From Coriobacteriia bacterium (GTDB taxonomy: Bacteria; Actinomycetota; Coriobacteriia; Coriobacteriales; Eggerthellaceae), in the NCBI GenBank assembly GCA_030536315.1, contig JAUNQF010000001.1, positions 12,831 through 76,830 on the forward strand: a stretch of DNA of 64,000 nt. The letters are read 5' to 3'. Under the pieces are notes generated by a model. The model was not told the origin of the DNA and searched no databases. It worked only from the letters and a program-made list of their open reading frames with translations. Of the stretch, positions 1-64,000 are shown one piece after another. Made by a program: the position numbers and the translations under genes. The stretch's first letter is position 1. The number at the start of each line of letters is the position of its first letter.

Positions 1-331
1 AAAAATCGCAATAATTTTTTCAGTCGTTCAGCGCAGAATCGTTAACGCAATCGCCAGTTATTACAATAAAGTCAGGCCTGGCGTTTGGAATTTCGGCGCT
101 TGTGATAACTTTCGTGATGAAATTTTTATGAGCGGTTCAGTCAGTGCCACCAAGCCAGTGCGTGTCGGTAAGTTGTAAAACTTGAAAATTGTTTTTGTAT
201 GGCACGTCAATTGTATAGTCGCTGATGTTGACATTTGGCTTGTTGTCCTTAGTGCACGCAAGCATTCCGCACGCGAGGCACAAGCATAAACAACCCAAAA
301 TACTAATTTTTGTTAACATTTTTTTCTTCAT
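1..331 (-). CDS. Metallophosphoesterase lipoprotein (partial)
   Basis: The gene runs off the left edge of the window, so only the N-terminal 110 or so residues are seen. It starts with MKKKMLTK, followed by a hydrophobic Leu/Cys-rich stretch with Cys residues preceded by LA, which suggests a lipoprotein signal. The mature part has LTDTHW and, further on, ITGD. These match the first two metal-binding motifs (DxH, GD) of calcineurin-like metallophosphoesterases, so an exported phosphatase or phosphodiesterase with a two-metal centre is likely; the substrate is unknown. Two in-frame TGA codons (134-136, 20-22) are read as Trp. The ATG at 331 is chosen because AAAGGAG lies just upstream; an in-frame start at 373 lacks such a site. 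The family call rests on two motifs only. Confidence 0.7.
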
Positions 332-425
332 AGCACGCTCCTTTTCCGCATATATTTTACGATAAACACTCAAAATCGCTCTTGTATATTTTTCAAATTT
401 TTGTCCTCAAAGTATTTCGGTTTTA

Positions 426-431
426 TATAAT
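426..431 (+). promoter_or_regulatory. TATAAT -10 box, leaderless start
   Basis: A perfect TATAAT ends six bases before the ATG at 438, and no Shine-Dalgarno sequence is possible in between. Transcription would start at or next to the start codon. Confidence 0.6.
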
Positions 432-437
432 ACATGT

Positions 438-1586
438 ATGGCTATTTCCAAAACAATTTTTCTTGATTCGCTGGCGAGCGCGAGCTCTTCTGATTTTGCA
501 GTCACCGACAATTTTGCAAATCCAAATTCAATTCACGAAGCCGGTCGCGATGCCTTCGCTGTTATGGAGGCCGCGCGGGAGAACTTCGCGAAGTTGATTG
601 GGGCGAAGCGTCCAAGCGAAATTATTTGGACGTCCGGCGCGACCGAAGCGAACAACATCGCAATTTTGGGGATTCCGCAAGCCATTACGCCTGATCCAAA
701 GCGTGGGCAGCGCAACAAGATTATTGTTTTTGAGATCGAGCACGAAAGCGCGCTGCTTCCGGCTAAGCATCTTGCTCACGAAGGTTATGATGTTCAAATT
801 TTGCCGACCGACAGAAATGGTTTCGCAAAGCTTATGAAGTTTGTAGAAATTTGCGATGACCGGACTGCACTTGTTATTATGCAACATGCCAACACTGAAA
901 TTGGAAGCATCCAAAACGTTTCCGAGTTTTGTGAAATTGCCCACGAAAATGGCGCGCTCTTCCATTGCGATTGCGTTGGAAGTTTTGGTCAGGTGCCAAT
1001 CAATGTTGAGAAATATGGTCTTGATTCGGCGAGTTTTTCTGGCCACAAGTTTGGTGCTCCGAAGGGAATTGGCGCCCTTTATTTGAAGGCTAACACCCCA
1101 TGTAAACCCATTATTTTTGGTGGAAGTCAAGAGCGTGAGCTTCGGCCTGGGACTCAAAGTGTTGCGCTAATTTCGGCGTTTGCGAAGGCAGCTGAAATCA
1201 CAAAGAGTAATTACGATGCTGTTGGGAAAGTTTATGATGAATTCACGAATTTGATCACCGCGGAAATTGGGAAGCTTGATGGCGTTCGGCTGAGCGTTCC
1301 TTTTATGGATAACAAAATGGGTTATTTGTGAAACATGATGAGTTTGGTTTTTGCGGAACGCGATAGCAAGAATTTAATTTTGGAATACGGCAAACGAGGC
1401 ATAATTGTTGCTGGTGGGCCGGCCTGTTCTTCGAATTCCGACGAGCCAAGTCACGTGCTGCAGGCAATTGGCGTGCCAGAAAATGAAATCAACGGCGCCA
1501 TTCGAATTTCGTTTAATCCGCAAACTACTCGCGAAGATATTGAGGCGTTCATTAATGCCACGAAGGAGATTTTAGGTGAAAATTAG
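438..1586 (+). CDS. Cysteine desulfurase (class V aminotransferase)
   Basis: A PLP enzyme of the IscS/NifS family, 382 residues, normal length for the family. It would take sulfur from cysteine for Fe-S clusters or tRNA thiolation. TSGATEANN (about residue 68) is the family motif near the N-terminus. QHANTEIGSIQ and HCDCVGSFGQ follow, and SGHKFGAPKG carries the PLP-binding Lys. The mobile active-site Cys is in ACSSNS near residue 330, and RISFNPQTT is near the end. The in-frame TGA at 1329-1331 is read as Trp (MGYLWNMM); in standard code the gene would split before its catalytic Cys. The start has no ribosome site but sits directly behind a -10 box. It overlaps the next gene by 11 bases. IscS, SufS and NifS types cannot be told apart here. 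Confidence 0.92.
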
Positions 1587-2355
1587 AGAGCTTGAAAAAT
1601 TGATGTTGGAAAAATTTCCACTTGAGAGCGCCGAAGAATGGGACACAACGGGTGTGACTTCGGGTGACGAAGACAAGGAAATCACTCGGGTTGCAGTTGC
1701 GCTTGACCCCAGCATTTCCGCAGTTAAAGAGGCAAAAAAGCGAGGTTGCAATTTGCTTGTCACGCACCATCCGGCCTACATTGGCGAGATTGCGGGCCAG
1801 CCTTTGCGCAACATAATTTTCCACGCTCCAAATTACGGCGTGGCGCTTATGAATTTTCATACCTGTTTAGATGTTAGTGACGAAGGCGCAGCAACCCTTC
1901 CAAGCTTGATTGGACTTAACGCGAAGCAGACGCTAATTCTAACTTGTGGTAAGCTCGGCTTCGGCAAGATTTGCTCGCCAGCAAATGGAAAAAGCATAAC
2001 TTTGAGTGCGCTTGCAAAAAAGTGCGAGAGCGTCTTCGGACGTAAGCCTCGCGTCTGGGGAAAGGCCAGTTCATCGCTTAAAAAAATTGTGACAACTACC
2101 GGCAGTGTTGGCCGCCTCGATGACGAGGTTAGCGTGCTTCAAGCTGCCATTGATAAAAAAGTTGACTGCATAATTTGCGGCGAAATTAAATATCATGATG
2201 CCATCGAGATGCTTGAACGTGGCATTTGCATCATTGAACTTGGGCACGATGTCAGCGAACTTCCGCTTTGCGATGTTCTTAAAAATTCAATTGTTGATTG
2301 TGGCATCGCGAAAAAAGATATTATTATGATCGACCAAAACAATTATTGAAGGTAG
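1576..2355 (+). CDS. NIF3/YbgI-family dinuclear metal protein
   Basis: A 259-residue protein of the NIF3 (GTP cyclohydrolase 1 type 2-like) family, which binds a pair of metal ions and has no firmly known reaction. Features seen are EEWDTTG, then VTHHP with metal-ligand His residues, FHTCLD, and near the C-terminus CGEIKYHD with ELGHD, all family signatures. The start is GTG at 1576 with AAGGAG at 1563-1568, inside the end of the cysteine desulfurase gene, so translation is coupled. The last sense codons are TGA AGG, giving Trp-Arg before TAG; in standard code the protein would end two residues earlier, so this TGA is not strong evidence by itself. Confidence 0.88.
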
Positions 2356-2360
2356 GGAAA

Positions 2361-3692
2361 ATGTTTATGAAAAAAATCAAGTACATTAGTGGAGGCATTT
2401 TTATCGCAATTTGTATTTGCGTTTTGTGTGTCCTGACCTCGTGTGTTAGCAGTCAAGCTCCAAAAGTTTCAGCTGATGCGCAAGGCTTGCATCATCATGA
2501 TGGCTACACTCTTGAGCAAATGACGGTTGTGTCGCGCCATCAAATTCGGTCGGCGCTTTCGGAGCATGGGTCAGACCTTGCAAAGATCAACGCGCACGAA
2601 TGGCTGCCCTGGTCTTCGAGCCCAAGCTATTTAACTGACCTTGGTTGTGTGCAAGAAACTTTGATGGGCATGTATTTCCGCAGTTTTTTGGAATACGAAA
2701 AATTTATCCCGGAAAATTGGTTTCCTGCTGAAGACGAGACCTACTTTTATTGCAATTCGCAACAGCGCACTATCGTGTCGACTCAGTCATTTTCGAGCGC
2801 GTTTTTGCCCGTAGCTAACCCTCGCATTATTTATAAGTGTGATTTTGATACCGATGACCCGGTCTTTTGGCGAGACATTACCAAAAATAGCGAAGCTTGG
2901 CGCAACCAGGTTATGAAGGAGATTGAAGAGCAAGGTGGCGAAGCTGGCCTCAACGGCATTCTTGAGCAAAATGAGCAAAACTTCAAAACGCTTGAGAAGG
3001 TTTTGGATTTCAAAAATTCTGAATATGCGAAGGAGCATGGCATTTCGTCGCTACCTTTGGATGACATGAAAATAACTTTCAATTATGGCGAAGGTCCTTC
3101 GATGAAGGGAAGTTTGAAGTTGGGTAACTCGGCTTCGGATGCGCTGAAATTGCAATATTATGAATACCCGGATGGGCATGATGCTTCGTTTGGCGTTCCA
3201 CTTTCTTGGGATGAGTGGACGCAAATTGGTGCGCTTGGCGATGCCTATCAAAAGACGCTTTTTGGGTCGCACACTGCCGCTATCGACAAGGCTAATCCAA
3301 TGCTTCAAGAAATTCAGGCGGATATGAAAAATCCGAAGCGAAAGTTTACCTTCCTTGGCGGGCATGATGACAACATTATGTCGCTAATTGCGGCGCTTCG
3401 AATTAAGGATTCTAAATTGGAAAGCTCGCTGAATTCGCGTTCGCCGGTTGGGTCGAACTTCATAATTTCGAAGTTTAAAGATGCATCTGGTCAGGAATTT
3501 TGCACAATCAGTTTGCTGTATTGCACGGCTTCGCAGCTTCGGAGCTTAGATGTTTTGGATTTGGAAAACCCTCTAATTGAAAAGCAGTTGGAGTTTGAGG
3601 GCCTGGAGAAAAATGCGGATGGCATGTATAAGTTGGCGGATGTGGAGAAGCGCATCGCTGATACAATTAATGAGTATAATTTGTGGCAGTAG
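2361..3692 (+). CDS. Histidine acid phosphatase-like lipoprotein
   Basis: A secreted lipoprotein of 443 residues. The signal is MKKIKYIS plus a hydrophobic stretch and an LTSC lipobox (Cys 28). The mature protein has SRHQIRSAL near residue 58, corresponding to the RHGxRxP phosphate-binding motif of branch-2 histidine acid phosphatases, and GGHDDNI near residue 333, corresponding to the catalytic HD pair. This suggests hydrolysis of phosphate esters (sugar phosphates, phytate or similar) outside the cell. The Gly after RH is replaced by Gln, which is unusual. There is no internal TGA; all Trp codons are TGG. The start at 2361 is preceded by GAAGGTAGGG; an ATG at 2367 is the alternative. It follows the NIF3 gene by five bases, so it is probably in the same operon. 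Confidence 0.8.
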   Translation: MFMKKIKYISGGIFIAICICVLCVLTSCVSSQAPKVSADAQGLHHHDGYTLEQMTVVSRHQIRSALSEHGSDLAKINAHEWLPWSSSPSYLTDLGCVQETLMGMYFRSFLEYEKFIPENWFPAEDETYFYCNSQQRTIVSTQSFSSAFLPVANPRIIYKCDFDTDDPVFWRDITKNSEAWRNQVMKEIEEQGGEAGLNGILEQNEQNFKTLEKVLDFKNSEYAKEHGISSLPLDDMKITFNYGEGPSMKGSLKLGNSASDALKLQYYEYPDGHDASFGVPLSWDEWTQIGALGDAYQKTLFGSHTAAIDKANPMLQEIQADMKNPKRKFTFLGGHDDNIMSLIAALRIKDSKLESSLNSRSPVGSNFIISKFKDASGQEFCTISLLYCTASQLRSLDVLDLENPLIEKQLEFEGLEKNADGMYKLADVEKRIADTINEYNLWQ

Positions 3693-3704
3693 TTAGGGGT
3701 TATT

Positions 3705-4418
3705 TTGGCAGGTAAAGTTGAAGATATTGAGAAGTTGCTTCGGTTGCAGGAGGTGGACAACACCATCGAAGACGGCGCCGAGGCGTTTAATAATTCGCCG
3801 ATTGCGACCGAGATTGGCAAGGTGCGTTTGAAGAAGTCCGAAATCAAGACGAAGCGTGACCAGGTTGATAAAGTTTTTGTGAAGGCGCGTGACGAAGTTG
3901 AGGCCGTAAGTGCGAAGGATTCGGAGCTGGCGGCTGCGCAGGATAAGGCGCAAAAAGAGATCGAGGCAACGCAGGGCGACTACCGTAAGGTTGAGGATTT
4001 TACTCGCAAATTAAATGAGCTTACCGAAGAGCGCAAAAAGGTTGACACTAAGCTTGAGGAACTTGAGGCCAACTTCAACAAGATCAAGGAATTGAAGGCG
4101 AAGATTGATGGCAATATTGAAAAGCTTAGCATGCAAGAGGATGATTTAAACAAGCAACTTGAGGCTTCGAATGTTTCTCTCAAGCTTGAAATGGATAAGG
4201 CGACTAAAGAAAAAGCCGAGCTTGAGGCAGTGATTTCGCCGGACGCTTTGGAGGCTTATAAGAAGGCTCGCGGGATTGTTGGTCAAACTGTTATCGCGAA
4301 AAACGAAGAGAACACTTGTTCGGTTTGTAGGACGAATTTCACCGGCGCCAACCTTTCCAAGATCGAAAGCGAAGCCCCAATTTCCACCTGCCCTCACTGC
4401 CTTAGAATTCTTGTTTAA
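3705..4418 (+). CDS. Coiled-coil zinc-ribbon protein (CdsZ/DUF164 type)
   Basis: A 237-residue protein made of a long, highly charged coiled coil (about residues 5-185) and a C-terminal zinc ribbon with CSVC and CPHC pairs. This is the layout of the C4-type zinc-ribbon family common in Actinobacteria and others, thought to bind nucleic acid or assist RNA metabolism; no enzyme activity is expected. The start is TTG at 3705 with TTAGGGG upstream. It lies 12 bases after the phosphatase gene, and its TAA overlaps the ATG of the next gene (TAATG), so the two are translationally coupled. Confidence 0.82.
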
Positions 4419-4951
4419 TGAATAATTTAGAAAAAATAGTTAAAAATTGTTCGAAGTGTCCGTTGAAGGATGGAAGGACAAATGTCGTCTTTGGGTCGGG
4501 GAATGTTAACGCTGATGTCATGATCATCGGTGAAGCTCCTGGAAAAAACGAAGATGAGCAGGGCCTTCCCTTCGTAGGTAAAGCGGGCCAATATCTAGAC
4601 GAATTGCTTGCTATCGCAAATCTAAAGCGAGAAGATGTCTACATCGCAAACGTTTTGAAGTGCAGGCCTCCTTCTAATCGCAACCCTCGGGCCGAAGAAA
4701 TCCAAGCGTGCGCTCCTTACTTGCGCGAACAAACCGCAAAGGTAAATCCAAAAGTTATTGTCACGCTGGGCAACTTCGCCACTCGATTCATTCTTAAAAA
4801 CGAAGAGGGCATAACTTCGCTTCATGGCAAACCTGTACAAGCAGGCAAATTCACTGTGTATCCGGTCTTCCACCCAGCCTCAACAATGTATGACCCCAAG
4901 AAAAAAACTGCCCTCGAAAAAGACTTCGCAAATCTGAAAAGCCTGCTATAA
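4418..4951 (+). CDS. Type-4 uracil-DNA glycosylase
   Basis: Removes uracil from DNA in base excision repair; 177 residues, short but complete for family 4. CSKCPL near the N-terminus plus Cys residues in LKCRPP and ACAPYL supply the ligands of the [4Fe-4S] cluster. [12 protein letters not shown] is the catalytic loop, LPFVGKAG follows, and FHPAS near the end is the second active-site motif. No TGA occurs inside. It overlaps the zinc-ribbon gene by one base. The -10 box of the next gene lies over its last codon and stop. Confidence 0.93.
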
Positions 4952-4952
4952 T
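4947..4952 (+). promoter_or_regulatory. TATAAT -10 box, leaderless start
   Basis: TATAAT overlaps the stop of the glycosylase gene and lies eight bases before the ATG at 4961, with no Shine-Dalgarno sequence between. It suggests a leaderless transcript inside the operon. Confidence 0.5.
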
Positions 4953-4960
4953 AAACGCCT

Positions 4961-5854
4961 ATGAGTTACGATTCTGCATTTGGACAAATGATGCATCACG
5001 TTTTCGACGGCTTCGACATGTCGATTTTCGCCGCCTTTGGATTTATCCAAAATGACATTTTTACCTGGCTGGCACATGCCTTCACCGCATTTGGCCAGCC
5101 AGAGTTTTGCATAATGCTGTTTATAATGGGGCTGGTCATGTGCGCATTCAAGCGCACGCGCAAAATCGGCCTCTTGATAATATGCACAATCGGACTCTTT
5201 TTCATCACGAACAATTTGATTTTGAAAAACCTGTTTTTCAGGCTTCGTCCATATAATGCGCTTCAAGGAAACGCCGAATATTTCCAGTGATACCTTAATG
5301 TTGGTGCAATCGCCGAAACAGAAACATGCTTCCCATCAGGGCATTCGTGCTTTGCATTTTCAATGGCCACGGCGCTGTTCCTCTGGATTCGAAACGACCT
5401 CAAAAAATCCGAAGGCTGGATGCTGTTCATCCCGGCGCTTTTCGTCGCGTGTTCGCGCATCTACCTAATGGTTCATTATCCGACCGACGTCATCGCCGGC
5501 ATCCTCGAAGGCATCCTCCTCGGCACCATTGTTTGATACGCGCTCAAGCTGATCTTTTTCACAGGTGAGAAGTTCGCGCCCAGCTTCACGGAAAAGTGCA
5601 CCGAAGCTGACCTGGAGCCTCGCCTCGAAAAAAAGCTCAATCGCAAGCCGGACACTAACAAGGTCATCGCGATAATTGTGCTGCTTGTCATTTGTTTTTG
5701 GGCCGCGAGTTTTTCGAAGCTCATTGTTGACATGAATGCGGCCGAGCACTGCTCGCACCAGGGCCCTGACTATATTTGTATGAACGAGGCCGACAATCCC
5801 GTTTACGACGAAGCGACCGGCCAGTGAAAATATTATTGTGACCTGCATAATTAA
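4961..5854 (+). CDS. PAP2-family membrane phosphatase
   Basis: An integral membrane phosphatase of 297 residues. All three PAP2 motifs are present: KNLFFRLRP (KX6RP), FPSGHS (PSGH) and SRIYLMVHYPTD (SRX5HX3D). It probably dephosphorylates undecaprenyl pyrophosphate or a phospholipid at the outer face. Several transmembrane helices surround the motifs. A Lys/Glu-rich stretch and one more helix follow, then an extracytoplasmic tail with several Cys. Three in-frame TGA codons (5288, 5534, 5825) are read as Trp; stopping at the first would remove PSGH and the catalytic His. It ends directly at the ATG of murI. Confidence 0.88.
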
Positions 5855-6655
5855 ATGCCTAACACGACCGACATAAAAAATGCCCCAATCGGAGTCATCG
5901 ATTCTGGCATCGGTGGCATCACCGTTTTGCGCGAACTTCTGCGCACCTGTCCGACCGAGAACTTCGTCTATATTGGCGACGATGCGAATTCGCCCTACGG
6001 CACTCGGACCGCCGAAGACATCCAGCAACTCAGCCTCGCGCTTATCAAGCACCCTAAGCTTGTGAGCATAAAAGCGCTGGTAGTTGCATGTAATACAATT
6101 ACGGCAGCCGCGCTTGATGATATCGCTCAAAATTACGAAGGTCCCGTCTTCGGTGTGATTGAGCCTGGAATTGAAGAGGTCCTCGCTACCACAAAAAACA
6201 ATCACGTGGGCATCCTTGCAACAACCGCGACTGTTGAATCTAGCGTTTTTGACCGTGCGCTTAAGAGCGCCAACCCGGACATCGAGGTCACTTCGGTCGG
6301 TGCTCCCAAGCTTCACGAATTTGCCGAAAACAACCTTGATCTTGTCCTCGGCGCGCCAACTCAAGAAATTAAGGAGTGTGTTGTTGAACACATTGCGCCT
6401 TTCATCGACGCAGGTTGCGACACTATTTTGCTCGCATGCACGCACTTTCCGCCTTACGAGGCCCTCATTCGAGACATCGTTGGACCGGACGTAAACATCA
6501 TCGCACCAAGCGTCAACACCGCCAAAGCTCTCCGCGACACGCTTGAAGAAAAGGACCTCGCAAACCAAACCACCGCAAAACCTAATTACGAAATCATCTC
6601 AACCGCGGGCAACGATGAAAAATTCAAAAAGTTTTCGGAGCTATTACTAAAATAA
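5855..6655 (+). CDS. murI: Glutamate racemase
   Basis: Makes D-glutamate for peptidoglycan, which implies that this UGA-recoding organism has a cell wall. The 266 residues match the family. GVIDSGIGGITVLREL is the N-terminal signature, VACNT carries the first catalytic Cys and LACTHFP the second, and PYGTR is also conserved. No TGA is used. The gene starts immediately after the PAP2 stop and overlaps the next gene (TAATG at 6653-6657). Confidence 0.96.
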   Translation: MPNTTDIKNAPIGVIDSGIGGITVLRELLRTCPTENFVYIGDDANSPYGTRTAEDIQQLSLALIKHPKLVSIKALVVACNTITAAALDDIAQNYEGPVFGVIEPGIEEVLATTKNNHVGILATTATVESSVFDRALKSANPDIEVTSVGAPKLHEFAENNLDLVLGAPTQEIKECVVEHIAPFIDAGCDTILLACTHFPPYEALIRDIVGPDVNIIAPSVNTAKALRDTLEEKDLANQTTAKPNYEIISTAGNDEKFKKFSELLLK

Positions 6656-7254
6656 TGAAAGTTTTATTGGCAACAAATAATCAAAACAAAGCGCGCGAAA
6701 TTCGCAATATCGTCGCAGGTAAAGACATCGAAATCTTCACACTTTCGGACCTCAACCTTGCCTCCGACCCCGAAGAAACCGGCCAGACCTTCGCTGAAAA
6801 CGCAACCATCAAGGCCGAAGCCGCCCTCGCCGAAATGAAGGAGAAGGGCTTCGCGGGTTACGCGGTCGCGGCCGATGATAGTGGCCTTTGCGTCGATGCC
6901 CTCGAAGGCGGCCCGGGCGTTTACTCTGCTCGCTACGCTGAAGTCAACGGCAAGCCCTGCACATACAAAGACAACAACAAAAAGCTTCTCAAGGCTCTCA
7001 AAAAAATTCCAATGCCGGAACGCACCGCCCACTTCGAAACCGTGGCGGTCCTCATCAACGAAGACGGCACTCGCACCGAAGCGGTCGGCCAGCTCTTCGG
7101 CACAATTGGCAAGCACGAACGCGGCCACAACGGCTTCGGCTATGATCCAATCTTCATCCCTGAAGGTACCGCAATAACCCTGGCTGAACTCAGCGCCGAA
7201 GAAAAAGACGAAATCTCACACCGCGGCCAAGCCTTCCGCAAACTCTTCGCTTAA
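6655..7254 (+). CDS. rdgB: Non-canonical purine NTP pyrophosphatase
   Basis: A RdgB/HAM1-family enzyme that hydrolyses ITP, dITP and XTP to monophosphates, keeping deaminated purines out of nucleic acids. The 199 residues match the family length. ATNNQNKAREI is the N-terminal phosphate-binding motif, ADDSGLCVDAL is the central motif with catalytic Asp, and HNGFGYDPIF and SHRGQAF form the substrate pocket. It is coupled to murI by a one-base overlap and is the last gene of the same-strand run beginning at 438. Confidence 0.96.
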   Translation: MKVLLATNNQNKAREIRNIVAGKDIEIFTLSDLNLASDPEETGQTFAENATIKAEAALAEMKEKGFAGYAVAADDSGLCVDALEGGPGVYSARYAEVNGKPCTYKDNNKKLLKALKKIPMPERTAHFETVAVLINEDGTRTEAVGQLFGTIGKHERGHNGFGYDPIFIPEGTAITLAELSAEEKDEISHRGQAFRKLFA

Positions 7255-7284
7255 TTCTCATCCCTCAATGTAAAAATAAGCACC

Positions 7285-7431
7285 AAAAATGTTAAAAATT
7301 TGTTCAATCGCTTACTTTATATCAAAAATTTAAGAATTTTAAGTTGCAAAAAAAATTTATCTGGTGTTTTGTAAAAGTAATTTGAAATTATAGGATAATA
7401 GTAAGCGATTGAACGCAATTTCAACATTTTT
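7285..7431. repeat. Inverted-repeat element (MITE-like)
   Basis: Arms at 7285-7315 and 7401-7431 are nearly perfect inverted repeats. Their core GTTCAATCGCTTAC is perfect and matches the arms of a second element near 14150. The interior is about 85 bases of A+T-rich sequence without a gene. It could be a miniature mobile element or a regulatory structure; no target-site duplication was established. Confidence 0.5.
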
Positions 7432-7493
7432 GACATTTGATTTTGCATTTGCAGGGCAATAATTCCGCCTTTTTGTGATAAGATACTGCGCAC

Positions 7494-7569
7494 GCGCCCG
7501 TGGCTCAATGGATAGAGCAACAGACTTCTAATCTGTAGGTTGCAGGTTCGACTCCTGCCGGGCGCGCCA
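7494..7569 (+). tRNA. tRNA-Arg(UCU)
   Basis: Complete cloverleaf: acceptor GCGCCCG/CGGGCGC, anticodon loop CTTCTAA (anticodon TCT), T arm GCAGGTTCGACTCCTGC, and an encoded CCA at 7567-7569. A terminator hairpin follows. Confidence 0.97.
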
Positions 7570-7577
7570 TCTAAAAC

Positions 7578-7602
7578 AAATTTGCCTACGGCAAATTTTT
7601 TT
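7578..7602 (+). terminator. Rho-independent terminator after tRNA-Arg
   Basis: Stem AAATTTGCC / GGCAAATTT with loop TAC, running into a T tract at 7596-7602. Confidence 0.75.
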
Positions 7603-7613
7603 ATTTTCGCTCC

Positions 7614-7712
7614 GAAATAATTCTATCTATTATCTTTACCCTTGTTTTTTGACTCGCGTACAAAGTACGCGTCGTCAAAAAGGCGGGCAAATCTAATAGA
7701 TATAATTATTTC
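7614..7712. repeat. 99-bp near-perfect palindrome
   Basis: The two halves are inverted copies with a few mismatches, centred on CGCGTAC AAA GTACGCG. The outer arms are GAAATAATT and AATTATTTC. There is no gene inside. It lies between tRNA-Arg and lgt. It may be a mobile-element remnant or strong bidirectional terminator; it differs from the GTTCAATCGCTTA elements. Confidence 0.55.
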
Positions 7713-7770
7713 TCGCTGTCTTTACCAACTCTTATTTATAAAAAAATATATGTTCATAATTTAAAATAAC

Positions 7771-7776
7771 TATAAT
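7771..7776 (+). promoter_or_regulatory. TATAAT -10 box, leaderless start of lgt
   Basis: A perfect TATAAT ends seven bases before the lgt ATG at 7784, with no Shine-Dalgarno sequence between. Confidence 0.6.
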
Positions 7777-7783
7777 ATAAAGT

Positions 7784-8575
7784 ATGAATGAATTATTTCA
7801 TAGTATAGATCCAGTTGCTTTCCAAATTGGGAGCTTCACTGTTAGGTGATACGGCATAGCCTACATCTTGGGTTTTGCCTGTGCCAGCATTGTTTTGGTG
7901 CTCGTTGCCAAGCGATGGAAGATTCACGTTGAAGCTGACAAAGTACTTGCCTGCATTTTGTGTGGAATTGCTGGCATCATAATTGGTGCGAGGCTGGGCT
8001 ACGTGCTTTTCTACGGCAACGGATATTATTGAGCTAACCCGCTGAAAATTCTTGCGATCTACGAAGGAGGCATGAGCTTCCACGGAGGTTTTATCGGCGG
8101 CCTCATTGGCGGATTTTTCGGCGCGAAAATTATGGGCATTAAGTATTTGCGTTTGCTGGACCTCGCGTTTATTGGTGTGCCGATCGGCCTTTTCTTCGGT
8201 CGTTGCGCGAACTTCATTAACGGCGAGCTTTGGGGCGCGGCGTGCGATTTGCCTTGGGCGGTAAACTTCGGAGGCCTCGCGGGAAATATTCCAAGGCATC
8301 CATCCCAGCTCTACGAAGCAATCCTCGAAGGTCTGGTCCTCCTTGCAATTATGCTTATCTTGGCTCGTAAACTTCCACCTTACAAAGAAGGAACTTACTT
8401 TGCGGTCTTTTGCATCTGCTACGCAGTTTTTCGCTTCGCGGTTGAATTCGTCCGTGAACCCGACGCCCAGCTGGGCTATCTCGCCTTCGACTGACTCACC
8501 ATGGGCCAACTCCTTTCTATTCCTCTTTTCCTTTTAGGAATTGCCCTTCTTGTATGAAATTATCGTTGTCGATAA
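7784..8575 (+). CDS. lgt: Prolipoprotein diacylglyceryl transferase
   Basis: Transfers diacylglycerol from phosphatidylglycerol to the lipobox Cys of prolipoproteins; it fits the lipoprotein genes nearby. The 263 residues and about seven membrane helices match the family. RWYGI (about residue 23), SFHGGFIGG with the essential His, GRCANFINGELWG (the Lgt signature) and RHPSQLYEA are all present. Four TGA codons (7847, 8030, 8492, 8555) are read as Trp. The first falls on the nearly invariant Trp of RWYG, which is direct evidence for UGA as Trp rather than Gly. In standard code neither the N- nor the C-terminal part would be made. Confidence 0.95.
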
Positions 8576-8681
8576 AGTAGAAAATTCATTAATATTTGGT
8601 GAAGATTTGAGTTGTCGGCTCATGTGGGAAGGTTTCCGTGGGTTTTGCCCGCGCGCAGTTCCGCAGTACAAATTATGTTTG

Positions 8682-8702
8682 AAAATTAGCTTTGCTAATT
8701 TT
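8682..8702. terminator. A+T-rich perfect hairpin downstream of lgt
   Basis: AAAATTAGC TTT GCTAATTTT forms a perfect hairpin of nine base pairs. The U-rich arm at its 3' side could end transcription from lgt, and by symmetry transcription from the minus-strand tRNA genes. Confidence 0.45.
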
Positions 8703-8706
8703 CACT

Positions 8707-8797
8707 TATAATGATGCGAGGACAGTTTGAGCACGGGCGATGCCCCGGAAACCAAATGCCGATGTATTGCAGAGGAAAATTCGCTTCGCGAATTTTC
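8707..8797 (+). ncRNA. Possible small RNA
   Basis: A TATAAT at 8707-8712 is followed by about 60 G+C-richer bases that can fold (GGGC GAT GCCC, and an outer TTTG/CAAA pairing), ending at a perfect hairpin (8776-8796) with U-rich arm. No open frame of note is present. It does not match SRP RNA, 6S, tmRNA or RNase P motifs that I know. This is a weak call, and the hairpin may simply serve the tRNA genes on the other strand. Confidence 0.2.
8776..8796 (-). terminator. Terminator-like hairpin after tRNA-Gly
   Basis: Perfect stem AAAATTCGC / GCGAATTTT directly behind the CCA end of the minus-strand tRNA-Gly. Confidence 0.6.
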
Positions 8798-8871
8798 TGG
8801 AGCGGGCGACGGGAATCGAACCCGCGTCACGAGCTTGGAAGGCTCGGGTTCTACCATTGAACCACGCCCGC
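8798..8871 (-). tRNA. tRNA-Gly(UCC)
   Basis: Reverse-strand cloverleaf with acceptor GCGGGCG pairing to its 3' partner, anticodon loop CTTCCAA (anticodon TCC), T arm GCGGGTTCGATTCCCGT and encoded CCA. It is a Gly tRNA with a normal anticodon; no Gly tRNA that reads UGA is seen. Confidence 0.96.
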
Positions 8872-8877
8872 ATTGGG

Positions 8878-8954
8878 TGGTCGGGACGACAGGATTCGAA
8901 CCTGCGACATCCTGGTCCCAAACCAGGCGCTCTACCAAACTGAGCCACGTCCCG
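8878..8954 (-). tRNA. tRNA-Pro(UGG)
   Basis: Reverse-strand cloverleaf with acceptor CGGGACG, anticodon stem-loop CTGGTTTGGGACCAG (anticodon TGG), T arm GCAGGTTCGAATCCTGT and encoded CCA. It lies just upstream of tRNA-Gly, so the two are probably transcribed together. Confidence 0.96.
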
Positions 8955-9078
8955 ACGTAAGCGCGTATTATACACCAAAAAATAAAAAATGCATCTAATT
9001 TATCATCTCGGCAAAATTGCTGGAAAGTTTGATAAAATAGCACTCATCTATGTGAAAAAATTGTGTCAAGGATAAAAA

Positions 9079-10647
9079 ATGGCTAAGTGAAAATTGAAAG
9101 AAAAACCAAAAGAGGAAGTAAAGCAGACTAAAAAGTTTCTCCCTCAGAAGAAAGAAAAAACCGCTGAAGAGCTTGAGGCCATCGAAGAAAAGAAGGCCAA
9201 GCAGGCTGAAGCCAAGGCAAAGAAAAAGGCCGAAGCCGAGGCCGCGCGCGCCAAAAAGAAGGCTGAAAACGCCACTAAGCGCGCTGCAAAAAAGAAAGTC
9301 AGCGACAAGAAAAAGAAAGAGCGCGCGCAAAAGCGTGAGAAGTTTTACTCGAAAGGCTTCGGTAAAGTTTTGGCCATTGTTGGCAGATTCTTCGCCAAGC
9401 TTGGACATTGAATTGCAGTTCCATTTGTGTTTTTGTGGAAGTTGATCGTCAAAGGCGTTCGCAAATTTTTCCAACTTGACGATGACACTGCACCTAATTT
9501 GGTCGACGTCAAAAAGGAGAAGAAGGGGCTTCGCCGCTTAGATAATAGGCAGCGCGCAATGAGGAATCGCGCAATCTTGGTTGCTGCAGTTGTTGTAATT
9601 TGCCCGATCGTGATTTTGGGCGGATTCAAAGTTGCAGGCGCGCTTGAGCTAAATGGTGGCTTCGCTGGATCGACGGGCGACACCTATTTCAAGGAAGCCG
9701 ACGTCACAAAATACATCACGGAGCAGACTCTTTACAAGCAATACGCGAAGAGCCTTTCTACTTGGCAGCAATACTTAAGCATGTATGGCATGACCACTGA
9801 AACTTTCCGCGAAAAGTGCATTCAGGATAAATTTCAGCACGAAGAAATGGTCCGCCGTGCTTGCGACCATGAAGGAATAACCGTTGACGAAGACAAGGTC
9901 GACGAGCATGTTGCAAGCTTCCGCGCAAAGTATGACAGCGACGCCAATTACAAAAAGGCGCTCGAAAATGCGGGCTTCACCGAAGACACCTACCGCGACA
10001 ACGTCAAGCAAACAATGCTTGAAAAAGCGCTTATCGAAAAGGTAATTACCGTTGATGCTCCAAGCGATGACGATGTAAAGACATACCTTTCCAGCGCCTC
10101 GTCTACTTATAAGGATGCGCGTCAAAGTTCGCACATTCTCTTCGATGCGAAGGACACCGCAACCGCTCAAAGCGTGCTCGACCAAATCAACGCTGGCACG
10201 CTCAGCTTCGAAGCCGCAGTTGCCCAGTATTCGAAAGACGAAGCCACAAAGGCTAAGGGCGGTGACCGCGGTTGGGACAAAATCGAGAGCTTCACTTCGG
10301 CATATAATAATGGCCTAAGCGGCCTTTCAGCTGGAGAAGTTTGCAAGGAGCTCGTAACCGACAGCGAAGGCATTCATATTATTAAGTGCACAGCCAAGTG
10401 GGATACGCCGGATACAATAGAAAGCCTCGATGGTGTTCCTCAGGCTATTATCGAAGAGTGCCGCAAGAAGAAAAATGAAAGTAATCAAGCCACTGAACTT
10501 ACAACTTGGCTTCAAACATTTGCAACTGACAATGGCATCGAAAACAAAGTTTTTCCAATGCCAAACGGTTTGCCATATTACACCGAAGTAAGTGCTAGCA
10601 GCTCATCCGCAGCAAGTTCCGCCGCTACCACCACTTCAACCGGCTAA
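9079..10647 (+). CDS. Membrane-anchored parvulin foldase (PrsA/SurA-like)
   Basis: A 522-residue protein. Residues 1-110 are an unusually long cytoplasmic Lys/Ala/Glu-rich coiled segment. A hydrophobic helix follows at about 165-187, then an extracytoplasmic SurA_N-like helical region. A PpiC-type peptidyl-prolyl isomerase domain covers about 345-440 (SSHILFDAKD, FEAAVAQYSKD, KGGDRGW, GIHIIKC). It ends in a Ser/Ala/Thr-rich tail. It probably helps fold secreted proteins, of which this window encodes several large ones. TGA codons at 9088 and 9409 are read as Trp; stopping at the second would separate the basic segment from the foldase. The start at 9079 has AAGGAT upstream. A 22-base repeat lies nine bases after the stop. 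Confidence 0.85.
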
Positions 10648-10655
10648 ATCACTCA

Positions 10656-10677
10656 CTGCCCGCGGTCAGAGCTCGAT
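10656..10677. repeat. 22-bp dispersed repeat, copy 1
   Basis: CTGCCCGCGGTCAGAGCTCGAT, nearly palindromic in its first 14 bases. It matches 38075-38096 on the opposite strand at 21 of 22 positions and a weaker copy at 35697-35710. All three lie directly behind the 3' end of a gene. Confidence 0.55.
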
Positions 10678-10737
10678 TTGTCCGCGGAATTTACTCGATT
10701 TACTCTGGGTTAAAACTGGAAGAGAGATAGGAAAAAC

Positions 10738-11037
10738 ATGGAATTTGAAGTTTCAAAAAACGCCGAGAAAACAACCGTAAAGGTTAAGGGCAAAATTGAC
10801 TCGGCAACAGTCTATGAGCTGGAAGAAGGCATCAAGGAAGAGATGCTTCTCGCAAAAACAATGGCAATCGACTTTAGCGAACTCGAATACATCTCATCTG
10901 CGGGCGCGCGTCTTCTGCTCATGATCCAGAAAAAAATGAACAAGCGCAATGGGAACCTCGTAATTATGAATTGCAATAAAGATGTGCTTGATGTATTTGA
11001 AAAGACGGGATTTACACAAGTCCTCACAATAATCTAA
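10738..11037 (+). CDS. STAS-domain anti-anti-sigma factor-like protein
   Basis: A single-domain STAS protein of 99 residues (SpoIIAA/RsbV type). These proteins bind an RsbW-like kinase when unphosphorylated and are switched by phosphorylation of one Ser. Here the likely site is in EYISSAGARLLL near residue 57. The C-terminal part, VFEKTGF, is typical. It has a GAGAGATAGGAAA leader and lies 15 bases before a gene carrying both a SpoIIE-type phosphatase and an RsbW-like ATPase. The pair thus encodes a whole partner-switch module; the sigma factor or other target is not next to it. Confidence 0.92.
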   Translation: MEFEVSKNAEKTTVKVKGKIDSATVYELEEGIKEEMLLAKTMAIDFSELEYISSAGARLLLMIQKKMNKRNGNLVIMNCNKDVLDVFEKTGFTQVLTII

Positions 11038-11052
11038 CCGAAGGGAGCCGGT

Positions 11053-13791
11053 ATGCCATTAGTTTATGCAGGATTAATCACAACAGTTTGTACTGTTATT
11101 CTTTTTGCCCTCGAGAAAAAGACGAAGTTCGGGCGCTGGAACCCGATTTTACGCCAAGTCATAATTGGTGTGGTTTTTGGACTTTGCGCGGCCTATGCAA
11201 CCGAGATCGGAAGTTTTAACGTCAACGGTGCAGCGCTTAACTGCCGCGACGCTGGCCCGGTCATTGCTGGTCTTATGTTCGGCCCGTGATCAGGTATTAT
11301 TGCTGGTGTCATCGGCGCGGCTGACCGCTTCTTCATTGCAACGCCAATCTTCGGCATCGGCGCATACACCTGGATTCCATGTTCGGTCGCAACGCTTTGT
11401 GCAGGTATTTTCGCGGGCGTTTTCCACGAACTAATGTTTAAAGATCACCGCCCATTTGTGCTTCACGCGCTTGTTTTTATCATGCTCACCGAAGTATTCC
11501 ACATGGGCATGGTCCCGCTCTTCCATATGGATGACATGCAAAACGCAACTATGGTAATGTATAACGTATTCCTGCCGCTGCTGCTCTCGAACGCGGCGGT
11601 TGTGGGTGCTTCGTTTTTCATCACCAGTTTTATGGACATGCGTTTCAAAGGCCACAAGGTCAGGGAAATCATTTTCAGCAAAGACATTTTCTTCACGCAG
11701 GATTTGTTCTTCAGTTTCCAATTTTGGTTGCTGGTTATCATTTGCTTCGCGTTTGCAACTAATATTATTGCAATGAGCTTCTTCAATGATCGCATGTCGG
11801 TCGCCAGCACCGAAACGCGTTTCAAAAGCGACCTTACTTCGATGCAAAAGCTCATCGTCCAGGACGCCGAAACCCTTCAGGTCAGCCACGTTGGCATGGC
11901 GAAGGTTTACGCCCGCGACTGGTCGGACGAAGAGGTCTCGCAATACTTCATCGTTAAAACTGCGACTGGCGAAATCCTCAGCAGCGAGCGAGGCGTCCCA
12001 GAGCTCTTCACTGAAGCAATGACTAAGCCTGAGCTAGACTTATTTGAGACCAACGTCAACGGCACACATTATTATGTGGATTATGCGAACTTAGAAGACT
12101 TCACAATTGTTCAATACTCAATTGAAAAATACGAGATGTTTATTCCGCACTTGAACTCGTCATTTACGATGTTCTTGCAAATCGTCGTTTTCGGTATCAT
12201 GATGTTCAGCGTTTTCATGCTGCTCAAAAAGTTGGTCGGCGAAAACCTCCTAAAGATTAACGAAAGCCTTGAGGCCATTACAAGTGGTAACCTCGACACC
12301 AAAGTTGACGTCTACAGCCACAAAGAATTTGCCGCGCTGTCTGACCGCATTAACGCTACGGTCGACACCCTCAAAGACTACATTCAAGCCGAAGCCGACC
12401 GCTTCAAGGAAGACTTCGAAATGGCACGTCAGATTCAGCTTTCCGCGCTGCCAAACGTTTTCCCTCCATTCCCAGACAACAAGGAAATCGACCTCCACGC
12501 TAAATATCAAAGTGCGAAGGAAGTTGGCGGTGACTTCTACGACTACTATTTCGTTAACAAAAATACGCTGGCATTCCTCATCGCCGATGTTTCCGGAAAG
12601 GGTATCCCAGCTGCTATGTTTATGATGCGTGCCAAGACAGCGATTCGCGTCTTCGCAGAAAAGCACCTCGATGCAGCCAAGACTCTCGAGGCCACCAATG
12701 ACTACCTCAATGAAAATAACGAAGCCGAGCTCTTCGTAACTTGTTGGCTTGGCTTTATCAACATCGAGACTGGCCTTATGCAATATGCAACTGCCGGCCA
12801 CAACCCACCGGTTGTCATTAATGACAAAACCGGCAAATGCGAATTCCTCGATGCGCCAATTTCGCTGGTTCTTGGTGGTATGGAAGGAATTAAGTACCAG
12901 AATGCTGAATATCAAATGCAGCCAGGCGAGAAGCTACTTCTTTACACGGATGGTATCACCGAAGCTCACAATGAAAAATCTGAGCTCTATGGCGATGACA
13001 CTGTTGTTGACTTCGCAAAGAAGAACATGAAAGCCGATGTCACAGTACTTTGCGATAACCTCTTCCAGGATGTTGAGAACTTCGCTGGCAAGGCTGATCA
13101 GTTCGATGACGAAACTGTTCTTGCCTTTATTTACAATGGCGCTCCAAAGAAGAAAGTAGAAAATTTGTTCGAAACTGAAATTAGCGTTTTTGCAAAGACT
13201 GAAAACGTCACCCGTGTTTGTGACCGCCTCGAAGAGATCCTTCCGCAAACTAACGCGCCGCTTGATTTTACGCCTAAGTTCTGCGTGGCCATCGATGAAA
13301 TTTTCAGTAACATTGTTAAATACGGTTACAAGGATCCAAGTAAATATGTAACTGTTCGTGTCCAGGTAGATGAGCGCGATCCTAAGAAAAAGGCAGTTAA
13401 AGTCACATTTGTTGATGCCGCTGACCGCTTCAACCCATTGGATGAAAGCGCGCCAGACATCACGCTTAGCGCTGAAGAGCGTGACATCGGAGGCCTTGGA
13501 ATTTACATGGTTCGCAAGCTTATGGACGATGTTTTCTACATTTACAAAGACAAGGCAAACAACCTTACCCTTGTAAAATACTTTGGTGAGGGCGCACCAA
13601 GCAAAGAAGAAATTCAAAAGATGCAGGAAGAAGAAAACAAAAAGCAAGCAGCCGAAGCTGCAGCAAAGAAAGACCCAGAACCAAAACCTAAACCAGAACC
13701 AAAAGACGCCAAACCTGCACCCAAATCAGAACCAAAACCAGCAGACAAAGACGCCAAACCTGCATCTAAACCACCAAAGGAAGACAAGTAG
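11053..13791 (+). CDS. LytS-type sensor with SpoIIE phosphatase and RsbW-like kinase
   Basis: A 912-residue membrane regulator. Residues 1-210 form a LytS-like 5TM sensor (GPVIAGLMFGPWSGIIAGVI). A further helix, an extracytoplasmic loop and a helix near 365-390 come next, then HAMP (about 390-445), a PP2C/SpoIIE phosphatase (about 455-690; EVGGDFYDYY, ADVSGKG, AGHNPP, LLLYTDGITEA, DDETVLAF) and an RsbW-like HATPase (about 705-842; DEIFSNIVKYGY, IGGLGIYMVRKL). The last 65 residues are a Lys/Pro/Glu repeat tail. One protein therefore carries both the phosphatase that activates a STAS partner and the kinase that inactivates it. The TGA at 11287 is read as Trp inside the sensor, where standard code would cut off all catalytic domains. 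It follows the STAS gene in one operon; the signal sensed is unknown. Confidence 0.93.
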
Positions 13792-13865
13792 TAGCAAAGC
13801 ATAATCATGTTTCTGCAAAGCAAAGCTAAACTTAAGCAAAGCAAAAGCAGGAACACCAAAAACAC

Positions 13866-13888
13866 AAAGGGCCGCACCGCGGCCCTTT
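13866..13888 (+). terminator. Rho-independent terminator
   Basis: AAAGGGCCGC ACC GCGGCCCTTT followed by TA and further T residues; it ends the STAS/SpoIIE operon. Confidence 0.85.
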
Positions 13889-14139
13889 TACTTTACAAAA
13901 CCAACCTACCAGCTTCAATTCCCAGCAAACCTCCACAAAGGCAACCTCACATTCCCATTTCCCTTTGTTACTTTCCTCATCACACCAGGCATAACATAAA
14001 AAAGTAGCAAAGGGGCGCCCAATCAACCCTCCTCCCACAATCCCTCAACGCCAATGTAATCTTGCCTAATGTTGTGTCAAAAAGTAAATCAATCGCTTAT
14101 GTTTGTTATTAATTGATATTTCCATAATTTATATATTGT

Positions 14140-14268
14140 AAAAATGTTGTTCAATCGCTTATGTTTGTAATACAAAATAAGAAAAATTGAATTTCAAAAT
14201 TTAAATCCTGGTTATTTATGAACAACACATAAATTAATGCTGATTTATTAAGCGATTGAACGCATTTT
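14140..14268. repeat. Inverted-repeat element, second copy
   Basis: Arms at 14149-14161 (GTTCAATCGCTTA) and 14249-14261 (TAAGCGATTGAAC), flanked by AAAATG and its complement, about 87 bases apart. This is the same arm sequence and spacing as the element at 7285-7431, but the interiors differ. A direct half-copy (TCAATCGCTTATGTTTGT) lies at 14089-14106. Confidence 0.5.
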
Positions 14269-14315
14269 TTGCCATGAATAGAATACTCAAGTTCTAAATA
14301 TATAAATATTTGCCA

Positions 14316-15353
14316 TTATATATTTGTTTTAAGTTCTTTTCATAAGTGCATTTGCCTGCTAGTGAAGTCCGATATTGTTATTCTTGTGTTTTGCTGGTTA
14401 GTCTTTAATATCTTAAGGGCTAAAGTGTGAAAAGAACTTCTGGTTTTCATGAGTGCTGGAACAAAACTAATCAAAGTTCATCCTTCATTATGGAATACAT
14501 CTAGCCTAAGTTTGTCTTTTTTATTTTGATTTTCATTTTCGTGATACATTGTGCTGTCATATTCTATTGCTAGTTTTGTTTTGGGGTTACTAAGATCTGG
14601 TCGAATTTTAGAATATCCAAGAATATTTATTGAGTCAGCTGACAGCTTTATAGGATAATTTAGCTTTATATTTTTAAGTCCATATCCTCCAATTTTTCTA
14701 GGTGCTGTTAGCATAATAAATAGTTTTGTCTCTTGTGGTGATGCAGAACCATTTTCTAGGTATTTTGCAATATACCTTGCTTTGCTTATTCCGCGCATAT
14801 GTTTATGCGTTTTTTCTATTTTATATATGTATTTGTTTATTCGATTGACTGTTGTAAGTTGTGATACGGGTGACAAAAATGAGGTAATTTCACCATTTTG
14901 CATTGTATAAGATCCACATAGTTCCATTCCTAACACAAATAGCTGCTCCAAACTTAATATTTCAGCTAATTGGCAAAATAAAAGTTCAGGACAGACAACA
15001 TATATTCCCTTTGTTACTTTTATAAATGACCAAGGAGGTAATGTTTCACGATTAAGATGGTATTTCACTCGTGTTGTTTTATTTTGGTTTGTGTATCTAG
15101 AAATTAGTAAATCTATTTTTTCATCTTCATGCAAATACGGAATAGTATTTTTCATAACATCGTAAGTATGGGTTGTTTTGTTGTTCACATTTATGTTTAC
15201 TAATGGAAGTGTTCATTTATTGACTTCTGGAGTATAGATATTTGCGCCGAGTATGTTATTGCCCTTGTTGTTAACAATTACAAGGATGTTGTTTGCGCGG
15301 GCATTGCGATAAAAATTGAGTGCTGAAGTATGGCTAATGAAGATGTTTTGCAT
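14316..15353 (-). CDS. DUF559/Vsr-like nuclease-fold protein
   Basis: A protein of 345 residues once TGA is read as Trp (three codons, one near the N-terminus). The true start is ATG at 15353 with AAAGGA upstream; a GTG at 15188 would drop 55 residues. The N-terminus (MQNIFISHTSALNFYR) and the C-terminus resemble a family frequent in Actinobacteria with an endonuclease-like end. In that end RPDLSNPKTKLAIEYDS, then YHE, then a basic KDKLRLDVFH and a hydrophobic strand could form a PD-(D/E)xK or Vsr-type core (Asp, Glu, Asp). The base composition is clearly richer in A+T than the neighbours, suggesting transfer. The role is unknown; nuclease activity is inferred from fold resemblance only. Confidence 0.55.
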
Positions 15354-15507
15354 TTTTGTTCCTTTCGTGCTTCGATTGTAGTGGCGAAGTTTTATTCGAT
15401 TGTTTTGCTGTCCCCGAGTGGGTTAGAAGCGAATGCTTTGGCGAAAAAAGCGAAGGCTTCAGCGTGCGAATGATTGTAGCAAAATTGTTGCTAAAAAGAG
15501 TAAATAA

Positions 15508-15606
15508 ATGAAAAAAATTTATGAAATTAATGTATATTTTACGCATACGTATTCGCTACGAAACGATGCCGTCTGCGTTGTCATGGAAATGAAACAAGGT
15601 GATTAA
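15508..15606 (+). CDS. Possible 32-residue leader peptide
   Basis: An ATG-started frame of 32 codons (MKKIYEINVY...) ends in TAA at 15604-15606, right where the transporter frame appears to begin. It could couple ribosomes to the next gene, which has no ordinary start codon. No homology is recognised, and it may be chance. Confidence 0.25.
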   Translation: MKKIYEINVYFTHTYSLRNDAVCVVMEMKQGD

Positions 15607-15608
15607 TT

Positions 15609-17435
15609 ATTAGCAATGAAGAAGCAAATATAAGCAAAAGTGCGAAGGATTTCCGCGCGTATGTAAAGAAGAAAAGACGAGCTAACACACAGCAAATTTT
15701 TTACAGCACATTATCAACGCTGACAATATCTACTTTAACTTTCACGATTGCGATGGTCATCGATGGCGTAATTATTGGTCAGTTTTTGGGAACGAACGCC
15801 ATTGCCGCCTATGGTTTGGCACTGCCGATGTTCATCGCAACAAATGCTGTGTTTGGAATTTTTGCCACGGGCGCTCAATCGCTTTGTGGAAATTGCATGG
15901 GCCGAGGCGACATGAAAAGCGCCAACGGCTTTTTCAACGCGACCATGATTGTGATGGTCGCGCTTTCAATTTTGATCACTGCAGGCATGATATTTTTTGC
16001 TGAGCCCCTAGCCATCCTTCTTGGCGCAAATACAAGCACGCCTGAAATGGCAGACATAATGCAAAATACCAAGGGCTATATTATCGGGCTTGGAGTTGGT
16101 GTTTTCTTCCAGTTTGGTGCGAGGATCCTTTCACCCTTCATGCAACTTGACAACGATCGAGGCAAAGTCGCCCCGGCTGCGATTTGTGGATCGGCGGTCA
16201 ACATCACCGGCGATTTGCTAAACGCGTTCGTGCTAAATTGAGGCATGTTTGGTATGGCCTTTATGAGTTCGATGAGCTTTGTCACCGAATTTATTTTCTT
16301 GTCCACTCACTTTTTAAAGAAGGACAAAAACTATAAAATCAACCCTAAGCTTGCAGTTTGGAAAGGTTGGGGTCAAGTTATTCTAATTGGTTTGCCAACT
16401 GCGGTCCAGGCAGTTTGTAGCACCGCAAAAAGCATTTTCATGAATTACGGTCTGCTCGCCCTGGCTGGAAGCATTGGCGTTGCGGCCTTCAGCATTCAGT
16501 CAAACAGCCAAAACGTTTTCGGATGCGTAACCATCGCGCTGGGAGCAACCATTTTGATGCTCGCAAATATCTACGAAGGCGAAGAAGACAACACCGCGCT
16601 TAAAAATTTGTTCAAACATGGAATGACAGTGGCCGTTGCAATTGTTGGTGCAATCTCTGTTGTGCTGTTCATTTTTGCGCCGTTTGTAGCGCCGCTTTAT
16701 ACCAACGATTCCGAAGTTCTGGACATGGCCATCACTGCAATTCGCTTCTACGCAGCAGGAATGATCCTATACAGCATCAGCCTGACAATCCAAAACTTTA
16801 TTCAGGGAACCAAAAAAATCGGCCTTACAATTGTAATTTGTGCATGCTGCGAAATCATTTATGTGGTTGTTGCCGCGCTCAGCCTATCGCCATTTTTCGG
16901 CGTTTACGGTTATTGGGCGGCCTTCGCCGTTGCGCAAATTTTGACAATCCTCACATATTGCGTGATCGTAATAATTAGAAAGAAAACCCTCAAATTCAGT
17001 CTGGACAATTTCTTGCTTCTGCCGAAAGATTTCGAAGCCGACACAAGCAAGAAGTTTGAATTCACTGCAAGCGACGAAGAAGGCGTCATGATGTCTTCGT
17101 TTGGCGCTGAAGTTTTGTGCCAGAAAAATAATATCGATGCGAAGAAGACTAACGCAATTTCACTGTGCGTCGAAGAGATGGCAATGAACGTTGTTGAAAC
17201 TGGAATCAAGGATGCAAACAAGCAACGCGTCGACGTAAAAGTCCTGGTTAAAGGGGATAACATCATCATCCGCTTGCGCGACAATTGCCCGGCAATGAAC
17301 CCAATCGAGCACTTTAAGAAAATCAGCGACGAAGACCCGTTCGCCGCAATTGGAATTAAAATGGTAATGAACATTGCAAAAGATGTTAACTATATTAGTA
17401 CTATGAAGTTGAACAACCTCATAATTACTATATAA
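15609..17435 (+). CDS. MATE-family transporter fused to RsbW-like ATPase
   Basis: A fusion of about 608 residues. The N-terminal part (about 45-470) is a 12-helix MATE exporter (VIDGVIIGQFLGTNAIAAYG in helix 1, SIGVAAFSIQSN later). The C-terminal part (about 480-608) is a GHKL ATPase of RsbW type: CVEEMAMNVVE is the N box, LRDNCPAMNP a degenerate G1 box, DPFAAIGIKMVMNI the G2 box. Such domains normally phosphorylate STAS proteins, and the next gene begins with STAS. TGA at 16239 is read as Trp. No ATG, GTG or TTG lies upstream of the first helix in this frame; ATT at 15609 with AAGGTG seven bases before it is the best start, while ATG at 15753 would cut off helix 1. A small ORF ends at 15606. 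Confidence 0.85.
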
Positions 17436-17455
17436 TGAAAGTGGAAAGGAAAACT

Positions 17456-18799
17456 ATGGCTAAGAAAGAAACTAAAAAGACTTCAATGCCAAAATCCGAT
17501 CTTGCCTGAGACGCAATGAAGACAAAAGGGGGCAAAAAAAGCGAGGTCGCAAAGAAGCCCAAAAAAGCAATGAAAAATGCGAGTGGCTTAAAGGGCTATT
17601 TGGAAGGCAACACCCTTTATGTTTCTATACCTCATAAGACAATTGATTCAAGCAACATCATGAAGTTTGACAAACAGCTTGAAGACATTATCAAGCAAAA
17701 GCAAAAGTGGGACATCGTGTTTGACATGGAAAACGTCGAAGCATGTTCGTCGTCGGTTTTGCGACGTATGGTTATGCTTAAAGATGCTGGCTATAACATT
17801 AAAATCATAAATGCCGGCCGTAAGCTTTATGACATTTTCGCGGTTGTTGGCTTCGACAAGATTGTTCACATCGGTACGAAAAAGCTCAACATTAACACAA
17901 AGAACATGAAGCAATTCGCCGAAGGTGGTAACGGAAAAATTTATGAGTTCACCCGCGACGAAATTCTCAAAATTTATTATGATTTTCAAAGCGAAGAAAA
18001 AATCGAGCGAGGCATGCGCAACGCGAAGCTTGCGTTCACCAAAGGCTTGCCTGTTGCCATACCTTATGCGTCGGTCAAAACAGACCAGGGTATTGGCATT
18101 ATTTATGAAAAGGTTATTGGCAAAAGTTTGGCTGCGACCATGCACAACAACAAGAAGTATTTCGATACTGGCGCGCGCGAAATGACGAAGCTATGCCTCC
18201 AGCTTGCAACAACTCACTTCGGCGACGAAGAGCTAACCAATGTTAAGCTTGGCTTCGTAAATGGTCTTGACCCAATTGCGAAGTTCTTGCCGCCGCATTA
18301 TGTTGATGCTTACAACATTGCAATCGAGATGTTGCCAGAAACTGACACCGCCGTCCATGGCGATTTCCACGCCAAAAACATCATGCTCGAAGGCAACGAG
18401 CTTTTGCTCATCGATGTTGATGACTTCGGTAGCGGCCATCCAATCTGGGATGTTGGTTCAATGTATACGGCTTACAAGTTCCTATCTGACAAAGGTGACG
18501 AAGACGAAACCTTCGCGATGGTCGGCATGAACGTTGCTGAAGCCGCACGTGTTTGGGACATCTTCTGCGAAGAATACTTCAAGGGTGTTGGCAAGCGCGA
18601 AACTCAGCGCCGTATTAATGCTGCAAGTTGGTATGGTGCAATTCGTACAGCGAAGCTCTACGCCAACCGCTTTGAGCTAACCACAATGAAAGACCCAACA
18701 ACAAAATTCGTTGTTGAAATGGTCAAACAGCTCCTCGATTTTAGCGTTATGGAGCACCTGTGGGAAATGGTTGAAATTTTCAAAACTTGGAAAGACTAA
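17456..18799 (+). CDS. STAS domain fused to APH/choline-kinase-like kinase
   Basis: A 447-residue two-domain protein. After a Lys-rich N-terminus, residues 45-150 form a STAS domain; FDMENVEACSSSVLRRM contains the Ser cluster where anti-anti-sigma factors are phosphorylated. Residues 155-420 are a small-molecule kinase of the aminoglycoside/choline kinase fold: HGDFHAKNIM is the catalytic loop and LIDVDDFGSGHP the metal-binding Asp motif. Its substrate is unknown; a sugar, amino alcohol or lipid head group is possible. TGA at 17507 is read as Trp. The ribosome site GGAAAGGAAAA fits ATG 17456. It lies between the MATE-ATPase and GT-GH3 genes, and its STAS part is the natural partner of the upstream ATPase. 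Confidence 0.87.
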
Positions 18800-20803
18800 A
18801 TGCCGAAGTATAAAATTAGTGTAATAACTCCGTTTCATAATGTCCCAAAGGACATATTTAAAAAGACGTGAAATTCTATGCAAGAACAAACGTTCGGTTT
18901 TAAAAACATCGAATGAATCATTGTTATGCATAATTGTACGAAGGGTGAAATCAACTTCGTTAAAAAGCTTGCGAAGAACCACTCTAATGTTAAAGTTAAA
19001 TTACTAAACAATAATTCGCACACTCCGTCCAGTCCAAAAAATTACGCGCTAAAACTTGCAACTGGTAAGTATGTTGGCTTCCTCGACGCTGATGACACAT
19101 ACTTAAAAAACTGTCTTGAAGTGGCAATTCGCGAAGCCGAAGTCGAGCGTGTGCAAGTTTGCATGTTCAGAATGGAATACCATCTTGAACACCCGAAGGT
19201 TCGACCAATAGATGAACGCACACTTTGGAATCAGGCCGAGGAAAAAATAATTATCAAAAAGCATAATCGCGACAACTACCGTTTGTATGCCGACAACTTT
19301 TATTTCCTTACGTCCAAAATTTTCGACCGCGAGTTTTTACTGAAGAACAAAATTAACTTTGATGAAACTCTTCCAATTGCTGAAGACTATTACTTCGCTA
19401 TGCAATGTTTTTTGAAGGCAAGAAAAATGATCTACTTGCCAAAGCACATTGGGTATCATTATTACATTCATGAAAGTTCAATTTCTCAAAGCGGCGAATT
19501 TAATGATGAGGATTTTCTCGAATACGCAAAAGGCATTCTTAAGTGCATTGAGCTGCCCGAAAAGCACGGAATTCACACAGATGCTGTTAATGGATTTTGC
19601 ATGGTTGTGGCGCTTCGAATTTTAATGTGCCCTAATTTGTCGATTGAAACGCGCATGAAAACCAAGGAGCTTTTCGCGCCGTACATCAAAAATAGAATTA
19701 CCCAAAAAGAAAATAAGCTTTATGCAATTGACAGGCTTTCTTCGCGGTATTGAATTGCTCGTATTGTTCTTATGAATCCTAAGAATCCTTGAAAAGCGTA
19801 CAATGATGAATTAATTTTGAACTCAACAGTTAATTTAACTGCTATTTTAGGGCTTAACAAAAATACTGATTATGGGCAAAAGCATAAGTTTAGTTCGGTA
19901 AACAATATTAAAAAATTCCAACAGCTGCCTTTAATGACTCGAAGCACCCTTGACAGTTTTATCCGCTTACAAACAAATATTGGCGAATCGGACATTCTTA
20001 TCAATGGAAGACCTCTTGCGTATTTGTCAGATGCTAATGGTAGTTTGTTTATGAATACAAATGCTCAGATGCATCAATACAATGAACTTTTCAAAAACAT
20101 TTTTGAAGGGCAAACAACATTTTTGGTTGCGAAGTATAACAGCAAGAAGTCCCAGCTAACTAATGATAAATGCACTATAAGTAATTTATCTGATGCTATG
20201 CTTAAGAATTATTTTTTCAATTATCGTGATCAAATTCAAACAAACGCAAAATTTAGTTCCAGTGACATTTCGTACTTCAAAAATATTTCAAATAAAGAAC
20301 ATTTTACAAATCTTGCGAAGGATGCACTGAAGGATAAAAACATCACAAGAATTTTTGCCTTCGACATTAAAGATTTGCTTTACATGTTTAAGATCATCGA
20401 AGGTATAAAGCCAAGTGCTCTTAAAGATATCAAAAAAACTTGGCCGAAATTAAAAATCGTTATTGGAACAAATTATGAAAACAATTCCGCGTATTATAAA
20501 AAGATTAAAAAGATTATTGGAAATGTTGAATTTTCGAACGGCATTTACCTTACCGAAGCTGGTATTTTAGGAGCTTCCACAGACAAACCTGGCATCTATG
20601 AAAAAGTTTCTGACGGAAATTTCTATGAAATTATGGACTCAAAAGGCAAAGTTTTTAAGTTGTCTCAAGCTAAGGTAGGCAATACTTACACATTAATTAT
20701 CACAAATAGCGCGGGCCTTTACCGCTTCGTTAGCAATTATAAGTTAGAAATTGTAGGCAACCAAAACGGAAAGTTGACTTACAAAGTCTTGCCTTCTAAA
20801 TAA
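18800..20803 (+). CDS. Family 2 glycosyltransferase fused to GH3-type domain
   Basis: A 667-residue fusion. Residues 1-250 are a GT-A glycosyltransferase (ISVITPFHN, KNYALKLATGKY, FLDADDTYL, PIAEDYYF). Residues 340-667 resemble the GH3 superfamily, plant auxin/jasmonate amido synthetases and bacterial relatives that adenylate a carboxylate and join it to an amine. The match is clearest at the C-terminus (YLTEAGILG, then TNSAGLYRF). The usual nucleotide-binding TSGTTG is replaced by SDANGSLF and the later GD by SN, so this domain may bind without catalysis. Four TGA codons are read as Trp, at 18869, 18914, 19751 and 19790. It starts one base after the kinase stop, so it is coupled, and its 3' end overlaps the convergent GH84 gene by 25 bases. 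Confidence 0.72.
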
Positions 20804-23196
20804 GTAATAACTTTTTCAGCAAATGGTTGGAGCCTTTTCCCGCCGCCTTTTGGCGTTGCAAGATTTCCGTCAAACATTGTAATTTTTACATCAAGCGATG
20901 CTTGCATGTTTGCTTTCATATTTGTCAATGCAGTTTTGGCGCCTTCGATATCAGAATTATTTAAACAACGAAGCCCAGTAACCCCATTCAAGCTGGACAA
21001 ACACAAGAATTTCAACTGCTGCATTCAAGGGGAGACTTCATTGTAAAGAGTAGCGTTACTGTGAATTTTTTCATAGCTGTCAATTGCATTTAGCACAATG
21101 TTGTAATTTGCTTCAAGGCTTGCAAGGTCTGCTTCGCTGGTTGGATTGTCAGCTTCAATGGCGGTTGTGCAAGCCTCAATGGCGGGCGCAAAAGCTTCGC
21201 TTTCACCAATTTCATAACCATGAGAATGATAAGGGCTTGTGAAATATGTATTGTGTTTGGCAATTTCTTCAAGAGCATCTGCACCTAATTTGTCTACATA
21301 TTTAAAAGACTTCTGCCAAACCTCCATGCATTCATCATCGTTCGCAAAATTATTTCACGCAAAATAAGCAACTTGGAAAAATGCAACTTTGCTGGCTTGC
21401 GCTTCGTTCATTGGGTTTGAAACAATACCTATGCTCCCAGTGCTTCCCGGCCTACACTGATACGCCGGACCAATATTTAGGTGATCATTAAAATAATCAT
21501 TAACAGGGAAGTTTAGCCACATATAAGCATCATGCCCGCTCAAAGACTTAAATTTTGCAAGTGTTTCGTTCGAAGTTGAACCATAAACGCAATCTCCGGT
21601 TCACATAATTTTCACGTTTTGGTCAAGCTGTTGAAGAGCAAGCAAGTAATCTTCGCCCTTCATAAAGTCTTCGCAATATTGAGTTGGCACAAAATCAATA
21701 GTAGAAATTCCGTAACTATCTTTAAGCCAGTTTTGCAAATCCTTTACTAATTTAATTTGATTCGAAGCAACAACACCTTCGCCTTCGGCGGCATCATCGG
21801 CAGAAAGACAAAAATTCCTGACTCCAATATTGTAGGTTTGCGCAAACTTTGCCTTAATTAAATTCAAGTCCGCTTGATAAGTTTCTTCGGTTGAAAAGTC
21901 AACAGGGTTGTGCATTAATGGGTGAATTGCCCAGGTAACTTGAATGTTTTTTTGCGTGCACAAGTTAACCATCGCAACCAATTCGTTTAATTTATCCTGT
22001 GGGTAAGGCTCTCTCCATTGCGAACTATGATAAGGGTCATCCTTTGGAGCGTAGAAAAATTGGTTCATCTTAAATTGCTCCATGTAATTGACAATGTCTA
22101 AGCGGTCGGTCAAACTTCACGGCTGCCCATAAAAGCCTTCAATCACACCACGAGTTGCAAGTTCTGGGTAATCGCTAGCATCAAAACAACGAAGCTTCAC
22201 ACCCACAATTTCATTAAATATATCTTGCATTGTAGTCATAGCGAAGTAACACGCGCTGTTGTCGTGCCCCAAAATAGCAAGTTTATCTGCGGTTACATAA
22301 ATTTGATAACCATCGGCTTTTGCAAGAGTATCACCATCAAGTTTTCCGGCAGTGTCAATAAATTCAAAGGCCGCGCAATCTTCGCCAACAGTTCCAACCA
22401 AAAAATTACTGTCGCTGTTAGTGTTATTTGTGTTCTCCGCAAAGCTCAAATTCTTTGAACTTAAAACTTCGGCTGTCTTATTTTTTGTAACATCATTAAT
22501 TGCATGACTGTATTCAATTAGAAGGTCTTGCCCCAAGTTGAAATATCCAACGCCATATTCAATATCTTTTATAGCAAAATCAAGGTCAAAAGTATCTGTC
22601 ACTTCCACCTGATCAACATCAAATGCAAGCTCAAGAACATGCTGGTTGATAAGGCTTTCTGCAACTTTATAATCAAGCCCATCTACAATGATATTTATTT
22701 CGTTTGTGTTATTTAGAACAATGTCAGTATCAACTTGGCAAGGAAGTTTTCCGCTATATAAATTGTTTTGTCCAACTTTAAAAGTTCAAGTTGCGCCGTC
22801 CATCCCAGTAACGTCATCACAATAATTTGCAGTGAATGAATTTAGACTAATATCATAGTCGCAATTTTTTTGCATGTTGCCAGGTAAAACATTTACGGTT
22901 TGCGCATCGCTATTTATTTCAGCATTAATTTCGTTGTCAATTGTGACGCCATTATACGAAGCAAAAGCCTTCACTCCGCCAAATACACAAACTAAACTCA
23001 GAGCAAAAATTCCGGCCCCAAAAATGAATTTTTTAAAGTCTTTAAACTTAAAGTAAGCAAAAATACCCAATGCAATTACAAACAATATAAAAATAGTAAA
23101 AATGATTCCAAGCATTGGATCAAAAGTTTGTGCTGTTAAAGAGGGGCTACCAGGGGCTTTAACAAAAGTCAAGTATGTTTTTAGTATCTCTGGCAT
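20779..23196 (-). CDS. GH84 beta-N-acetylglucosaminidase, membrane-anchored
   Basis: An exported glycosidase of 805 residues related to clostridial NagJ/hyaluronidase, removing GlcNAc from host glycans or O-GlcNAc proteins. Two hydrophobic helices near residues 28-77 anchor it instead of a normal signal peptide. A GH20b-like N-domain follows, then the GH84 core: RGVIEGFYGQPW, APKDDPYHSSQWREPYP, and CLSADDAAEG with the adjacent catalytic Asp pair (about 465). MWTGDCVYGS, VSNPMNEAQASK and a helical C-domain complete it. Five in-frame TGA codons are read as Trp, several at positions where NagJ-type enzymes have Trp (QPW, MWTG, YFAW). The start is ATG at 23196 behind a -10 box; a TTG at 23223 lies upstream of that box. 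The 3' end overlaps the GT-GH3 gene. Confidence 0.93.
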
Positions 23197-23203
23197 GCGG
23201 CGT

Positions 23204-23209
23204 ATTATA
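23204..23209 (-). promoter_or_regulatory. TATAAT -10 box, leaderless start of GH84 gene
   Basis: On the minus strand TATAAT is followed by ACGCCGC and then the ATG at 23196, a seven-base gap without ribosome site. Confidence 0.6.
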
Positions 23210-23264
23210 CAGAAAAAATTCAAAAAATTATCAAAATTTTTGTCACAAAAAACAAGAAAAGAGT

Positions 23265-23270
23265 ATAATA
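23265..23270 (+). promoter_or_regulatory. TATAAT -10 box of the giant surface protein gene
   Basis: TATAAT in GAGTATAATATC, about 92 bases before the ATG. Unlike many genes here this one has a leader and a strong AAGGAG site at 23351-23356. Confidence 0.5.
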
Positions 23271-23362
23271 TCTTACTATCTGTGCGCGAATTGATATATT
23301 CAATTTTTTCTGGCGATTCTGCATGGGTTAGAAATATTAGATCAAAATGTAAGGAGAGAAAA

Positions 23363-26300
23363 ATGAACAGTCGAGAAAAACAAAGAAGGGCTATGCACGC
23401 AAAGGGCGGAGCATTAGCCAGAGTTCGACAATTGCCACTCTACATGAAAATCATTAATGTAGTGCTTGCAGTTGTCCTCGCGCTTGGCGTAGGTTCAAAT
23501 TGGGCTTACGCTGCCGAATTACTTCCAGAAGCTGGAAGCGAAGCAGTAACTGTTGCTCAAGATGGCAGCCAGACCTTAACATCTGCATCGGTCGGAAAGG
23601 CCAATTCAGGTGAAACGGTCTCTTATGCTTGGCAAATCTTGAATCAAGCAACAGGAGATTTCATCGAGATTAATGGTGAAGTTGCTTCGACGATCACAGT
23701 TGATTATGCAATGCTTAAAAATCAGCTAGATGAGAACAACACCACAACGGTTCGTTCAGTCGTTTATGATTCAAGCGAAAAAGTAATTGCCCAAAAGGAC
23801 TATTACATTTCAATGGATATGAACATGAAAACCATTGGTGAAGCTGTCCAAGCAAATGCGCTTGCTAGTTTCCCAGGTGGCGAAACTCTCTATGCTGAAG
23901 GACAATCTAATGACCCAATCAACGCAGAATATGCAATTACCATTAACTACGTTGATTCAAAAGGTCATGTTCTTTTAAGTAATTCTGAGAAGTTTCAAGA
24001 GCAAACTGCAATTAGATGGTTTGTTCAGTTGCCAGGCGGTTATACAACAAACAATGCTACCGTTAAATCAAAGCAACCTGCCGATGTAATTAACATTGCC
24101 TATCAGGAACCAGATCTTAAGCTTGATGGTCTTTATATTACCTCTGCTAATGGTATTACAGGCAACGTTGAAATTGATGCTGTTGTTGCATCTGAAAAGT
24201 TCCCATATGATATCAGCGCTGAATACGAAAAGCTAATAACTGGTGATTATGATCCTCCTGTAATTATTCCTGGTGGTGAAAACGGTGAAGGTGATGAGCT
24301 TGGTGCTGTTATCCCAAGTGATTATGATAAAACTTACTTAACTGAAGTATATAAAGGAAAAGGCTGGGAAATTACATACAACGTTCCAAGTACTGTTCGT
24401 GAAAATAAACAAACTGTTTCAGTAAAACTCTCTAGAACATATTCTACTCTCTATTTTGATCTCAACGACGGTATCAATGGTCCTGTCGCTGTATATATTA
24501 AACAAGGTGTTTCTTTTAACACTGTTAAAGCTTGGAAGCAAGGCACAACTGATGTTTATCTTCCAAGTCCAACTCCATTTAAAAATGCCTATAACTTTGA
24601 TAGTTGGAATACGGCAAAAGACGGTTCTGGCACAAAAATGCCAACAGATAACTGGGCAAAAGATACAAATCCTGCACCAGGTACCGATACAACGTATTAT
24701 GCACAATGGGTATTTAGTGGTACAGACACAACTCCTGTAACTGTTGTTTTGGCTTACTGAGGCGAAATGGCTGATGCTGGCGGACAATATGAATACTTAG
24801 AAGAACGTTACGATCAAGTACCATATAATGAGATTCAAAATGGTTATACCCTTCCAATTAATGGAAAGGATGGTGCTTATAACCCACAAAGATCAGGAGG
24901 CACATATCTTCCAAAAACTGATAGACGTTATCCACAAATACGTAAAAAAGATTCTTCAGGGGATGACTTACAATTTGATTTAGATGACACCACAACAAAT
25001 ACACTTCAAATTCCAAACCTTAACAGTCTTGCTGGAACAACTTTTGACTATGATGATTTGTATTTCTATGCTGGAGATGACACACACACTTATAACACTT
25101 CAACTGGTGAATTTACACCTAAAAAAGTTGAGGTTAGAGCAGATGGAAGCACGGTAATTAACATTGCTCTTAACCGTAAAGTGTTCAGGTTGCAGTTTAG
25201 TCGTAACCGTTATACAACACAAACAATTTTTGGTAGATGAGGTCAAAAAATTTATGGTACCTATACTTCAACAGGGTCTGCTGTTGATAAAGTAATTGAA
25301 GATCCACGTTATCCAGGTGATGCTAATCATTATCAATATGGTTATTTATATATGCGTAATTACTTTAGTTGTAGTCGTTGGGATATTGAAGGAGATACTT
25401 CATCAACCACAGCTGCATCGCTATTTGCATACATGCCGTATGATAATACCGCTCAAGGATGATCGTCGCATACATGTTCAAACCCGTATTCTCCAGGAAC
25501 TAATCCAAGCAATTATTATTGAGGTGGATTTAATTGTTCTTATTATGATAACTCTACATCTAATTTGCTTAAGTATTATTTGCAGACTGTTGGTGCTGAA
25601 TTTATGCACTGAGGTCGTGATTCTGGACATAGCAGCACTTTAGATAATCGTATAGCAACATTAAAATATACATTAAAAGCTGCAGATACTCAATATAATG
25701 GTGGACCAAAGTATCAAAAAAACTTTGGTGAATCTACCGCTACATATGGTACAGGTGATGGAGAACCTAATTTCACAATTGGATCTTCCACAGGTTCTAC
25801 ATTGGTAAACGTTTTTGTTGATTATTTAGGTTTTCAATCCTTAATTGCACCAAACTCATCGCATCCAGAACTTCAACAAAGAGGTTATGATTCTCCTTTG
25901 AGAGGTTCAAATCCAAAAGATCCAGGAGCAACTAACGATAATTCGCAAACTCGTTCAGGTGGTTGGTCATTCTATTATAAACGTAATACTTTCCCACTAT
26001 ATATTAAGAATATTTATGGTTCAGAGCCTGTTTATGATGATAACGGAAAGATTGTAGCTGGCCACTATGATTATTGTATTGAATTTCAAGCCGAAGTTCA
26101 ATATGGAACACCAATTGACAGGATTGTTTTTGACCAAGGTGGATCTGATGGTTTTGAACAAGGTGAGCCAACAAAGGGTGGTTCTAAGGTTGATGGCTTA
26201 ACTGGAATTAAAAATGGAGACAGTTTAAGTGCTCAAGGATTTGTAACAAGCACAGCAGAGCTAAAAGTTCCTGCTAGTCAAGATGAACATCTTGTATTTG

Positions 26301-29300
26301 ATGGATGGTATGAAGATAGTGGTTTTGCATCAAAGATTGAGTTTGATCCTACCAAAGATACTTATTGGAAGATGCCTAATCACCAGCAAGATATTTATGC
26401 AAAATGGGTAAAACCACAACAAAATATTAGATATTGATATACAAATCCTACTACAGGTCAAGAAACACCAGCTTTATCTGAAGTTGAAACATATGATACA
26501 AAAATCGTTCACCAGCCAACTGATCCTGTATCAACTGATACAGAGCGTTTTGTTAGTTGGTATTATTGGACTTCAGCCACTCATACTGAAGAAAATAAAG
26601 TATATTTCAATCCTTCATATATGAATATGCCATATGTAGAATATGGTAGCGAACCTGACAAAAATGGACGAATAGAAGGTACGGATTGGGTTGATGCTTT
26701 GACCTTGGATGTACATCAAGAATGAGTTACCGAAACTAACACAGAATATACGTTCCAGTTTATGCTTGAAAATACAACTACTAAGGTAGCTGACGATATC
26801 GTCGGTCGATGTGATTATTATGTGGATGAGCAACATACAGGAGACCATCCTTCTTATGATCCAACAAAGATGGATCCTACTGATTTTTATGTAGAATACC
26901 GCGGTGTCTTAGCATCGAAGGATACTGGTCCTTGGCAATTTGATAAAATTGTTAAGAAAGAAAGTCCAACTGACAATCTCCATATTTTCTACTTTAAATA
27001 TGATAAAGAATTTTGGTATAAAACTGTATACCAATATGCTGGTACTGATGGACAATATCATCAGTTTAAGGCTATAGATTGGCAAAAGAGTGGTGAAGAT
27101 CATTCTGGCCATGAAATTGCACAAACTGTTGATGCCGGTGATGCTTTTATTAATAATCCAGTAGGTGATGATGGAAAGACTTATCCAGTTCATTTAGTAA
27201 GTACTCGTACAGTTACTAAGAACTTATTAGCAGATGGTGAAGCTGGCCATCCAGATGACAACATCTTCTATTTTAATTATGCAATGAATGATGATGTTAA
27301 ATTCATTTACAAGACAGCCACATTTGCTAAGGCTCAATATGGTAATCCTGAACTTACATATAATGGTGGCTCTGTAAACCCACAAGAACAAACTGTTGCG
27401 GTTATTTTGCCTGATGGACAATTCAGCTCAAGTACTGCTACAGCATTTAATGGATTTAAGTTTGTTGGTTGGTATCCAATGGGTGCAGATGGCAAGATTG
27501 ACCTATCAAAACCAGCAATTACTACAGATAATATAATCAATGCTCCAAAGAATACTGATGGCTTCTATATGGAAGGCGCCACATACTTTGCCGCATTCGA
27601 ATATGATGCAAATATCACAATTAATTATAATGTACGTGCTGCAAAATCTATTGATGCTGCTGGTAACCCTCAGGATGAGATTACCCCAGCTCCAACTGGC
27701 ACAACATTAACTCCAGCTTCAGAGACAAATACTCCTGTTGGTTATACATTTACAGGAACTGTTGCTGACCCAATTGCTGGTGGTTTCTATGCTTATAGAT
27801 GGGTTGATTCTCAAGGCAATGTTGTAAAAGCTGCTGGTCAGACTGATATGAATAAGTTTGTTCCATCGGCTGTTGATTCAGGCCATGGTTATAGTTATTA
27901 TGAACAAGAAACATACACCTTATGAATCATCGAAAAAGGTGGCGATGATCAAGCTACAATTACTTACAAAGTTTCTACTGGCCAAACAGATTGGGGTGAT
28001 GTTGCACTTAATAGCACACCTGCAGCAAAAGGTGATTCTGTAATTGAAAAGCTTGCCCCTTATTCTGGCGTTGCCGTAGGTGCAATTGCTTCAATTTCTT
28101 CACAAATGTATAAATTTAAAGGCTGAAGCAATACTGACGGCGGTGAAATTATTGCTGGCTCTAAAGAAAAGTTTGTTCCAACAAAAGCTGATGGTGAGCT
28201 TTGAACTGACAAGACATATTATGCAGTCTTCGCACTAAACCAAGTAACCATCAAATTCACCACAGATGGCCATGGTGATTTAACAAATGGCGCAGATTTG
28301 ACTGCAACTGTTAATGATACATATACTGTTACTTCAGCTGCAGCTGCTGAAAATCCTGGAAAGTTTGACGTTTTCCATGGAGGTTCTAGCATTCGTTCTG
28401 TTACTCAAAAACCTTGGTATGGTTATAAGTTTAAAGAATGGGTTCTAGATCTTGGTAGCGGTCAAGAGCAAGCTCTTCCTGTTGATAAAACTATTACATC
28501 TGATTTGACGTTCAAGGCTAAATATGAAGAAACGTCAGCAGTATTAACTTATGTTCCTTATCCTGATACTATCATAGGTAAAGTTCAAGAGACTGGTGGT
28601 GCAGTTTCTGATAGAGTTCAACAAAATGTTTTAAGTGTTTCAGGAGCTCCAGCATCCGTTACTGCATTACCTGCTACTGGATATGCATTTGATTATTGGA
28701 CAAAAGATAGTCCTGATGGCGATCATATTACTGGACAAACAATTACTGCTACTCAAGATACAGAAGAAGGCACAGGAAGAAAAGCATTTAATAATCACAC
28801 ATATTATGCTCATTTTAAGACATATGATGTTACAGTAAAGTTTATTGTCCATGAGGATTATCCAAATGGTGAACTTAGCGATGTAGAAGGCGAACCAGTT
28901 GATACTCATCAATTTACTGTACAGTCTAATTCTCAGTTTAAGATTGAAGCCCAAACTGGAACATATGGCAATGTAGGCTTATTCAAGATTTGGGCGCCAG
29001 GTGCTAATGTCGAAACTGATGATCCAGTAGTTATTGAACAAATTTCTTCTAATAACACTGAACAACATTATTTAACTTGGTTAAGAGCTAAATTGAAGGC
29101 TGTTCCTGATGAGTATGATTATGATTACTCGTCATTACCAAGTCCTCAGATATTAAATGATCCATCTGGCACGGAATATATCTTTGCTGGAGTATTACAA
29201 CAACGTGGGCAAACTGAGTATCATATTCGTTATTGGCAAGAAAAAGTTGATGCTGCTGTAACAGATAATCCATTAGAACATCATCCTTATACTAGTGAAT

Positions 29301-32300
29301 ATTATACTCAGGAAGGTGATGATGTAATTGCTACTGGTACCAAAGGCCAACAAATGGTATATGATCCAAAAAGTTATGAAGGTTTCAACATTCAAAAAGT
29401 TATTTATACTCCTACAGATAAGCTAATTCCTGAGGAAGGTACTGGTTACGTAGATATTTATTATGATAGACAAGAAGATTACGAGTTTGTATTTAGAAGC
29501 CGTTCACAAACACCGGAAAATGCTGCAGCTCGTGTTCTTGACCCAGAGTTACCGAAAGAATATGAAACTACATGGGAATCTCTATATGACTTTTTAAGCC
29601 ATGATGAAGCTGATAAAGTTCCATGGAGTGGTATTTACGGAGCTAAGTTTATTGCTTTTGATACACCATGAGGAGACAGAAATCAAGAAATTGTCTATGT
29701 GTATACAGATCCAAATAGTGGCGAAGTACAATCAACAGATCCTTTAGTTCAAGAAGGTGGTTACTTACATGAGTATTGGAAAAAGTTCCATGACGAATAC
29801 CAGTTAGGTAACGCACATTATTATACTATTGGTGAGCGTCCAGAAGGCTCTACTGAGTATCCTGGAAAAGGTATTTGTGATGTATATTACGATAGAGCAT
29901 CTAACTACCCTTATTTTGTAAAGTATTATCGTGAGAATACAGCTCAAACTGGTTGAGAGGCAAATTCTCAATTAATGACATTTAATGATTCTGTGGATGG
30001 CCAATTAATGGAAATTGTTAAGGATGGCGTTCTCCAAGAAGAATATAATTTTGAAAATTCTAAAGATCCAATTCCTAACCCAGAAGAGGGTGGCCCAACT
30101 ACTTGAGATGCATATTTACAAGGCTTTTCATATGGTGGTTGTGACCCAGTAACAGGTAGTGTTCGTACAGATTCTTGAGGTTGCGGAGAAAATTATATTT
30201 GGGCTCATTACGATTCTACTGCAAAGAAATGGATTGAAGATCCAGAAAAAATTGAAGGTGTTAGCTATAAATATGCTGTTATGAAAATCTATTATGTAAG
30301 AAATACAAATACACCATATAGTATTGATTATTATCAAGAGACAGCTTCTAGTGCACTTGATCGTTATAATCACAAAAAAGAAACTGTTAAAGCAACTGAT
30401 TACGCAAAAGTAGAGGGTGATACAGAAGAATTATTCGGCGTAACCGGTCAGACAGTTCCACTTAATACTGATGTAAATAAGTATACAGGATTTACCTATG
30501 TAGCAACAGGTTCTACACTTTCTGAGGTTGTTTCAGATACTCAAATTGAAATTAAGCCTGATGGTAAAGCAGTTGCAAAGGTTTACTTTACTAGGAATAT
30601 TAATCCTGCTGATTCGCCTTCGTTTACTGTTAAATATTTCTTGCAAAATGTTGACGGTGAAGCTGCTGCTACAACTTACACAGAGCAGGCTGAAACTAAG
30701 ACCGTTAAGGCATTTGCCGATGCTAAGATTTATGTTTCTAGCCAAGCAGCTCAAGATTTAGATGGCATGTGGGATCAGATCAAGAATGATGATTACCTAA
30801 CTCAGGGTTATCATTATGCTGATACTATGTCAATATCTAAAACACCAGGTGGTCAAGGTTATGAGGTTGTAAAGGCTAATAATTCTACTGTTGTTAATAT
30901 ATATTTCGACCGCAATACTAATAACAAAGTTACGGTTAAATACATGAAGGAGACACTTAATCCTGTTACACAAGATCCAACTGGTGAATATGTTGAGGTC
31001 GTGGCTGATCGCGTAACTATTAATGGTGGTCAAACTGGCGATCCAGTTGCAACTGTTGTAACAGGTGCAAACTTCGACTTCGCTAGCTATGTTGTTGAAA
31101 ATAAATATAGAAATGGAACAACTGGCGAGGTTGGCTTTAATTTTGATCATACAAATCCAGCCTATGGTTCTATTCAAGCTCAAAAGTATTATGTAAAGGT
31201 TAAAGCCGATGGCACAACAACGGTTGAAATCTTCTATAACCGCGTTAAGGACAATATTCCTGTAACTGTTCACTATTGGGCTAAGGACCTTGACGCTGAG
31301 ACATGAACTACTCCGATTGCTGATGATGTAACTGATAGGCTTTCAACTGGCCAGACTTATGCTGCACCAATAAAGGAAATTGCTGGTTACAAATGAGACC
31401 ATTCGGACCCTGCAATTCAATATGCTTATCCATACAAAGATAATGGCGATCCAAACTCATACGTTTTGAATGTTTACTATACTCGTTTAACCAACGTTAC
31501 TTATAAGGTAGAAACATATTATGAAACTGTTGAGCATGCAAAGGATCATTCACACAGTCCAGAATGGAAATTGGTTAAGGAATTTAGCGATGTTGGAACA
31601 ACAGGTGACACTATTAATAAAGAAGGTCGTTTCACACCAACATTAGCTGGCTTTAATACTCCAACAACAGCCGGCGACGAAACAATTAAGGGTGATGGTA
31701 CTTCGGTACTTAGAGTATATTACACACGTACTGTATCTGCTGCAAAGGCTCGTGTTGAGGTTTATACTGAAACGTGGCAGCACGCTGTTGATCCAACATA
31801 TTCAGAAGATTATGTATTAGCTGAAGATCCAACAGTTTATACTGGCTTCATTGATGAAGAGATTGACCTAAAGGCTGCTTTTAATGACAAATATGTTGCA
31901 TTAGGTTATGTATGGAATGATGATAACCCTGATAAAGCAGTTCTAAAGGTTGTTAATTCCGCCAATGAAAACACATACAAAATCTACTTTGATAAGGATG
32001 TTGCAAGCCAAGGTCTTGATATTGTTGCACATTATGAAACTGTTGCTAGTGCTGTAGAACACAAGAAAGCCGTGCCTGCATTCGCAAGACAGTTTGCTAC
32101 TCAAGACGACGGACAATATGAATTTGGTCCTGTTACAAAACATCTTGACAAAGATGCTGTTAATGGTTTGTATATCGGTCGTGAATGCTCTATGGTACCA
32201 GGCGAAGGCTTTATTGATACTCCTGATGCTGAATTAGATAAAGCAGGCTTCTTCTTCGATGCAGATTTTAATTCTTCTGACGAAGCCAAAGCATTAACCG

Positions 32301-34507
32301 ATCCTGCAACATTCCCAACTTATACAATTCATCTTGAAACCGATGGCGAAAAGAATGTAGCTCATGTTTACTACTTAAGACAGACAAATATTTCATTTAC
32401 CGTTCATTACAAGCTTGAAACCACAAAGAGCTATGCAGATACAAATGATCAAGAAACTGCTGAACATAAAGCAGAACACTGGAATGATGAAGCAGTATCT
32501 GAAGATGCAGTAAAAGGTACAAACACACACTTCTATGACGATCAAAAATTGTCGCCATATTCTGGTCAGTTTACATATGGTTATTCATTTAACTTATGCG
32601 ACAAGACTGATTGGGGCTTCGATATTCCAGGTTATACACTTAGAGGATTTAAGAATTCTTCAGGAGATGTTATAGGTAATACAATTACAACTGATCCATT
32701 AACTGAAGTTTTAGCTCCGGTAGATACAGATTTAAGTAAGAATGAGTATTACATTTACTATGTAAAGAACGCTAATGAAGAATTTACCGTAAAATATAAC
32801 TTCGAAACATATGAATATGCTTCTGGGCAAGAGACTGACCCAGACAAGCGCTTTAAGTATGATTCTACAAAAGATGTAAAATTCCACTCTTATCTTGGAG
32901 ATGTAGTTGATAAAGATTATTATGATACAAGAACCATGGATGTATTAAAGCAAGAATTCCCGGGCTTTACTTTTATAGATGATTTGATGAGCCCTAAAGA
33001 ATTAACGCTTGAGTATGGACAAACTGAAGCAGAAAGAACAATTAATTGTTACTATTCTCGTGATTATTATAATCCACCTGAGTCTGCGGGTTATACGGCA
33101 ACTTATTGGGCAAATAAGATTGTAGATGGAGTTGTTAAGACTGATGAATTTGAATATCTTGGTGAAAAAGAATTTGATGCAATCTTCGATGAGCCTGTTA
33201 CAGTTAAACCTCGTGAGGCTGCTTTGCTTCAAAAGTCTGTAAAAGGCAATGAAAAGCTTGTTGAAGATTTTGGTGAGGAATATTTGTTTGATCATGCTGA
33301 TTATACTGCCGACACAACAGCAGAAAGCTTTAAAGTTGATGCTTCTCATACTCAATCAGTGAAGGTTTATTATAAGCCATATCTTGGTCCTAACCCACCT
33401 TCACCACAAGAGGCTGCATTTACTGTTACCTATAAGGGTCTAAGTATTGAAGCTGCGAAGGCTGGTGGAACTCACATAAGGGAACAATATACCGAAAAAC
33501 TTGCAGAAATTAATTTTGGTGCATGACCAGATGCTAAGATTACTATTGGCTATCAAGAACCATTAGCTCCAAAGAATAAGGTTAACCAGACATTTACAGG
33601 CTTTACTTATAATGCTAACTTAGTTGATATTAATGGTAGCCCTGCTACAACTCCATGGGAGCTAGACTTAGATACTGCAGCAAAGCAGACTGGTAATACA
33701 ATTACTTTGTATTATGATCGTGATGTTTATGATCCACCTGAGCCTCCTAATCCACCTACACCATTTGGTTATAAGATTAATCACATGGTTCAAAGCCTAG
33801 ATTACTTACTACATGGTATTGGTGAAGAATATGTATGTGAGCAAGAAGATTATATGAAGGCTGTTTATGGTGAGACTGTACAAGGTTCATATGCTGGAAA
33901 TACAGACATGAAAGCTAAGATTGATGCATTTAGGGAAGCTAATAAGACTGAGTCTGGTGAATATGGCTTTACATTAAGAGAAGATGATCCAATTAGCCCA
34001 GCTTCGCTGTATATTGATAAGCCTGATACTTATGAGTTCTATGTATATTATGATAGAGGACTTGATGATAAGTACACATTTAAGACTCAGAGAATGGTTA
34101 AGAATCCTGATTTTATTAGAGGAACTTCTGATGTTGAATACTTGGCGTTTGAAGATCCTCAAGAGTGTTATCCACTTTATAAGCAGGAAGTTGTTGATGC
34201 TACATGTACTGAAAGAATTTGGACACCTATTGAGGGCTATACTTTTGAGAATAGATGTAATCCAGATTCTATTACAATTCCTCAAACACCTGGCAATTTG
34301 CTAATGGCTTCTGCTTCAAATGAGGATTTGGGAACAATTCAAGGTTTCTATGATCTTGTTGAATATCCTCAGCCAGAATATGTAAATGGTCAAACTGGCG
34401 ATTCGCTAGGCTGGATTGTTGGAGCGCTTTCTGTTACTGCTCTTATTGGATTAGGACTCTTCCTTGCAATGAGTAGACGCAAGATTAAGTATGTTCCTAA
34501 GCACTAA
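23363..34507 (+). CDS. Giant repeat-rich surface protein, 3714 residues
   Basis: One continuous frame once at least 17 TGA codons are read as Trp; standard code gives about a dozen fragments. Residues 28-50 are a signal peptide ending in AYA. The N-terminal half holds Listeria-Bacteroides (InlB B-type) repeats with signatures such as YAQWV, FDGWYEDS and YKFKGW, the last with Trp from TGA. From about 29450 there are some 15 MucBP-like repeats of roughly 75-110 residues, each closing with YYDR, YYTR or a variant. The C-terminus is NGQTGDSLG, a membrane helix, then RRK: a reduced sortase-like signal without LP. It is probably a long wall-attached stalk or adhesin for host mucus or glycans. The start is supported by AAGGAG; a terminator follows. 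No enzyme domain was recognised. Confidence 0.88.
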
Positions 34508-34523
34508 GCGCTAGCTAATTTGC

Positions 34524-34529
34524 TATAAT
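34524..34529 (+). promoter_or_regulatory. TATAAT -10 box upstream of 34571
   Basis: TATAAT immediately precedes the terminator-like hairpin at 34531-34555, so a transcript for the next gene would begin inside the hairpin. Confidence 0.4.
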
Positions 34530-34530
34530 G

Positions 34531-34555
34531 AAGGCCTGTCATTTTGGCAGGCCTT
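34531..34555 (+). terminator. Terminator of the giant gene
   Basis: Stem AAGGCCTG / CAGGCCTT followed by TGTTTT. Confidence 0.75.
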
Positions 34556-34570
34556 TGTTTTGTGAGGTGA

Positions 34571-35695
34571 ATGATGATTGAAGAAATTCGAAACAAGTTT
34601 GAAACTGACGATAATTTTCGCGGAATTTCAATTGCTGTAATTGCTGTTGTTGCAGGTATTTTGCTTGTTGCAGCGGTTTCGCTTATCTTCGCTAAGTTCA
34701 CCACTGTTGCTGATAAAACCAGCTTTATTATTAATGATGCTTTTTATGTTGTAATTAATCGCGATGAAGCCGTTTATAATGAAGAAACTGGCGCGGACGA
34801 TTTCAACATTTATATGACGGCTTTCAATTTTTCGACGCCGCCTTCTTATGAAGATGTCAATGAGACCGGTTGGGATGAAAATACTCCAACTACCGATCAG
34901 CTTTCTGAGGATGAAATTAATAACCTTAATTATTATGAGTCTGAGCGTATTAACGAAAAGACAGCTAATGAGCTGGCAAAAGAAATGTCTCAGATGAAGA
35001 GCGTAAGTGCTTACATGGATGTTTATGCCTTGCAGGGGACTTCGGAGCTTAAACTTCCTGTTGCTTATGAGGATGTTTATGGCGATGAAGAAGATCCAGA
35101 CTATGTTGGCACCCCAACTATTTTTGGAAATGCTAAATCAGGCCAGTGGTATTCCTTCGAAATGACGGTTAGCCTTAAGGATACATCGCCAATGAAATTA
35201 TATTTTATGCCGAATTCTGAACTTATGCCAAATGCCGAGCCTGTTGTAATTACTTTTGAGGTGGCTTGCAAAATGAGTCCGGAAATGCGTGCGAAAGCAG
35301 ATGCCGCTAATAAAGAAATAGCCGAGAAGCAAGCGGCTGAGAGCATCGAAATGCCTGCTTGCTCTATAAAATTGGTTGATGGCTGGTATGCTGAGACCGA
35401 GCGCACTGCAAATGTTAAGCTTAAGAATCCAAGGTTTGCGGAAGGCACAATTAGCATTAGTTATAGTTCTTCGACCGATGCGAAAAGCCTTGTTGAATCG
35501 CTGAATGCGCGTTCCGAGACCCCTATGACAATTTCTGAGACCACGATTTCTGGCCATTTGTATTACCGATCTGATCGTGTAGATAATAGTGTTTTGCTTG
35601 TGACTGACGGCAAAAATGGCCATGCCATTCAAATCAATATCACCGGCCTCAGCTTTGACGACGCTTACTCCCTCATCTCCAACCTCACCTTTTAA
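34571..35695 (+). CDS. Single-helix membrane protein, unknown function
   Basis: A 374-residue protein with a short cytoplasmic N-terminus, one helix (about residues 18-40) and a large outer domain. I do not recognise the family. An acidic, Tyr/Asp-rich section lies at about 60-190, followed by a segment rich in Ala, Glu and Lys near 235-260. The last 110 residues alternate strands and turns, with a Trp in DGWYAE and a YRSD loop, which suggests a beta-sandwich. No TGA is used. GAGGTGA precedes the ATG. Its place between two surface proteins, on the same strand, suggests an envelope role. A degenerate copy of the 22-base repeat sits right after its stop. Confidence 0.7.
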   Translation: MMIEEIRNKFETDDNFRGISIAVIAVVAGILLVAAVSLIFAKFTTVADKTSFIINDAFYVVINRDEAVYNEETGADDFNIYMTAFNFSTPPSYEDVNETGWDENTPTTDQLSEDEINNLNYYESERINEKTANELAKEMSQMKSVSAYMDVYALQGTSELKLPVAYEDVYGDEEDPDYVGTPTIFGNAKSGQWYSFEMTVSLKDTSPMKLYFMPNSELMPNAEPVVITFEVACKMSPEMRAKADAANKEIAEKQAAESIEMPACSIKLVDGWYAETERTANVKLKNPRFAEGTISISYSSSTDAKSLVESLNARSETPMTISETTISGHLYYRSDRVDNSVLLVTDGKNGHAIQINITGLSFDDAYSLISNLTF

Positions 35696-35696
35696 T

Positions 35697-35710
35697 CTGC
35701 CGGCGTTCAG
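35697..35710. repeat. Degenerate copy of the 22-bp repeat
   Basis: CTGCCGGCGTTCAG resembles the CTGCCCGCGGTCAG core of the copies at 10656 and 38075 and lies two bases after a stop codon, like the other copies. Confidence 0.35.
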
Positions 35711-35721
35711 AATTATATAAC

Positions 35722-35750
35722 TTGCAAAAGCCCAGCAAAATCTGTATAAT
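35722..35750 (+). promoter_or_regulatory. Promoter of the envelope protein gene at 35793
   Basis: TTGCAA at 35722-35727, a 17-base spacer, and TATAAT at 35745-35750. The gene has a leader of about 35 bases with a strong AGGAGG site. Confidence 0.6.
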
Positions 35751-35792
35751 ATCGTGTTTGCAATTAGATAAATTGGTTATATAGGAGGCAAA

Positions 35793-38075
35793 ATGAATGC
35801 ATCATCTTACATTTATGGGGCGTATTTAAATTTTGTAACTAACGGTGGAGGCGGCGGTACTGAATCTGTTGACGCAAGCGCTCAGACGGGTGATATAGTT
35901 GCAATTTTGGTCTGTTTACTTGCTTGTTTGATGGTAGTTGCAGCAGGCCTTATCTTCGGTGTTATGTACAAAAGATCTAAAATAACTTGTGCAAACCATT
36001 CAAGGTTTGGCGCTTTAACTCAAACAATAATTAACAACAAGATTATTGTGGCTGCAATTTTGGCAGTTTGTGTAATTGCTATTGCTGTCGGGGCCTTTAC
36101 TGCTCGCGCTCTTGCGGATGTAAACGATGATCCTGAAAAGCCTGCGGCACCTCCATATTCGCAGGTTGTTGCAAATGGTGATGCCTCAAATGGCGAAGTT
36201 AGTGTTGACACAATTCATATTGTTGACTCTTATGCTGCGCAATATAATAAGGTTCCGGAAATTAAATCATTTTCGATTAATGCCATAAATGGTGTTGATG
36301 CTTTGAAGTTGGGTAATTGGCATGTTTCAATTGATGGTTTTGAAGTATATTCTGGTCCTGCTACAATGAATGGCATGGACATTTCTTATTTTCCGAAAAA
36401 TCTTAACACATTTGATATTGATATTAGTGCCGATGGTGTTTCTTCTGACGTGTTTGATCAAATTAATGGAGTAAAAGGTCTTGCTGTAGAATTTCGCGTT
36501 GACTCTTTTAGGGATGTATCAGAAATACCTGAGGCTTATGATGTTGGACTTACATTAAAAGAAAATACATGGGAAAGCCCTAAAAGCATAACAATTGCAA
36601 AAGAAGCTGAATTTAAGGAATATATCGAGTCGAAGGGTTGAACATTAGATGCTGACAATAACTATGTTAATAACATACCTGCATACACTCCTATTGATGA
36701 GATTTTGGAGCCCTGGAATTATGCGTTAGAAAGCGGTATGTTGGTTAATGATACTGGTTTTGAATTTTATCGTTGGAATATGAATAACAATGTAACTCCG
36801 TCAATATTATTGAGTGGTCAATTTTTTAATCCTGTTTGGTTCCCTGCTGAAAATACCGTTAACTTTTCTTATAACATCGGGCAGGATTGTAAGATAACCG
36901 ATTATGGCAAAAGCGTAATTGAAGCTCATGGTTGAACTATATATAAAGAACCATCGGTTGGTGGCGAAGGGGACACCTTTATTCAGGGGACAATCTCAAA
37001 TTTAGCACATATTAGTGAAATAAATTCTGTTCTGAATGCTGACTGTTTTTATTGTGAAAACGCTGTTTTTGCTGGATGGGATACGAGTGATGGTTATATT
37101 TTCGAAATTACTGGAGGAGATAGCCTTAATGCCTCGATAATTTTTGTTCCTGTCTATGTAGTAATTAGTGGCATGGTTAATGACGAATTAGGTAATGGAA
37201 TGCCAAACATAAGTGTATGTTTTGAAGATTTGAATGCTGATCGACGTGCAAGATTACAAGCTCGTCAGACTGGACAAGCAATTTATTCTACAGTTACTGA
37301 TGCTTCAGGGAATTATTTCTTGCTTGTTGCTAAAGGCATAAACGGGATACTTCGCTTCGGAGCTACTATTTATGATACAACAGACAATACTTGAGCTGGG
37401 GAATCGATGCTTATTGAAAATATCAGCGAACGTACAATTCCAAATGTTACAGTTTATACAAAAGGAATAATTGAGGTTACGTATAGCTTCCCTTCATCTG
37501 CTGCGAACAGTGCCAAGATTGATTTTGGGCAAATGAAGTTTTATACATCTGATGGACAAAAAGTATTTTATGGTTTATCTGGTAGTGGTCAAGCAAATAC
37601 TGCTGTAATTGAAACTTATGCACATATTAGCGGTAAGATTGTAATTGAGGTTCCTTCGCTTTATGGGGAAGTTAATGTATCTGATTCTGGCGACATTGCA
37701 AATCCTGCTAAGGTTAATTTGCAGATTAATTATAAGACTCCTGAGATGAGTGATTGTCGTGTTACTGGAACTGCATATTTATTGGATGAAAATGGGAAGA
37801 CTCCTATTCCAAATGCTATTTTAAGATTTCATGTTCGAGATCCTTATACTAAGGAAAAATTTACTATTACAGTAACTGCTGATGCAGATGGAAAATACGT
37901 TTTAAATGGTTTTCAAGATGCTTATATTTCTCAAGTTGATTGTTTGGATGCTGACGGGGAAACAATTTTGCATCAAAGACATTATGATGATGATGTAATG
38001 ATGTTTGGGGATGCTTTTGTTCTCGATGTTACCTTTGAACAAGTAACCCCTGGAAATAATTTGACTGCCGGATAA
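35793..38075 (+). CDS. Envelope protein with QTGD hinge and carboxypeptidase-regulatory-like domains
   Basis: A 760-residue protein. The first 30 residues have no signal peptide and lead to SAQTGDIV, a helix and KRSK, which is the same layout as the C-terminal sorting signal of the giant protein but placed at the N-terminus. A basic cytoplasmic loop and a second helix ending in ALADV follow, then an outer domain of about 640 residues. The later part has two carboxypeptidase-regulatory-like or CnaB-like modules (SGMVNDELGNGMPNI; TGTAYLLDENGKTPIPNA, each with a DASGNY/DADGKY turn). Three TGA codons are read as Trp (36639, 36933, 37392). TATAGGAGG precedes the ATG. It is likely an anchored adhesin or scaffold; the function is unknown. 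Confidence 0.8.
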
Positions 38076-38096
38076 TCGAGCACTGACCGCGGGCAG
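38075..38096. repeat. 22-bp dispersed repeat, copy 2
   Basis: Reverse complement of the copy at 10656-10677 with one mismatch. It lies between two convergent genes, overlapping the end of one, and may act there as a bidirectional terminator or protein-binding site. Confidence 0.55.
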
Positions 38097-38097
38097 A

Positions 38098-39288
38098 TTA
38101 ATGTTTGGGGTAGATGATGATGAAAATCGCTAGAAAGATAATAACTGCCGCGACCAGGATTGCATAAAATCCAACATAGCTGCCAGTTATTTCGGCGATT
38201 GTGCCTGGTAAGAGCCCAATTAGAAAACCGCCACTTGTGTATGCAACTTGGAAATCGCGAATGGTGCGCTCCCTTTTGCCTGCCGGTGAAAGCTCGATCG
38301 ATCACCTCGAAATTCCAACCGTTGCAATTGAACATCCAACAATAAATATGCACGACGAAGCGTAGGCCAAGACTTCGGACTGACCTGGCGCAAAGCAAAT
38401 GAAAACCGCGCCGGCTAGCAAAATAGCCGCAAACAAAATCGATCCTCAAAATGCGCCAAGCTTGTCGTAGACAAAGCCAGTCACAAGCTTGCTAACACAC
38501 AGTGCGATGCTCGAAAACGCAACAACGTTGGCCGCGACTTCGGCAGATGCACCGGCTGTCGAAAACAAAATGCTGAAGAAGTTAACGCCCACAATGGCAA
38601 CTCCGCCCAGCAAAAAAATTGCAAAGACAAAAATTCAATACTTGAGTTTAGAAATTGAAACGCCAGATGCCTTGTCTTCGACGGGCGAACTTTTGGAAGT
38701 CTCGACCGGGACCTTTGGCTTGTTCCTGATTAGCACAAACAGCAACGCGCCGATGGCAATTATGAGCAGGCCCTCGATAAGAAATGAAAATCCAAGCGAA
38801 AAGGTACTCAAGAAAAACAGCACAAGTGAAGGCAAAAATATGCCCGAAAAACTGGACCCCGAAGTTGCAATTCCTACGTGAACACTTGCTTTATTGCCAT
38901 ACCAATTATCCAGCAAAAGTGTCATTCCAGAAGCGCCACCCAGGCTGTATCCAACGCCCATCACAATCGAGCCCAGCGAATATATCACAACGTTATCCGA
39001 AAACGAGAAAATGATAAAACCCAGGCCAGTCGCCATCGTGGCGAGCGCGACGCCGATTCGGCAATCCAACTTTTTGTAATACGCAGCAATAAAAAACATC
39101 GAAACCAAGCTCGCCAAACTCCGAAGCGACACAATCAGGCTTCCATAAAAATGCGTCATGTTGGGTTGGTCAACAATATAGGGCTGGTAAACGCCAAAAG
39201 AAGTGCTTGGGCAGCCCACATTTACGAACATAATCAAAAACGCACACAACGTAATTACATATTTATACTTATTCTTCACGCCGCCCAT
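38098..39288 (-). CDS. Major facilitator superfamily transporter
   Basis: A 396-residue, 12-helix MFS permease. YYKKLDCRIG after helix 2 and YDKLGAF in the second half are the loop motifs of the family, and GVGYSLGGASG is a typical helix. The substrate is not evident; the general look is of oxalate/formate-antiporter-like MFS proteins. Three in-frame TGA codons, at 38635-38637 and two further on, are read as Trp; the first would end the protein after six helices. The ATG at 39288 overlaps TAGAAT, a -10 box; a GTG at 39279 lies exactly seven bases after that box, like the leaderless genes here, and may be the real start. Confidence 0.85.
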
Positions 39289-39566
39289 TCTACCACACCT
39301 ATTTAATCATTTGGGTAATCTATATAATGTGCACGCGCGGGGGCGTTAAATTTGAAATTTTCGTTGACTTGCAGGCAAAAAGTAGTATTATTCCACATTA
39401 CTGCGCTCGGTAGTGAGCGTGGGATGCTTGCGTTAGCAGGCAAAACAGCGAATTTGTTGCTGCTTTTGCTATAGTAAAAGTATGCTCTTTTTTGTTGTTT
39501 TGCGAACAAACGCAGGTGTGCAGCTTGACAATACACATGACAAGTGCCTGAAGCACACAGAAAAAT

Positions 39567-39651
39567 GGGCGCGTGCCCGAGCGGTTAAAGGGGACGGGCT
39601 GTAAACCCGTTGGCTATGCCTACCTAGGTTCGAAACCTAGCGCGCCCACCA
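39567..39651 (+). tRNA. tRNA-Tyr(GUA)
   Basis: Long-variable-arm tRNA with acceptor GGGCGCG/CGCGCCC, anticodon loop CTGTAAA (anticodon GTA), T arm CTAGGTTCGAAACCTAG and encoded CCA. First of three tRNA genes before tuf. Confidence 0.97.
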
Positions 39652-39655
39652 TTTT

Positions 39656-39730
<75 letters not shown>

Positions 39731-39734
39731 TTAT

Positions 39735-39811
39735 GGCGGTGTAGCTCAGGTGGCTAGAGCACACGGCTCATACCCGTGGCGTCACTGGTTCAAATCCAGT
39801 CACCGCTACCA
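39735..39811 (+). tRNA. tRNA-Met(CAU)
   Basis: Cloverleaf with acceptor GGCGGTG, anticodon loop CTCATAC (anticodon CAT), T arm CTGGTTCAAATCCAG and encoded CCA. The anticodon stem lacks the three G-C pairs of an initiator, so it is an elongator Met tRNA or a lysidine-modified Ile tRNA. Confidence 0.93.
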
Positions 39812-39870
39812 TTTAAAATAATGCCGAATCCTCGGCAAACCGATACTTCGGAGATTTAAGGAGGAAACTT

Positions 39871-41073
39871 ATGTCTAAGGAAAAATTTGAACGTACCAAA
39901 CCACATGTTAACATTGGTACTATTGGTCACGTTGACCATGGAAAGACAACTTTAACAGCTGCTATTTCCAAAACACTTTCGAGCAACGATGGTTCTCATG
40001 GCACAGCCAAAGCTGACTTCACAGCTTTCGAGGACATTGATAAAGCTCCTGAAGAGCGTGAACGTGGTATTACCATTTCGATCGCTCACATCGAATACGA
40101 AACAGACAAGCGTCACTATGCACACGTAGACTGCCCAGGCCACGCTGATTATGTTAAAAACATGATTACTGGTGCTGCTCAGATGGACGGTGCAATTCTT
40201 GTTATCGCTGCTACTGATGGTCCTATGGCTCAGACTCGTGAACACATTCTTTTGGCTCGCCAGGTTGGTGTACCTAAGATTGTTGTTTTCTTGAACAAAT
40301 GCGATATGGTTGATGACGCTGAACTTATCGAACTTGTTGAGATGGAAGTTCGTGAACTTCTAAACACTTACGAATTCCCAGGCGACGACACTCCAATCAT
40401 TCAAGGTTCTGCTTTGAAGGCTTTGGAAGGCGACGCTGATGCTCAGGCAAAGATTTGGGAGCTCATGGATGCTATTGATGAATACATCCCAACTCCAGAA
40501 CGTGATAAGGATAAACCATTCTTGATGGCTATCGAAGACGTTATGACCATTACTGGTCGTGGTACTGTTGCAACTGGCCGTGTTGAGCGTGGTGTCCTTC
40601 ATGTTAACGACGAAGTTGACATCATCGGCATCAAAGAAACACCTAAGACAGTTGTTACTGGTATCGAGATGTTCCGTAAGCTTCTTGACGAAGCTCAAGC
40701 TGGCGACAACGTTGGTGTTTTGCTTCGTGGTACAAAGCGTGAGGAAATCGAACGTGGTCAGGTTCTTTGCAAGCCAGGTTCTGTAGAGCCTCACACTGAA
40801 TTCGAAGGTCAAGTTTACATCTTGACAAAGGACGAAGGTGGCCGTCACACTCCATTTGCTGATGGTTATCGTCCTCAGTTCTACTTCCGCACAACTGACA
40901 TTACTGGTGTTGCTCACTTACCAGAGGGCACAAAGATGGTAATGCCTGGTGATAATGTTACACTTCGCGGTGAACTTATCCACCCAGTTGCTATGGAAGA
41001 AGGTCTTCGCTTCGCTATCCGCGAAGGTGGCCGCACAGTTGGTTCTGGAAGAATCACAAAAATCCTTAAATAA
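39871..41073 (+). CDS. tuf: Elongation factor Tu
   Basis: Delivers aminoacyl-tRNA to the ribosome. The 400 residues match the family. GHVDHGKTT is the P-loop, [14 protein letters not shown] the switch region, DCPGHADY and NKCDMVDD the nucleotide-binding motifs, and domain 2/3 signatures ([23 protein letters not shown]) follow. AAGGAGG precedes the ATG. It is directly downstream of tRNA-Tyr, -Thr and -Met, probably one transcript; a small GCCGA/TCGGC hairpin between tRNA-Met and tuf may be a processing site. The gene uses TGG but no TGA for Trp, in keeping with a highly expressed gene. Confidence 0.99.
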
Positions 41074-41093
41074 TTTAAGGTAAGACAAAACTT

Positions 41094-41121
41094 AAAGGGG
41101 CGAGGTTCGCTTCGCCCCTTT
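41094..41121 (+). terminator. Terminator after tuf
   Basis: Stem AAAGGGGCGA / TTCGCCCCTTT, ten base pairs, loop GGTTCGC. The U tract is short. Confidence 0.65.
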
Positions 41122-41188
41122 GCTGTCAATTGACAGAGAAGTCATGTGTAGAAAGAAGCTGAAAATTTAAAAACGAGAAAGGTTTGTT

Positions 41189-41338
41189 ATGCGTACATTG
41201 GCAACGATGGCGTGCACAGAGTGCAAACGCCGCAATTATACGACAACGAAAAACAAACAAAAGCACCCAGAGAGGCTTGAATTTAAAAAGTACTGCAAAT
41301 GGTGCGGACATTCGACCTTGCATAAGGAGACTCGTTAA
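41189..41338 (+). CDS. rpmG: 50S ribosomal protein bL33
   Basis: A 49-residue L33 of the zinc-binding type: CTEC and CKWC supply four Cys ligands. [17 protein letters not shown] and LEFKKYC are typical. GAGAAAGG lies upstream. Gene order rpmG, tRNA-Trp, secE, nusG, rplK, rplA is the classical bacterial arrangement. Confidence 0.96.
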
Positions 41339-41364
41339 AGCTTAAATCTGCGAATGCGGATTGT

Positions 41365-41440
41365 AGGCCAGTAGTTCAATTGGTAGAGCGTCGGTCTCCA
41401 AAACCGAAAGTTGAGGGTTCGAGTCCTTCCTGGCCTGCCA
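41365..41440 (+). tRNA. tRNA-Trp(CCA)
   Basis: Cloverleaf with acceptor AGGCCAG, D arm GTTCAATTGGTAGAGC, anticodon loop CTCCAAA (anticodon CCA), T arm GAGGGTTCGAGTCCTTC and encoded CCA. The anticodon reads UGG, and position 24 is G, so it lacks the known D-arm change that lets a CCA tRNA read UGA. The UGA-reading Trp tRNA must be elsewhere or arise by modification. Confidence 0.97.
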
Positions 41441-41470
41441 GTTTACTGGTTAGAATTGAAAAGAGGAAAG

Positions 41471-41923
41471 ATGGCTAAGAAGTCAAAAACGCAAAAGGCG
41501 AAGGCAGCGGCTGCAAGGGCTGCGCGTAAGCAAGCTCGCATTGAAGCCGAAAAAGAGGCTGCGATCAAGGCTGCTCAACCTCAAGAGGAAAAGGTTGAAG
41601 AGTCAAAGATCAAGAAAGTCTTCAAGAAAAAGGAAGAAGAGCAACCTCAGGAGAAGACTGCTGCTCAGCTTCGTCAGGAACGTCGTGATGCTAAGATGGC
41701 TGCGAAGGAAAACCGCGCGCCGAAGAAGCATGGCAAGATTGTTCAATTTTTTATTGACGTTAAGGCTGAACTTAAGCGCGTTACCTGGCCGGATCGCAAG
41801 GATGTTGGTCAGTGGACTGGCGTTGTAATTGGCGCACTTTGCTTTTTTGGTTGTTATGTTGCTATCCTCGACAACTTAGTAGTTACTCCGATTTTGCTTT
41901 GGATTGCGAGTTTAGCCGGTTAA
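41471..41923 (+). CDS. secE: Preprotein translocase subunit SecE
   Basis: The small subunit of the SecYEG channel, one C-terminal helix (about residues 118-142) preceded by the conserved amphipathic VKAELKRVTWPDRKDV. The first 90 residues are a Lys/Ala/Glu-rich extension starting MAKKSKTQKAKAAAARAARK, a feature I associate with Coriobacteriia and other Actinobacteria. All Trp codons are TGG. AAAGAGGAAAG precedes the ATG; nusG follows after 16 bases. Confidence 0.96.
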   Translation: MAKKSKTQKAKAAAARAARKQARIEAEKEAAIKAAQPQEEKVEESKIKKVFKKKEEEQPQEKTAAQLRQERRDAKMAAKENRAPKKHGKIVQFFIDVKAELKRVTWPDRKDVGQWTGVVIGALCFFGCYVAILDNLVVTPILLWIASLAG

Positions 41924-41939
41924 TTCGGTGGAGGCTTAA

Positions 41940-42470
41940 ATGGCAAAAAGATGATACGTACTAAATACTTATTCGGGTTATGAACAGCAAGTTTATAACG
42001 CTTTAATGTCTCGTATTGAGACCATGAATTTGCAAAAGAATGTTTTTAAGGTGCAAATTCCAATCGAGCGCGTTGCCGAAATTAAAGAAGGCGGCGAACG
42101 CGTTGAAAAAGACAAGAAGGTTTTGCCAGGTTATATTTTGGTTCAGATGGAGCTCGATGATAGATCATGGGCTGCTGTTAGGAACACTCCTGGCGTTACG
42201 AGTTTTGTTGGAAGTGGTGGGAAACCTTCGCCACTTACTCGCGAAGAGTACAACAAAATTATGCACAGAAGTGGCACGAAGGTTGCAAGCCGAACTGCTA
42301 CTGCATTTGAAGTTGGCCAGACCGTTAAAGTTGTAAGCGGGCCGTTGGCGGACTTCGATGGCACAATTACTGAAATTATGACCGATTCTGGCAAGGTGAA
42401 AATTAATGTTTCGATCCTTGGTCGCGAAACTCCGGTTGAACTAAGTTTCAGTCAAATTGCCAAGATTTAA
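41940..42470 (+). CDS. nusG: Transcription antitermination protein NusG
   Basis: Links RNA polymerase to Rho or to the ribosome. 176 residues with an NGN domain and a C-terminal KOW domain (VKVVSGPLADFDGTITEI). The fifth codon is TGA (41952-41954). In nearly all NusG proteins this position is Trp (KRWYVLNTYSG), which makes it one of the clearest markers that UGA is Trp. An ATG at 42006 would lose the first strand of the domain. GGTGGAGG lies before the ATG. Confidence 0.97.
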
Positions 42471-42482
42471 TTTGAAAATTAG

Positions 42483-42521
42483 GTTGGCGAACCCAAGTGG
42501 ACAGGGGCTTCTTTCGCCAAC
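42483..42521 (+). promoter_or_regulatory. Hairpin in the rplKA leader
   Basis: GTTGGCGAA (42483-42491) pairs perfectly with TTCGCCAAC (42513-42521) between nusG and rplK. Ribosomal protein L1 represses rplKA by binding its mRNA leader; this hairpin is a candidate site, by inference from position. Confidence 0.4.
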
Positions 42522-42557
42522 AGTTGATAGATAGAGAATTGTTGAAAGGAAAAGACA

Positions 42558-43202
42558 ATGGCAGATAAAGTTGTAGAACATTTTATAAAGCTGCAAATTC
42601 CAGCTGGACAGGCTCAGCCTGCACCTCCTGTAGGTCCAGCGCTTGGTGCTGCTGGTGTTAATATTATGCAGTTTTGCCAGGCTTTTAATGCTGCTACGCA
42701 AGACAAAGCCGGCACAGTAATCCCTGTTGAGATCAGCGTATACGAGGACAAGACCTTCGACTTCGTTTGTAAGACTCCTCCAGCCGCTGTTCTAATTAAA
42801 GAAAAGCTGGGCATCAAGAGTGCTTCGGGAATTCCTCAGTTGAAATTTGTGGGCACGCTCACTAAGGATCAGCTCCGCGAAATTGCCGAAATTAAGATGC
42901 CTGACCTTAACGCAAATGACATCGAAGCCGCGATGGCCATTGTTGCTGGAACTGCTCGAAGCATGGGCGTTCGCGTTGAGGGTATTGAGATGAAGAAGGA
43001 ATACGTTGCTTCGAAGCGTGTTGCTGCGCTTCTTAGTGGTAAGTCGCTCGAGGAAATTGAGCAGGCTGAAAAGGCTGCCGAGGCTGCTGAACTTGGTCAA
43101 ACTGAGGAAGCTGCTGAGGGCGCCGAAGAAGAGGCTGCTGCTGAAGGCAAGGAAGAAGCCAAAGAAGAAGAGCAGCCTAAAGACGAGAAAAAAGACGAAT
43201 AG
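42558..43202 (+). CDS. rplK: 50S ribosomal protein uL11 with acidic tail
   Basis: L11 forms the GTPase-associated stalk base. The family part is residues 1-141 ([41 protein letters not shown]). It is followed by about 70 extra residues, first [25 protein letters not shown] and then a run of Glu, Ala and Lys. The tail is in frame, of normal composition for the genome, and ends with TAG, so it is real rather than a read-through. AAAGGAAAAG precedes the ATG. Confidence 0.96.
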
Positions 43203-43277
43203 TCTTTTTATAGTGGCAGGGACAGTTTGAAAGCCGCAAACTTATAAGCCCGCCAAGACCACAAAGGAGATGATATT

Positions 43278-43952
43278 ATGGCTAAGACAAAAAACTACAA
43301 AGCTGCCCAAGAGGCATTCCCAAAAGAAGCAGTTCCTGCAAAAGATGCATTTGATGCTTTGGTTAAGGCTCCAAAGATGGGCTTCGACCAAACTGTTGAA
43401 GCGCATTTTCGTTTGGGTCTAGACACTCGTCAAAGTGATCAGCAAATTCGTGGAATGGTTGCTCTACCTAGCGGTTCGGGCAAGACTGTTCGCGTTGCTG
43501 TTTTTGCTGAAGGCGATGCTGCTAAAAAGGCGAAGGACGCTGGCGCTGACATCGTTGGTTCTGATGACCTTGTCAAAGATGTTCAAGGCGGCAAAATCGA
43601 CTTCGATGCTGTTGTTGCAACCCCAGATCAAATGGCAAAAGTTGGTAAGCTGGGTAAAGTCCTTGGACCTCGCAACTTGATGCCTAACCCAAAACTTGGA
43701 ACTGTAACACCTGATGTTGAAAAGGCTATCAAAGACCTTAAAGGTGGAAAGGTTGAATACCGCGCCGACAAATTCGGCATTTGCCATGTAATTATTGGTA
43801 AGCTCAGCTTTACACCTGACATGTTGCTTATGAATTACAACGCTGTTCTTGATGCTATCACACGTGCGAAGCCATCTTCGGCAAAGGGTCGCTACATCAA
43901 GAGCGTTTCAATTTCCGCAACCATGACACCTGCAATCAAAATTGCAGAATAA
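43278..43952 (+). CDS. rplA: 50S ribosomal protein uL1
   Basis: L1 binds 23S rRNA at the exit-site stalk and represses its own operon. 224 residues, with [30 protein letters not shown] (the RNA-binding signature) and [25 protein letters not shown] precedes the ATG. The stop overlaps the ATG of map (TAATG). Confidence 0.98.
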
Positions 43953-44698
43953 TGATTAACATCAAATCTAAAGAAGAGATTGACGCAATGCGCGAGGCTG
44001 GCCGAATTTCGGCCAAGGCCTTGCAGCTTACTGGTGCGCAGGTCAGACCTGGAATTTCAACTCTTGAGTTGGATCAAATTTGCGAGGAAATCATTCGCCT
44101 CGAAGGCGCAGTTCCAGCTTTCAAGGGCTACAACGGTTTTCCAGGTTCCATTTGTGCAAGCGTTAATGACGCGGTTGTCCACGGCATCCCGTCCGCTGAA
44201 ATCATTTTGCAAGAGGGTGACATTATCTCGATCGATACCGGCGCCATCATCAATGGTTGAGTGGGAGACAACGCCTGGACTTTTCCAGTTGGTGAAATCT
44301 CCGAAGCCAAGGCTCGGCTTCTCGCGAAAACCGAGGAATGCATGTGAGCCGAAATTGATGCTGCACGTGCGGGCAATCACCTCGGAGACATTGGTCATGC
44401 GTGTCAAAAGCTCGCCGAAAGCGCAGGTTACGGCGTTGTTCGTGAATACGTCGGCCATGGTATTGGGCACATGATGCACGAAGAGCCAAACATCCAAAAC
44501 TATGGCAAACCCGGCACCGGTCCTCTTCTTGAACCAGGTATGGTCTTCGCTCTTGAACCGATGATTAACATGGGCACGGCTGATGTTGTCGACGGCCTGG
44601 ATGGCTGGCTTGTCTCAACCGCCGATGGCCAACCTTCCGCCCACTTCGAAAAAACCATCGCCATCACTGACGCCGATCCTATAATTCTTACTCAATAA
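43952..44698 (+). CDS. map: Methionine aminopeptidase, type I
   Basis: Removes the initiator Met from new proteins. 248 residues. The metal ligands are visible as Asp in DTGAIINGWVGDNAW, His in GHGIGHMMHEEP, Glu in ALEPMI and Glu in FEKTIAI. TGA codons at 44258 and 44345 are read as Trp; standard code would leave only the N-terminal third. The start overlaps the rplA stop, so the two are coupled. Confidence 0.95.
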
Positions 44699-44747
44699 TC
44701 CCAATTTTTTGGTAAAATCAACCTGTCAAGCAAACAAAGGGGATATC

Positions 44748-47700
44748 ATGAAAACGAAAGTTTCTTCATGAGCGCTTGTTCTTCTTTTTTCGATGCTCAT
44801 AATTTTCACACTACTATGTTCTGGAATCGCTTTAGCCTACGCTAATGGACCAGGCGATTCAGACTACGAAGACCTCTGGTCCGAATTCTTCGCTCCGAAA
44901 GCTGCCGAATCAAACCAATCAAATACGTCAAACGCCCTTCCAACAGGATTGCAAATTTTCAAATCTGATGGCACTACACAAGCCGATGAAAATACAGACT
45001 ATACAGTTAGTGGCCTTGACGTCACATTACTAACTAATGACTTAGTAATTAAGGGCGGCACTGAGGAAAGCCCTGTTGAGGCTAAAATTATTGTTGATGG
45101 TTTAACTAATTCAATTTCCAAGTTAACATTAGATAACCTTCACATATTTGATAAGACTAACGAAAAAACACCATTTCAATTATTTGCCCATCAGGAAACG
45201 AAGACAACCCTGAAGATCCTGACTTTACTTTATCTATAAAAAATTATTGCACAATTTACCAAACTCAAAACGATAACGGCCAGCAAGCATTAAATATCAG
45301 TGGTGGTTCTGGCAATGGTATTAACATCGAAGGCGTTAAAATCGCTGATAAGGCTGCTTCGTTAGAAATTGTCGCTCAATTTATGGACGCAATTTTCGTT
45401 CAAACGGCTGAGCCAGTCACGTTTTCTGGTGACATGGCTGCCGCAGTGTATTCTGTCCGGGATGATGGAATTGATTGAGCTGCTGATGGTGATCATTCGT
45501 CTCTAACATTAACCGATAACGTTAGTGCTGTTTTTGGAAGTGAACAGGATCACAAGTTTTCAGCAATTGATGCTGGTTCATTATACATCAATGGTTCTGC
45601 AAGTCTATCAGCGCTTTCCCGAAATAGGAGCACTCAAAATGCTCCAGTAATTAAAACGATTGACGACTTTACCGTTGACACTGAAGGTTTTGTTTTTGTT
45701 GATGCTTATAATGAATGGTCGTGGCAGGCAATTGATTGCAACAAGCTTACAATTAACAAGTGCGACGAAGGCTTTACTGCTGTTGCTTGAGATTATCCTG
45801 CGGTAGTTTGTCATAGCGCTGATTCAAGCAATCCTGATAACGGTGTATTTTCAATTAGTGACGATGCCGCGCCAAACGTTTACCTTAGTGGTGGCTTTGC
45901 TCCTAAAAAGGAGACTGACCATCGTGCAATTCGAGGTGCTTTCACCGTCCAATTTCCAGAAAAGTTTGTTGTTCCGGATGGTTACCTAATGTATGGAAGC
46001 GAATCCAAGTGAGATGAAATTACAAACATTACAAAGCGCGCAGTTACAACCTTCTCATCTGGATACGCGCTCGAAGCTAATACACCAGAATTTGATGTTT
46101 ACACCCCAGTTATTCCTGACTGGAATGGCTTGGCAGAATCGAAGTACGCTCACAGTGTTGTTTTCCGCCAAGCTGAAGAGCTAATCTTCGTTCCTGGACA
46201 AAAGCCTGGCTATAATAATGCTGGATACAGAGATTGTTATAAATTTAAAGACACAGACATTTATTTCGAAGATTATGACCAAACAATTTCTATTGATAAC
46301 ATAGATCAGTGGCGAAGCCAAGGTGGCGCCGGTTATTTGAATCCTCTTGGGATTGATTTTAACGCTTATAGAGAAACTGTTCTTGCCCAATGCGACTTAA
46401 TGTTTGACAGAGGCGACAGGCCAGAAATCGCTCAGCTGACAAGTGCTGCAAAGACCAAGATTGAAAATTATCTTTATGATGTTTCACTTTCTATGTCAAG
46501 CAATAAAGCAAAGGTGGATGAAATTTATAATCAGCTTGTTGCAGATACCGATGCTCTTGCCTTGCCTGTTCCTGAGCCATGGATTCCGCCAACTCCTGTA
46601 GATCCTGAAAATACTGGTACTTCTCAAACTGGCGATAGCCTCCCGCTTTGGGCTGGCATTTTGCTTGCGGCTGTTGCAGCTGCTGCCGGAATTGTTGCAT
46701 GAAGAAAGCGAGAACTCATTAAAGCTAAGTTAATCGCGAACGGGTCTTCGTCTTCGGTAGCAAAATCTGGATTTATTGTTACTCTTTTCGCCGCCATCAT
46801 TGTCCCAATTATGTTCTTGATGGGTCTTATTGTTGCAAATGCCGGAACCAACACCGAGGCGGCTTTGTCTTCGGAGGGCATAAACAATTTATTGTTTACC
46901 AACCCATTTGTTGCTCAATATAACGAAGGCGAATATCCAGATATCACGATTACCAAAGACGGTCAGCCTGCCACTCCAGATGTTGACTACGAAGCTGATC
47001 CAACAACCAACAAAACAATTCTTATTAAGTCGAATGGTTTAACTGTCTCTGGTGGATCTGAGATAAGTTCTGTTGAGGTTAGCATCACAACCGCAAATAA
47101 TGTTACTGATTTAACTATTAACAATTTATACATTAGCACAAACAGGGAATGAGTTGATAAATATAATGGTCATACATTAATTCTTGATTGGGTTGCTCAA
47201 TCTGGTTCTGAAGCAAAGAACTTTACCTTGAATGTTAAGGGTAATAATAGTATTACTCAATCTAATTCGGAGAAAGGTGGCTGTGCAATTGATATTCTAA
47301 ATGAACAAGGCTATGGATGCAATATTCATGGCGAAGCTGGCAGCATACTTAACACTTCTTCGGCATATTACGAATCTATATTTGTTCATAAAGGACCGCT
47401 TCAGTTCTCTGGTGATTTAAAAGCTAATATTACAGCTTACTCTCAAAGGTGTATTGCTTGGCAAGCAGAAGTTCACGATACAGATATACTTGCTCTTACT
47501 GATAACGTTGACGTTACTTGTGTTGCTTCGCACAGTCAAAATTATTCTGCTGTTCAAGCTGGTGATCTAGCTGTTCTTAATAAAGCAAGTTTTGAAGCAT
47601 ATAACAATAATGGAAGAAGTAGAGATATTCCTACAGTTGATGTTAGGTACTATTTTGGAATAAATACAACTGGAAATGTTACAGTAGGTAATGTAAATCA

Positions 47701-48493
47701 AGGTTCTTGGCAAGCTATTAAGTGCAGGACTTTATCAATTCTAAATTGCGAAAACTTCTTTGCGTTTTCGTCAGATTACACTGCAGTTGAATGCACGAAT
47801 GCGCTAACAATTCAAACACCTAATGTTGTATTTTGCGGTGAATATAATCGTGAGCTAACTCAAAATCATGCGCGAAGAGGTGCAATTACGGTTGACGATC
47901 CTACTAAAGTATACATCTCACCAGACATAATGGCTTTCGGAAGTCAAGCGGCTTATGATCCATCGAATCCAACTAATCTTGCTTTCTTGGTTAGGACTGC
48001 CGGCGATGATGTTGCCGAAACCGATAAACTTTACACGCCAGCAGTTTGTGACGGTAATATCGCAACTATCGCAAAAACAATTTCTTTTAAGCAGGCTGCA
48101 CATAGTTTAGAACTTGTTCATGGCGTCGCGCCTACATATACAACGCCTGGTTATAAGGATTACTATTATTGCAAAGATTGTGGTTTTTATTACGAAGATG
48201 TTCAAGGTACAAGCAGAATTGTTTTTATTGAAGAATGGATGTCACCTTGGGGTAATGGTTATATACCTGCGCTTGGTGAGGGTTTCGAGCCTTATCGCGC
48301 GAAGATGATTGAGGCTTGCAATAACATGTATATAAGGGCTGATGTACCAGAGATTCATGTGTTGGTTGAAACTGCGCAAACTCTAATCAGCGGCTATACA
48401 TATAACGAAGCTGAGTCCATGGCTGCAAACAAAGCCATGCTTGACAAAGTATATTATCAGTTGCTGGACAAAGTTAACAACATTCAGCTTTAA
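44748..48493 (+). CDS. Duplicated surface protein with QTGD hinge, interrupted by a frameshift
   Basis: A protein of about 1248 residues if a frameshift is bridged. It starts with a signal peptide ending in AYA (MKTKVSSWALVLLF...) after AAAGGGGA. At 45163-45168 there is a run of six A; the starting frame meets TAA at 45237, while the -1 frame from this run continues open to TAA at 48493. Two homologous halves (ending near 46570 and 48493) share a strand-rich, beta-helix-like section and a tail module (PGYRD...YFEDYDQ; PGYKD...YYEDVQG). Between them lie TSQTGDSLP, a helix and RKR, then a cytoplasmic loop and a second, signal-like helix ending in ANA. Six or so TGA codons are read as Trp. It could be phase-variable, a decaying gene, or an assembly error; the role is probably adhesion. 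Confidence 0.7.
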
Positions 48494-48516
48494 TTCGCTG
48501 ATTTAATTAAATTTAG

Positions 48517-48547
48517 AATCGAGGACTTCAATTTGGGGTCCTCGATT
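48517..48547 (+). terminator. Terminator after the duplicated surface gene
   Basis: Stem AATCGAGGAC / GTCCTCGATT followed by TTATTTAATTT. Confidence 0.8.
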
Positions 48548-48615
48548 TTATTTAATTTCTAGAATGGCAATAATGTAATTTTATAAGGTTGTAATTCCTA
48601 TTTATTATTTTGTGA

Positions 48616-48621
48616 TAAAAT
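48616..48621 (+). promoter_or_regulatory. TAAAAT -10 box, leaderless start
   Basis: TGTGATAAAAT (extended -10) ends seven bases before the ATG at 48629; no ribosome site fits between. Confidence 0.5.
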
Positions 48622-48628
48622 TATATTT

Positions 48629-48982
48629 ATGGATGATAGAAGAGGAATAATTCTTGATAAAAATGTTGGCTTAGATGACTTAAAGTCTTTTGAGCCGAAG
48701 TTTTTTCCTGACTTTATTAAGTTTGTTATTAATCCTAAAACTAATAAGGTCAATATTGGCATGGCTGTTCATGCAGCTTGTCTTCCAGAAATGGGCGAGA
48801 AAGAAGACCTGATCGGCGGTAATATTTTCTTCAATGATGGTCACGTTGTTTGAGAGTCTACTTTGAATATTAATAAAGGCAAAGAACATGATCCAAATAA
48901 TAGAAGAATTGTTATTGACGAAGAATCTATTGAGCAGTTCAACCAAACTTTAAAGGCGTGAGTAAATTTAGAAAATGACTAG
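48629..48982 (+). CDS. DUF5674-like small protein
   Basis: A 117-residue protein. KVNIGMAVHAACLPEMG and KEDLIGGNIFF, then VVWESTLNI, resemble the core of the uncharacterised DUF5674 family (usually HADCE, QEDLWGANIYP, SLINIRP), so a distant member is likely; no function is known for it. The basic NNRRI and helical C-terminus also fit. Two TGA codons (48851 and 48956) are read as Trp. The start is behind a -10 box. It overlaps the next gene by eight bases, forming a small operon of three. Confidence 0.6.
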
Positions 48983-49358
48983 TGAAATTCAAAATATATC
49001 TTTAAACGATTATTTGAAACAAGATTTTCCTCTTAAGAATTTTGATGACGCATATATTGATGAGTGAAATAATCGAAGCTTTTTCGCTCAAATGCTTGAT
49101 GCGTGAGGAGAGATGAATTACACGTTACAATCTTTTGAAAATAAAGACAACGAAGACGTAATCATCCAGCATCTTAATTCTTTGCATGACGTTTGTTGCT
49201 TGTTTTATAACAATCCCAACAATCTTGATGGCGAAAAAGAATCACTAAAAATTGCTGAATGAGAATTTAACAATTATGTAACGGGTAAAACTAACGATTC
49301 GTCATGTATTAAGTGATTCAACCAATGAAACAACGACATCAACTATGATTTTATTTAA
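48975..49358 (+). CDS. Unknown small acidic protein
   Basis: A 127-residue acidic soluble protein visible only when five TGA codons are read as Trp; in standard code no frame of useful length is left. It has an unusually high Trp content (EWNNRSFF, DAWGEM, AEWEFN, KWFNQWNND). I do not recognise the family. The start overlaps the stop of the DUF5674-like gene, and a TTG-started gene follows after 18 bases, so the three are probably co-expressed and may work together. Confidence 0.6.
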
Positions 49359-49376
49359 TTTTAATAGGAATTTATA

Positions 49377-50123
49377 TTGAATTCTATTATTGAAAATATT
49401 AAAAAGGTTTTTTCGGATAATGAAATAGGCTACAACAATATCTCTGACTTTCAACGTAGGAATGCTCTTGTAAATTTTGTAAAAGATACCGAAACTTATA
49501 TTAAGAGAAATTGCCATAATGCAGTAAATGAGAATCTTAAAGCTTTAATAAAGTTTTTTACTATAGGAATTCAATCAGATATTAATATTTATTGTTTTGC
49601 AGACGATAAACCTGGTGTAATTCTAAAAGATCTTCAGCCAATTATTCTTGCTAGTTTATATCCGGATGTTAATAATCATTGAGAGCTTGTTAAGTGTAAT
49701 ATTAATGTTGATATAGTTAGCGATCCTGTTATTACAAATATTTGAAATCGAGAAAGACAGTTTGATAATTTTTATAATAAAATAGGAAAAATAAATCAAA
49801 ATCCATTTGATGGTTATAAAAATAATCACAAAACAAATATTTGAGCATATAAATATCTTCCTATAGGTCTTGTATTTGTTTATAATGGCAATCACTCTGT
49901 AAATTCAGCTATTATTCATAATGAAGGATCTTTCTTGTGTGAAAATTGTATAGATGTTAGTCCTTTATTTCATGATTATAGTTTTGACGGAATTGATTAT
50001 TTGTACAACAATAAGAAAATAATGAATGAATATCTTCATAGTGGTTCTAAGCCATTTAATGATAAGTTTGGTTATTTATTTGAGTTGGGAAAGTTACTAC
50101 ACAAATACAATATAACCTTTTAA
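49377..50123 (+). CDS. DUF6710-like protein, tentative
   Basis: A protein of 248 residues with three TGA codons (49680, 49743, 49842) read as Trp. The N-terminal half is helical (RNALVNFVKDTETYIKRN). In the second half LPIGLVFVYNGNHSVNSAI resembles the GNHSI-type motif of DUF6710, a family without known function; this is a weak match. The start is TTG at 49377 after AATAGGAATT. It is the last gene of a three-gene set beginning at 48629, with A+T-rich composition suggesting acquisition. Confidence 0.5.
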
Positions 50124-50222
50124 TTATTTAGTACTATATTGTGTCAAATATTTGTAAACTTTTTACTTTACCTATTTTCTTGATAAAATTGAAGAATAAC
50201 ATATATTATTCACCCAAATAAA

Positions 50223-50834
50223 TTAATTGTTGATGTTAATATCTATATTATTAAAAAAATTTAAAATGGAATTTTTAAGTTTTTCGTCCTCGATTTTTTC
50301 GATGAGAGGCATTAGCTCCTCAGGATTTTGCGGCGGCACAAGCTTTTGCTCGTTTTCTTTTTGCGTCGTGATGTTCTTCTTCATCAAGTCAACATCGTTT
50401 TTGTAAGGGAAGCGCTTGCGCATTTGAAACTTCGACGAATAAAGTTCAAGCTTGTCGAGGCGCTCGCCCTGATCATTGAACCAAAGCTTAATCATTTCCT
50501 GGCGAGAATCCAAATCTGCATAAACAGTGCTATCACAAGTGTAAATTAGTAGCTTCTTGATCATCTTCGCGCCTGGCTGAGCCTTCTTCAGCATGCCCTT
50601 ATCGGCCTCGTTCAAAATGTAAACCGCATTAATATTTTGCAAAACCAAAAAAGCCGAAGCCCCATACAGGTGGTTCGCGCACTCCTTAAACATGTTTTGA
50701 ACCTTGGCTGTGCGGAAAGCCTTTTTCGAAGCTTCGTCGCTCTCGTCAATTTCATGCAAAAGCGAATTAATGCCAACCCCCAGCGGCACCCTCTTGCCCT
50801 TGCGCAAATCACTATTTTCATACGGATTTTCCAT
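50223..50834 (-). CDS. DUF721/DciA-like protein
   Basis: A 203-residue soluble protein. The central part (about 45-150) follows the pattern of DUF721/DciA: a helical start, then LLIYTCDSTVYADLDSRQEM, in place of the family's L-V-V-x-D-S-xxWA-x-EL strand-helix, then LDKLELYSSKF as a final strand. DciA loads the replicative helicase in many bacteria. Charged tails flank the domain. No TGA is used. The assignment is by pattern only, and the ordinary dnaA/gyrB neighbourhood is absent. The gene stands alone on the minus strand. Confidence 0.5.
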   Translation of the reverse strand: MENPYENSDLRKGKRVPLGVGINSLLHEIDESDEASKKAFRTAKVQNMFKECANHLYGASAFLVLQNINAVYILNEADKGMLKKAQPGAKMIKKLLIYTCDSTVYADLDSRQEMIKLWFNDQGERLDKLELYSSKFQMRKRFPYKNDVDLMKKNITTQKENEQKLVPPQNPEELMPLIEKIEDEKLKNSILNFFNNIDININN

Positions 50835-50920
50835 ACCCCAAGTTTACCATAACCTGAAAATACGCTCAGAGCAAAATTTCATGCCATATAAAAAGTTCTG
50901 AGTTTAAATTAGAACTAATG

Positions 50921-50953
50921 TTGACACAAATCAGCCTAATGTGTATAATACAC
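50921..50953 (+). promoter_or_regulatory. Promoter with palindromic operator for the TA pair
   Basis: TTGACA (50921-50926), 17 bases, TATAAT (50944-50949). GTGTATAATACAC at 50941-50953 is a perfect 6+1+6 palindrome covering the -10 box, a likely site for repression by the antitoxin. Confidence 0.7.
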
Positions 50954-50976
50954 ACCGTAAGTATTTTGGAGGAATA

Positions 50977-51255
50977 ATGCAAACTACATTACGTAAAAAT
51001 ATAACACTAAGCAAGGTTGAATATGAAACTATCAGTCTATTTGCAAAAAAACAGGGCTTAAGCTTTTCTGAGTTTCTTAGAACAACTGCCCTTGCAGCCG
51101 CAGAAAAATCTGAAGAGATTGATCTGCTTGATTTCTTAACAAAAAATACAGAATTTGTAAGTGCTAAAGAACAAAAAGAATTTGACGAAATGAATATTGA
51201 TTTTAATAATTTAGAAGGTAGGGAACTTACTATTGATGAAGTCCTTCAAGATTAA
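50977..51255 (+). CDS. Antitoxin (ribbon-helix-helix type)
   Basis: A 92-residue protein. MQTTLRKNITLSKVEYETISLF and GLSFSEFLRTTALAA look like a ribbon-helix-helix DNA-binding start, followed by an acidic tail expected to wrap the toxin. GGAGG fits the ATG at 50977. It overlaps the toxin gene by 20 bases and has a palindrome over its -10 box, both usual for an autoregulated toxin-antitoxin operon. Confidence 0.85.
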   Translation: MQTTLRKNITLSKVEYETISLFAKKQGLSFSEFLRTTALAAAEKSEEIDLLDFLTKNTEFVSAKEQKEFDEMNIDFNNLEGRELTIDEVLQD

Positions 51256-51517
51256 ATATTCAAAGCAAGCTGAAAAATTTATAAAGAAGAATAGAGCGAT
51301 AGGCCTTCGATTTATGAAAGCCTTTATTGAAATTTCAGAAGATCCTTATGAGATTTCAAATTTTGATATCAAGAGATATAAATCTAAGAATTTTAATGAC
51401 ATATTTAGATTGCGAATTGGCCAATATCGTGCTATTTTTCGAATAGTAGATGAAGAAATTATTATTAAAGTTTTTACTATCGATAAACGCGGCGACGTCT
51501 ACAAAAAGAAAATTTAA
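51236..51517 (+). CDS. RelE/ParE-family toxin
   Basis: A 93-residue basic protein of the RelE/ParE fold: SFKIKYSKQAEKFIKKN at the start, FRLRIGQYRAIFRIVDEEI in the middle and FTIDKRGDVYKK at the end are the usual strands, with Arg and Lys residues typical of RelE-like mRNA interferases. Whether it cuts mRNA or targets gyrase (ParE) cannot be told. ATG 51236 lies inside the antitoxin gene; a TTG one codon earlier is also possible. Confidence 0.87.
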   Translation: MKSFKIKYSKQAEKFIKKNRAIGLRFMKAFIEISEDPYEISNFDIKRYKSKNFNDIFRLRIGQYRAIFRIVDEEIIIKVFTIDKRGDVYKKKI

Positions 51518-51569
51518 CTATTGTCGTGAAAATATGCTCAGAGATAAATTTCAAGTTTTTGATTGTGCT

Positions 51570-51575
51570 ATAATA
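51570..51575 (+). promoter_or_regulatory. TATAAT -10 box before 51584
   Basis: TATAAT ends eight bases before an ATA that opens the frame of the next gene, the same spacing as the leaderless ATG genes here. Confidence 0.45.
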
Positions 51576-51583
51576 CCAGGCTA

Positions 51584-53455
51584 TAAATCATGAAAGTAAA
51601 TACAGACATAAATGCGGACAGTTTCCTTTATAGAGTTAGGCGATTTCTTAGTGATAGATGATATGTTGTTGTCGGAATTTTGCCTTTTATTTTTGGTTTT
51701 ATAGGTTTTTCTAGACAAGGTTGTGATTTTAGTGAAGCTGCATATGAAGCAATAGGCCTGTATTTATTTAATTTTGATAAGCCTGAAGATGGTGTTCAGG
51801 TACCTTTTCTAATAGAGTTAGCTAGATGAACTGCTCCAATTGTTACAATTTCTGGAGTAGTTGTTCTTTTGGGTAATTTGATTAATCGTTTTAATAATTG
51901 AGTTCTTTATAAATGATGGTCGTTTTTGAATTTAATCAAGAAGCTATTTAAATTTGGAAAGCCTTATGTAACGATTGCTTTATATGGAAACGATGATTAT
52001 GAATCTAAAGTTTTGATATCTAATTTAAAGAAATTTAATGACACAATAATTGTTAAAGTCCTAAATATGCACAAGCATATTCCACGTGCAGATTTGTACA
52101 TATTATTTTCCGATGACGAAGACAACTTCGATTTTTACCAGAAGCATTCAAAGAAACTTGAAAAGAATTGTCGATTAAATTCCAGAAAAGAAAAGAACAG
52201 ATTGCTTTCTAGAGATATAGTTAAAAATGATTTCAGCTGGAAGGGAATTAAGATAAAAGCTGACGAAAGCTTAAAAGATGACAACAAATATATTATTGTT
52301 AAAACCGAAAGATATAGCATTAAGGATGACATATCTGATTACATCACTCTGGTAAACATGCAGGAATTGGGAGCATTTAAGTTTTGACCTTATAGGTGAC
52401 AGGGGTCTTATTTTAATGAAGAATGTCATCGCAATGGCTTATGTAAAATTACTTCGGAGCTTATAAAAACTCTTTATAAAAAGAAGTTAATCTTAAAGAA
52501 TCTCGATTCTACTTTCGTCAAGGATCATGTCGATTACTTAGAAATAGGTTCGATATTTCTCAATTATTTAATTAACATCGATAGAGATTATGTCAGTGTA
52601 TTATGTGACGAGATTAGAAAGAATTCGAAGAAGCTGAAACAATCCTTAAGATTTTGGAAGCTTAAAAAGTTTTTTCATATTGAAAATAATTATGTAGATG
52701 AATTTTCTGAGCGTATTAGTAATAAGGTAATTAATAACCTTGAGCAAACAGAATGTATTACTTCGGATAAGTCAAAGACTTTGAGCATTAGCATTATTGG
52801 TGATAATGAGATGGCAGAGCATTTATTATTTACTGGTCTGCAGCTTAATATCTTTAATAAGGATCAAAAATTTACATATAACTTATTTGGTGATTGGGAT
52901 TCTTATCTAGATAAACACGAAAATATTGTTGATAAAGCTCATTCACCTAAACTTGTTTCGTATTCTTCGAATATTATTGAGAGCAAGCAGGTTTTAAGAG
53001 ATTCAGATGTCATTATAGTTTGTTCTGACGATAATCCAAAAAAGATAGTTGATGATTTGTTGTTGATTACGAAAGATATTCAAATAGATTTGGTTTCTAC
53101 AAAACAAGACTTATTCTTGAAATATAAATCAAATGAATGCGTTAATTTCTATAACTATATTGATAGAATTTCTAACTTCGAGGATTTTGTTGAGGACAAC
53201 CTTAATATTGATAATGTCTTAAAAGCATTCAATAATAAATATGGTGATTCGCTAGATAAAGAGAAATGAAAAGCTTTTGTTAAAAGCTGAAATAATAATG
53301 GGTCTCTATACAGGTATAATTATATTTGTCAGGAAGAGTTCTTTGAGCTTAACGAGAAGTGTTCTACTGATAAACAACTAAGAAAAGAACTTAATCAAAT
53401 GCGTAAATCTAGATTTAGTGATTTCTATGAGTATCCAGAGTCTAAATTAGATTAA
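51584..53455 (+). CDS. Two-helix membrane protein with Rossmann-like segments, unknown
   Basis: A frame of about 623 residues with eight or more TGA codons read as Trp. Two membrane helices lie near residues 25-45 and 85-110. The large cytoplasmic part has two stretches that look like Rossmann folds: KPYVTIALYGNDDYESKVLI (about 120) and SISIIGDNEMAEHLL (about 400), each followed by alternating strands and acidic loops (DVIIVCSDDNP). This resembles NAD-binding regulatory domains of two-helix channel proteins, but I cannot name the family. No ATG, GTG or TTG opens the frame before helix 1; an ATA at 51584, eight bases after TATAAT, is the best candidate. ATG 51591 is in another frame. A+T-rich; probably accessory. 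Confidence 0.6.
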
Positions 53456-53487
53456 AAAATTAACGGGCAATAATTTAATCTTTTTGG

Positions 53488-53520
53488 TATTATAGGGGTG
53501 TTGCGAGAGGTTCGCAGCAC
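53488..53520 (+). promoter_or_regulatory. -10 box and 5' hairpin of the rho leader
   Basis: TATTAT at 53488-53493 is followed at once by GTGTTGCGA GAGGT TCGCAGCAC (53498-53520), so the transcript would start with a nine-pair hairpin. About 100 bases of leader without ORF follow. Rho autoregulates its leader in other bacteria; such a role here is inference. Confidence 0.4.
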
Positions 53521-53617
53521 GTTGCTTTCAGCAGCGGAGAAAATCATTGAATTTTATGAAAGAAATTTAAATGTAGTAAAAATTGAATAGGGTAAAAAGG
53601 TCGATACGATTGGAGTT

Positions 53618-55154
<1,537 letters not shown>

Positions 55155-55162
<8 letters not shown>

Positions 55163-57146
55163 AGTTAATTGACCAAAGCGCGCAGTTGTTACGGCTGGCA
55201 TGCCTTATGGAAATAAGAGCTTGCATTTTGGCCATGTAGGTGGTGTTTTCGTTCCTGCTGATTGCTTCGCGCGATTCCTTAAAGATAGAATTGGGCCAGA
55301 AAATGTTCGATTTGTTTCTGGCACGGATTGCTTTGGGTCTCCGATTGACGAAGGTTATCGTAAGTTGAAGGAAGCCGGAAAGTTTGACGGGACTATTGAA
55401 GAATACGTTCAAAAGAATCATGACGATCAAGTTGCAACTCTCAAAAAATATGACATTGAGCTTTCAATTTTTGAGGGAAGTGGAATTGGTCTTTGTGGCG
55501 AAGTTCATCAGCAACTTACAAACGAAGTTTTAGAAGCACTCTATGCTAACGGTTGGCTTAAGTCAATTGATTCTAAACAGTTCTATGACCCAGAAGCTAA
55601 GATGTTTTTGAACGGACGTCAGGTTGTTGGAAGATGCCCTGTAGCAGGTTGTAAGAGTGAGCAAGCTTATGCTGACGAATGCAGTCTTGGTCACAGTTAT
55701 GCGCCTCAGGATTTAATTGCTCCGAAGTCAAGCGTGACTGGTGTTGTTCCAGAAATGCGAACGGTTAAAAATTGGTATTTTGATTTGCCGGCCTATCGAA
55801 AGTTTTTGCAAAGTCAAGTTGACTTGATGCGCAAGGATGAAAATGTTCGCGACGTCGTTTCAAATGACATCGCTGAATTTTTGGCGGCCCCTGTAATTTT
55901 TGTCAAGAACGAATGCTTCGACGATTACAAAAAATTAGAAGGAAAAATGCCGAAGCATAAATACACTGCGGCCGAAGGCAACAAACAAAGTTTCACAATT
56001 GAGTTTGAAACAATCGATGATAGAGACCTTGCTCGCGAAGTTCTGGCCGAGTCTGGAATTCGCTTCCGAACTGGTAAAACGCTAGTGCCATTTAGACTAA
56101 CTGGCAACGCTGCTTGGGGAGTTAAAGCTCCAAACTTAGATGGAGACACAAAAGATTTAACAGTTTGATGTTGGCCAGAAAGTTTGTGGGCACCAATTTC
56201 TTTTACAATGGCGGCAAACGAAAAGATGAATTCTGATCTTGATTGAAAAGATTTTTGAGCAAGCGAAGATGCGACCGTTTATCAATTCATCGGTCAAGAC
56301 AATATTTATTTTTACGGAGTTGCGCAACCCGCTTTGTTTGATGCATTCCAAAATTTGCGTGATGGAAAAATCGCGAAGAACAAATTCGAAGGTCTTCGTC
56401 AAACAACTTTGGTTGCGAACCATCATGTGTTGTTTGGAAACACTAAGGCTTCATCGAGTGGAGCGGTAAAACCTCCAAGTGCCGATGAGCTTCTTGAATA
56501 TTATACTTCTGACCAGCTAAGAGCTCATTGGTTGGCTCTTGGTCTTGCGCAAAAATCAGTTTCATTTTCACCTAAACCATTTGAAGCTGACGAAGCGAAG
56601 CGTAATGATCCGCGAGTTGCAGACCCAGTTCTTAAAGAAGGAACTCTTCTTACGAATGTGTTTAATCGTTTTGCCCGTTCGTGTTTTTATACAGCACAAA
56701 AATTCCGCAATTGCGAAGTAAAGTTGACGCCAGTTGATGAAGAGATTCGAAATGTTGTAATTCAAACGGCTGAAAAATATGAAATGCTCATGCATAAAAC
56801 AGAACTTTATTCTGTAATGCAGCTCATGGACGAATACATTCGTTTTGCAAATAAGTATTGGTCGGATAACGCCGGCAAGATTGAAGATAATGACGATGCA
56901 TTTTTGGACAATCTTCTATCAAACTCATTTTACATGTTATATGCTGCGGCTTTGATGATGCATCCAATCGTGCCGAAGGGCTGTGAAAAAATTGCGGAAT
57001 GCATGAACATCGAAACTTTGGAATTTTTCAACTGAGAAATCTTTTATAATATAGATAAAGAAATGTTTAATGGACAAACATTTAAAGTACAAGAGCTTCC
57101 GCCCCGCTTCGATTTTTTCAGGAAGCACGAAAGTCAGTTTAAATAG
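55155..57146 (+). CDS. metG: Methionyl-tRNA synthetase
   Basis: Charges Met tRNAs. 663 residues. TAGMPYGNKSLHFGHVGG is the HIGH region; CPVAGC, followed by ECSLGH, is the zinc-knuckle insert; FYGVAQPALFDA and TKASSSGAVKPPS stand where GKDN and KMSKS normally are, with KASSS as a relaxed KMSKS motif. An anticodon-binding helical domain follows. TGA codons are read as Trp in KVNWPKR, TVWCW, DWKDFWAS and near the end (FNWEIF). ATG 55155 overlaps the rho stop, so translation is coupled and no ribosome site is needed. Standard code would start late and break the gene in three. Confidence 0.93.
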
Positions 57147-57157
57147 AAAGGAAAATT

Positions 57158-57706
57158 ATGAGTACAGGAATGATTATTTTAATTGTTGTAGTTGCAGTTT
57201 TGCTTATCATCGCAATTTGGGCAATCTCGGTTAACAATGCTGTTAAGCGTGCAGGCTTAAAATGTGACGAAGCAATGTCCGGCATCGACGTCGCCCTCGA
57301 AAAGAGGCATGACATGCTTACTAAACTTTTGGACACAGCTAAAAAGTATGCTGAGCATGAAAAGTCAACAATCTTAAAGTCTGTTGAACTTCGTAAGGAT
57401 GCTCCAATTGCACAAAAAGTTGAAAATGCAAACAAACTTGATAGTGCGCAAAACTACCTATTCGGTTTGATGGAAAATTATCCAGACCTAAAGGCAAGTG
57501 TAAACTACGAAGAACTTCAACAGGGCATTATGGATGCCGAAGAACATCTTCAAGCTTCACGTCGTGCTTACAATGCGGCTGCTACTCAATACAATAATTA
57601 TCACGTTACTTTCCCAAATAGCTTGATTGCAAACCGCATTAAGCCAGAAAAACGTGAATATTTTGAAGCTTCTGCTGAGAAAAAAGAAGACGTTAAGATT
57701 AAATAA
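57158..57706 (+). CDS. lemA: LemA family protein
   Basis: A 182-residue protein with one N-terminal helix (about 5-27) and a long helical bundle outside or inside the membrane: NNAVKRAGLKCDEAMSGIDV, then KRHDMLTKLLDTAKKYAEHE, and YNNYHVTFPNSLIANRI near the end, all family hallmarks. The cellular role is not well known. AGAAAGGAAAA precedes the ATG. Two DUF3137 genes follow directly; LemA and DUF3137 are frequent neighbours. Confidence 0.94.
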   Translation: MSTGMIILIVVVAVLLIIAIWAISVNNAVKRAGLKCDEAMSGIDVALEKRHDMLTKLLDTAKKYAEHEKSTILKSVELRKDAPIAQKVENANKLDSAQNYLFGLMENYPDLKASVNYEELQQGIMDAEEHLQASRRAYNAAATQYNNYHVTFPNSLIANRIKPEKREYFEASAEKKEDVKIK

Positions 57707-57709
57707 TAA

Positions 57710-59614
57710 ATGTCTGAAAATCTTTTAATAGCGTTCCTTATTGGAACAGTCATAATTGTTCTTTGTGTTTTTGCTCTTTATAAGTATCGAAACACTCGTA
57801 CAAAAAAAAGAGCAAAATCACGAGAACAAAATAATGCATGATACAAAATTAAACGTAGGTTAATAAATTCTGTTTTAGTTGGAATTATTATTGGAACAGT
57901 TATTGCAGAATTTAGCACATCTGTTATGTATGCTGAATCTGGAGAATGGATAATTCAGCATTTTGCTTCGACTATTGGTAGCACAATTTTTCCTACTGTA
58001 GTTTTTGCATTTATGTTTGGCCCTATGTTTGAACGCGTCAAAAAAAATGTTTTGGTGCGTAATCAAGATCGCTCAATTTATTCGCTTCTTCGCACATTTG
58101 GCAAAATTTTTATTTGCATTGCGCCGTTTTTGATTTGCTTTATTATGTCTAAGTTGGGTATAAGTTCGAGGATTGCTGATCCAATTTTAATGTTGGGAGT
58201 GGCGGTATCGCTAATAATTTCACTTATATTTTTTAAAATCAGAAACGGAAATATTGAAAAGGGAATTAGGGAAGGATGCAAAAAGTTTCCAAATTTTGAA
58301 AGTGTTGCACAAAACAGAATTAATGAACGTGAAATTATTGATTGTATCACCTGCGATTCCGTTGAAACTGAGCATAATTTTGTTATCAAGAATGATATAA
58401 CCGATGTTGGATTTTCTTGTGTAAATTTTAAAACAATAGTAGGCAAGCGTGGTTCTTCGGTGACTGATCCTGCCGAAGCAATTCATTACAAACTTTCGAA
58501 AAAGTGCAAAAGCCCTATCATTTGTACATTTGACGAAGAGATTACCGATTCTCCAATGCCAATTGTTGAAACTGAAAATCCTGCTTTCAATAATGAGTTT
58601 ACAACTTATTGTGAAAAAGCCTCGGATGCATTTTATATTTTGACTCCGCAAATTATGGAGCAAATGATTGAGGCTCAAAAAATTTACAAGCGTCTTGTTT
58701 TCAACTTCGATGGGGATAATCTTTACATAATTATTTATCACGATAAATTTAAACGCGCTTTAGCTAAAAAAGATTTCGACGCTGCATTTAATGGCGTCAA
58801 CGAAATGCTCGGTTACCTCATCTTCGATAGTATTGCATTACCTGGTGCCCATAAAGAAAAAGTTCGAAAGGCAAAGGACTTAATTAGCGAAGAAACCAAA
58901 GTTAAAAACGAAGCCGTTACGCGTGCCAGTTCTTCGAGGTTTAAAAAGGGATTGAAAATTGGTGCCCTTGTCCTTGGCGCAATAATTGTTTTGAATCTTT
59001 TCTTTTTGACTCTTTCATTTTGCGCTTTTAATGAAAGCACTGTCCGAGATATGTCAAGCGGAACAAATTCTACACCTACAACTGAAGAAATTTCAAAAAT
59101 CCAAACTTATTTAAAGCAAAAGTATGGGCAGGATTTCGCTGCTCCTTCAACTTCGTATTATTCCAAGTATGAAAGTAATTATTACACAAGAGTGTCAGGT
59201 CAATTTAGTGACGCAAATGGTTATTCATTTTATGCGCAGTCACAATTATGAAATGATGATAGTCAAGGAATTGAGTTTAGTGATGATTATCAATCTTCGC
59301 AGTATGATAAAATTATTGAGCAACAAATATTGGCAATAAATTCTAATATTGATCACCTATATTTTGCAAGTGGTCCTTTTACTGACAAATTTAATAGCAT
59401 CGAAGATTTTTTGAATAAAAAGACAGACTTGTATATTTCAATTTATTTGAAGGAATCATTTGGAGAAATTAATGCGGATACTTCGCTGGAATTGTCTAAA
59501 CAAATTGTTGCAACAACTAATATTAAAGATGCATATTTTAATTATTACAATGAAAATGACCGGAACAAGCAATGCGCCTATCGCTATAAAAATGGCGAAT
59601 ACTATATTTCTTAA
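57710..59614 (+). CDS. DUF3137 membrane protein, paralogue 1
   Basis: A 634-residue protein with an N-terminal helix, two more helices near 53-75 and 85-110, and a pair near 140-180, then the cytoplasmic DUF3137 domain (CKSPIICTFDEEITDSPMP, NPAFNNEFTTYCEK, DAFYILTPQIMEQM, YIIIYHDKF). A last helix near 425-450 leads to an extra outer domain of about 170 residues rich in Tyr and Ser that the second paralogue lacks. TGA codons at 57839 and 59249 are read as Trp. The start is three bases after the lemA stop. The function is unknown. Confidence 0.88.
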
Positions 59615-59628
59615 TGATTGGAGCTTAG

Positions 59629-60969
59629 GTGTTTAACAATCTTTGAATACCACTTATTGGAGGCGTTGTAATAATTATTGTTGCCGTTTATGTTTTAGCA
59701 ACTTACAAAAAACGATACACGAGGAAAAGGGCAAACGACAGGTTAACAAATAATTCGAGATTTAGACTTAAACGAAGAATTGTTTACTCCGCAATGGTTG
59801 GATTAATAATTGGTACGGCTGTTGCAGAATATATTGTTATTACTGAGTACAACATGCTTGGTTTTTGACGACCTGAAAGTTTTTTGATTTTCCTTTTTGT
59901 TACTCTTGTAGCGTCATGTACAATTTGGCCAGTTATTGGTCCATTTTATGAAACAATTCGACGAAATATTTTGGTCAAAAATCAAGATTTTTCACTTAAT
60001 GCTATTTTAAAAACCATTGGTAAAATTATACTTTCGGCTCTTCCAATTACGTTTGCATTTTTTGGTGGAATTTTAATAAACAACGAAATTATTATGAAGA
60101 TTATATTTGGTGGTGGTTTTGTTGGTTCGTCAGTGATTGTTATGCTTTTTTTGGCGAAGCGCACTCGAAGCATCAATGCCGGCATTCGTTTGGGGTGCAA
60201 GGCAAATCCAAACATCGAAGCAGTTTGGCACAATAATATTACCGCTCACGACATTATGGATTGTGTAAGTTGTGATAGTTCTTCGTTAACTTATAATTTT
60301 GTTATCAAGCATGACATTGCCGATGTTAGTTTTTCAACCGCGAATTTTAGAACAGCAACTTCTACAAATATGGGCTCGGCCGATCACGCTGAAGTTGTCC
60401 ATTATAAAATTTCGAAGAAATGCAAAAGTCCGATAATTTGCACATTCGATAAAGAGCTTACAGATTCGCCGCTTCCAATTGTTGAAACCGAAAACCCTGC
60501 CTTTAATAAGGAGTTCACAACTTTTTGCGAAAAAGACGATGATGCTTTTTATATTTTGACTCCTCAAGTTATGGAAAAGATGATCGATGCTGCAAAAACG
60601 TATAAGCGTGTAATTTATAATTTTGACGAAGATGATCTTTTTATCATTATTTATCACGATAAGTTTTTAGATGCTCTTAAGAAAAATGATGTTAGTGGAG
60701 CATTTGATGGTATGAAGCAGTTGGTTAATGACCTCGTTTATAAAAACATTGCGAAGCCTGGCGCTCATGTTAAAGCCACTCCTCTTTCTGAAGAGGACCC
60801 TGATAAATTCACTACTGATGCCGAAGAACAGGCAAGTCAAGGGGTTAAAGTTAGCCAAAAATCTATTCAAGTTAACCCCAAGAAAATGTGGTTTTTCTTC
60901 ATAGCAATTTTTGCCGTTGTGATAATTTCCAACATTGTAATTTTCGGTATTGTTTTCTACTTTATATAA
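59629..60969 (+). CDS. DUF3137 membrane protein, paralogue 2
   Basis: A 446-residue paralogue of the preceding gene, sharing the helix layout and domain almost motif for motif (CKSPIICTFDKELTDSPLP, NPAFNKEFTTFCEK, DAFYILTPQVMEKM, IIIYHDKF), but ending right after the last membrane helix. The GTG at 59629 with GGAG five bases upstream is the start; a TGA soon after (FNNLWIPL) and another (GFWRPE) are read as Trp, and skipping them would lose two helices. The pair arose by tandem duplication and probably works with LemA. Confidence 0.88.
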
Positions 60970-60987
60970 TTTATAATTAACACCCTA

Positions 60988-63987
60988 ATGTTAGAGTTAA
61001 AAGAAATATCGAAGTCCTACACCACTGGCGATTTTACGCAAAAGGCGCTCGATAAAGTTTCGGTGACTTTTCGAGATAGCGAATTTGTGGCTGTGCTTGG
61101 TCCAAGTGGTAGTGGTAAAACAACGATGTTAAATGTCATCGGCGGTCTTGATCATTATGATAGCGGCGATTTGCTTATTAACGGTAAGTCCACCAAAGAA
61201 TTTAAAGATCAAGATTGGGACCATTACCGCAACAATCAAGTTGGCTTCGTTTTTCAAAACTACAATTTAATTCCGCATCAAAGCGTGCTTTCTAATGTTG
61301 AGCTTGCGCTTACACTTTCGGGGATTTCGACTTCGGAGCGCAAAGAACGTGCGAAGAAAGCCCTGGATGAAGTTGGTTTAAGCGAGCACATCGAAAAGAA
61401 GCCGAATCAACTTTCAGGCGGTCAGCAGCAACGTGTTGCAATTGCTCGTGCGATTGTAAACGACCCTAACATTGTTTTTGCCGATGAGCCGACCGGTGCG
61501 CTCGATACAAAAACAAGCATCCAAATTATGGACATCCTCAAAAAAATTGCGAAGGATCGTCTTGTTGTTATGGTTACTCACAATCCAGAAATTGCGAATA
61601 AATATGCAACGCGAATTGTTAATTTGAAGGATGCCAAAATTGTTGGTGATTCAAAACCTTATAAGCCAAAAAAAGGCGATGCAAAAAAATTCCGTAAGCT
61701 TCTTGAAAAAGGAAAAACTGCGATGAGTTTTAGAACTGCTCTATCTCTTTCCTTCGCAAATTTGATGGGCAAAAAGGGTCGAACTTTTATGACGGCTTTT
61801 GCGGGAAGCATCGGCATCATTGGTATTTCGGCAATTTTAGCCCTCTCAACAGGCACTAATGAATACATTGATCACGTTCAAAAGAATACGCTTTCGCAAT
61901 ATCCGCTCTATATTACTCGTTCAAAATCTTTTGTTAGTGAATTTAGTGACATGGCGAAGGGCAGTGGCGGCCTTTCAAACATGATTCAAGAGATGCGCCA
62001 TAATAATCAAGAGGCTGGAAAAATTGGTGTTAGAACTTTTCTGTCAAAGATGCTTGCAACAAGTGGCGACAATGATCTTAAGTCTCTCAAGAAATTCATA
62101 GATTCGAATTCGACCGACATGATGGAAAATGTCGATTCGATCGAATACACTTATCGCGCGCAGCCAATCATCTACGCCAATGATAAATATGGAGTCCGCG
62201 AAGTTTTTCCTTCGGGGACTTTAACATCCACAACAATTGGCACAACAGGTTCGGGCTATACTTCGGCTTCGCAAAATTACAGCAGTGGAGGCATGAGTTC
62301 GCTTAGTGGCTTTAGTTCTCTTCCAAAAAGCGATAAGCTTTATAAAGATGTTTACACTGTAGCTGCAGGTCATTGGCCTGAAAATTCGGATGAATGCGTC
62401 TTGGTTACAACTCAGGATGGATCAATTTATGATTTAATGCTCTACATTTTGGGTTTTCGAGACAAGAAAGAAATGGAAGATGCGCTTGACAGTTTTATGA
62501 AAGATGAAAAGGTTAACTTGCCAGAGGAATATGATGATCTTAATTACGATGATATTCTTGGTCATACTTTCAAAATTGTTAACGCTTATGATATGTATGA
62601 ATACAACAGCGCAAAAGGTGTTTGGATTGACAAGTCTTCAAACGAAGATTTCGCTCAGCAAGCCGTTGCTAAAGGCAAGGACTTAAAAATTGTTGGAATT
62701 GTTAATCCTCCCGAAGGAAACAACGTAGCTCTTTCGCTTAGTCCTGGAATTAATTTTTCTTACGACCTAAACGAAGAAAGCATCAACGCAGCTGGAAATA
62801 GTCAAATTGTTAAAGACCAAATGTCGAAGCCCGAAGTCGACGTCCTTACTGGTAAAACTTTCGTTGAAGAAAAGAAAGACATGGGTTTTGATACTTCCGA
62901 TTTTATGCCTGCTGTAAGTTTCGATGCATCAAGTATGAAAGATATTGACATTGTTGGAATTATTAAAACTGCAATGTCTAGCGAAACTATCGGCAAAATT
63001 ATTGAGAATTGCACAATTCTTGATTTAAAAAATCCAGACGTTAAACAATCTGTGATAGATACAATTTATGCTTATGTTGCTTGAGCGGCGGAGCAACCAG
63101 CGACAGAAGAGCCAACACCTGAGAAGTTTTTCGAAACCGAAATTGGTCAAACCATGCTTGCTTATATTTGCGCCAAGGCTAGCATAGCTTCGACACCTGC
63201 AATTGTTGAAGGAATCCAAGGCATTGTTGGTCAGGTAGTTCATGGTGTTACAACCGCAATCGCTGAAAAAATGATGGCGGCAATGAGTAGCATCGATATG
63301 GATTTCAACATCTCGTCCGATCAAATGATGCAACTTGCAAAACTTATGAGTGGTTCAGGCAGCCGTTCCTACGAAGGAAACCTAGCTGATTTCGGTTACG
63401 CCGATCTTGAAAATCCGGTTTCGATAATTATTTATCCAAATGATTTTTATGCGAAAGAAATTATTTCTAACAAGATCGATGGCTACAATGATGAGCAACA
63501 GGAATCTGGCCACGAAGAAAAAGTCATCTCTTACACCGATTATGCCAAGCTTCTTATGTCTTCGCTGACTACCGTAATTGATATGATTACCGCGGTGCTT
63601 GTCGCATTCGTTGCAATTTCGCTTGTTGTATCTTCAATCATGATTGGAATTATTACTTACATTTCAGTTCTTGAACGCCGGCGAGAAATTGGTATCCTTC
63701 GTGCAATTGGTGCCCGCAAACGAGACATCTTCAACGTCTTTAACGCAGAAACTTTCATCATTGGTCTTATCGCGGGTTTCATCGGTATTGGATTTACAGC
63801 CATTGGATGCATACCTGCAAACATAATTGCCCACGCCGCATTTAACGTTCAATATGACATAGCCATTTTGCCTATTTGAGGTGCAATTGTCCTTATTTTC
63901 ATCAGCGTATTTCTAACATTTATCGCTGGTCTCATACCTTCGACATCAGCCTCGAAAAAAGACCCAGTCGAAGCCATTAATTCATAA
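60988..63987 (+). CDS. MacB-like ABC transporter, ATPase fused to permease
   Basis: A 999-residue protein. Residues 1-230 are an ABC ATPase of the LolD/MacB class: GPSGSGKTT (Walker A), LSGGQQQRVAIARA (signature), VFADEPTGALD (Walker B), VVMVTHNPEIA. A helix near 265-285, a large outer domain of about 550 residues with long inserts, and three C-terminal helices of FtsX type (about 860-990) follow; ERRREIGILRAIGARKRDIF is the usual coupling loop. It probably exports peptides or extracts lipoproteins from the membrane surface. TGA at 63082 and 63877 are read as Trp; the first lies in the outer domain. Two TATAAT boxes (60965-60970, 60972-60977) sit just before the ATG. Confidence 0.93.
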
Positions 63988-64000
63988 AAGGCATTTTTGA

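What the first reader, a model, noticed from the sequence alone, without database searches (positions are those of the whole stretch)
15609..20803. Cassette of MATE-RsbW, STAS-kinase and GT-GH3 fusions
Three adjacent, tightly spaced genes each fuse two domains: exporter plus RsbW-like ATPase, STAS plus APH-like kinase, glycosyltransferase plus GH3-like domain. The ATPase and STAS domains are natural partners, so a partner switch may gate the exporter or the kinase rather than a sigma factor. Kinase, GT and GH3 could build and the MATE protein export a small modified molecule or envelope part. I know of no described system with this layout.
Basis: partly seen in the sequence, partly recalled or inferred. 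Interest (0 to 1): 0.88.

Follow-up and report, generated by a model that had tools for sequence, protein, structure and literature searches.

The report
Exporter and kinase sharing a switch
In a gut-type bacterium that reads the stop codon UGA as tryptophan, a drug-type exporter and a small-molecule kinase each carry one half of a known protein on/off switch, and the same pairing recurs in many rumen and gut bacteria next to peptide- or amide-making enzymes, which suggests that the switch acts on export and modification of a compound rather than on gene expression.

Summary
The genome reads TGA as Trp. With that code the three frames are single genes: MatE+HATPase_c_2, STAS+APH (TIGR02172-like) and GT2+GH3. 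GH3 here is the Gretchen-Hagen-3 acyl-amido-synthetase family, and this copy has lost its ATP-binding motif and C-terminal domain, so it is probably dead. It is not unique. STAS-APH fusions occur in at least 76 rumen/gut MAG loci; 22 of 29 dereplicated, well-flanked ones have partner-switch genes within 2.5 kb or a fused RsbW. MATE-RsbW fusions recur beside GH3, NRPS or STAS-APH. The closest relatives of both window proteins form the same two-gene pair, in the same order, in an Eubacteriaceae MAG. Phospho-acceptor Ser and kinase residues are conserved. Sigma genes are almost absent around homologues. Best reading: a partner switch without a sigma target that couples a sensor to an exporter and a small-molecule kinase. 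NRPS clusters with serine phosphatase, anti-sigma antagonist and MatE were noted in Methanobrevibacter ruminantium (2010); the MATE-RsbW/STAS-kinase module appears undescribed. No function has been tested.

The parts
10738..11037 (+). Stand-alone STAS protein (RsbV-like), motif YISSAGA
   Evidence: Pfam STAS 5.7e-16, TIGR00377 2.9e-18; STAS genes recur beside MATE-RsbW and STAS-APH elsewhere
11053..13791 (+). Sensor phosphatase/kinase: 5TMR-LYT + HAMP + SpoIIE-type PP2C + C-terminal RsbW-like HATPase (912 aa, TGA=W)
   Evidence: Pfam 5TM-5TMR_LYT 6.5e-22, SpoIIE 7.1e-50, HATPase_c_2 7.6e-18
15609..17435 (+). MATE exporter with C-terminal RsbW-like ATPase domain (608 aa from 15609; ATT start uncertain; in-frame TGA=Trp at 16239-16241)
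   Evidence: Pfam MatE 3.2e-23, HATPase_c_2 1.1e-08; AlphaFold2 pLDDT 83.9, pTM 0.81; MATE structures are the best PDB matches
17097..17426 (+). RsbW/HATPase_c_2 domain of the MATE fusion (N-box EEMAMN kept, G1 Asp kept with Gly to Cys, G2 partly lost)
   Evidence: motif table over 18 MATE-RsbW proteins
17457..18799 (+). STAS-APH fusion (first in-frame ATG at 17435; ATG 17457 has the better ribosome-binding site by eye)
   Evidence: Pfam APH 1e-09, STAS 2.2e-04 just below its gathering cut-off; TIGR02172 2.5e-29; homologues
17747..17752 (+). Codons of Ser105-Ser106; Ser106 aligns with the phosphoserine of SpoIIAA/RsbV
   Evidence: Ser105 in 78/78 and Ser106 in 77/78 STAS-APH proteins; alignment to SpoIIAA Ser58 is from recalled sequence
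17891..18577 (+). APH-like (TIGR02172) kinase domain; catalytic Asp310, Asn315, Asp327 and Lys179 kept
18800..20803 (+). GT2 + truncated GH3 fusion (667 aa with four TGA=Trp)
   Evidence: Pfam Glycos_transf_2 2.1e-19, GH3 1.3e-09, GH3_M 4.3e-06
19835..20758 (+). Degenerate GH3 (acyl-amido synthetase) remnant: motif I and GH3_C absent, motif III Asp lost
   Evidence: alignment with five GH3 proteins; AlphaFold2 model poor, pLDDT 64.5, so not used

Best explanation
The window carries a partner-switching module whose outputs are an exporter and a small-molecule kinase, not a sigma factor. Shown by sequence: a membrane sensor with PP2C and RsbW domains, a STAS protein, a MATE exporter ending in an RsbW-like ATPase domain, and a kinase of the APH/TIGR02172 family starting with a STAS domain. 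Inferred: the sensor's PP2C domain removes phosphate from the STAS serine when its signal arrives, and RsbW domains put it back. Unphosphorylated STAS (stand-alone, or the one on the kinase) then docks on the RsbW tail of the exporter, which changes export and/or brings the kinase to the exporter so that the cargo is phosphorylated as it leaves. In related loci the cargo would be an amide or peptide made by a GH3 or NRPS enzyme; in this genome the maker is unclear because its GH3 copy is degenerate and only the GT2 half looks usable.
For: STAS-APH is a real, recurrent architecture: 80 best loci from one scan, 76 with a STAS+APH gene call. 22 of 29 dereplicated, well-flanked loci have PP2C, RsbW, STAS or MATE-RsbW within 2.5 kb or a fused RsbW; no PP2C lies 5-10 kb away. 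Natural STAS-APH-RsbW triple fusions put the three domains in one chain. MATE-RsbW lies directly beside STAS-APH in L095, L097/L098, L142 and L151. Both window proteins have the L095 pair as sister (supports 0.97 and 0.87), with the same gene order, so the pair is inherited together. MATE-RsbW neighbours GH3 in L073, L266, L273, L279 and NRPS/A-domain genes in L075, L076, L085, L253, L262, L269, L284. GH3 is rare in the class (4 of 260 genomes over cut-off), and in 3 of the 4 it lies in a partner-switch locus. Switch and kinase residues are conserved. Only one sigma-70 gene in the recovered genome; 1 sigma-like gene among 1014 genes of the 80 loci.
Against: No interaction, phosphorylation or transport was tested. 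The RsbW domain of the MATE fusion has a weakened ATP lid and G1 Gly to Cys, so kinase activity is doubtful. Many MATE-RsbW genes stand alone, including two paralogues here. The STAS/PP2C pair lies 1.8 kb upstream of the cassette with an opposite-strand gene between. The window's STAS has an unusual G-to-V change next to the Ser. The genome is only 75% complete, so other sigma factors may be missing. The neighbour census rests on profiles and a gene caller made here.
Confidence: 0.58

Rival explanations
1. Reverse flow of information: the MATE protein is a transporter-receptor whose transport state controls its RsbW kinase domain; it phosphorylates STAS partners, including the STAS on the kinase, so that export flux reports back to biosynthesis.
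For: E and N of the N-box and the G1 Asp are kept in most MATE-RsbW proteins; MATE-RsbW genes often stand alone, as expected for a trans-acting sensor.
Against: ATP-lid residues are weakened, and a dedicated sensor phosphatase is already present.
Confidence: 0.2
2. Classical partner switching: the RsbW domains hold a sigma factor, and the exporter and kinase fusions only localise or multiply the switch.
For: All parts belong to the sigma-B/sigma-F regulator families.
Against: One sigma-70 gene (RpoD-like) in the recovered genome; 1 sigma-like gene among 1014 genes in the homologous loci; similar gene sets were reported in an archaeon, M. ruminantium, and archaea have no sigma factors (general knowledge).
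Confidence: 0.07
3. The APH-like domain is a protein kinase of the switch itself (it phosphorylates STAS or RsbW partners) rather than a small-molecule kinase.
For: It is fused to STAS in all listed homologues, and to RsbW as well in 22 of 78.
Against: Its closest curated families are small-molecule or uncharacterised kinases (TIGR02172, methylthioribose kinase, APH); RsbW already provides the STAS kinase.
Confidence: 0.1
4. A decaying remnant: in a shrinking genome the cassette has lost its biosynthetic function and may be inert.
For: The GH3 domain is truncated and has lost motif I; no ordinary start codon precedes the MATE frame; genome recovered at 1.09 Mb.
Against: MATE, RsbW, STAS and APH frames are open over their full length and the kinase residues are intact.
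Confidence: 0.08

Closest known systems
NRPS clusters of Methanobrevibacter ruminantium M1 (Leahy et al. 2010, PMC2812497)
   Same: Serine phosphatases, anti-sigma factor antagonist and MatE exporter around a biosynthetic enzyme; the authors proposed sensing, regulation and export
   Different: Described at annotation level only; domain fusions MATE-RsbW and STAS-kinase are not mentioned in the passages read; NRPS instead of GT2-GH3
RsbU/RsbV/RsbW and SpoIIE/SpoIIAA/SpoIIAB partner switching
   Same: PP2C phosphatase, STAS protein with a phospho-acceptor Ser, GHKL-type RsbW domain
   Different: RsbW is tethered to an exporter and STAS to a kinase; no linked sigma factor
ClbM and other MATE exporters of biosynthetic products
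   Same: MATE fold; ClbM (4z3n) is among the PDB matches
   Different: Extra C-terminal RsbW-like domain
Bacterial GH3 enzymes such as OlsH (PMC12493201)
   Same: Family of the third protein's C-terminal part and of the intact GH3 genes in related loci
   Different: The window copy lacks the ATP-binding motif and C-terminal domain and is fused to GT2
TIGR02172 phosphotransferases (named from Fibrobacter paralogues)
   Same: Same kinase subfamily, conserved catalytic residues
   Different: Scores below the curated cut-off; N-terminal STAS

Membership tests
Partner-switching system | PP2C (SpoIIE-type) phosphatase | tested here: met
   SpoIIE 7.1e-50 at 11053-13791
Partner-switching system | STAS protein with phosphorylatable Ser | tested here: met
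   Ser106 in 77/78 homologues; that it is phosphorylated was not tested
Partner-switching system | RsbW-type kinase with intact ATP-binding boxes | tested here: inconclusive
   N-box and G1 Asp kept; G1 Gly to Cys and lid weakened in the MATE fusion
Partner-switching system | Sigma factor as target | tested here: not met
   One sigma-70 in a 75% complete genome, none linked; not all partner switches target sigma factors
MATE transporters | MATE fold | tested here: met
   Pfam MatE 3.2e-23; model matches MATE structures
MATE transporters | Cation-coupled export | not testable with these tools
   -
APH / TIGR02172 kinases | HxDxxxxN and metal-binding Asp | tested here: met
   His308, Asp310, Asn315, Asp327 in 78/78
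APH / TIGR02172 kinases | Score above the curated TIGR02172 cut-off (228.2 bits) | tested here: not met
   102.7 bits
GH3 acyl-amido synthetases | ATP-binding motif I (S/T-S-G-T-x-G-x-x-K) | tested here: not met
   Deleted or replaced in P0003
GH3 acyl-amido synthetases | N, M and C domains complete | tested here: not met
   GH3 20-83/304 and GH3_M 23-62/75 only; no GH3_C; relatives have all three
GT2 glycosyltransferases | Family match and DxD | tested here: met
   2.1e-19; LDADD present, but the DDGS motif reads MHNC

The most novel reading that the evidence does not exclude
A post-translational partner switch in which signal-dependent STAS-RsbW pairing docks a small-molecule kinase onto its own exporter, a general, undescribed control layer for secondary-metabolite export in gut and rumen bacteria.
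Probability: 0.35. Interest if true: 0.82.

Novelty: new variant of a known kind. Interest (0 to 1): 0.64.

Why it matters
Partner switching is known mainly as a way to free sigma factors. A widespread version wired directly to an exporter and a metabolite kinase would show how gut bacteria control secretion of peptides or acyl-amides without waiting for new gene expression, and would mark new biosynthetic clusters: STAS-APH and MATE-RsbW are easy genomic beacons for NRPS and GH3 pathways in rumen and gut microbes that lack known products.

Tried and rejected
Glycoside hydrolase family 3: rejected, the Pfam match is the Gretchen-Hagen GH3. Frameshifted pseudogenes by table 11: rejected, the internal stops are all TGA and fall on conserved Trp (L095 MATE reads FVLPWGMLGM; GH84 GFYGQPW). 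Uniqueness of STAS-APH: believed after (none in 397 sampled genomes of the phylum), overturned. Scans of viral contigs with P0002, A1, A3 and A4 found nothing; plasmids gave only remote APH and GT2 hits. AlphaFold2 of GT2-GH3 was too poor to use. Solved-structure sequence searches with the STAS-APH protein and the RsbW tail gave only weak or irrelevant hits. Rows 2-4 of alignments A3/A4 are hand-written probes that only shape DNA patterns; confirmation used P0002 alone. One row of A2 had an insertion cut out by hand. The SpoIIAB/SpoIIAA sequences used as motif yardsticks are recalled.
Full report
Genetic code and gene models. By table 11 the MATE and GT-GH3 frames are interrupted only by TGA. 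With TGA=W the window has long uninterrupted genes, including a 3801-codon one. Support for the reassignment: TGA falls on conserved Trp in the MATE (L095 has FVLPWGMLGM where the window has FVLN-TGA-GMFGM); 85 TGA against 137 TGG codons in 31 window frames of 200 aa or more; the only RF-1-family protein found in the genome reads as RF1, so RF2 was not found; other contigs of the genome also carry in-frame TGA. The genome is 1.09 Mb, 75% complete; its phylum and class searches fit Actinomycetota/Coriobacteriia (large Streptomyces-sized genomes in the phylum sample; inference).

The cassette. MATE-RsbW (to 17435), STAS-APH (to 18799) and GT2-GH3 (18800-20803) are packed without gaps. Domains are confirmed by Pfam and NCBIfam. 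An AlphaFold2 model of MATE-RsbW (13-sequence alignment) has pLDDT 83.9 and pTM 0.81, with a helical MATE body and a C-terminal alpha/beta domain; MATE structures including ClbM are the best PDB matches. The MATE body dominates that search, so it does not test the RsbW domain.

The GH3 half is degenerate. Aligned with five GH3 proteins, the window copy lacks the SGTxGxxK loop and about 50 internal residues, has YRF..N instead of YRY..D, and ends before the C-terminal domain. Linked GH3 genes elsewhere have all three GH3 domains. The GT2 half keeps DxD but not the usual DDGS motif.

A larger module. Upstream lie a STAS gene (10738-11037) and a 912-aa sensor with 5TMR-LYT, HAMP, PP2C and RsbW domains (11053-13791). 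The same genome has a second PP2C-RsbW gene at a contig end and two further MATE-RsbW paralogues, both isolated.

Homologues in the same class. In another genus of the family, PP2C-RsbW, STAS, GH3 and MATE-RsbW form one run of genes (L073). In other Coriobacteriia, MATE-RsbW, STAS and PP2C-RsbW flank NRPS genes (L076/L086, L085/L090; L075 shows MATE-RsbW and NRPS only), and STAS + PP2C-RsbW without the exporter flank NRPS genes (L091, L094) or a likely phosphopantetheinyl transferase (L092, by eye). GH3 is over cut-off in 4 of 260 genomes of the class; in three of them it lies in a partner-switch locus (G000, G012, G635), while in G020 none is within about 10 kb on the contig.

Homologues elsewhere. 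One scan of GTDB genomes found 170 relatives of STAS-APH; the best 80 are nearly all STAS+APH fusions from rumen and gut Clostridia and Bacilli, plus one Atopobiaceae and one Spirochaetales MAG. 76 had a STAS+APH gene call; 45 remained after 70% dereplication; 29 had 2.5 kb on both sides. Of these, 16 had PP2C, 12 a STAS gene, 7 a fused RsbW and 2 a MATE-RsbW within 2.5 kb; 22 had at least one partner-switch element. At 5-10 kb there was no PP2C. Sigma-like genes: 1 among 1014 genes.

The pair is inherited as a unit. L095, an Eubacteriaceae MAG, has MATE-RsbW (split by an apparent frameshift) followed by STAS-APH. It is the sister of the window in the STAS-APH tree (0.87; the next relatives L097/L098, support 0.99, also have MATE-RsbW alongside) and in the MATE tree (0.97). 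Its genome also has STAS-GH3-GH3 at another locus.

MATE-RsbW seen from the other side. In the order around L097, 74 of 295 genomes have RsbW-domain hits, tens of them in 560-640-aa frames. Of 40 MATE-RsbW loci examined, three have GH3 alongside, several an A-domain or NRPS gene, several PP2C or STAS, one STAS-APH, and about half none of these.

Residues. Ser105 and Ser106 are kept in 78 and 77 of 78 STAS-APH proteins; His308, Asp310, Asn315 and Asp327 in all. In 18 MATE-RsbW tails the N-box Glu is kept in all readable ones, Asn in 15, the G1 Asp in all; the G1 Gly is Cys in half and the lid is reduced.

Mechanism. Shown: domain make-up, linkage, co-inheritance, residue conservation. Inferred: STAS docking on the exporter's tail, control by the sensor phosphatase, kinase recruitment, cargo. 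A sigma target is disfavoured but not excluded, because the genome is incomplete.

Known context. Serine phosphatases, anti-sigma antagonist and MatE around NRPS genes were reported in M. ruminantium (PMC2812497). Bacterial GH3 enzymes make N-acyl amino acids, for example OlsH (PMC12493201). Literature searches for the fusions returned nothing relevant, but the library holds open-access papers only.

Noticed in passing
whole genome G000; window 16239, 18869, 18914, 19751, 19790 and others: TGA is read as Trp in what looks like a Coriobacteriia MAG; only RF1 was found, RF2 was not. The two papers on bacterial code changes that were checked by term did not mention this group.
   Followed up: partly
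L203 1498-1593 (G000:C4:4024-4119): A selenocysteine-type tRNA with UCA anticodon in the same genome, while the only tRNA-Trp found is CCA (window about 41365-41440); how UGA is decoded as Trp is open.
   Followed up: partly
window 23102-34507: 3801-codon gene for a giant surface-type protein with InlB-B-like repeats and 17 in-frame TGA codons.
   Followed up: no
window 20779-23223, minus strand: GH84 beta-N-acetylglucosaminidase with five in-frame TGA codons, next to the cassette on the opposite strand.
   Followed up: no
L253 5977-7977: AMP-binding enzyme with a C-terminal RsbW-like tail (HATPase_c_2 9.3e-05, below cut-off), next to MATE-RsbW: possibly the switch domain fused to the biosynthetic enzyme itself.
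   Followed up: no
L107, L108, L128, L142, L151 and others (22 proteins): STAS-APH-RsbW triple fusions, a whole switch and kinase in one chain.
   Followed up: partly
L096 and L140: Near STAS-APH and MATE-RsbW lie genes that look by eye like a radical-SAM enzyme and a C39-type ABC exporter (peptide cluster).
   Followed up: no
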